Shown one piece after another: positions 1 to 35,325 of a stretch of 35,325 nucleotides of DNA (position 1 is its first letter; each line of letters begins with the position of its first letter). The notes under the pieces were generated by a model. It saw nothing but the letters and a program-made list of their open reading frames with translations. It was not told where the DNA came from and searched no databases. Location of the stretch: NCBI RefSeq assembly GCF_000826685.1, contig NZ_JROO01000053.1, positions 1-35,325 of the forward strand. The letters run 5' to 3'. This stretch comes from Streptomonospora alba (GTDB taxonomy: Bacteria > Actinomycetota > Actinomycetes > Streptosporangiales > Streptosporangiaceae). The translations under genes were made by a program, and so were the position numbers.

Positions 1-135
1 GCGCTGCGCGCCGCGTGCTTCTCAGCACCGCCCGCCGTCGCCCGCCGGAGAGGCGGAGAGCACCGCTCCGCTGCGCTCGCGTGTGCGCCACCGGTCTTAC
101 CTTCAGGACGAAACCGAACGATAGGCTCTCACCTC

Positions 136-1908
136 ATGTGGCGGGTTGGAATCGCACGAGCGGTGGCCGGGGTCGCGGCCGCTCTGCTCGCGCTGTGCGC
201 TCCCGCCGCCTGGGCGCAGGGCGGCGCGACACCTTCCGCCGACGCCTCGCTGCCCGCCTCGCTGCCCGACGACGGCCGGCACCGGACCACCAACGACATC
301 CGGCTCGACCTGGACGAGAACGGAGTGCTGCATGCCGAGGAGTCCGTCGCGTTCGGCAAGGAACCGCCCGAGGAGTTCGTGCGGACCTTTTCGATTCGCG
401 AACCCTATGACGCCGAACGCAGCCGGATCTACAAGGTCGACGGGATCTCGGCTGTCGACGGAAGCGGGCGCGAGATCCCCGTCTCCACCGACCAGGACGG
501 CGGCACGCTGAACGTGCGGATGGACACCGCCGGACGCTCGGAGGCCGTGCTGCGCTACACCGTCCGCGGCGCTGTGGACCCCGTGGGCGGCGGCACCGAA
601 CTGGAGTGGACCGCCGTGGGCGGCTACAGCCGGACCGTGGCCGAGACGACCGTCGTCGTCGATGCGGCGGTGCCGCCGGTGGCCCTGTCGTGCACGGCGG
701 GCCGGGCGCGCAGCTCCATCTACTGCACCTCCTCCGACATGGGCGGGCACGAGGCGGTGCTGGCACGCTTCCTGCAGACGGACATGGGGCCGCAGGAGAG
801 GCTGCACGTCGTCGTGAGCTACCCCGCCGACGCCATCGGCGGCGAAGCGATCATCGAGCGCGACTGGTCGCTGCAGTCGGCCTTCGCCATCACCCCGGCC
901 ACCGGGACGGTCTTCGGACTGCTGCTGCTCGTTCCGATGGGCGTGCTGATCGCCCTCATCCGGATCCGCGGGCGCGACGAGCGCACGATCCGCACCGAGG
1001 CCGCTGCGGGCGACAGCGCGCCCGTGGACTCCTCCGGCGCGGGCGGCGATGCGGGCGGCGTCCGCTTCAGGCCCCCCGACGACGTGCACCCCGGCCAGAT
1101 CGGCACGCTCATCGACGAGCAGGCCGATGTCGTCGACATCACGGCCACGGTGCTCGACCTGGCCGTGCGCGGCCACCTGACCATCCGCGAGCTGCCGCAC
1201 GCCCACTACTCGGCGACCGACTGGCGGCTGGACCAGGCCGCCGGCCCCCTCGACGACGACCTGCTCGGTTACGAGCGGCTGCTGCTGGACGCCCTCTTCC
1301 AGGACGCCCCCCAGGTCAAGCTCTCCGAACTGGGGCGCAGCGGGTTCCCGGACCGGCTCGCCGAAGTCCGCGAGGAGCTCTACCGCGACATGGTGCGGTT
1401 GAAGTGGTTCGCCAACAGGCCCAACGTCGAACGCAACCGCTGGACCACCGCCGGCATCGGCATCACCGTGCTGGGCGTGGCCCTGACCGTGGTGCTGGCC
1501 GTCATGACCCAGTGGGCCTTCACCGCCCTGGCCGTGGTCATCGCCGGCGCCGCGGTGACCGTGGGCGCCCAGTACATGCCCGCCAAGACCCGTCAGGGCA
1601 GCGTGGTCTTCGCGCACACCCTGGGCTTCCGCCGCTACCTGCTCAACGCCGGCGCGGAGGACGTGCCGCCGGAGAACCGGGTTACGGTGTTCTCCCGCTA
1701 CCTGCCCTACGCGGTCATCTTCGACAACGTCGACCGCTGGGCCGCCATCCTGGCATCGGCGAGCAGCGAGTGCGCCGCAGACGGACTGCCCTGGTACAGC
1801 GGCCCCGACGACTGGCGGATGCAGGACTTCGCCGACTCCATCCGCTCCTTCGTTCTGACGCTGACCGGAGTGATCTCCAACACGCGGCAGTTCCGAACGC
1901 TGCGCTGA
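136..1908 (+). CDS. DUF2207 domain membrane protein
   Basis: A 590-residue exported membrane protein of the DUF2207 family, of unknown function. Residues 1-28 form a signal peptide (basic start, Ala/Leu core, end near AWAQ). The extracellular part begins around residue 45 with the family-like stretch [21 protein letters not shown] membrane helix lies at about 256-276 and a close pair at about 436-478. The C-terminal part ([20 protein letters not shown]) is typical of the family. ATG 136 was chosen because the signal peptide starts there, although no strong ribosome site is visible. It stands 52 bp before dtd on the same strand. The family call is confident; the role is unknown. Confidence 0.85.
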
Positions 1909-1960
1909 GCACGGATTCCGAGTACACGGCACACCCGAACCGACAGCGAGGAGGAAGGCC

Positions 1961-2386
1961 ATGCGGGCGGTCCTGCAACGGGTCGCGCACGCCTCGGTGA
2001 GCGTCGACGGCGAGGTCGCCGGCGAGATCAGCGGACCCGGGCTGCTCGCCCTGGTGGGCGTCACCCACACCGACACCGCCGCCGAGGCCGCGAAGCTGGC
2101 CGCCAAGATGTGGGGCCTGCGCATCCTCGACGGCGAGGCCTCGTGCTCCGACCTCGGGGCGCCGCTGCTGGTCGTCAGCCAGTTCACCCTCTACGGCGAC
2201 GCGCGCAAGGGCCGCCGGCCGACCTGGCAGGCGGCGGCCCCGGGCGCCGTGGCCGAGCCTCTGGTCGACGCCGTCGTCTCGGAGCTGCGCGACCTCGGCG
2301 CCCATGTGGCGACCGGGGTGTTCGGCGCGCAGATGTCGGTCTCGCTGACCAACGAGGGGCCGTTCACCGTCATCGTCGAGGTGTGA
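1961..2386 (+). CDS. dtd: D-aminoacyl-tRNA deacylase
   Basis: This 141-residue protein has the normal length of Dtd, which hydrolyses D-amino acids (and glycine) wrongly attached to tRNA in the cytoplasm. The start MRAVLQRV, the SQFTLYGD motif near residue 72 and the near C-terminal TNEGPFTV motif (the cross-subunit Gly-cisPro region of the family) are all present. A GAGGAGG ribosome site lies just upstream of the ATG. The gene follows the DUF2207 gene and converges on regX3, with a small hairpin between them. The identification is firm. Confidence 0.95.
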
Positions 2387-2388
2387 CC

Positions 2389-2404
2389 GGCCCTGCCGGG
2401 CCGC
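2389..2404. terminator. Short hairpin between convergent dtd and regX3
   Basis: A 6-bp perfect GC stem (CGGCCC / GGGCCG) with a TGCC loop begins inside the dtd stop region and lies before the convergent regX3 end. There is no T-run, so it is a weak candidate for a shared terminator. Confidence 0.4.
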
Positions 2405-2425
2405 GCCGCTGCGCTCCCGGCCCGT

Positions 2426-3118
2426 CTACTCCTCGGTGCCCGGCTCGAACTTGTAGCCCAGTCCGCGCACCGTCAGGATGAAATCCGGGTTGCCCGGATC
2501 GTGCTCGACCTTCGCCCGCAACCGCTTGACGTGCACATCCAGGGTCTTGGTGTCGCCCACGTAATCGGCCCCCCAGACACGGTCGATCAGCTGCATCCGC
2601 GTCAGCACCCGGCCGGCGTTGCGCAGCAGCACCTCCAGCAGCTCGAACTCCTTGAGGGGGAGCTGGATGCTCTCGCCGCGCACCGTCACCACGTGCCGCT
2701 CCACGTCCATGCGCACCGGACCGGCCTCCAGAGCCGTGGGGAGCATGGCCTCGTCCTCGCCGCGCCGCCGCAGGACGGCGCGGATCCGGGCGACCAGCTC
2801 CCGGGAGGAGAACGGCTTGGTCACGTAGTCGTCGGCGCCCAGCTCCAGCCCCACCACCTTGTCGATCTCGCTGTCTTTGGCCGTCAGCATGATCACGGGG
2901 ACGTTCGACTTCTGCCGCAGCGTCCGGCACACCTCGGTGCCCGGCAGGCCGGGCAGCATCAGATCGAGCAGTACCAGGTCGGCCCCGGACCGGTCGAAAG
3001 CCTCCAACGCCACCGTTCCGGTCTGCGCGACCGCAACCTCGAATCCTTCCTTGCGCAGCATGTACGAGAGGGCATCGCTGTAGGATTCCTCGTCCTCAAC
3101 GACGAGTACACGCGTCAC
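2426..3118 (-). CDS. regX3: Response regulator RegX3/PhoP type
   Basis: A 230-residue OmpR-family response regulator. The receiver domain (about 1-118) has the acidic pair EDEE at 8-11, the phospho-acceptor Asp52 in LLDLMLPG and the LTAKD/TKPF motifs. A winged-helix DNA-binding domain follows, ending in VRGLGYKFEPG. The family controls phosphate-starvation genes (RegX3 in mycobacteria, PhoP in Streptomyces). GTG 3118 is chosen because AGGAGG precedes it at good distance and it overlaps the senX3 stop by 4 bp (GTGA), which suggests translational coupling. phoU lies divergently upstream, supporting a phosphate role. Confidence 0.93.
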   Translation of the reverse strand: MTRVLVVEDEESYSDALSYMLRKEGFEVAVAQTGTVALEAFDRSGADLVLLDLMLPGLPGTEVCRTLRQKSNVPVIMLTAKDSEIDKVVGLELGADDYVTKPFSSRELVARIRAVLRRRGEDEAMLPTALEAGPVRMDVERHVVTVRGESIQLPLKEFELLEVLLRNAGRVLTRMQLIDRVWGADYVGDTKTLDVHVKRLRAKVEHDPGNPDFILTVRGLGYKFEPGTEE

Positions 3119-4293
3119 TGTGCTGCCTCCTGATTTGGTGTGTCGCCGGGGCGGGGACGCTCCCGGGTCTGGGCGTTGGGCAGACGCAGCGTGAACGTCG
3201 AACCCGAGCCTTCCTTGCTCCACACGGTGACTTCACCGCGGTGGTGGGTCATGATGTGCTTGACGATCGCCAAGCCCAGCCCGGTGCCGCCGGTGGCCCG
3301 GCTGCGAGCGGCGTCGACACGGTAGAAGCGCTCGAAGATGCGTTCCAGGTCCTGGGCGGGGATGCCGATTCCCTGGTCGGCGACGCTGATCTCCACCATC
3401 TCGTCGGCGGACTCCACCGAGATGGACACCCGGGTCCGCTCGGGACTGTAGGCGACGGCGTTGGCGACCAGGTTGCGCATCGCGGTGGCCAGCAGGCCCT
3501 CGTCGCCGAGCGCGACGGCGCCCTCGGTACCGCTGGCGACGAGCTCGATCTCCTTGGTCTCGGCCGCGGTACGCACGGTGTCCATCGCCTCCTCGACGAC
3601 GACCTCGACCGGTACGCGACCGGGATCGGCCATCGGTTCGGCGCCCTGGATGCGCGAGAGGGTGATCAGGTCCTGGACCACGCTGTTGAGCCGGGACGCC
3701 TCCTGCTGCATACGCCCCGTGAAACGGCGCACCGCGTCGGGGTCGTCGCTGGCGTCGGCGATGGTCTCGGCGAGCAGCGACAGCGCGCCGACGGGTGTCT
3801 TCAGCTCGTGGCTGATGTTGGCCACGAAGTCGCGGCGGACCGCCTCCACGCGGCGCCGCTCGGTCTGGTCCTCGGCCAGCACGAGTACCAGCCCCGTACC
3901 GCCCAGGGGCGCCACGCGCACGGCGAAGGAGGTGGAGTCGGGGCCGAACTTGCGCACGGCCACCTCGATCTCGGTCTCGCGGATGACGCCGTCGCGGCGC
4001 ACCTGCCGCGCCAGGGCGAGCAGGTCGCCGATGACCAGCTCCTCGCCGCCCACGATCCCGTAGGCGCGCGCGGCCGAGCTGGCGCGCAGCACCCGGTCGG
4101 CGGGGTCCAGGACGACCGCCGAGGACGGCAGCGCCGCGAGGACCTCGGCGATACCGGACGGCAGCTCCGTCTGGCGCGGCGGCTCCTGGGCACGCGGCCC
4201 GCCTGACTCGCTGATGCGAAACGCCAGGCCTGCCGCGACGCCTGTCACGAGGCCGACGAGTCCCGCGATGGCGGCCAGCAGTTCTCCTTGCAC
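3115..4293 (-). CDS. senX3: Sensor histidine kinase SenX3/PhoR type
   Basis: A 392-residue membrane histidine kinase, partner of the adjacent response regulator. One clear N-terminal helix (about 5-25) anchors it. A PAS-like region covers about 45-145, followed by the dimerisation/phospho-acceptor domain with His162 in FVANISHELKTP. The ATP-binding domain shows the N box (MRNLVANAVAYSP), DQGIGIP and GGTGLGLAIVKH. It has no large extracellular sensor loop, as in SenX3. The GTG start at 4293 begins the hydrophobic segment. The stop overlaps the regX3 start by 4 bp, so the two form an operon. Confidence 0.93.
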   Translation of the reverse strand: MQGELLAAIAGLVGLVTGVAAGLAFRISESGGPRAQEPPRQTELPSGIAEVLAALPSSAVVLDPADRVLRASSAARAYGIVGGEELVIGDLLALARQVRRDGVIRETEIEVAVRKFGPDSTSFAVRVAPLGGTGLVLVLAEDQTERRRVEAVRRDFVANISHELKTPVGALSLLAETIADASDDPDAVRRFTGRMQQEASRLNSVVQDLITLSRIQGAEPMADPGRVPVEVVVEEAMDTVRTAAETKEIELVASGTEGAVALGDEGLLATAMRNLVANAVAYSPERTRVSISVESADEMVEISVADQGIGIPAQDLERIFERFYRVDAARSRATGGTGLGLAIVKHIMTHHRGEVTVWSKEGSGSTFTLRLPNAQTRERPRPGDTPNQEAAQ

Positions 4294-4340
4294 ATTTCGA
4301 TCGTAAGCCGCAGACGCGCTGCCGTACCCTGCTGACCACG

Positions 4341-4393
4341 GGTTACCACCGAGGTTCTGCGACTATTCACCGACGATTCCGCGTTGATTCAGC
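4341..4393. promoter_or_regulatory. PHO-box-like tandem repeats between senX3 and phoU
   Basis: In the 122-bp divergent gap, a TT(C/A)-centred half-site recurs in register: GGTTACC at 4341, GGTTCTG at 4353, TATTCACC at 4364, GATTCC at 4375 and GATTCAGC at 4386. The steps are 12, 11, 11 and 11 bp. PhoP/RegX3 proteins are known to bind roughly 11-bp direct repeats related to GTTCACC, including at phoU/phoRP regions. Autoregulation of the pair and control of phoU are inferred from this. Confidence 0.6.
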
Positions 4394-4415
4394 TACGAAC
4401 TGGGACGATGAGAAC

Positions 4416-5078
4416 ATGCGCGATACGTATCATGAGGAGCTTGACTCCCTCAGCGAGCGCCTCGTCGAGATGACGCGGCTTGCCCGCCACGCGGTCGCCC
4501 GTGCGACCACAGCCCTGCTCGACGCCGACCTGAACGCGGCACAGGAGGTCATCTCCGGCGACGAGGAGCTCAACCGGCTCGACGAGGAGATCGAGGCCAC
4601 GGCGTTCGATCTGATGGCCCGGCAGCAGCCGGTGGCACGTGACCTGCGCATCATCATCACGTCATTGCACATGGCCGGTGATCTGGAACGCATGGGCGAC
4701 CACGCGGTGCACATCGCCAAGATCGCCCGCCGCCGCCACCCCGACTCCGCGATTCCCGCCGAGCTGCGTTCCACGGTGCTGGAGATGGGCCATCAGGCGG
4801 AGCTGCTGGTGATCAAGGCCGGCGAGGTCGTCAACCAGCGCGACGCCGAGACCGCCAGGGAACTGGACTCCGACGACGACCGCATGGACAAGCTCCGCCG
4901 CCGACTGCTCACCCGCATCCTCGACCCCAACTGGCAGCACGGCGTCGAGGCCACGATGGACGTCACCCTGGCCGGGCGGTTCTACGAGCGGTTCGGCGAC
5001 CACGCCGTGCACGTCGCCGACAATCTGATCTACATGGTCACCGGGGAGCGGACGAGCGAATCCGACCCGGAGTCGTAG
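4416..5078 (+). CDS. phoU: Phosphate signalling protein PhoU
   Basis: A 220-residue cytoplasmic PhoU, which damps phosphate-starvation signalling by linking the Pst transporter to the histidine kinase. The length is typical. It shows the two repeated three-helix units with metal-binding E/DxxxD motifs: DLERMGDHAVHIAK near residue 90 and FYERFGDHAVHVADN near residue 190. The start MRDTYHEELDSL is canonical. It is transcribed divergently from senX3-regX3 across a gap with PHO-like repeats. Confidence 0.95.
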   Translation: MRDTYHEELDSLSERLVEMTRLARHAVARATTALLDADLNAAQEVISGDEELNRLDEEIEATAFDLMARQQPVARDLRIIITSLHMAGDLERMGDHAVHIAKIARRRHPDSAIPAELRSTVLEMGHQAELLVIKAGEVVNQRDAETARELDSDDDRMDKLRRRLLTRILDPNWQHGVEATMDVTLAGRFYERFGDHAVHVADNLIYMVTGERTSESDPES

Positions 5079-5119
5079 GCGGCTCCGGCGGGCTCGCCGC
5101 CCCGTCGCCCCACCGGACG

Positions 5120-5158
5120 CTGCGGGCCGGGTCGATCGCCGGCGAGGCCGGCCCGCAG
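5120..5158 (+). terminator. Hairpin downstream of phoU
   Basis: A perfect 11-bp stem (CTGCGGGCCGG / CCGGCCCGCAG) with a 17-nt loop lies 41 bp after the phoU stop. There is no T-run, as is common in high-GC actinomycetes. It is the likely phoU terminator. The rest of the 395-bp gap up to carD holds no gene that I can support. Confidence 0.55.
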
Positions 5159-5440
5159 TCGCCGACCCGGCCACACCGGGGACATCGTGCCTTCGTCCGC
5201 CCGTTGCACGGTGCCGTGACCGAAGTGAGACCATGGAGTCAGGGAAGGCTCCTTCGGGCATCTTCTGAGTGCCGACCGGCAGGCTGCGCGCGGGCAGCGG
5301 GCGGCCGCCGCTCCGGCTCCCGTCAGGCACTCATTCCGGCTGACCGGAAGCACCTGGCGTGGGCTTTGTCAAGACCCCGAATGCGGCACTGACCTGCGCG
5401 TACGTAAACCGAATAGGTACGTTAAGTCACAGATTCGTGG

Positions 5441-5446
5441 TATCCT
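5441..5446 (+). promoter_or_regulatory. Candidate -10 element of carD
   Basis: TATCCT lies 28 bp before the carD ATG in a locally AT-rich stretch. The hexamer 17 bp upstream (TACGTT at 5418-5423) is a poor -35, so the call is tentative. Confidence 0.3.
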
Positions 5447-5473
5447 GGTGGTAGCGGAAGGGGTACTTGTCAC

Positions 5474-5956
5474 ATGACTTTCAAGGTCGGCGACACCGTT
5501 GTCTACCCCCATCATGGGGCTGCTCGTATCGAGGCGATCGAGTCTCGCACCATTAAGGGCGAGGATAGGACCTACCTCGTTCTCCGGGTGGACAAGGGTG
5601 ATCTCACAGTACGCGTACCGGCGGAGAACGCCCAAGACGTCGGAGTACGTGACGTGGTCGGGCAGGACGGCCTGGACCGGGTCTTCGAGGTCCTGCGCGC
5701 ACCGCACACCGAGGAGCCCACGAACTGGTCGCGGCGCTACAAGGCGAACCTGGAGAAGCTCGCGTCCGGTGACGTCAACAAGGTCGCCGAGGTCGTGCGC
5801 GACCTGTGGCGGCGCGACAAGGAGCGCGGTCTCTCCGCCGGAGAGAAGCGGATGCTCGCCAAGGCGCGTCAGATTCTCGTGAGCGAACTCGCGCTCGCGG
5901 AGAAGACCAATGAGGACAAAGCCGAGGCACTTCTCGACGAAGTCCTCACGGACTGA
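5474..5956 (+). CDS. carD: CarD-family RNA polymerase-binding transcription factor
   Basis: A 160-residue CarD, which binds the RNA polymerase beta subunit and stabilises open complexes at rRNA and many housekeeping promoters. The N-terminal Tudor-like interaction domain starts [20 protein letters not shown]. The helical C-terminal DNA-binding part has [26 protein letters not shown]-type spacing (about 90-125) and ends ALLDEVLTD. Length and sequence are standard for actinomycetes. It is followed 27 bp later by ispF rather than ispD. Confidence 0.95.
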
Positions 5957-5983
5957 CGCCAGCCAAGGCTGATCACTTTATTT

Positions 5984-6466
5984 ATGCAAAGAATTCCGAG
6001 GGTGGGCGTCGGTACCGACGTCCACCCTTTTATGTCCGGAAGAACTCTCTTTCTCGCCGGTTTGGAATGGCCGGACGAAACGGGAGTCAGTGGCCATTCC
6101 GACGGCGACGTCGCCGCACACGCCGCCTGCGACGCGCTGTTCTCGGCGTGCGGGCTGGGTGACCTGGGCAGTCAGTTCGGCACCGACGACCCGCGGTGGA
6201 AGGGGGCTTCGGGGGCCGAGTTGCTCACCGAGTCCGCGGCGCGGGTGCGTGCGGCAGGCTTCGCGGTCGGCAACGTCGCGGTCCAGATCGTCGGCAACCG
6301 ACCGAAATTCGCTCCGCGCCGTGCGGAGGCCGAGCGGGTCCTGTCGGCGGCGGCCGGCGCCCCGGTCACGGTGTCGGCGACCACCACCGACGGCCTGGGC
6401 CTGACCGGCAGGGGCGAGGGCGTCGCGGCGATCGCCACCGCACTGTGCATGCCCGAGCAGGACTGA
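5984..6466 (+). CDS. ispF: 2-C-methyl-D-erythritol 2,4-cyclodiphosphate synthase
   Basis: A 160-residue IspF of the MEP isoprenoid pathway; it cyclises CDP-ME-2-phosphate, releasing CMP. The metal ligands are in place: GTDVHPF near residue 10 (DxH) and [11 protein letters not shown] near residue 42. The C-terminal [15 protein letters not shown] signature is also present. ATG 5984 has only a weak upstream AAGG; GTG 6002 is an alternative start but would leave only one residue before GVGTDVH. The usual partner ispD is missing upstream, so it must be elsewhere if the pathway is complete. Confidence 0.94.
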
Positions 6467-6729
6467 GGCGGTCTCGGCGGCGTCTGCATTGCTCTCTCCG
6501 CGACGGGCGCGGGAGGGCATTCGCGTATCGCCGGAGGCGCGGACGGGCGCGGTCGCAATCCGCGGTAGCGCACAGACGGGCCCGCACGCCCATAGCAGAG
6601 CGAAAATGATTTATACCCGCTCGCCGCGCTTTCATGCGTCCGAATGCGAGCCGTCCAGGCGAATTCTCACGCACGCATTCCGCTCGGGCGGTGGCGCCAC
6701 TCCGCGGGCCACCGTCGCCCGGCGGTCGC
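6467..6729. other. Gene-free gap between convergent ispF and membrane protein gene
   Basis: No convincing coding sequence is visible. A 7-bp inverted repeat (CGGTGGC at 6689-6695, GCCACCG at 6708-6714) near its end could act as a shared terminator. Confidence 0.4.
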
Positions 6730-8499
6730 CTACTCCTCAGGAGGTCTGGGCTGGCTGCGCACCCGGTTGGACGGGGGGTCCTCCGGGAACGGCGACGACG
6801 GTCCGCTCTGCGGGCCGCGGCGCGGTTTGAGCACCATCGGGCGCTTCTCGATCGGGGGCGCGGCAGGGTAGGCCTCTCCGCCGGGAGGACCGTAGGCGTC
6901 GATGCCCGCGGCTCCGTCCTCGGGCGCGCCGCCCTCCTCGGGGGCGGAGGCGTCGGCGGCAGGGTCGAGGGCTGCGGCGCCGGGTTCCGCCTCGTCGTTC
7001 GTCGGGTCACCGAGCGGAAGGTCGTGCACGAACCCGTCGGCCTCCTCGGCGGGCTGCGCCTGGGGCGCGGCGGCCTGCCCGTCAACGCCGGGCTCGGCGT
7101 CGGCGGACTCGGGCGCGGGCTGGCTGTCGGCGGCGCGCTTTATGGGATTCTCGGCTGCGCCGGGAGTGCGCTTGGGCAGCACGGGCGAATCCTCGCCAGC
7201 GCGCGCTCCGCTCGCCGCCGCACCGGCGTCCGCGGCCGTGTCGTCGGCGTCCGCGTCGCTGGGCTCCGGGGCCGGTTCGGCGGCCGCCCGGGTCTTGGCG
7301 GCCGTGTCCGCGTAGGAAGAGGCGCCGTCGGCCGCGGCCGGATCCGGCCCGCCGGCTTCGGGCCCCTCGTCGGCCGTGTCCGGCGACGGCTCGGGGCGCA
7401 GGCCGTGGTGCCCGTCTTCGGCGTCCTGCCGTTCGTCGAACGGGAAGTCGTCATCGGCCTGCTCTTCGGATGCGGAAACGGCCGACTGCGTGGGTCGGGT
7501 GCCGGGTTCGGCGGCCTCGGGCTCCGCGGCGGCGTTGGGCCACAGCGGGGCGGTCTCGGCCGCGGAGTCGGCGTGGGAGGCGTCCTCGGCGGCCGTCTGC
7601 TCCGCCTCCTCGGCCGCCTCGGCGGCCGGCGCCTCGCCGCGGGGCGTCCGCTGCTTGCCGGCGTTGGAACGTCGGCCAAGGAGGCCCCGGCGCTTGCGGG
7701 CCGGCTCCGGCTCCTCTGCGGACTCGGGCGGTTCCAGGCTGCTGGGGCGCTCGGGGCGGCTCGGGCGCTCCGTGGGAGCCGGGCGCGGCGGGCGCAGGCC
7801 CGGATCGCGGAAGTCCGTCGGCTCGGGATCACGCGGGCGGGGCGGCTTGCCGTCGGTCCGCTCCGCAGGGCGGTCCGAGTCCTCGGCTGCGGCCTCGCGA
7901 GCGGGCTCGGCTCCGAGCAGATCGTCGAGTGGCCGGGTCTCCTCCTCCTGGAGCCCCTCGGCCGGGAGGTCCTCGCTGCGGGGACCGGCCGCGGGCTGAG
8001 CCGCGCCCGTGGCGCGCGGTCGGCGGGGCGCGGTGCCGGGAACCTCGCCGCGCAGGTGCATGACCACGGAAAGGAAGAGCCGGAAGGCCACCAGCAGCGC
8101 CAGCCACGGGGCGACGGCCGCCGCCACCGTCGCGACCGCGGGCACCAGCACGAAGCCGCTCGCCTCCAGCGCGCTCGCCCCCGCGGCCACGGCGACCAGC
8201 AGGAGGATGAGGCCGTCCGCCCACAGCCGCCGTGTGCGGGGGGCCGTGCGCAGCGCGTAGCTCGTCCACAGCGCCATGAGCACCAGCAGGGTGAAGACGG
8301 CGGGATAGAGATGGGAGTACTGCGGACCCACGTTGCCCTGCACGGCGATCTGGTAGATGCCGTTGTAGGAGAGCAGGACCGCGCACGCCGCGATCACCAG
8401 CACGCCGAGCGCGGTGAACAGGATCGCGGCGACGGACGAGCGCGGCTCATCAGCGGGGGTGTGCGCACCTGCGGCTTCGGAGGGAGTTTTAACGGCCAT
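6730..8499 (-). CDS. Membrane protein (DUF2637-like) with long acidic disordered tail
   Basis: A 589-residue protein with two clearly different halves. Residues about 20-165 hold four hydrophobic helices; the spacing and motif LSYNGIYQIAVQGNVGPQYSHLYP resemble the actinobacterial DUF2637 family, where such a unit is a membrane domain of unknown function. From about 170 to the end the chain is low complexity, rich in Ala, Glu, Asp, Pro and Arg, without recognisable domain, and should be disordered and cytoplasmic. ATG 8499 was chosen because hydrophobic sequence begins soon after and upstream translation is arginine-rich noise. It is divergent from cysS. Confidence 0.7.
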   Translation of the reverse strand: MAVKTPSEAAGAHTPADEPRSSVAAILFTALGVLVIAACAVLLSYNGIYQIAVQGNVGPQYSHLYPAVFTLLVLMALWTSYALRTAPRTRRLWADGLILLLVAVAAGASALEASGFVLVPAVATVAAAVAPWLALLVAFRLFLSVVMHLRGEVPGTAPRRPRATGAAQPAAGPRSEDLPAEGLQEEETRPLDDLLGAEPAREAAAEDSDRPAERTDGKPPRPRDPEPTDFRDPGLRPPRPAPTERPSRPERPSSLEPPESAEEPEPARKRRGLLGRRSNAGKQRTPRGEAPAAEAAEEAEQTAAEDASHADSAAETAPLWPNAAAEPEAAEPGTRPTQSAVSASEEQADDDFPFDERQDAEDGHHGLRPEPSPDTADEGPEAGGPDPAAADGASSYADTAAKTRAAAEPAPEPSDADADDTAADAGAAASGARAGEDSPVLPKRTPGAAENPIKRAADSQPAPESADAEPGVDGQAAAPQAQPAEEADGFVHDLPLGDPTNDEAEPGAAALDPAADASAPEEGGAPEDGAAGIDAYGPPGGEAYPAAPPIEKRPMVLKPRRGPQSGPSSPFPEDPPSNRVRSQPRPPEE

Positions 8500-8960
8500 C
8501 GTGCGCAGAAGCGTAGCCCAGCGGACGCGGCGAACACGAGGTACCGCCCGAAACCGGCCGCCCGGCTCCTGCGGGGAACGCGACCTTCCCACGGTCCGTC
8601 GGCCGCGAGGCGGGCAGCGGCGGCGGATCGTCGGCGTGCACTCGGATGCGGATGCGAATCCCGGGATGGGCTCGCCGAACGGTCGCCGAATTGCGGACAA
8701 CCGTTTTCGTCCCTTATCCGCCCTCCACTATTGGGGTGCGCAGTGCTCCGGAGGGGATCGGACCGTAGGGGCTGCAGCGAAGGCGGCGGAGGGCGGAGTC
8801 GCCGACGGCGGTGGACGGTCGGATCGACGCCGAGGCGCACCGACGCGGCACGGGAACCCGCCGGGTACGCGGGTGTCCACGGCGCCGCGGACGATGCGGG
8901 GACAGGTGGGCTGTGGACAGAACGCCCGTGATCGACCCGCGAGCCGCTACCCTGGGCGGT
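8500..8960. other. Divergent intergenic region upstream of cysS
   Basis: The 461 bp between the membrane protein start and the cysS GTG contain no supported gene. I looked for a T-box or other leader RNA ahead of cysS and saw no convincing one. Promoters for both directions must lie here, but I cannot place them with confidence. Confidence 0.4.
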
Positions 8961-10364
8961 GTGAGTCTGCGCTTCTACGACACCAGTGCCCGCCAGGTCC
9001 GCGATTTCACCCCGCTGCGCGAGGGGCGTGCGTCGCTGTACCTGTGTGGTGCCACGGTGCAGGCGCCGCCGCACATCGGGCACATCCGGTCGGGTGTGAA
9101 CTTCGACATCCTCCGCCGGTGGCTGGAGTACCGGGGCTACCGGGTCGTCCTGTGCCGCAACGTCACCGACATCGACGACAAGATCATCAACGTCGCCGCC
9201 GACGAGGGCGTCGAGTGGTGGGAGGTCGCCGAGCGCAACCAGCGCGCGTTCACCTCCGCCTACGACATCCTCGGCTGCCTTCCCCCCACGGTCGAGCCGC
9301 GCGCCACAGGGCATGTGCCCGAGATGATCGAGCTGATGCGCCGGCTCATCGACCGCGGCCACGCCTACCCGGCCGACGACGGCTCGGGCGACGTCTACTT
9401 CGACGTCCGCTCTTACTCCGGCTACGGCGCGCTTTCCAACCAGCGGATCGAGCAGATGCGGGGCGCCTGCGACACCGACGACGACCGCGGCAAGCGCGAC
9501 CCCCGCGACTTCGCGCTGTGGAAGGGCGCCCGGCCGGGCGAGCCCAGCTGGGAGACCCCGTGGGGCCGCGGCCGCCCGGGATGGCACCTGGAGTGCTCGG
9601 CCATGTCGACCAAGTACCTGGGCGGTTCCTTCGACGTGCACGGGGGCGGGCTCGACCTCGTGTTCCCCCACCACGAGAACGAGGTCGCCCAGTCCAAGGC
9701 CGCCGGCGACGGCTTCGCCCAGTACTGGATGCACAACGGGCTCCTGCACATGAGCGGCGAGAAGATGAGCAAGTCGCTGGGCAACTCCCTGCTCATCCCG
9801 TACATGATCCGCAAGGTGCGCCCGGTCGAGCTCCGCTACTTCCTCGCCCAGGCGCACTACCGGTCGGTCATCGACTACTCCGACGAGGCGCTGTACGAGG
9901 CCGCGGCCGCCTACCAGCGGATCGAGGGCTTCCTGACCCGCGCGAGCGAGGTCGCGGGCACGATCGAGCGGCCCTCGGAGGTCCCCGACGCCTTCGCCGA
10001 GGCGCTGGACGACGACCTCGGCGTCTCGCCTGCACTGGCCGTCGTGCACAACGCGGTCCGCGAGGGCAACACCGCGATCGCCGAGGGCGCCAAGGAGCGG
10101 ATCTCCGAGCTCGGCGGCCGGGTGCGCGCCATGATGGACGTGCTCGGGCTCGACCCGCTCTCCGAGACCTGGGGGAGCGGCGGCGACTCCGGGCTGCGCG
10201 ACGTCGTCGACGCCCTGGTGGCGGTGGCCTTGGAGCAGCGCCAAGCCGCGCGGCAGCGCAAGGACTACGCTGCGGCCGACGCCATCCGCGACCAGCTGCT
10301 CACCGCCGGCGTCGCCGTCGAGGACACCCCGCGCGGCCCGCGCTGGGAGCTCCGCCGGGGCTGA
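8961..10364 (+). CDS. cysS: Cysteinyl-tRNA synthetase
   Basis: A 467-residue class I synthetase that charges tRNA-Cys. The start is taken as GTG 8961 ([10 protein letters not shown]), the usual actinomycete N-terminus; sequence upstream is arginine-rich and unlike the family. HIGH is at 38-41, KMSKS at 268-272, and the zinc ligands are visible: Cys29, Cys212 in WHLECS, His237 and Glu241 in PHHENE. The full anticodon-binding C-terminus argues against the shorter paralogue MshC, as does the rlmB neighbour. A 9-bp stem hairpin follows. Confidence 0.95.
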
Positions 10365-10411
10365 CAGGGGCTGAACGGCCGTCGGCCGGGTCGGCGGGGA
10401 ACGCCGTATCC

Positions 10412-10444
10412 GCGCCGCCGCTCGGGCGACGCGGACGGCGGCGC
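10412..10444 (+). terminator. Hairpin downstream of cysS
   Basis: A perfect 9-bp stem (GCGCCGCCG / CGGCGGCGC) with a 15-nt loop lies 47 bp after the cysS stop. It is a candidate terminator without a T-run. The remaining gap to rlmB (10445-10709) shows no supported gene. Confidence 0.45.
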
Positions 10445-10709
10445 ACGCGCGCTGCCGGGCCGCCGATGGCGCGTTCACCCGTCACGATCGGCGACCATGG
10501 AGGGGTGCCGTGTAATGCGGTCGGCCCTGGGGAACCGGCTGCGCGTCCGCAGGCGCAGGGCCGGGCCCGGTGAGGGCGGATCCGCCGCTGCGGAACGCCT
10601 CTCGGCGAAGGCAGGTACAGGCATCGAAGGCACCATGCGAGACCGCGGGCCCGAGACCGGGTCCGGCGGCGCGCCACCAGCGGTAACCGAAGGGTGAGGA
10701 CAGCAGGCC

Positions 10710-11747
10710 ATGCCGGCGAAGAAGAGCAAGAAGGGCCCCACCAAGGGCACCGGCGGCAAGGGGAAGCGCTCCCTGGAGGGCAAGAAGGGGACGCTTCCGG
10801 CTACGGAGCGCCATTGGTACGCCGATAAGATGCGCCGCTCTGCCAAGGGCACCGGCAAGCAGCCCGCCAAGGACGCCGACAAGCAGCCGGCCAAGGGCGC
10901 GGCGAAGCCGGCCGCTCCCGCGGCTCCCTCCCGCACCGGGGGCGGCGACTCCGGCGCCCGTCCCGGCAGCGACCTCCTCGTCGGCCGCAATCCGGTCATC
11001 GAGGCGCTGCGCGCGGGCTTTCCCGCCAAGCGGCTGTTCCTGGCCAACAGCCTGGATCAGGACGAGCGCATCACCGAGGCCGCGCGCCTGGCCGGCGAAG
11101 CAGGCCTTGACGTCCGCGAGGTCTCACGCTCGGAGCTGGACCGCCGCTGCGACAGCCAGGGCCAGCCGGGCGCCGCGCACCAGGGCCTCGTCCTGCTGAC
11201 CCGGCCCTACCGCTACTGGGATCCCGAGGACCTGCTCGAACACGCGCGGTCCCAGGCCGAGGAGGCCGGCGTCGCGCCGCTCATCATGGCCCTGGACGGG
11301 GTCACCGACCCGCACAACCTGGGGGCTGTGGCCCGCTCCGCGGCGGCCTTCGGCGCGCACGGCCTGCTGATCCCCGAACGCCGCGCGGCGGGCGTGGGCA
11401 TCGCCGCCTGGAAGACCTCGGCGGGCACGCTGGCCCGCCTCCCCGTCGCCCAGGCCACCAATCTCACGCGCAGCCTCAAGTCCTACAAGAGCTCCGGCGT
11501 CTTCGTGGCCGGCCTCGACGGCGACGGCGAGACCGTGTTGGACTCCCTGAACGTGGCGAGCGACCCCCTGGTCGTCGTGACCGGCTCGGAGGGCAAGGGC
11601 CTGTCCCGCCTGGTCCGCGAAACCTGCGACCAGGTCGCGCGCATCCCGATCGGCGGCGCCGAGTCCCTCAACGCCTCCGTGGCCGCCGGTGTCGCCCTCT
11701 ACGAGATCACCCGCCTCCGATCGGCCACCACGAAGTCCGGGCACTGA
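10710..11747 (+). CDS. rlmB: 23S rRNA 2'-O-methyltransferase RlmB (SpoU/TrmH family)
   Basis: A 345-residue SPOUT methyltransferase that methylates the ribose of G2251 in 23S rRNA. About 90 N-terminal residues are Lys/Gly/Pro/Ala-rich with repeats of the PAKG type, a tail often seen in actinomycete RlmB. The substrate-binding domain starts LLVGRNPVIEALRAG. The SPOUT domain shows MALDGVTDPHNLGAVARSA (motif 1), VVVTGSEGKGLSRLV (motif 2) and IPIGGAESLNASVAAGVAL (motif 3). The ATG follows a GAGG-containing stretch. cysS-rlmB order is conserved in actinomycetes. Confidence 0.94.
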   Translation: MPAKKSKKGPTKGTGGKGKRSLEGKKGTLPATERHWYADKMRRSAKGTGKQPAKDADKQPAKGAAKPAAPAAPSRTGGGDSGARPGSDLLVGRNPVIEALRAGFPAKRLFLANSLDQDERITEAARLAGEAGLDVREVSRSELDRRCDSQGQPGAAHQGLVLLTRPYRYWDPEDLLEHARSQAEEAGVAPLIMALDGVTDPHNLGAVARSAAAFGAHGLLIPERRAAGVGIAAWKTSAGTLARLPVAQATNLTRSLKSYKSSGVFVAGLDGDGETVLDSLNVASDPLVVVTGSEGKGLSRLVRETCDQVARIPIGGAESLNASVAAGVALYEITRLRSATTKSGH

Positions 11748-11801
11748 CCTGAAACCGGTAGCATGCCAATGTGCGCCCACGCAGCGCCGCGGGCCGCACA
11801 A

Positions 11802-11874
11802 GCCGACGTAGCTCAATCGGTAGAGCACTCGCCTTGTAAGCGATAGGTTAGGGGTTCGATTCCCCTCGTCGGCT
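11802..11874 (+). tRNA. tRNA-Thr (anticodon TGT)
   Basis: A 73-nt cloverleaf. The acceptor stem is GCCGACG/CGTCGGC, the D arm GCTC...GAGC, and the anticodon loop CTTGTAA gives TGT. The T arm is AGGGG TTCGATT CCCCT. The outermost anticodon-stem pair is a C-T mismatch. CCA is not encoded. The 3' part from 11841 is the integration site of the mobile element and is restored by the element's own copy. A strong hairpin follows at 11917. Confidence 0.93.
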
Positions 11875-11877
11875 CTA
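11841..11877 (+). repeat. attL core (37-bp direct repeat, tRNA 3' end)
   Basis: The 37 bp starting CGATAGGTTAGGGG and ending GGCTCTA are identical to 23106-23142. They begin in the anticodon stem of tRNA-Thr and run just past its end. Ungapped similarity beyond the core continues to about 11943. Confidence 0.93.
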
Positions 11878-11916
11878 TTTCTGTCCGAACCCGCAGGTCA
11901 GGGCAGCGGCACGACT

Positions 11917-11943
11917 CCGCCGCCCGGAGTCTCCGGGCGGCGG
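11917..11943 (+). terminator. Terminator of tRNA-Thr
   Basis: A perfect 12-bp stem (CCGCCGCCCGGA / TCCGGGCGGCGG) with a 3-nt loop lies 43 bp after the tRNA, followed by ATGCACATTTT. It lies inside the element, so the inserted tRNA uses a terminator brought by the element. A decayed equivalent sits beyond attR at 23182-23208. Confidence 0.7.
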
Positions 11944-11962
11944 ATGCACATTTTCTGCACAC
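11942..11962. promoter_or_regulatory. Candidate integrase arm site, left end
   Basis: GGATGCACATT-TTC-TGCACAC contains two TGCACA direct repeats. It matches 18 of 21 positions at 22977-22997 at the other end of the element, including the same spacing. Location close to both att cores suggests Int or Xis binding; this is inference. Confidence 0.5.
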
Positions 11963-11975
11963 TGACAGAGATCGC

Positions 11976-13160
11976 TTATGCGGCCTTCGAGTCGGTGAGC
12001 CTAGCCAGATGCTCGGCCCGTGTGGCGCCGAGAGCGTCGGCGACCTCGTCGAGCCGGTCCGGCCACAGGTGCCCGTAGGTGTCCAGTGTGATGCTGGGCT
12101 TGCGGTGGCCGAGCATCGTCTGCACGACGTAGACGTCCGCACCGGCGGCGATCGCCAGCGACGCGGCGGTATGCCGGAGCTTGTGCGGTGTGAGTCCGCG
12201 TCCGCCGAGGTCCGCGTCCTTGACAGCTCTGTTGAAGACCCGCGGACGCCAGTTCCGGAGCCAGATCGGACCGCCGCGCGGAGCCGTGAACAGCAGGTCA
12301 TCCGGGGACCGGTCGCCGACGAGGTCCCGTAGTTCCCCGACGAGGAAGGCCGGTACCGGCACCGACCGGACTTCCCCCTTCTTCGGTTGGCCGAGTGTCA
12401 GCTTCCCCTTGTTGTCCTTGTAGGCACGATCGATGTGCGCCCGCCGGTTGTCCAGGTTCAGCCGCCCCACGGTCAGCGCCGACGCTTCGGACCAGCGAAG
12501 GCCCGTATAGGCGAGGAAGCGGACGACCGTCCCATGCGTGCCTGCCGCCAGAGCGAGCCGTTCCACGTCCACATGCGACAGGTAGACGTGGCCGCGCGGC
12601 GGCAGCTTGGGCAGCGGGACGCCCCGCGCGGGGTTGCGGGTGATGAACTCGCTCTTGACCGCCCACTCCAGGACCGAGAGCAGCACCAGGTGAACGCCCC
12701 GGATCGTCGCGGCGCTGATCGGCTTGTCACCGCCTTTGCGGGGTTCGGTCTGGAGCGCGAGCACCCAGTCCGCCACGTCCTGATAGCGCACTGCCGAGAC
12801 GCGGACGCCGCCCCAGCGCGGTAGGACGTAGTTGTCCAAGTGGTCGCGGTAGAGATTGCGCGATCCCTCTTCAAGGTCGGTCTTGGACTTCCACCAGGAC
12901 TCGGCGACGGTTTCCACGCGCACCTTGCCGAGCGTGGGATCACGGTACGCGCCCTCGGAGATCTGGTTTTCGATCTCGGATCGGCGCTTCTCCGCTTCGG
13001 GCTTCTTCTTGAAGGTGCCGGCACTTCGGATGCGGCCGGTCGGATCGTAGTAGCGGACCATCCACCGGTTGGGGACTTGGCGCTTCGCCGCCTTGGCTTT
13101 GGCCACCGCATCCCGGTACTTCTTGTTCTGTTGCAGGTCGTTGACCCAGGCCCGAGCCAT
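11976..13160 (-). CDS. int: Tyrosine integrase of the AICE
   Basis: A 394-residue site-specific tyrosine recombinase that inserts and excises the element at tRNA-Thr. The N-terminal arm-binding part covers about 30-75, the SAM-like core-binding domain about 80-180 and the catalytic domain about 190-370. Catalytic residues are intact: Arg222 in TGLRWSE, a Lys near 261, His326 and Arg329 in PHKLRH, His352 in LGHRKPS and Tyr362. ATG 13160 is chosen for its AAAGGAG site; upstream sequence belongs to another frame. It ends 98 bp from attL, as in pSAM2-type elements, and follows xis. Confidence 0.94.
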   Translation of the reverse strand: MARAWVNDLQQNKKYRDAVAKAKAAKRQVPNRWMVRYYDPTGRIRSAGTFKKKPEAEKRRSEIENQISEGAYRDPTLGKVRVETVAESWWKSKTDLEEGSRNLYRDHLDNYVLPRWGGVRVSAVRYQDVADWVLALQTEPRKGGDKPISAATIRGVHLVLLSVLEWAVKSEFITRNPARGVPLPKLPPRGHVYLSHVDVERLALAAGTHGTVVRFLAYTGLRWSEASALTVGRLNLDNRRAHIDRAYKDNKGKLTLGQPKKGEVRSVPVPAFLVGELRDLVGDRSPDDLLFTAPRGGPIWLRNWRPRVFNRAVKDADLGGRGLTPHKLRHTAASLAIAAGADVYVVQTMLGHRKPSITLDTYGHLWPDRLDEVADALGATRAEHLARLTDSKAA

Positions 13161-13191
13161 CGGGGCCGCTCCTTTCCTGCCGTCCGACGGT

Positions 13192-13431
13192 TCAGGGCTG
13201 TTGCAAGACCCAGGCGTGCACCTCGTCGGGGACGTAGCGCACGTAGCGCCCGACGCGATGCGAGGGCGGGCCGGTCTCCATGTAGCGCCAGCGGTACAGA
13301 GTCTTCTCGGGGACGCACAGGTAGGCCGCGGTCTCGTGCACGGACCAGAGCTGAGACGCCGATCGTTGGCGAAGGCTGGTCTTGTCAGGAGCGGCGCCGG
13401 ACGGGTCGAGCTGAGCGGTCGCACGCATCAT
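13192..13431 (-). CDS. xis: Excisionase (helix-turn-helix, AlpA/Xis type)
   Basis: A 79-residue DNA-binding protein with a MerR-like winged helix: LWSVHETAAYLCVPEKTLYR is the helix-turn-helix, followed by GPPSHRVGRYVRYVPDEVHAWV, the wing. This is the usual Xis of AICEs, which directs the integrase towards excision. The start ATG 13431 overlaps the rep stop by 4 bp (ATGA); a second ATG follows directly at 13428. int starts 32 bp downstream. Order rep-xis-int is as in pSAM2. Confidence 0.85.
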   Translation of the reverse strand: MMRATAQLDPSGAAPDKTSLRQRSASQLWSVHETAAYLCVPEKTLYRWRYMETGPPSHRVGRYVRYVPDEVHAWVLQQP

Positions 13432-15101
13432 GCGGCCCTTTCTGCGGTTGCCGAGAGTTCGTCGGATCGGTGTTGCCGAGCGGCGTCGAGCTGGGCGCGG
13501 CGTTTGAGCGCTTCGCCGACGGCCCGGAGTAGGCGGTGTTCTCGGGGCGGGACGTCGGGGTCGGTGGGGCGCGCCAGTTCCCAGGCGTGGTTGCCGGAAG
13601 ACACGGAATCCAGCGCCGGAGCGCTTTCGTCGGGGTCGGCGTCGGGATCCACGCCGAGCGCGTCGAGGACCCACCGCAGTCGGTCCGCCTTGTGGTCGGC
13701 GACGGTCTTGCCCGACCACTTCCGAGACACCAGGACGCGGCGTCCGGCGTAGCCGAGATGTTCGCGCCGATGGGCTTTGTTGCGGCAGAAGCCCGGCACC
13801 ATGCCCGCTTTGGCGCCGTCCGGTTGGATGCCGTACCGGAGCCAGTTGGCGCAGCGCGGCGAGCAGGGTTCGAACCGCAGGGCTTCCACGAGCCGTTCGA
13901 CGTGCCGCTGTTGGGCGTCGGTCTCGACGGCGTGGCATTCGGCGATGTCCTTGGTCAGGTACTTCGCCAAATACCGGACGCACCGGTCGGCGTCCTCAGT
14001 GCCGGCCACCACGCCCTTGGCGTCAACCTGCGGCCCGAAGCGGACCACGTGCATGGGTTCGGCGTCCGGGTCGGCGTCGAGTGCGTCGAGCGCCTGTTCC
14101 CAGGTGGGCAAAACTTCGCCGGTCACAGGGTCGAGGTAGTTCCCGGTCGCCTCGTCGAAGACCGGCAGGTTCTCGCCCGCATAGACCGCCTCGTCGGCGT
14201 TGGGCCACCACACCTGGTGATACGTGGCCGCCGCGATCTGGCGCAGCTCCGCGCGCGGGATCGTGCCCCGCGTCGCCATGTGCAGGTGCGGCGCCAGCCG
14301 CCGCTGCGGCTCCACGGTCGCGAAGTACTGCACGTCGAACCCGGCCACGCGGCGCAGGTTCTGCACGAACCGGTCGACGAGCTTGGAGAAGTGCAGCGCG
14401 TCCCGCGCGGCCCGCCGGTAGTCATACGTGGAGGGGGCCACAGGTGTGCCGTCCGATTTCACGCGCCCGTAGGTGTCGCAGGTAAGCGTGAGGAACAGCG
14501 AGGGCCGGAATGTCCTGCCGGTGGCCGGATCCTCGTAGGCGCGGCCCACGGTGGTCTTGGCCATCTGCCGCTTGGGCAGGTCCGGCGCGTCCGGGCGCCG
14601 CTTGGTCGAGCGCACCCGACGCGACGTTGCCGACGAGGCGCCGCGCGAGACCGAGCCCCGCATGCCCGAGTCCGCGATCTCGGCGTCCAGGTCGGCGATG
14701 GCCTGATCCAACGCGGCCACCTCGTCGGCATCCGCCCCGCCCTCGTCGGCGAGCCGGTCCCGCTCGGCGGTCACCATTGCGCGCCGTTCCACCCACGCCC
14801 GCTGTACCTCGGACGGGTCATTCGGCGTGACAGTCGGTTCCTCGTCGAGGTGCCAACCCTCTTCGCACTGACTGCGCCGGATGGACCGCTTGCGCTTGGC
14901 ACACGACGGGCACCGGGATTCCAGCGTGGAGGAGCACGGGACGTCCACGATCTCGGTTCGGCCCGTGGTGATGTCGGTCCGCCGCAGGGACACGGGCCGG
15001 ATGCAGACGCCCTTGTCGGCGGCGATCTGCTCGGCCACCTCACGGGCGAGCGGTTGCGCTTGGCGCTCGGCGCGTGTGGACTTACCGGTCGGAGTAGGCA
15101 T
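13428..15101 (-). CDS. repSA: RepSA-like rolling-circle replication initiator
   Basis: A 557-residue replication initiator of the actinomycete RepSA type, which nicks the double-strand origin so that the excised element replicates by rolling circle. A Cys cluster (SRCPSCAKRKR near residue 65) may bind metal. The FLTLTCDTYGRVKSDGTP stretch and YFATVEPQRRLAPHLHMATR are family hallmarks. HLH at about 271-273 is the metal-binding HUH motif, and the Tyr residues of VRYLAKYLTKD near 370 are the likely nicking site. It overlaps tra by 1 bp (TGATG) and xis by 4 bp, so one operon. Confidence 0.9.
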   Translation of the reverse strand: MPTPTGKSTRAERQAQPLAREVAEQIAADKGVCIRPVSLRRTDITTGRTEIVDVPCSSTLESRCPSCAKRKRSIRRSQCEEGWHLDEEPTVTPNDPSEVQRAWVERRAMVTAERDRLADEGGADADEVAALDQAIADLDAEIADSGMRGSVSRGASSATSRRVRSTKRRPDAPDLPKRQMAKTTVGRAYEDPATGRTFRPSLFLTLTCDTYGRVKSDGTPVAPSTYDYRRAARDALHFSKLVDRFVQNLRRVAGFDVQYFATVEPQRRLAPHLHMATRGTIPRAELRQIAAATYHQVWWPNADEAVYAGENLPVFDEATGNYLDPVTGEVLPTWEQALDALDADPDAEPMHVVRFGPQVDAKGVVAGTEDADRCVRYLAKYLTKDIAECHAVETDAQQRHVERLVEALRFEPCSPRCANWLRYGIQPDGAKAGMVPGFCRNKAHRREHLGYAGRRVLVSRKWSGKTVADHKADRLRWVLDALGVDPDADPDESAPALDSVSSGNHAWELARPTDPDVPPREHRLLRAVGEALKRRAQLDAARQHRSDELSATAERAA

Positions 15102-16528
15102 CAGCCCATCACCCCCGCAGCGGCACGTTCACCGGCCATGTAGTCGATGTCGCCATCGGTGACGAAGGCGGCCCGCACGCGCACCGGGACGGGAGAGCCT
15201 TCCAGCTTCACGAAGGCCACGCCGGGCAGGTCGGGGCTGATCAGGTGCGCATCAGCGCCCCGGTCACGGGCGCCTTCCCCGAGGACCATGTCCACCTGTG
15301 ACGCCTCGTCCAGCCGGAGCGCGATCTTGTCCGGGAACAGGTTCCGGAGGTTCAGCACCTCCTTGCGCGGATCCTGCAGCGCCGCCAAGACGCAGAAGCC
15401 CACCGAGCGGCCCTGACTGGTCAGCGTCGCGATGGCGTTCTCGGCACGGCGGCGGATGTCGCGGTCGGGGTGGTAGGCGGTCAGGAACGCCACCTCGTCC
15501 AGCACCACCACGACGAATGGATCCCGCACCGAGGGCACGTGCACCCGCTTGCGGCCCGCGTAGCGTTCAGCGCGTTCCTGCATCGCCGCAACCGCCGCTT
15601 CGAGGAGGTCAACGGCGTCTTCCGCCGCATCGGCGTACCGGGCGAACAGATCCCGGCCGAAAGAAAGCTCCATCCGCTTGGGATCGATCGCCCACACCTC
15701 GGCCGTCCCCGCGCGAATGGCCGGAGTCATGGCGCGGACGGCCGACCACAGCACTGAGCCTTTACCGGCCCCGGTCACGCCGACGGTCAGCACGTGGGTT
15801 CCGTGCAGCCGCAGCCGCCACGGTTGCCCGTCCTCACAGCGTCCGACCGGCAGCGCAGCCAGGTCGATGCCGTGCGGCGAGTCCGGGACCGGTAGTGCGT
15901 CGATCTGCTCGGCGAGCATGTCCCGCCGAGGGAACTCCAGGACGAGGTCACGCGCCCCGCGTACTTCGACGCGGCAGGAGGGGGCGCCGAAGCCGTGCGC
16001 CAGCTCGGCCACCCGTTGTTCGAACTCGGCCGGGGCGGTGCCGGCCACCAGCTTCACCCGCACCCGATCGGCCCACGCCGAGCAGGTCACGCCGCGGATC
16101 TGCGGAAGGTACTGGCGTTCCAGGTAGGACTCGGCCAGGCCGGAGACCACCAGGACGGGTTGCCAGTGGCGCCGGTAGATCCACAGCCACCGCCAGGCGG
16201 CCAGCGCACGCCGTGCGAGGCGAGCCTTGAACGACTCCGGCCACCGGCGCCACCAGACCAGGAGAGCCACGTCGGCGAGCGTCCAGGCCACGGCCAGCCC
16301 CAGCCACCCGACGAGGTACGCCAGCAGCGCAGAGGCGCCCGCAGTTGCGACGGCCACGGGGAAGCGGAGCGGCAGCATGACGAGGAGCCGCACCAGGCGC
16401 CACAGGAAGCCCGCCACGACGACGATGCCCGGCGTCTCGACCACCGGAGTCGAGAAGCGGATGGTCTGCGCCGGTACCGGCGCGGTCGGTTGCACCTGCG
16501 TTGCTCCGGCGCTCTTGCGTCCCAGCAT
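15101..16528 (-). CDS. FtsK/SpoIIIE-type conjugal DNA translocase (TraB/TraSA-like)
   Basis: A 475-residue membrane-anchored hexameric DNA pump, the single essential transfer protein of AICEs. Residues about 45-105 hold hydrophobic helices. A cytoplasmic linker domain runs to about 235. Walker A is GVTGAGKGS near 250-258 and Walker B is FVVVVLDEVAFL. The C-terminal region (SQGRSVGFCVLAALQDPRKE) matches pSAM2 TraSA-type proteins. The start at 16528 is fixed by the family's N-terminal basic segment and by the 1-bp overlap with the upstream small gene. A C-terminal domain for recognising repeated DNA (clt) is not obvious. Confidence 0.9.
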   Translation of the reverse strand: MLGRKSAGATQVQPTAPVPAQTIRFSTPVVETPGIVVVAGFLWRLVRLLVMLPLRFPVAVATAGASALLAYLVGWLGLAVAWTLADVALLVWWRRWPESFKARLARRALAAWRWLWIYRRHWQPVLVVSGLAESYLERQYLPQIRGVTCSAWADRVRVKLVAGTAPAEFEQRVAELAHGFGAPSCRVEVRGARDLVLEFPRRDMLAEQIDALPVPDSPHGIDLAALPVGRCEDGQPWRLRLHGTHVLTVGVTGAGKGSVLWSAVRAMTPAIRAGTAEVWAIDPKRMELSFGRDLFARYADAAEDAVDLLEAAVAAMQERAERYAGRKRVHVPSVRDPFVVVVLDEVAFLTAYHPDRDIRRRAENAIATLTSQGRSVGFCVLAALQDPRKEVLNLRNLFPDKIALRLDEASQVDMVLGEGARDRGADAHLISPDLPGVAFVKLEGSPVPVRVRAAFVTDGDIDYMAGERAAAGVMG

Positions 16529-16779
16529 CACCGACCACCCCCGCTCTCCTCGTCGGCGCGGAGTGCGGCCAGTTCGGCGCGAGCCTCGTCGGCCACGGCA
16601 CGGGTTTCGGCGTCGTCGGTCTGGTCGGCGATGCGATCGAGGATGGAGGACTTCCAGGCCACCAGGGGCGCATCCGGGCCGGTACGAGAGTCGTTGAAGA
16701 CGGTGTTGCGGTGGGCGCGCAGGGCGTCCATGAACTCGGTGATCTCGCGCGGGCTGACCCGCGTTGACGGATCGGACAT
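16528..16779 (-). CDS. Small helical protein of the transfer operon
   Basis: An 83-residue hydrophilic, Ala/Glu/Arg/Asp-rich protein predicted to be mostly helical, with no motif I recognise (MSDPSTRVSPREITEFMDAL at the start). It precedes tra and overlaps it by 1 bp (TGATG), so it is probably translated with tra and may assist transfer or its control. A hairpin terminator separates it from the Pra-like gene upstream. Function unknown. Confidence 0.7.
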   Translation of the reverse strand: MSDPSTRVSPREITEFMDALRAHRNTVFNDSRTGPDAPLVAWKSSILDRIADQTDDAETRAVADEARAELAALRADEESGGGR

Positions 16780-16831
16780 ACTGAAGGGACACCTCTTCCA
16801 GAGATTTCGCAGGTCTCGCAGGAGGGTTGAA

Positions 16832-16867
16832 GGGGCGGCCGCAGGTGTTGGCGCACCAGGCCGCCCC
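16832..16867 (-). terminator. Hairpin after the Pra-like gene
   Basis: A perfect 9-bp stem (GGGGCGGCC / GGCCGCCCC) encloses an 18-nt loop with an inner GGTG/CACC stem. It lies 19 bp past the stop of the Pra-like gene and before the small transfer-operon gene, so it could terminate or attenuate read-through into the transfer genes. Confidence 0.6.
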
Positions 16868-16886
16868 GCTTGCGTTCAGCGGATGA

Positions 16887-17324
16887 TCAGCCCGCGTCCT
16901 TGGATCCCGAGGCACCCGCACCGGCAGCGGCCGGAGCCTTGCGGGAGGCGGCGCCGTTGCCGCCCGGCGTCTTCACCCCGCGTGCCCGAAGCGAGTACGC
17001 GACGCGGGGACGCCGCCCGGAGTCGTCCACGTAGGGCATGACCGACATCTGCTCGAACTCGACGGGCCGGAATGGCAGGCCGGGCACCTCGTCGGGCAGG
17101 GTCGGGCAGTGCTCGGCGGCCACCTTCACCTTCACCGACTTCTGCTTGCCCCGTGCTTCGGGATCGGCGTCGATCACGTCCACCGCCCACAGCGGCAGCC
17201 CGGACACCTTGTCCATCTGCGGACGCTTGGTCTCGAAGTCGGTAATGGGCTCCACGCCGAGCGCGTAGGCACCGTGCGGGAACACCGTCCCGAACTCCAC
17301 CGGCAGCGCACCCTGAATCGCCAT
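16887..17324 (-). CDS. Pra-like replication/integration/excision activator
   Basis: A 145-residue soluble protein of the family annotated in actinomycete elements as activator of replication, integration and excision (Pra of pSAM2). Recognisable parts are MAIQGALPVEFGTVFPHGAY at the start, SGLPLWAVDVIDADPEARGK near residue 45 and PVEFEQMSVMPYV near 90. The tail is Gly/Ala-rich. In pSAM2, Pra switches on the rep-xis-int genes; the position upstream of that operon fits. Its leader contains a very strong hairpin and an upstream GTAC palindrome. The name rests on recollection of family members. Confidence 0.65.
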   Translation of the reverse strand: MAIQGALPVEFGTVFPHGAYALGVEPITDFETKRPQMDKVSGLPLWAVDVIDADPEARGKQKSVKVKVAAEHCPTLPDEVPGLPFRPVEFEQMSVMPYVDDSGRRPRVAYSLRARGVKTPGGNGAASRKAPAAAGAGASGSKDAG

Positions 17325-17370
17325 GGTTCCTACCTCTCTACGACCCGATCACCAGGCCGGACATACGAAA

Positions 17371-17429
17371 AGCGTGTGGGCTGTCGCCCCTTCCAAAGCT
17401 GGAAGGCGAGCGGCGACAACCCACACGCT
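17371..17429 (-). terminator. 59-nt near-perfect hairpin between XRE regulator and Pra-like gene
   Basis: The outer stem pairs 17371-17388 with 17412-17429 over 18 bp with one mismatch. An inner stem pairs CCTTCC (17389) with GGAAGG (17401). On the minus strand it is followed by TTTTCG. It fits an intrinsic terminator of the regulator gene or an attenuator in the leader of the Pra-like gene. A single-strand origin is the other possibility. Confidence 0.65.
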
Positions 17430-17460
17430 AACCCGTACTTTTAGTTGTGTCTAGTAGTTT

Positions 17461-17478
17461 GAGTACTAGTTCGTACTC
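17461..17478. promoter_or_regulatory. Operator-like palindrome GAGTAC-N6-GTACTC
   Basis: A perfect 6-bp inverted repeat spaced by TAGTTC overlaps the last codon of the XRE regulator gene and lies upstream of the Pra-like gene. A GTACTTTTAG half-site follows at about 17434. The GTACT core recurs at 19090-19102, ahead of the regulator's own operon. It is a candidate binding site of the XRE regulator. Confidence 0.5.
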
Positions 17479-18694
17479 AGAGTGCGCCCGTACGTCTGGC
17501 GAGCCCTTGCAGGGCCGGTCCCGCCGGGTCCTGGACGGTGAGCAGATCCCCGACGGCTTGGCGCACCAGCGGATGGCTGCGCACCTGCTCAGGCGTGATC
17601 TGCTCGGCCTGCTCCAGCGCGGAGACGGCCGCATCGGCGTTGCGCCGCTGGAGGTGCGCGCGCGCAACATCGATAAGGAACCGCCCCTGGCGCTCCGTCG
17701 ACAGGCCCGAGGTGTCGACACCGTCAGCCGCCCGCAGCGCTACCCCGGCATCACCCAGTTCCACCGCAACCGCCACCTCGTGCAGGGACACGTTGGTTGG
17801 CCCGAACTCGGTGTTGTAGTCGTTGCGATCGCCCCCCAGACGCTCAGCGACCGCCCGCGCCTGCGCGATGTTGCGATAGGCGGTGGTGGCCTCGTTGCGC
17901 CGAGCCGCAGCGACGGCGCGTTGCAGAGTCAGCGCACCGAACAGCGACATCGCTTCCAACTCGCCCCGATCGGCCAGGGGAGACAGCGCCTCACACGAGG
18001 TGCCGGCGGTCGCCTCCACCTGGTCGAAGTAGCCCGCCCCTTGGAAGGTCAGGCACAGCCGGAACTCACCGGCGGCCATCAGTAGCGGCTCATCAGCGCG
18101 TTCGGCCGCCGTGATCGCCCGATCAGCAGCGATCCAGGCCGCTTCGAACTCGCCGAGCTTGCTCAAAGCCGACGAGCACGCCTGATACGTAGTGTTCAGC
18201 AGCCGGAACAGCGGCACCCGCTGCCCGTTGGGCACCGAACGAGCAGCCGCCTCCAACTCCGGAACGAGCGCTTCGAGAAGCTCGGTCAGTTCCACATACC
18301 GGCTCGCATGCGTCAGGCTCCACGCCTCGTCCACCCGATCCCGCAGGGCGTCCACATCCGGAGCGGCGGTGTCGCCATCCCCGTTGCGCAGGATGGCGCT
18401 CAATGCGTGCGCACGGCTGAGCACCAGCCGCAGGCGGCTACTGCCGGGCGCCTCCTCGGCGGTCGAGGCGACGATGGGCGACTCGGCGGCCAGCTCCGAG
18501 AGCGGCACCTCCAGGACGTCGGCGACGGCTTCCAGCACCGACATGCGGTCGATCCGGCGGACACCGCGCTCGACCTGGGAGACCCAGGCTTCCGAGCGGT
18601 CGACGAGGCCGGCGAACTCCCGTTGGGAGAGTCCGCGGCGCTTGCGGTGCTGGGCGATCTTGCGCCCGAGCGCTTTCTGATACTCGTTGCTCAC
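17477..18694 (-). CDS. XRE-family regulator with TPR-like domain
   Basis: A 405-residue transcription regulator. Residues about 8-65 are a Cro/C1-type helix-turn-helix (GRKIAQHRKRRGLSQREFAG, then VSQVERGVRRI). The rest is an array of Ala-rich helix pairs resembling tetratricopeptide repeats, which in such proteins sense a peptide or partner. GTG 18694 overlaps the stop of the upstream monooxygenase gene by 4 bp (GTGA). It takes the place of KorSA/KorA repressors of other AICEs and probably silences transfer/excision; this is inference from position. Confidence 0.85.
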   Translation of the reverse strand: MSNEYQKALGRKIAQHRKRRGLSQREFAGLVDRSEAWVSQVERGVRRIDRMSVLEAVADVLEVPLSELAAESPIVASTAEEAPGSSRLRLVLSRAHALSAILRNGDGDTAAPDVDALRDRVDEAWSLTHASRYVELTELLEALVPELEAAARSVPNGQRVPLFRLLNTTYQACSSALSKLGEFEAAWIAADRAITAAERADEPLLMAAGEFRLCLTFQGAGYFDQVEATAGTSCEALSPLADRGELEAMSLFGALTLQRAVAAARRNEATTAYRNIAQARAVAERLGGDRNDYNTEFGPTNVSLHEVAVAVELGDAGVALRAADGVDTSGLSTERQGRFLIDVARAHLQRRNADAAVSALEQAEQITPEQVRSHPLVRQAVGDLLTVQDPAGPALQGLARRTGAL

Positions 18695-18999
18695 CCCGTG
18701 ACTCCCTTGGCGTCCTGCACCGTCAGGAAGTCGACTTCGACGGATGCGAGGTACTGGCCGCGCGCGTCGAGGAACCGCTTCACATGCGGCTGCTGCTCGT
18801 GGGCGTCGAAGGCGGCCCGGTCGCGGTACAGCTCGTAGAAGTACCGCTCAAGCGGCTTCTCCTCCACGGTGTGCACCGCGTAGACGAGCGTGCCCGGCTC
18901 ACTCTCGCGGATCTGCGGCAGCGTCTCCGCCACCAGCGCATCGAAGCCTGACGCGCTGTCCTCGTCCTTCAGCGTGAACCGCACCGCCAGTCCGAACAT
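18691..18999 (-). CDS. ABM-domain putative quinol monooxygenase
   Basis: A 102-residue ferredoxin-like protein of the antibiotic biosynthesis monooxygenase (ABM/YgiN) family. It shows the typical pattern of N-terminal strand (GLAVRFTLKD), the EPGTLVYAVHT strand, ERYFYELYRDRAAFDAHEQ and the HVKRFLDA helix. Members are cofactor-free oxygenases or haem-degrading enzymes working on quinol-like substrates; the substrate here is unknown. TGAGGAG precedes the ATG. It is cotranscribed with the XRE regulator (4-bp overlap), an unusual pairing. Confidence 0.85.
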   Translation of the reverse strand: MFGLAVRFTLKDEDSASGFDALVAETLPQIRESEPGTLVYAVHTVEEKPLERYFYELYRDRAAFDAHEQQPHVKRFLDARGQYLASVEVDFLTVQDAKGVTG

Positions 19000-19078
19000 G
19001 GCGTCTCCTCACCTCACGTCGACATCTCTAGTCGCACTAATTGTCTTCCAAACGTAGTGCAAGTACCAGGCACCTAAT

Positions 19079-19102
19079 GTACGGTAGCCGTACTTATAGT
19101 AC
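19079..19102. promoter_or_regulatory. Overlapping GTAC palindromes in divergent promoter
   Basis: GTACGG-TAG-CCGTAC (19079-19093) overlaps GTACT-TAT-AGTAC (19090-19102). They lie between the monooxygenase-regulator operon (minus) and the ATP-binding protein gene (plus). They share the GTACT core with 17461-17478, so autoregulation by the XRE protein is plausible. Confidence 0.5.
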
Positions 19103-19155
19103 TAGAGATGCAGCTCACTGTCTTGTGAGGTGCCGAACTCACCGAGGTGAGCCCT

Positions 19156-19575
19156 ATGACCCTCCACCCCAACGACGCCGACCGGACCCGCGTCGCCGCC
19201 TGCCGCTGGTTCCCCGGAAGCCCCTCCTCCGTGCGGGACGTGCGCCGGTTCATTGCGAACCGACTGGCCGACTGCCCCGAAGCCGACGACGCCGTCCTCG
19301 TCGCCAGCGAACTCGCCACCAACGCCATCCAACACACCGAGTCGGGCACCTGGACGACCGGCTTCCTCGTCATGCTGGAACACACCGAGGACGAGGGTGC
19401 CCTGATCACCGTCCACGACGCCGGCACCACGTCCAGCACGCCCTACGTGGAGGACTTCAAGCCCGACACAGACTGCGGACGCGGTCTGACCCTCGTGAAC
19501 GCGGTCGCCAAGAGCTGGGGCAGCCAAGGCGGGCCGGCCGAACGCATGAGCTGGTGTGTTGTGAGGTGTCACTAG
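19156..19575 (+). CDS. RsbW-like ATP-binding (HATPase) regulatory protein
   Basis: A 139-residue stand-alone GHKL ATPase domain of the type called HATPase_c_2, related to anti-sigma factor kinases. The N box is SELATNAIQHTESG (near residue 50), the G1 region HDAGTTSSTP and the G2 region DCGRGLTLVNAVAKSWG. ATG 19156 is preferred to GTG 19147 because GAGGTGAG just upstream acts as its ribosome site. It is the only plus-strand gene of the element and is divergent from the regulator operon. In actinomycetes such proteins often sit beside XRE regulators; the partner sigma or anti-anti-sigma factor is not here. Confidence 0.85.
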   Translation: MTLHPNDADRTRVAACRWFPGSPSSVRDVRRFIANRLADCPEADDAVLVASELATNAIQHTESGTWTTGFLVMLEHTEDEGALITVHDAGTTSSTPYVEDFKPDTDCGRGLTLVNAVAKSWGSQGGPAERMSWCVVRCH

Positions 19576-19617
19576 CTTGCTTGGCGCTCCACAAGCGGTA
19601 CACCAGGTACGTAGTGA

Positions 19618-21318
19618 CTACTGAAATCGGATGCCGAACAATCCGCCATTGTCGTACTTATCAGTCATGCGAGCCGCTTCATGGTAAGAGACATCGAAGC
19701 CCTCATCAAAAGCCTTCTGCAGGTCGTCCGAATTCAAGCAAACAATATACTGCAAGCCTTCATTGTCGGCTGCCTCGGATGCCACCTTCAGTGCATTCGC
19801 CAATTGCCTACCCTCGACCCCATCATAAAGATGGCTATCATGAACTAAGAAATCTGGACCGCGCCCGTTTCGCTTGGCTGTCACCGCCATAGTCAAGTCG
19901 AAACAGAACATGGCCATACTTCTAACGCCTTCGCTGGCGTCCCCGCCAATAAATGGCGAAAAGGTGTAACCTGATTTTGAGGGTTCTATAGCCAAAGATG
20001 ACGGTCGACGACTACCATAAAGTGCGTAAGCAAAACTTGCGAAAGTATCGGCAATGCGCTCGATCTGCGATGCCCGATCCGTCAAGTCATTACTTACCTG
20101 CATCTCAAGCTCAGCAGATCGCAACTGCAGGTGCCTGTTACTATTCTCCCACCTGTCGACGACCGCGCGACGTTCCTGCAATTCCGAAATTCTCCCCGAA
20201 ATGGCTCCTAACTCCTGCTGTAGTTGGTTGTAGGTCTCTAGTGCGCCGCCAGATTCGAGGAGCCTCATAAGCTCGCCTCTGCGACGATCTAATTCTGCTA
20301 GGCGCATCCTGTCTGCGTCGATCTCTGCCGCAAGTGATGCTCTCTCAGAGTCTAAGTACCGACGTCGGTTGTTCACTACCGAACGGTGGAATTCTGTAAC
20401 CTGTTCAAATCTCCGGATGACAGATCCAGGTAGTGTTATCCCAACATTGTCATACACATCGCGAAGGTATTCATAATCTAGCTGCTCGGAATCTTCTCGT
20501 TCGATAGATTGTTCAATATCGCTGAGCCTCCTTCCGTCCATCACCAACTTATCGTTAAGAGAACGAATGTCCTTGCTTAGTTGGTCCGCAAGCTTTCGAT
20601 TCTCCGAGTAACGATCGACGACTTGAAAGTTGGATATTTGACTTTGAAGGGTCTCTCTTTCTATGTCTAGTGTGCGAATTTGAGCATCTAAGTCCTGAGC
20701 ACGTCCCAGGGTCATACCCAGGACAGGATCCCGAGCAGCCTTTTTTAGGTCCTTGAGACTTTTTTCAGCCTCTCGTAGCTCTTTAACTTGAGAGACTAGT
20801 CCAGTATCTAGAGAGAACAGATGTGCAAGAGTCGACAGCGTATCGACTTTGGACTGCTTGCTATGTGTTTCAGTCGGGTTGGCGAATCCTCCATTCGCAA
20901 CGTCTCTAAGATAGAAAGAAATAAGTGAACGATACGAAGGATCGAAGTCGCTCCCCTCCAGGCCAAACAATTCGTTGCCGAGTTGTCTACGCCAATCGGA
21001 CAGCTTTATACGTACGTCATCTACCTCGAGCATCCCGTGTGTCTCACCGGACCGAGCGACCAGGTGCCGGCGAGTATTAGTGGAAAACTCCAAGAAGAAA
21101 GTTGACTTATCTAGCTCGGGGATCCTTGTAACATGGTTAGGACGTGCGGTAGCACCGAGTAGGAAGTCTAGGATCTTAACTAGGCCGGTTTTGCCTACAG
21201 CGTTTCTGCTGTCGCTCGTACGGGCTGTCTTGGTTCGGTCTGCGACAACAATATTGAGCCCTGGACGAAACGATGCGCTTTTAAAGTTAGGAAGATCACT
21301 AGACAGTCTTTGAAGCAT
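19618..21318 (-). CDS. ABC-3C system ATPase (DUF2326-type, SMC-like)
   Basis: A 566-residue ABC ATPase of the DUF2326 family, the ATPase of ABC three-component (ABC-3C) systems. Walker A is SRNAVGKTGLVKILDFLLG with Lys43. Long coiled-coil arms run from about 185 to 420 (many heptads, e.g. LDAQIRTLDIERETLQSQ). A signature-like GGDASEGVRSMAMFCFDLTM follows. The Walker B/D-loop equivalent is FLVHDSHLYDG (Asp494), a DUF2326 hallmark. ATG 21318 is inside the end of the MC6 gene (20-bp overlap). The gene is clearly AT-richer than the rest of the window. It probably clamps or senses foreign DNA. Confidence 0.88.
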   Translation of the reverse strand: MLQRLSSDLPNFKSASFRPGLNIVVADRTKTARTSDSRNAVGKTGLVKILDFLLGATARPNHVTRIPELDKSTFFLEFSTNTRRHLVARSGETHGMLEVDDVRIKLSDWRRQLGNELFGLEGSDFDPSYRSLISFYLRDVANGGFANPTETHSKQSKVDTLSTLAHLFSLDTGLVSQVKELREAEKSLKDLKKAARDPVLGMTLGRAQDLDAQIRTLDIERETLQSQISNFQVVDRYSENRKLADQLSKDIRSLNDKLVMDGRRLSDIEQSIEREDSEQLDYEYLRDVYDNVGITLPGSVIRRFEQVTEFHRSVVNNRRRYLDSERASLAAEIDADRMRLAELDRRRGELMRLLESGGALETYNQLQQELGAISGRISELQERRAVVDRWENSNRHLQLRSAELEMQVSNDLTDRASQIERIADTFASFAYALYGSRRPSSLAIEPSKSGYTFSPFIGGDASEGVRSMAMFCFDLTMAVTAKRNGRGPDFLVHDSHLYDGVEGRQLANALKVASEAADNEGLQYIVCLNSDDLQKAFDEGFDVSYHEAARMTDKYDNGGLFGIRFQ

Positions 21319-21559
21319 GAGATGTCCTAACCAACTGCTCCTCCTGGAAATCGATGGCACCGACAGTAAAGAGAAAGTCCAAGGCCAAGGAAAACCACCA
21401 GAACGGGACTGATGACTCTAATTTGTTATCAATCCGCCATTTCGAGAATCTTTCCCAAACTGCACTGACAGAACCGGGGTGCTCAAGCTGGATCAAAATT
21501 TGAGCTCCCACAGAGATAATGGCCTGGTCGGTTCCAATGGCCTTGGACGGTAGTAACAT
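21299..21559 (-). CDS. ABC-3C middle component (MC6-like)
   Basis: An 86-residue protein lying between the other two ABC-3C genes. MLLPSKAIGTDQAIISVGAQ at the start, VSAVWERFSKWR in the middle and PFWWFSLALDFLFTVGAID near the end match the MC6 pattern: a small winged-helix-like unit thought to bridge the ATPase and the CTD protein. The ATG follows the CTD stop with no gap, and its 3' end overlaps the ATPase gene by 20 bp, so it is translated as part of one operon. Confidence 0.8.
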   Translation of the reverse strand: MLLPSKAIGTDQAIISVGAQILIQLEHPGSVSAVWERFSKWRIDNKLESSVPFWWFSLALDFLFTVGAIDFQEEQLVRTSHASKTV

Positions 21560-22471
21560 TTACGAACCCTCGGGAGGAGCCTTAAAGATTTCACACTGTT
21601 CGAAGAAGTACGTTACGACCATCATGGCTGCACTCCTTTCTTCAGCACCTCCTTCCCTCCCGGGGAACGCCTCAGCAATCAATTCATCACATAGTGCGTG
21701 AAATACAGCATCTGGGTTCTGTAGCTTTGCCAAGAGACCATCATAGCGCTCACGAAGGTTCTGGGACACCGAATCCTGTTCCCCTGGCGAACTTCTTTGG
21801 AAGAAATACCGAACATGATCCGTATGAGGTTGTATCCTTAGTATAAGTTGGACTACTTCGTCGCTGAACTCATTATGCTCTATCTTCCCGTAAGGGACCG
21901 GGGGGATACCCTCAAGATCGGTAGAGAGGCGCGTCCGAGCAAGGGACTCGACGCAACGGGCAATGTATGTCATTCCTGCCGGATGATCAGTAGGAGGAGC
22001 ACCCAACAGGTCGCACAATTGTTCGCGTGTAATATCTTCCGTACAGTGGTCCCACAAGACTTGAGGAGGCCAGCATTGAATTTCTACATCATCAGCTTCT
22101 TCCTGTAGATCCATCATCCCCTCTACAACCATATATGCAAGACCGATATAGTTGTTGTGCACAAAAGCCCACTTCTGCATTTTATCTTTCCAGTAAGTTC
22201 TCGCAGAAGTGAAATCAGTTTTCATTTTATTTTTTACATAATCTGGTTTTGGGTTCGTTGCTCCGTAGCAAGCTAGCATCAACCCTTCGACCCATCCGTC
22301 ACACCCCTTGTCTCCCCTTCCCGAAGGATCCACCTGATAGAACTTTCCTGGGTGCCTGGCCTGCATAAATTCGGTGACGAAATTTTGCCATTCGAAGCTG
22401 CTCTTCAGATGGCTCCGGGCCATAAACACACTACGGAACCATGCTCTATCCTGAGCGTCAGGCATTCCCAT
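21560..22471 (-). CDS. ABC-3C CTD protein with nuclease-like N-terminus
   Basis: A 303-residue protein, first gene of the ABC-3C operon. The N-terminal half reads FEWQNFVTEFMQARHPGKFY, then GRGDKGCDGWVEGLMLACYG (Asp54, Asp58). This resembles the PD-(D/E)xK-like domain of ABC-3C effector proteins, where a GDxGxDG motif is followed by QVYAP; here the last motif is ACYGA, without the catalytic Lys. A KMKTDFTSARTYWKDKMQKW helix follows. The C-terminal half (about 130-303) would be the ABC-3C CTD. Start ATG 22471 or 22465 is uncertain; no clear ribosome site. It is likely the effector or target-recognition subunit. Confidence 0.75.
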   Translation of the reverse strand: MGMPDAQDRAWFRSVFMARSHLKSSFEWQNFVTEFMQARHPGKFYQVDPSGRGDKGCDGWVEGLMLACYGATNPKPDYVKNKMKTDFTSARTYWKDKMQKWAFVHNNYIGLAYMVVEGMMDLQEEADDVEIQCWPPQVLWDHCTEDITREQLCDLLGAPPTDHPAGMTYIARCVESLARTRLSTDLEGIPPVPYGKIEHNEFSDEVVQLILRIQPHTDHVRYFFQRSSPGEQDSVSQNLRERYDGLLAKLQNPDAVFHALCDELIAEAFPGREGGAEERSAAMMVVTYFFEQCEIFKAPPEGS

Positions 22472-22581
22472 CGAGTCACACCGTTTCCACTGAGACTTGT
22501 GGGGGCAGTGTAGCTCCGTCCTCCTTCATTTTTAAGACTTTGGACTAATTCGTTGCCGAATCTGGCCATATGGGATCAAGG

Positions 22582-22604
22582 GCGACGGCGCTCCGCGCCG
22601 TCGC
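22582..22604. repeat. Perfect 9-bp hairpin
   Basis: GCGACGGCG and CGCCGTCGC are perfectly complementary around a CTCCG loop. It stands 9 bp before the larger hairpin at 22614, giving a tandem stem-loop structure. Confidence 0.7.
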
Positions 22605-22613
22605 TACCGGCTT

Positions 22614-22667
22614 GCCGTCCGCCGCTCGGGCTGCGGGCTGGCGCCCGGTCCCGAGCGTGCGGACGGC
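22614..22667. repeat. Long hairpin, 17-bp stem with one bulge
   Basis: 22614-22630 (GCCGTCCGCCGCTCGGG) pairs with 22650-22667 over 17 bp with a single bulged T at 22658. The 19-nt loop can form an inner GGGC/GCCC stem. No gene abuts it, so a simple terminator role is not obvious; a single-strand origin, nick site or structured RNA are options. Confidence 0.7.
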
Positions 22668-22880
22668 CGCCGGGGGTCGCAGCACCGCGCGCCGCTTGGA
22701 CCACATTCGCCCCATCGGGGTCGCGCCGTCGCCGGAACATGGCCAGTCAGAGCGCCGACAGGTTCGCATCGGAAGCCGCCCTATGGTCACTGGCGTTCTG
22801 GGTCCCGAGGCACTCGGTCGCGCGACTCTGTCTGTCTCGGTTGCCGGCACCGGCGCGACCGCGCACCTCGGACCGGGGAC

Positions 22881-22919
22881 GTGGTTGCTCGCTACTGTGG
22901 TTGCCGAGAGAGTGGTTGC
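22881..22919. repeat. Three direct repeats GTGGTTGC
   Basis: GTGGTTGC occurs at 22881, 22897 and 22912, with steps of 16 and 15 bp, and a weaker relative (CGGTTGCC) near 22838. Short tandem 8-bp repeats are the known form of clt/TRS sites read by FtsK-like TraB proteins; Xis sites are another option. Confidence 0.55.
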
Positions 22920-22976
22920 GCGTGCGCGCGTAGCCGACCATTGGCGCTGGTGGCCGCGATGGCTGAAGTTCCGAGC

Positions 22977-22997
22977 GGATGCACATTAGATGCACAC
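22977..22997. promoter_or_regulatory. Candidate integrase arm site, right end
   Basis: GGATGCACATT-AGA-TGCACAC, in the same orientation as its 18/21 match at 11942-11962. It ends 108 bp before the attR core. Confidence 0.5.
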
Positions 22998-23105
22998 GGC
23001 ATCGAGAAGGCCCGGGAAACGGTGCGAACCGGCGCGCAGGCCGACGCCCAGCTCAGCGGCGGTCCGGGGGAGTGGCCGCAGCCCAGCAGCACCCCCGCAG
23101 GCTAA

Positions 23106-23142
23106 CGATAGGTTAGGGGTTCGATTCCCCTCGTCGGCTCTA
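23106..23142 (+). repeat. attR core (37-bp direct repeat)
   Basis: Exact copy of 11841-11877. It is only the 3' part of tRNA-Thr (no acceptor 5' half upstream), so it is not a tRNA gene. The flank to about 23208 is an ungapped, diverged copy of 11878-11943, including the 16-bp block GCAGGTCAGGGCAGCG at the same offset. Confidence 0.93.
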
Positions 23143-23208
23143 ATCCTGCCCGAACTAGCAGGTCAGGGCAGCGACACGACTCCTCTGCCCGAGGACTCCA
23201 GGCGGCGG

Positions 23209-23844
23209 TCACATGCGTTGCGCGAGGAGTCGGCAGCCGGGGCCGGCGAGTTCCGAGGCCGCGTCGGCGCGGCCTGCGATCGCCATCAGGACGGCCTCGC
23301 CCGTGCCGCGTACCTCGGGACCGCTGCCGTTCGTCCAATCCAGGTCGGTCGCGACGAGCGTCAAACCCCGGGCCCGCTTGGCCGCACCGATGGGCGGGGC
23401 CTGCAGCGCCAAACCCAGGGCGGTGCGGAGGCGGTCGTGCGGGATGTCGCGGGGCAGGCCGAGCGGGCGGCGGATGTCCTGCTGGTGGATCATCCCGTCG
23501 ACGAGGGCGATCATCCCTCCGCGCAGCGCGGTCAGCCCGCGGGGGCGCTCGTAGGCGCGCATGATGCGCACCAGTTCGGCAGGGCTGCGGGAGTACTCGG
23601 CGACGCCGATCGCGTTGGCCTTGTCGGGGCTGAATCCGGCGCGGAGCAGCCGCAGGAGCGTGCGGGGCCAGCCCAGCTCGTCGTAGCTGATCACGTGAGC
23701 CACGACGTCGCGTACGCTCCAGCTCTCGCACAGGCTCGGGGCGTCCCATCGCTCCGGCGGCAGCGAGTCGAGCAGGTCGGCGAACTCGGCGCGTTCCCGC
23801 ATGGCCATGGCCATCACATCGGCTTTGTCACCCTGCTGCGTCAT
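23209..23844 (-). CDS. Mycothiol-dependent maleylpyruvate isomerase-family protein
   Basis: A 211-residue DinB-like helical protein of the TIGR03083/maleylpyruvate isomerase family, which uses mycothiol, the actinomycete thiol, in detoxification or isomerisation. The N-terminal helix (MAMRERAEFADLLDSL), SLCESWSVRDVVAHVISYDE (first His ligand region) and MIALVDGMIHQQDIRRPLG (second His region) give the metal site. The physiological substrate is unknown. It ends exactly where the att-flank similarity stops and points towards the element. It is intact, so insertion did not damage it. Confidence 0.85.
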   Translation of the reverse strand: MTQQGDKADVMAMAMRERAEFADLLDSLPPERWDAPSLCESWSVRDVVAHVISYDELGWPRTLLRLLRAGFSPDKANAIGVAEYSRSPAELVRIMRAYERPRGLTALRGGMIALVDGMIHQQDIRRPLGLPRDIPHDRLRTALGLALQAPPIGAAKRARGLTLVATDLDWTNGSGPEVRGTGEAVLMAIAGRADAASELAGPGCRLLAQRM

Positions 23845-24332
23845 AGCGCCGCCTCAACGAGTCGCGAATCGAGCCGATGCGGGAAGCCGGCCCGGCGGCC
23901 GCTGCCACGCCCGGCGCGGGTACGCACCCCTTCGTCCCGCTGATCCGCAAGTATCGACTGAGGGCCGAGCACGGTCAATCACCCGTCCGCGCTGCCGCCG
24001 AGGCAGGGCCCGGCGAGTGATCCGCCTCGCGCTCGGGACCGATCGCCCGCTCCTCGGCAGGAGTCGGCTGGGGGCCTCGCGGAGTCCGGCGTACGAACCG
24101 ACGGGAGCAGTCCGTCCCTCTTCCTGGGACCCCCGGTCCTGCCTCCAAGGCTCTTGGCCTTGATCGTACATTCCTAATTGGTTATATTCCTCGTGTAGCA
24201 ACAACAGGCGAGGTGTCGGCCGAACCCCGGCCCCGGGAGCTCCTCGGTCTGTCGCCCGTCGGCGAAGGCCTCAGCACCCGCGACCCTGCACCTGGACACC
24301 CTGCCGGACCTACGCGCCTCGGAGGAGCAACC
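23845..24332. other. Intergenic region with promoter
   Basis: No gene can be supported in these 488 bp. The left part is GC-rich and featureless to my reading; the AT-rich stretch at 24155-24195 contains a good promoter for the downstream SRPBCC gene. Confidence 0.5.
24160..24188 (+). promoter_or_regulatory. Sigma-70-type promoter of the SRPBCC gene
   Basis: A -35 TTGATC (24160-24165) is separated by exactly 17 bp from a -10 TATATT (24183-24188). This predicts transcription from about 24195 and a leader of about 138 nt before the GTG. Confidence 0.65.
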
Positions 24333-24755
24333 GTGGACGAACCCCTGCGCCCAGTCGGAGACCGGTGGGCACTGCGCTTCGAGCGGCGCTTCGCCCACCC
24401 GCCGGAGAAGGTGTGGCGCGCCATCACCGAACCGGAGCACCTCAGCCGGTGGTATCCCTTCCCCGCCACGGAGCTGGATCCGCGTGTGGGCGGGACCATC
24501 CGGTTCAGCGACGGCGAAAGCGCCGAACTGCAAGCCGAGATCACCGAGTTCCTGCCGCCGAAGGTCTTCGCCTTCCGGGAATACGACGAAGAGACCGGTA
24601 CCCACGAGCTGCGCATCGAACTGCACCCCGACGACGACGGCTGCCGAATGGTCTTCACGCACACCTTCGCCGACAAGACCTGGGCCGCACAGACCGAGAC
24701 CGGTTGGATGCACTGCCTCGACGCGCTCACCCGGGCACTGGACGAGTCGGTCTAA
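24333..24755 (+). CDS. SRPBCC/AHSA1-family protein
   Basis: A 140-residue protein of the START/Bet v1-like SRPBCC fold, activator-of-Hsp90 homologue (AHSA1) subgroup. RFERRFAHPPEKVWRAITEP, LSRWYPFPATELDPRVGGTI and the C-terminal GWMHCLDALTRALDE are typical. Such proteins bind hydrophobic ligands; many are of unknown role. GTG 24333 is chosen because GGAGGAG lies 6 bp before it and the family N-terminus begins there. A good promoter lies upstream. It converges on the ESX cluster. Confidence 0.85.
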   Translation: MDEPLRPVGDRWALRFERRFAHPPEKVWRAITEPEHLSRWYPFPATELDPRVGGTIRFSDGESAELQAEITEFLPPKVFAFREYDEETGTHELRIELHPDDDGCRMVFTHTFADKTWAAQTETGWMHCLDALTRALDESV

Positions 24756-24842
24756 GAGGACGCCTCCGCTGCCGCCCCTCCCGTGCCACAGAGGACGGGC
24801 GCTCAGCGGTGCCGACCGGGAGCCGGGCCAATCCGCCCAGGC

Positions 24843-24859
24843 CCCCGGCCTGGCCGGGG
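24843..24859. terminator. Palindromic hairpin between convergent genes
   Basis: CCCCGGCC-T-GGCCGGGG is a perfect inverted repeat in the 257-bp gap between the SRPBCC gene and the proline-rich ESX gene. It is a likely bidirectional terminator; nothing else is seen in the gap. Confidence 0.45.
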
Positions 24860-25012
24860 ATGTAGTCGTCGGCGCGGGCGACCGGGTTCGGGTCCGTGGT
24901 CCGCTCGGCGCCGTGGACGGGGCCGGGCGGACGAACCGATTCCAGGCCGTCGGCCGGGCCCCGGCGTCGTGTAGCGATGTCAGGTGCCGTGTCGGCGGGG
25001 TCGCCCGTGCGG

Positions 25013-26815
25013 CTACGAGGCGCCCGAGCGGCCCCCGAGCCGGACTCTGCCGCCGGTGGCCTTGAAGAGGGCCCTGGGCAGCGGCGAGACCGGCGCCCCG
25101 GGCAGTTCGCGCAGTCGGCGTTCGAAGGAGCCGGGCTGAGCCGTGGGGCGCCGCCCCGACGGCGACGGCGCCTGCCCCGTCCCCTCGATGAAAGCCCGTG
25201 CCTCCGCGGAGCCGGGGACCGCCGTGACCGGCGAGCCCGCCCGGTCGGCGTAGGGCTCGGAAGGGCGCTGCGCGGTGGAGGACGGCGAAGCGTGCGGTGA
25301 AGCGGCCTCCGCGCCGGCTGTCGGCGGGCCCGGCGCGGTGCTCGCGGCGAAGTCGGCGGTCGGCGCCGGCGGGTCCCCCGGTCGGTGTGTGGACGGGGCG
25401 GACGGGCCCTCAGGCGGCGCGGGGTGCCGGAACGCCGGCTGCGGGCCGGACACCGGCGTCAGGCGCGTCGTCTCCTCGCCCGGCTGGGCGGTCGCGGCGG
25501 CCGACGGCGAGGCGTCGGGCCGGTGCGGCCGGCCAGGGGCCGACGATCGTGCCTGCTGGGGATGATCCTCGGGCCGTGCACCCGCGGGCGGGTACGGCGC
25601 CGGGTCCGACCCGCCCGGGGGCCGGGCCTGCCCGCTGCCGGTGGAAGCCTGTGCCTCGGACGGCAGGGGACGGCTCGCCGGGCGCGACGGGTCCGCGCCG
25701 ACCTTCCCGGCCGCAGGGCTGCCGGGGGCCCGGGACCACGGTGAGTCGCCCGGCGGCCGCTGCTCATACCGGCCGCCACGCGCCTCGTCCTCCCGGGGCC
25801 AGGACGCCGGGTACGGCCCCGAGGCAGCGGGACGGTCGGGCGAGGCGTACGGATCCTGGCGCCCCCCTCGCATTCCGGCCTCCTGAGGGCCGGTCGCCGG
25901 GCGGGCGGTGCGGGGCTCCGCCGCGGTGCTCGGCGCCTGCGGCACGGCCGAAGCCGGAGTGCTCTGCTGCTGCGTACCGGTCGGCCCCTGAGGCGTCGGC
26001 GGCTGCGGCGCAGGGCCCTGCCCGGGCGCGGTCCCGGGACGCGCGGTTCCCTGCTGCGCGGAGTGCGGGTGCCCGGGGCCGCCGGACTGCGGAGCTTCGT
26101 GCGACGGCCCCGCCGCGCCGAGGATGTCGCTGCGGTCCAGCTGGACGGTCTGTTCCTCCGGGCGGGGTTCGGCGGAGGCGGGGGAGCCGCCCGGTCGCCG
26201 GGTTCCGGTGGCGGGGTCGGCGGTCCCGGACTGCTGGGGGCCGGAGGCGGGCCGAGCCGTGGCGTCAGGCTGGTGGGGCCCCGCGCCCGGTTGTCCGGGT
26301 GCGGGCCGACGCTGCAGCGGATGGGTCTGATCCTCGGGCCTGGCGGACGTCGGCTCGCGGGACTCCGCCTGCTGCCGGTGCCCTCCGGGCCCCTGGACCT
26401 CCGCCGCCGTCCGTGCGCCGCCTGCGGGGCCGCCACCGCCGACGCCGCCGGCCCCATACGCTCCGCCTGCGGGCCGTTGCGGACCTGCTCCGCCCATCGT
26501 GCCCGCGCCGTCGGCACGGTGCGGTCCGGAGTGCGGCCACGGGGGGCCGCCGACCGCCCCGGCCTCGTTCTGCGGCGCGTGCCTGCCGCGGGGCGCGGGG
26601 TCGCCGCGGTCGGGCCGGCCCGGCTCCCGCCCCGCCTGCTGCGGCCCCCACCGGGGGTCCTCCCGGTACCGGGCATACGGAGGCGGGGGCACGTCGAAGT
26701 CCGCGTACGGGGAGGTGTCCTCGCGTGGTGCCTCCGGCGCGTGGGCAGCCGGGGACGACCGCTCCCGCGGCTCACCGCTGTCTTCGTGCTCTCCGTTCGG
26801 CGGTCGGTCGGGCAT
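25013..26815 (-). CDS. Proline-rich disordered protein of the ESX cluster
   Basis: A 600-residue protein of very biased composition (Pro, Ala, Gly, Gln, Arg, Thr), predicted disordered over about 1-560. The only folded-looking part is the end: FERRLRELPGAPVSPLPRA followed by LFKATGGRVRLGG. That tail resembles the linker that precedes the ATPase domain in EspI/SCO5717-type MinD-like proteins of actinobacterial ESX loci. Here the chain stops there and the ATPase-like part is a separate upstream gene, so the pair may be a split version. ATG 26815 begins MPDRPPNGEHEDSGEP. It is last in the cluster. Confidence 0.7.
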   Translation of the reverse strand: MPDRPPNGEHEDSGEPRERSSPAAHAPEAPREDTSPYADFDVPPPPYARYREDPRWGPQQAGREPGRPDRGDPAPRGRHAPQNEAGAVGGPPWPHSGPHRADGAGTMGGAGPQRPAGGAYGAGGVGGGGPAGGARTAAEVQGPGGHRQQAESREPTSARPEDQTHPLQRRPAPGQPGAGPHQPDATARPASGPQQSGTADPATGTRRPGGSPASAEPRPEEQTVQLDRSDILGAAGPSHEAPQSGGPGHPHSAQQGTARPGTAPGQGPAPQPPTPQGPTGTQQQSTPASAVPQAPSTAAEPRTARPATGPQEAGMRGGRQDPYASPDRPAASGPYPASWPREDEARGGRYEQRPPGDSPWSRAPGSPAAGKVGADPSRPASRPLPSEAQASTGSGQARPPGGSDPAPYPPAGARPEDHPQQARSSAPGRPHRPDASPSAAATAQPGEETTRLTPVSGPQPAFRHPAPPEGPSAPSTHRPGDPPAPTADFAASTAPGPPTAGAEAASPHASPSSTAQRPSEPYADRAGSPVTAVPGSAEARAFIEGTGQAPSPSGRRPTAQPGSFERRLRELPGAPVSPLPRALFKATGGRVRLGGRSGAS

Positions 26816-26921
26816 GGTCGCGCACTCCCGGGCGTCGGTTCGGGGCGGGTGGTGCCACCGCACCCCGACGAACATCGTCACACGGACCCGGCCATCACCG
26901 GGCCGGTCCGCGGTACCGGCC

Positions 26922-27830
26922 TTACAGCGACCGGCGCAGGCATTCCGCGGCGATCCGGGTCGCCGTCGCGTGCGTTGCGGCGGAGATGCGCGAGGGATCG
27001 ATGCGCGTCCCCTCCGCGAGATGCCGGTCGAAGCCGAGCCGGAACACCTCCGCGCCACTCTCGCGCAGGATCGCAGCCGAGGCCGGATAGTCGAACGCGG
27101 GGTCCTGGCCACGCGTCTGCTCGGTGAACACAACGGCGATGCGGTTCGGCAGCGTCTCGGCCCCGTTGGCCGCCATCCAGTCGAAGGCGCGCCCGATGCT
27201 CGCCGCACCGTCCCGAGTGGAGGGGACCACCAGCACGTGGGCGTGTGCGCTCGCCTGCGCGGCCCGGTTGAGGCCGTCGGTCATGTCGGCGGCGCGGTCG
27301 ATGACCGTCGTCCCGAAGAACCGGGTCAGCGGCAGCACGGCGCCCCGGTAGCGCCCCGCGTCCAGCCGCCCCTGCGCCATCTCCTCCTGCAATCCCGGCA
27401 GCAGCCACAGCCCTTCGCCGATTCCCTCAAGGCAGTGCGCCACATCGCCGAAGGAGTCGGATTCGATGGCGTCTCCCGCCAGGCCCGGCGCGCCGGACGC
27501 CTCCGCGCCCAGCCGCGGCCCCAGTCCGCTGTTGCCCGGTCCCAGGTCCAGCGCCAGAACCCGGTCGTAGCGGTAATGCGCGAAGACCAGGGCCAGCAGC
27601 GCCGTCACCGTGCTCTCCGCCGCCCACCCCTGCGGCCGACTCACCACGATTCGGCGCCCGGTGACCAGGGACCGCTGCAGCTCGCGCCCCAGCCGCACCG
27701 GCTCCAGCACGTCCTCCGGCGGGCGGAACGGGCGTGCGGCGCCCCGGCCGACCCGGCGCAGCAGCGAGTCACCGTGCCGGGCGGCGCGGGTGGCGGCCGT
27801 GCCGGCGGACGGTTCCGCGCTGTCGTGCAT
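26922..27830 (-). CDS. MinD/ParA-like ESX protein without P-loop lysine
   Basis: A 302-residue protein with the fold pattern of a MinD/ParA ATPase. The first strand and loop read IVVSRPQGWAAESTV (61-75) where active members have KGGVGKTT, so the catalytic Lys/Gly are lost. The next strand VLALDLGPGNSGLG keeps the Asp of the A' region, and TTVIDRAADMTDGLNRAAQ, HVLVVPSTRDGAASI and RIAVVFTEQ follow as in the family. It probably binds partners without hydrolysing ATP. GGAGG precedes ATG 27830; eccD lies 44 bp upstream. Confidence 0.75.
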   Translation of the reverse strand: MHDSAEPSAGTAATRAARHGDSLLRRVGRGAARPFRPPEDVLEPVRLGRELQRSLVTGRRIVVSRPQGWAAESTVTALLALVFAHYRYDRVLALDLGPGNSGLGPRLGAEASGAPGLAGDAIESDSFGDVAHCLEGIGEGLWLLPGLQEEMAQGRLDAGRYRGAVLPLTRFFGTTVIDRAADMTDGLNRAAQASAHAHVLVVPSTRDGAASIGRAFDWMAANGAETLPNRIAVVFTEQTRGQDPAFDYPASAAILRESGAEVFRLGFDRHLAEGTRIDPSRISAATHATATRIAAECLRRSL

Positions 27831-27874
27831 CGTCTGGCCTCCGAAAAGCGTGTTCCCGCGGTGGGTCGCAACGG

Positions 27875-29200
27875 TCAGAAGGTGTTGATGAGCCGCTCGT
27901 AGGTGCCGAAGGAGCCGATCGCCACCGGGATGAGCACGACGACCGCCACCGCCTCGAACCGGTTGGCGATGCGCCGCAGCCGCGCCCTGGTGTGCTCGGG
28001 CGGATCGACGGACAGCACCACCGCGGGAATGAGCAGCACCGCCAGCAGCGCCCCGATCGACGGCCACAGTGCCCAGGACGCCAGGTCGACCCAGTTGACC
28101 GCCAACGCGATCACGGTCACCAGCGACGCCGCCATCAGCGGCGCTTTCTGCAGGATGAGGGGGAACAGCCGCGAGCGGCTGGCCACCACGATCGCGAGCA
28201 GTCCCGCCAGGCCCGCGGTCCACCCGTTCAGGTCGGCGGCCAGCCCCACGCCGGCCGCCGCCGCCGACACCGCGGCCGCGACGGTGGATACGGTCATCGT
28301 GCGGTGCGCGCCGGCCAGGGCCTTCATGACATCGGTGCGCGCCACCGCCGAGCCCGCGCCGCGCCGGTCGTCCAGCGCCGTCAGGCCGGACGTCGACATG
28401 GCGAAGCGCAGAATCAGGCTGAGCACCACTACGCACGCGATCGCCGCCACGGCGCCGACCTGGGAGTGCGACATCCCGACGGCGGAGCCCCCGGCCCACA
28501 CCGCGGTCAGCGCCAGCGTGACAGCACCGCCGATGGTCCCCCCGCGCCCCAGCGGTGTGGTCAGTCCCAGGCCGATCACCACACCTCCGGCGATGCCCGC
28601 CAGGCCGCACCACAGCACCCAGCCGGGCCAGCCGTAGAGCCCCGCGGACAGATGCACCGCCTCGCCGGCCAGCATGCCGCCCGCGATCGCCACCGCCGTG
28701 CCGGCCGGCTCCCGCCAGGTCGCCGCAAGAGTCCAGCCCAGGGCCAGAAGCGCCGCCGCGCCGCCGCCCAGAGCGACGACCCCCGCGGCGCCGCCGGAAC
28801 CCGTCCACAGCAGCGAGCCGACGGCGAGGACGAGTGCGGCGACCGCCACCGTTGCGCTCCACCGGCGGGCGGCGGCGTTCCACCGGCCCAGGTCGCCGTC
28901 GAGGACGTCGCCGACCGCGTCGGGCACCTCGTGGACGACCGGCGCGGGGACGGGCTCGTCGATGCGCATCAGCCGCAGCACGTCGCCGTCGGAGATGCTG
29001 CGATCGGCCAGGGTGGAGTCGCTGTCGAGGTGTACGCCGGAGGCGGTGGCCAAGTGCATGGGCAGGGCCGGATTGCGCGCCTGGTCGCCCATGAGCTTGA
29101 GCACCTCGGGCATCAGCGCGCCGATCGGTTCCTGAGCGGGGAGGACGGCATCGACGCGGCGGTTCTCACCGACGAGTGTCACGCGGCTCCAGGACGTCAT
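27875..29200 (-). CDS. eccD: Type VII secretion integral membrane protein EccD
   Basis: A 441-residue core channel component of the ESX membrane complex. The N-terminal ubiquitin-like (YukD) domain spans about 1-85 (SRVTLVGENRRVDAVLPAQE, later ISDGDVLRLMR). After a basic linker there are about 11 hydrophobic helices from about 110 to the end. ATG 29200 is preferred over 29215 or GTG 29218 because a GGGAAAGGG stretch sits just before it and MTSWSRVTL is the usual type of start. It follows the TNT-like gene by 84 bp on the same strand. Confidence 0.88.
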   Translation of the reverse strand: MTSWSRVTLVGENRRVDAVLPAQEPIGALMPEVLKLMGDQARNPALPMHLATASGVHLDSDSTLADRSISDGDVLRLMRIDEPVPAPVVHEVPDAVGDVLDGDLGRWNAAARRWSATVAVAALVLAVGSLLWTGSGGAAGVVALGGGAAALLALGWTLAATWREPAGTAVAIAGGMLAGEAVHLSAGLYGWPGWVLWCGLAGIAGGVVIGLGLTTPLGRGGTIGGAVTLALTAVWAGGSAVGMSHSQVGAVAAIACVVVLSLILRFAMSTSGLTALDDRRGAGSAVARTDVMKALAGAHRTMTVSTVAAAVSAAAAGVGLAADLNGWTAGLAGLLAIVVASRSRLFPLILQKAPLMAASLVTVIALAVNWVDLASWALWPSIGALLAVLLIPAVVLSVDPPEHTRARLRRIANRFEAVAVVVLIPVAIGSFGTYERLINTF

Positions 29201-29284
29201 CGAGCCCTTTCCCATCACTACTTCGCTGCGGTCTCCGCGCGGTCGGGGCGCGGACTGGGGTGCGGCGCCGCGTCGGCGGCGGGG

Positions 29285-30388
29285 TCAGGCGGGCACCTCG
29301 CTCGCTTCGACCCGTTCGAGGTAGCCGTTGCCCAGCAGCCAGCGGATGCTCGCCAGCGCGGGAGGCTGGACGAACCCGCCGGCGTCGACGGCGAATCGGA
29401 CGCCCCCGCCCGGGTTGGCGCCTTCGCTGGGGGAAAGCGACGCGTCGACCTGGAAGGGGTGGATCACACGGTATCGGTGGTAGGCGTCAGCGGCGGAGTC
29501 CGCATCCTGCCCGGTGCCGTCCTGCGCTCCGGTCTCGGGCTCGGCGCCTTCCTCCGCGCCCGCGGAGGGTGCGGTCGGTTCGGGCACAGGGCTGTCGTCG
29601 GGGACCGTGGAGGTCCCGAGGGCGCCGCGGGCGATGTCGGGCAGCCCGCGCTCGCCGAACGGCTGGCCGTCGGGGAAGAGCAGCGAGCCGCTCTCCTGGC
29701 CGAACGCGTCGACGAGCGTGCCCGACTTCAGGGTGACCGGCGCGCTGTCGCCGCTGCCGTCGCGCAGCTGTGTGCGGACGTCGCCGAGGAACGTCTCGGT
29801 CTGCTTCCGGGCCTGCTGCTCCTCGGATGCGCTCAGCGGCTGCGGCTCGTCGTCGACGAGCGTGAGCTCGCCGTAGAGCCAGCGGGCGGCCTCGTCCTCG
29901 GTCGGGAAGTCCGCGCCGGTGCGCCCCTGCTCGTATTCGACGATTCCCGCGGAGTAGCCCCGATCGTTCTCGGTGAGCAGGTAGTAGCTGGTGGCGGTGC
30001 CCTCGGCGGGACGCGGTTCGCCGGGAAGCACGTGGAGCTCAGGCGGCACGCCCGCGCTGTCGAGTTCGGCCGCGAGCATGTCCATGGTGACCTCGCCGCC
30101 CACCCAGTCGGCCGGCACGGGCGCCGAGGGCGCGGGCGGCGGCGCGGACTGGGCCTGCTGCTCCTGTTGGGAGGCCTCCTCCTGATTGCCGAGCTGATAC
30201 TGCAGAAACGACCAGCCCACACTGCCGGCGCAGGCGACGGCGGAGACCACCAGGCCCGCGATGATCTTGCCGAGGTTCTCGTCGAGCCTTCGCCGGGTGC
30301 GCTGGGGACCGAACAGCACCGCCTCCCGGAGACGCTTGCGGCGCACGGCGACCGATTCCAGCAACTGGCTGTCGTAGTCGCGGGCCAT
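29285..30388 (-). CDS. Membrane-anchored TNT-domain-like protein
   Basis: A 367-residue protein with an EccB-like front and a TNT-like back. Residues 1-41 are cytoplasmic and basic, 42-64 form one helix, and the rest is outside. After a Gln/Pro linker and a mixed domain (about 95-210), residues 219-362 follow the plan of the tuberculosis necrotizing toxin (NAD glycohydrolase) domain: SGTLVDAFG, FGERGLP, YHRYRVIHPFQV, PGGGVRF, LLGNGYLERV. Two expected residues differ: DAFG for the usual DRFG, and GGGVR for GGGxQ. Activity is therefore doubtful. AAAGGAGG sets ATG 30388. It occupies the place EccB often has. Confidence 0.75.
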   Translation of the reverse strand: MARDYDSQLLESVAVRRKRLREAVLFGPQRTRRRLDENLGKIIAGLVVSAVACAGSVGWSFLQYQLGNQEEASQQEQQAQSAPPPAPSAPVPADWVGGEVTMDMLAAELDSAGVPPELHVLPGEPRPAEGTATSYYLLTENDRGYSAGIVEYEQGRTGADFPTEDEAARWLYGELTLVDDEPQPLSASEEQQARKQTETFLGDVRTQLRDGSGDSAPVTLKSGTLVDAFGQESGSLLFPDGQPFGERGLPDIARGALGTSTVPDDSPVPEPTAPSAGAEEGAEPETGAQDGTGQDADSAADAYHRYRVIHPFQVDASLSPSEGANPGGGVRFAVDAGGFVQPPALASIRWLLGNGYLERVEASEVPA

Positions 30389-30597
30389 CAAGCCTCCTTT
30401 GCGGAGCGGGCGGCGGATACGGTCCGTGTTCGCGGGAGGGGGCCGCGTGGCGGACGCAGGGCGCGGGGAGGGGCGTCCGCAAGATTACGAGGGACGGCGC
30501 GGAGCCTGAGCACGCCCCGGCCGCAGGCGCGCAGGGACTCGCGGAACCCGGTCGTCCGCGGACGGCTCGGCCGCCGACCCGGGACGAGGGGAGCGAC

Positions 30598-30624
30598 GGC
30601 GGTCGGCGCGCGGTGCCGACCGCC
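30598..30624 (-). terminator. Hairpin downstream of the esx pair
   Basis: A perfect 10-bp stem (GGCGGTCGGC / GCCGACCGCC) with a 7-nt loop lies 90 bp past the second esx gene, in a 325-bp gap before the TNT-like gene. It would limit read-through and keep esx transcript levels higher than the downstream genes. Nothing else is seen in this gap. Confidence 0.55.
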
Positions 30625-30713
30625 CCGGCGATCCGTTCCGGACGGACCGGCAAGGCCGCGCCGACCGGGTGAGGGCGTCGGCGGGGTCCGTCCTGGGCGG
30701 TGGGAGCGTGCGC

Positions 30714-31016
30714 CTAGATGGACTGCACGGCCGCGTTCGCCCGGGAGAGGGACTCCTGGGCGGTGCCGTCGTTGCTTTCGAGGGTCTGACGCACCAGGCG
30801 GATGATCTCACGCACCTCGTTGGCGGCGTCGTGCCACTTCTGCTCCTTGGCGCTGTACTCCGTGTCGACGCCGTCGGCGAGGAAGTCGGACATCGCGGTG
30901 GTGACGTCGCCCTCGTGCTCGCCGATCAGACCTTCCAGGCGCGTCATGATCGAGTGGATGTTGGTCTGCGCCTCCTCCGAGGCGCCGATGTCGTAGCTGT
31001 TGCGTCCGGCAGTCAT
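30714..31016 (-). CDS. ESAT-6/WXG100-like secreted protein (second)
   Basis: A 100-residue helical-hairpin protein, the size of Esx substrates of type VII secretion. The N-terminal helix (IGASEEAQTNIHSIMTRLEG) and the C-terminal helix (ANEVREIIRLVRQTLESNDG) flank the turn, which reads WHD (61-63) instead of WXG, after a charged segment YSAKEQK. Similar divergent proteins occur in Streptomyces ESX loci. GGAGGACAAGCG precedes the ATG. It follows the first esx gene by 28 bp, so the two would be made as a heterodimer. Confidence 0.8.
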   Translation of the reverse strand: MTAGRNSYDIGASEEAQTNIHSIMTRLEGLIGEHEGDVTTAMSDFLADGVDTEYSAKEQKWHDAANEVREIIRLVRQTLESNDGTAQESLSRANAAVQSI

Positions 31017-31044
31017 CGCTTGTCCTCCTCAGCCGCGGATCCGG

Positions 31045-31380
31045 TCAGGCCGTGCGGAACTTGGCGGCGTCGAAGTTCGCCGCCCCCATGTTCTTGTTGG
31101 CGTCGTCGGCCATGGTCTGGTTACCGCTCATGAAGGCCTGCTGCATTCCGCCTTGGCCTTGGTTGATCGAGGTCAGGCCGGAGTTGAGGTCGGCCGTGAT
31201 CTCGTCCGCGCGGGCCTTGAACGAGTCGAACGCCGCCTTGCCGGAACCGTTGAACCGTCCGGCCAGGGGCTCGGCGGCGTCGATCAGCTGCGTGATCAAG
31301 GTGCCGAGTTCGTCGCCCGTTCCCGAGGTGTTGCGGGTCAGGGTGGTCAGGGTCTGATCGCCGAAGTCCCAACGTGACAT
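31045..31380 (-). CDS. ESAT-6/WXG100-like secreted protein (first)
   Basis: A 111-residue Esx-type protein. The helical hairpin turn reads FNG (43-45) in LAGRFNGSGKAAFDSFKARA, the spacing of a WXG turn with Trp replaced by Phe, and the FxxF/A pattern after it is kept. A Gly/Gln-rich C-terminal tail (INQGQGGMQQAF) follows. It is the first gene of the minus-strand ESX operon; an AGGAG site and a TATAAT box lie upstream. Confidence 0.83.
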   Translation of the reverse strand: MSRWDFGDQTLTTLTRNTSGTGDELGTLITQLIDAAEPLAGRFNGSGKAAFDSFKARADEITADLNSGLTSINQGQGGMQQAFMSGNQTMADDANKNMGAANFDAAKFRTA

Positions 31381-31496
31381 CTGTTCACCTGCTCCTCGGT
31401 TTCCTGCTGTGTTCCGCGAATGGGACGCCTCCGCCGGGCCACCGGTTCCGGCGATCCGGAGCAGACGGTGAACGCCGACGATTCCTCGAGACAGCG

Positions 31497-31502
31497 ATTA
31501 TA
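31497..31502 (-). promoter_or_regulatory. -10 element of the esx operon
   Basis: A consensus TATAAT on the minus strand lies 117 bp before the first esx start in the divergent gap; no convincing -35 is seen. Next to it GTCAT-A-ATGAC (31506-31516) is an 11-bp palindrome that could be an operator for either direction. Confidence 0.45.
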
Positions 31503-31571
31503 TGGGTCATAATGACGGGCGGCAGTCGGCTGCCATCGGTAGGTGACAGCGCGAACCTGTGGGGGATTCGC

Positions 31572-32090
31572 ATGAAGTTCGAAGTCGTCGATCCCGCTGA
31601 TCGGCCTGCTGAGGACGGTGTCGAGACGCCCGCCGGCGCGGGTTCCCCGCCGTCGGCGCGGCCCGGCGGCGACGTGCCCGGAGCAGGCGCGGCCGAGGCC
31701 GCAGAGGCCGCTGCGGACGACGGATGCGCCGCGGACGACGCAGGCGGCGATCAGGCCGAGGACGAGGCGGAGCAGGATCCCCAAGCGCGGCTGACGGCCT
31801 CGACCCGTCGGCTCTCCGCCCAGGCCAGGCAGGGCGCCGCGCTGGTCGGCGACAGCCTGGCCAAGCTGGCCCACCAGGTCGCCGAATTGGAAGTGGCCGA
31901 CACCGGCCACAGGCCTGCGCCGGCCCCCTCCAGTTTTCGCGCCGACCGGTTCGGCACCGGCCGCCTCGCGGGTTCCGCCGGTGTCGGCGAAGCGGCATCC
32001 TGCATACGTCCGCCCCCTGCCGTACCGGGCGCGGAGGTTCGCGATCATTATGGAACCGGGCGTGCTTCGGAAGCGCCCAATCACCGATGA
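31572..32090 (+). CDS. Acidic hypothetical protein beside the ESX cluster
   Basis: A 172-residue protein I do not recognise. It starts MKFEVVDPADRPAEDGVETP, continues with an Ala/Asp/Glu/Gly-rich disordered stretch to about 70, then a helical segment LTASTRRLSAQARQGAALVG and LAKLAHQVAELEVADTG. The tail is Pro/Gly/Ala-rich. The helical part could pair with Esx-like proteins. It is divergent from the esx operon and 76 bp ahead of the DUF6507-like gene. No strong ribosome site is visible, so the start and even the reality of the tail are uncertain. Confidence 0.55.
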   Translation: MKFEVVDPADRPAEDGVETPAGAGSPPSARPGGDVPGAGAAEAAEAAADDGCAADDAGGDQAEDEAEQDPQARLTASTRRLSAQARQGAALVGDSLAKLAHQVAELEVADTGHRPAPAPSSFRADRFGTGRLAGSAGVGEAASCIRPPPAVPGAEVRDHYGTGRASEAPNHR

Positions 32091-32166
32091 CCGGCATTGA
32101 GCAACCCACGACGCGCAGCGCCATCGCTCGGGGCGGTGGCGGGAGACGGGAGCGGGAGGGAGCAGC

Positions 32167-32508
32167 GTGAGCGCATGGGACATCCAGCCCACTGAGGTCA
32201 ACGGCATCCTGCAGACGGTCGGCGGGCACGTCGGCGGCGAAGACGGCGAGGGCGGCCTCGTCGCCAAGATCGATACGTTCGGCGAGCACGTGAGCGAGGC
32301 CGGTGCCGCCGCAGCCAGCGGCCCCATCGGCACGGCGCTGGAGGAGTTCGTCGGCGAGTACGGGCCTGCGCTGCAGGAGATGGTCCTCAAGAGCGGCAGT
32401 TGCATCCAGGGATGCGTCGACGCCACGAGCGCCTACCTGAACGGCAACCTGCAGATGGCCGCCGACGCCCAGGGCAATGCCGGAAGCATCGAGGATTTGG
32501 GCCTGTAG
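32167..32508 (+). CDS. DUF6507-like small ESX-associated protein
   Basis: A 113-residue helical protein starting (GTG) MSAWDIQPTEVNGILQTVG, with GPIGTALEEFVGEYGPALQE in the middle and ATSAYLNGNLQMAADAQGNA near the end. This is the layout of the actinobacterial DUF6507 family, which looks like a relative of Esx/WXG100 proteins and occurs near type VII loci. A GGGAGGGAGC site lies just upstream. Two Cys residues (SCIQGC) are unusual for such proteins and could form a disulphide. Secretion is inferred. Confidence 0.72.
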   Translation: MSAWDIQPTEVNGILQTVGGHVGGEDGEGGLVAKIDTFGEHVSEAGAAAASGPIGTALEEFVGEYGPALQEMVLKSGSCIQGCVDATSAYLNGNLQMAADAQGNAGSIEDLGL

Positions 32509-32536
32509 CGGCCCGCGCGGTCCCTGACCGGACGGG

Positions 32537-32563
32537 GCGGCGGGACCCGGTCGGCCCCGCCGC
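32537..32563. terminator. Hairpin between convergent small ESX gene and geosmin synthase
   Basis: A perfect 8-bp stem (GCGGCGGG / CCCGCCGC) with an 11-nt loop fills the 64-bp gap between the two stops. It is a likely bidirectional terminator. Confidence 0.55.
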
Positions 32564-32572
32564 GGCCCTCGG

Positions 32573-35325
<2,753 letters not shown>

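Follow-up and report, generated by a model that had tools for sequence, protein, structure and literature searches.

The window, by which we mean the whole 35,325-nucleotide stretch of Streptomonospora alba DNA analyzed here (contig NZ_JROO01000053.1), contains an 11.3-kb pSAM2-type AICE in tRNA-Thr, and this element carries a cassette of three minus-strand genes. The features of the element are as follows.

11841..11943, plus strand: attL, direct repeat D1, comprising the 3' end of tRNA-Thr(TGT) (11802-11875) and flank
11976..13427, minus strand: AICE tyrosine integrase (PF00589, 9.2e-21)
13428..15128, minus strand: RepSA replication initiator, pSAM2 type (PF20199, 2.7e-98)
15101..16921, minus strand: FtsK/SpoIIIE (TraB-like) DNA translocase (PF01580, 3.6e-8)
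16887..17324, minus strand: conserved AICE protein of 145 aa, kept in related AICEs, with 0 Pfam matches
17477..18694, minus strand: AICE HTH regulator (PF13560, 7.5e-13)
18691..18999, minus strand: ABM-domain protein of the AICE backbone (PF03992, 2.3e-13)
19147..19575, plus strand: HATPase_c_2 (anti-sigma-like) gene (PF13581, 2.6e-8); its stop codon marks where the cargo bay begins on the left
22554..23105, no strand assigned: attR-proximal module bounding the cargo bay, which opens with TTGCCGAAT, followed by a GC-rich hairpin
23106..23208, plus strand: attR, direct repeat D1, an 88% copy of attL

Judged by its sequence features, the element is an AICE of the pSAM2 type, with which it shares the integrase, RepSA, the FtsK/TraB-like translocase and att repeats at a tRNA 3' end; this bears out the earlier note, which had placed the locus on a conjugative element. 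The att direct repeat at tRNA-Thr spans 103 bp, and model NF041214 matched the translocase at 1.3e-10, under that model's cut-off. The same tRNA site occurs without an AICE in locus L143 (genome G005), which retains 98 bp resembling the int-proximal end of the AICE and has nothing corresponding to 23.2-32.5 kb of the window; L144 shows no more than the left flank and the tRNA. What sets the window's element apart from pSAM2-type AICEs is an ABC-3C cassette in a bay adjoining attR, with these genes.

19618..21318, minus strand: DUF2326 SMC-like ABC ATPase, 566 aa from ATG 21318 (Pfam and PADLOC)
21299..21559, minus strand: MC6 middle component, 86 aa (Pfam MC6)
21560..22471, minus strand: effector gene, 303 aa, with a predicted N-terminal Mrr-like PD-(D/E)XK-type domain and a C-terminal CTD10 docking domain

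The genes form the tight operon that the earlier note had described: the last base of the effector, 21560, directly precedes the first of MC6, 21559, a 0-bp gap, while the ATPase ATG at 21318 gives a 20-bp overlap with MC6. Its proposed assignments (a DUF2326-type ATPase, an MC6-like middle component and a CTD-type protein) held in profile searches, where each component passed its Pfam cut-off (DUF2326, E = 1.3e-34; MC6, E = 1.3e-17; CTD10, E = 1.9e-11 over effector residues 175-297), the middle and first genes thereby both matching ABC-3C families. PADLOC matched the cassette to the candidate system PDC-M68. Components, order and close packing are those of other CTD10-MC6-DUF2326 ABC-3C systems (PF20275, PF20293 and PF10088), from which we find no essential difference; this copy lies on an AICE and has a GC content far below that of its element. 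The kind of system is already known, since RefSeq names its relatives 'ABC-three component system'. By these matches the cassette belongs to the CTD10-MC6-DUF2326 type of ABC-3C systems, and the pSAM2-type AICE probably carries it as cargo that can be exchanged.

Distance matrices of effector and ATPase correlate closely across 42 non-redundant systems (r = 0.952; 0 of 2000 permutations as high), in a test that compares these two proteins, not MC6, and in which shared host ancestry can raise r. A scan for regulatory sites was uninformative, with one promoter-like site (2.1 expected) and no terminators (3.2 expected).

ATPase and effector domains

The mechanical ATPase reading frame opens at GTG 21360, and Met at position 15 corresponds to ATG 21318; we place the start at the latter because Met15 is invariant in 41 aligned ATPases, the window's included. 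ATPase residue numbers, such as K57 and Ser509, count from GTG 21360 throughout.

21187..21210, minus strand: Walker A, SRNAVGKT; R52, N53, G56 and K57 invariant in 41 sequences
19819..19851, minus strand: Walker B region, FLVHDSHLYDG; H507, D508 and S509 invariant in 41 sequences

The usual position of the Walker B catalytic Glu is thus held by Ser509 in all 41 sequences. Every one of the aligned ATPases matches DUF2326 in Pfam, with 20 of 41 matching the general AAA_23 model (best 3.3e-7) and 4 of 41 matching SMC_N at E≤0.01 (best 0.0041). A housekeeping RecN/SMC identity, which the earlier note had raised as the competing possibility, was put aside on the comparison of DUF2326 with SMC_N. 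The PADLOC model PDC-M68B covers ATPase residues 15-579 (565 of 580 aa) at 4e-134, far better than the LmuB models, whose match is weak and partial (2.2e-10, best stretch residues 326-511). PDC-M68A matches the effector C-domain at 1.7e-10, spanning residues 189-299 only, and the effector N-domain lies outside this match.

Pfam CTD10, which also matches 28 of 28 effectors, has a second match inside the ATPase in all 41 members (residues 277-383 in the window; best 6.3e-30). A docking domain common to the two proteins was rejected, as profile-profile comparison gave 0.2% and HMMs built from one side found 0 matches in the other. The CTD10 match in the ATPase is most likely an artefact of a Pfam model that mixes two unrelated domains. 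Profile searches against solved structures returned chance-level matches only (E 0.21 and above), one for the effector and two for the ATPase. Viral contigs yielded no close relatives, and phage records gave two distant ATPase matches.

The effector N-domain drew no Pfam model in any of 28 members, and its motif lies as follows.

22265..22312, minus strand: effector codons 54-69, D54...D58-G59...C68-Y69, with Tyr at the Mrr-type catalytic-Lys position

With hhalign, the N-domain aligned to four Mrr/LmuA sequences at 89.5% and to 25 Mrr_cat sequences at 73.7%, each a small profile, while control segments from the effector C-domain and the ATPase reached at most 2.6%. The effector shows the same FE helix, GD..DG strand and Cys before the key position as Mrr-type PD-(D/E)XK nucleases, but the (E/Q)xK Lys is absent: Tyr takes its place in all 73 effectors of the window's type, with an invariant K82 downstream. 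Among 42 aligned effectors, D54, D58, G59, Y69, K82, H105 and N106 are identical throughout, and D86 is found in 40. The PADLOC LmuA model PDLC03852 matches 21 of 28 members at E≤0.1 (best 3.1e-7). When 13 loci were scanned in three forward frames, an N-domain HMM matched two Mrr-type ORFs and did not match the LmuA of L107; such a scan misses minus-strand loci, and a later comparison covered both strands. A Cap4 family search gave 3 of 149 genomes. By remote homology only, the N-domain is a putative Mrr-like PD-(D/E)XK-type domain.

MC6 and DUF2326 are accompanied by an HNH-type effector in 5 of 18 systems examined (the window and 17 plasmid loci from a set of 18), the HNH type swapping in for the N-domain in these relatives. 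This suggests that the common output of the systems is probably nucleic-acid cleavage.

A cargo bay adjoining attR

The cassette (49% GC, against 69% in the rest of the element) exactly fills the bay, which runs from the HATPase stop codon to the attR-proximal module. This module is at least partly present in 21 of 24 other AICEs, contig ends cutting the other three, and L156 and L159, whose bays are empty, show the junction. A survey of neighbors in other AICEs, as the earlier note had proposed, found different cargo or none: both bay borders were seen in 22 AICEs, the window counted, with low-GC cargo in 13, GC-rich ORFs alone in seven and the two empty bays. One related bay holds a KwaB (Kiwa) gene (2.3e-9), one a RelA/SpoT gene set (4.1e-17), and that of L165 metabolic-type genes; Kiwa is listed among anti-phage systems in PMC12904381. 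Six other bay proteins searched against PADLOC gave Cas4 at 0.038 as the best match. This PADLOC result, the genes of the L165 bay and the decay often seen in AICE cargo (PMC9513070) were counted against the reading, favored below, of a DNA-triggered defense nuclease.

Effector and bay together admit a joint proposal, namely that the effector may represent a class of PD-(D/E)XK nuclease working with Tyr and a displaced Lys, and that the bay may be an exchange slot for immunity genes, which would make each member of a family of pSAM2-type AICEs a shuttle with swappable defense. We advance this pair tentatively, as falling somewhat short of an even chance; if the exchange slot is real, the low-GC genes of other bays would mostly be undescribed defense systems.

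Candidate mechanism and its alternatives

The family, the effector type and the company kept in the cargo bay indicate that the cassette probably has a conflict or defense role. Its likeness is to Lamassu/DdmABC (LmuA-LmuC-LmuB), described in PMC10586767 as having an SMC-like ATPase that lacks the Walker B Glu, a small middle protein, and an effector with an enzymatic N-domain and a variable C-domain (background also in PMC12904381). The cassette resembles it in an ATPase lacking that Glu, a small middle protein and an effector with a predicted enzymatic N-domain. The differences are the weak LmuB match, Ser at the Glu position, where LmuB generally has Gln (usual, not strict), and MC6 as the middle protein instead of the DUF6521 of DdmB (PMC12409362).

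By this analogy, the reading that we favor, at better than even, is an SMC-like sensor that responds to foreign DNA and has a nuclease docked to it. The DUF2326 protein would form an SMC/Rad50-like dimer that binds ATP, with hydrolysis slow or absent because the Walker B Glu is replaced by Ser, and would probe DNA for structures produced when foreign DNA enters or replicates, for instance ends, hairpins or stalled forks. The adaptor would be MC6, and the effector would dock via its CTD10 domain. Locking of the ATPase complex on a foreign-DNA structure would then release or oligomerize the effector, whose PD-(D/E)XK-like domain would cleave DNA, stopping the invader or killing the infected cell. 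Gene identity, operon, effector-ATPase co-variation, HNH exchange, bay position and, by remote homology only, the nuclease-type N-domain are observations on which this scheme builds; dimer formation, the response to DNA, MC6 as adaptor, effector docking and its release once activated, and an abortive outcome we infer mostly from Lamassu. Counted against the mechanism were the Tyr at the Lys position, the lack of a Pfam match and of an HMM match to the L107 LmuA for the N-domain, the weak and partial LmuB match, and the bays with GC-rich ORFs alone (7 of 22). Among the papers listed, a literature search by system and family name found no experiment on a DUF2326/MC6 system.

The same machine might instead be aimed at rival conjugative elements and plasmids, not phages, with the AICE guarding its host and the tRNA-Thr site. 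Lamassu/DdmABC also restricts plasmids, according to PMC10586767. In tblastn, the ATPase has matches in 54 plasmid records and the effector in 28; 31 of the 54 are typed mobilizable or conjugative, and 3 of the 80 genome loci have a RepSA or FtsK homologue nearby. Many relatives have several RepSA copies, and competition between elements is therefore plausible. AICE transfer via TraB, however, is of double-stranded DNA, and an element moving in this form would need to escape its own system. The Kiwa of one related bay, listed as anti-phage (PMC12904381), also speaks against this target range, which we regard as unlikely.

Less likely again is an effector that is no longer a nuclease and only binds DNA or blocks replication, the HNH versions being the active branch. 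The Tyr that replaces Lys in all 73 effectors and the remoteness of the Mrr profile similarity would fit such a loss, but D54, D58, Y69, K82, H105 and N106, kept in 42 of 42 effectors, and D86, kept in 40, look like a maintained active site in which the Lys has moved (K82). An addiction module stabilizing the AICE is highly improbable: an operon in which a nuclease-type effector has two partners would suit it, as would the toxin-antitoxin cargo reported for AICEs (PMC9513070), but none of the three genes is antitoxin-like, and a toxin-antitoxin reading was put aside on the empty bays of the same-family AICEs L156 and L159.

Whichever targets the proposed DNA-triggered sensor and nuclease may have, plasmids and genomes commonly carry DUF2326 ABC-3C systems: among at least 593 genome stretches matching a pattern, at least 536 encode a relative, a recurrence beyond chance. 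To what was known of the family our analysis adds a precise cargo bay, the Tyr-for-Lys N-domain, the HNH-type alternatives and the probable CTD10 artefact. By its ORFs this compact cassette is intact, and the small mobile element that carries it has natural relatives whose bay is empty; a clean functional test is therefore possible. The bay supplies a list of further cargo genes for tests of function, and the Tyr-for-Lys effector poses a concrete question of enzymology.

The cassette and its integrative element

The earlier note described three open reading frames (ORFs) forming a tight operon on a conjugative element, and both the ORFs and the element are borne out. The features concerned are as follows.

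22471–21560, minus strand, effector (303 aa)
21559–21299, minus strand, MC6
21318–19618, minus strand, DUF2326 ATPase
11841–11943 and 23106–23208, direct repeat (88%) at the tRNA-Thr 3' end

The effector stop (21560) abuts the MC6 start (21559), giving the 0-bp gap proposed, and the 20-bp ATPase overlap holds with a conserved ATG at 21318. Because Met at position 15 (ATG 21318) is invariant in a 41-sequence alignment, we place the ATPase start there instead of at GTG 21360, as in the ORF list. The expected ABC-3C family matches were obtained with Pfam: MC6 (1.3e-17) and CTD10 at effector residues 175–297 (1.9e-11), alongside DUF2326 at ATPase residues 446–579 (1.3e-34). PADLOC matched PDC-M68B along the ATPase (4e-134), PDC-M68A on the effector (1.7e-10) and, partially only, LmuB on the ATPase (2.2e-10); an NCBIfam scan of the cassette gave no match near any cut-off. 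GC content is 48.8% in the effector gene, 47.9% in MC6 and 49.4% in the ATPase gene (cassette, 49.2%), 68.6% in the remainder of the element and 72.2% in the chromosomal part of the window.

The att repeat brackets integrase, RepSA, FtsK/TraB-like, HTH, ABM and HATPase genes of a pSAM2-type integrative conjugative element (AICE), and the cassette occupies a cargo bay between the HATPase stop codon and an attR-proximal module. This module begins with a GC-rich hairpin (22554–22620), whose stem seemingly co-varies between elements when judged by eye. The related genome G004 carries the same AICE beside the same tRNA (87% over 8.6 kb, about 0.8 kb of it chromosome), with a 440-aa gene in place of the cassette. 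The G005 locus L143 shares the left flank and tRNA of the window and lacks the AICE; sequence like window 32.6–34.4 kb resumes about 1.2 kb on, window 23.2–32.5 kb is missing, and 98 bp resembling the int-proximal AICE end are retained. This site is therefore free of a window-type AICE, yet not otherwise identical. At locus L144, only the left flank and tRNA were seen. A RepSA fragment lies next to tRNA-Thr in G001 (L145, 1851–2186) and may be the remnant of an AICE once inserted there.

Relatives and the ATPase

With tblastn, ATPase matches appeared in 54 plasmid records and effector matches in 28, and 38 of the 40 ATPase rows among the plasmid matches listed bear 'ABC-three component' names. 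Paenarthrobacter aurescens pTC2 heads the plasmid relatives (46% and 49%); on it, an MC6 gene at L009 7715–8020 (Pfam 7.4e-15) is absent from the record's gene table. A resolvase/recombinase-family gene adjoins or lies near the operon on several plasmids (L009, L015, L016, L018, L022). The genome collection contains at least 593 pattern-matching stretches, at least 536 of them encoding a relative, and the best 80 of these were analysed. RepSA or FtsK homologues occur within 7 kb of three of the 80 loci (L029, L036, L050), and GC lies more than 5 points below the flank in 39 of the 78 with enough flank. In whole genomes DUF2326 is patchy (3/60 relatives and 6/396 of the phylum, the host's own genome included in both). 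Distant ABC-3C operons (ATPase 37%) occur in same-genus and same-family genomes (L146 8401–11322; L147 7055–9961), with no AICE backbone genes found within the 18–19 kb examined around them.

In a 46-row ATPase tree, the window ATPase clusters with Streptomyces, Actinomadura and Micromonospora (99/97), then Pseudonocardia (88/82). That it groups with other genera, the same-genus G001 copy being 37% identical, points to horizontal spread.

Residues H507, D508 and S509 are invariant in 41 aligned ATPases, so that the Walker B Asp is followed by Ser, not Glu; a pattern that presupposes HDS matched 79 of the 80 genome loci. Lamassu LmuB, by contrast, generally has Gln at the Glu position, according to PMC10586767. 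Pfam CTD10 also matches ATPase residues 277–383 (window 20212–20532). A domain shared with the effector was rejected, the two being unrelated by profile comparison, and we treat the match as a probable model artefact, which annotation pipelines may carry over.

The effector N-terminal domain

A first script typed the effectors of the 80 genome loci as GD...DG (72), 'other' (four) or none (four); three of the 'other' (L034, L038 and L047) are apparently cut or frame-shifted, and the fourth, L068, is GD...DG with a shortened motif. A second extraction, which accepted only sequences with the motif followed downstream by F[VS]HN, yielded 61 effectors and none from 19 loci. The total rose to 79 with the effector of the window and those of 17 plasmid loci out of 18, L011 being omitted. 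The extraction pattern does not include the Tyr that follows the GD...DG strand in 73 of them (ACY 30, QCY 26, QSY 10, others 7); the remaining six are five HNH-type effectors and one Mrr/MC8 system. G53, D54, D58, G59, Y69, K82, F103, V104, H105, N106 and G110 are identical in 42/42 aligned systems, and D86 is kept in 40.

Profile comparison suggests, at the level of remote homology, a nuclease-type N-domain. Single comparisons gave 89.5% (E 2e-6) against four Mrr/LmuA sequences, 80.5% with query and template swapped, and 73.7% (E 2.9e-5) against 25 Mrr_cat sequences; control profiles (effector C-domain, ATPase segments) reached at most 2.6% against Mrr-type profiles, and HNH N-domains 0.1%. 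By a simple pattern, (Q/E)xK occurs in 22 of the 25 Mrr_cat sequences. The Mrr FQCK stretch aligns to effector ACY in one profile alignment; another stops at the preceding Cys. The catalytic Lys may have moved to K82, or activity may have been lost.

In five systems the nuclease is exchanged: HNH-type effectors, typed by sequence pattern, accompany MC6 and DUF2326 at L018, L021, L023, L024 and L025. Pfam, run on L018, L021, L024 and L025, found HNH_2 in L021 and L025 and CTD10 in L018, L024 and L025; L023 carries a RefSeq HNH annotation. The effector C-domain HMM matches all five, and the four HNH rows retained in the ATPase tree form one branch (92/96), placed among Tyr-type rows in an order that is unsure given midpoint rooting and long branches. 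Across 42 non-redundant systems, the distance matrices of effector and ATPase show a correlation of r = 0.952 (0/2000 permutations reach it; highest 0.2), a value that shared ancestry can raise without interaction.

Bay contents and a proposed mechanism

The comparison of bays covered 25 AICEs, the window included. Both bay borders are visible in 22, three being cut by contig ends; 13 bays hold at least one ORF below 56% GC, seven hold GC-rich ORFs only and two are empty (L156, L159). Where the HATPase gene was not found, the left border was set at an earlier backbone gene, and those bays include backbone genes. Sixteen proteins, a subset of the bay ORFs, were scanned with Pfam. Given a KwaB match in L150 (2.3e-9) and a RelA_SpoT match in L151 (4.1e-17, with NA37 at 8.5e-12), two other bays hold genes of defence-related families, RelA/SpoT being one that we take to be linked to defence. 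The KwaB-family gene (L150 5889–6773, in a G005 AICE) is preceded by an 84-aa ORF. Metabolic-type genes also occur as cargo, and the L165 bay encodes an aminotransferase and an FGE-sulfatase. DUF6731 was matched in L140 (6.4e-7) and DUF6414, slightly below cut-off, in the cut L148; L152, L160 and a second L140 protein gave matches below cut-off only, and proteins from L139, L141, L142, L153, L162 and L166 gave none at E<=0.1.

Differing low-GC genes lie at L139 2625–3947, L140 1265–2789, L141 3975–5060, L151 10072–12679, L153 10614–11915, L162 8479–9399 and L166 10829–11917, and are candidates for undescribed defence genes. Those of L139 and L166 (GC 48% and 33%) form one family (24% over 381 aa).

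PMC9513070 describes swapped and phage-resistance cargo in AICEs, and PMC11706625 describes genes near PADLOC systems that are linked to AICEs. That the bay is an exchange slot for immunity genes, and the effector a PD-(D/E)XK class using Tyr and a displaced Lys, is a joint reading we hold tentatively and consider rather doubtful. This reading is made less likely by the empty PADLOC scan of six of the 16 bay proteins (best Cas4, 0.038); NCBIfam returned nothing at 0.01 for the same six.

ABC-3C is counted within the Lamassu superfamily in PMC10586767 and PMC12409362, and Lamassu senses DNA ends and topology according to PMC12904381. In the mechanism we propose, the ATPase would act as sensor in its ATP-bound state, MC6 as adaptor and CTD10 as the effector docking domain; foreign DNA would be the trigger, and the output would be DNA cleavage with cell arrest or death.
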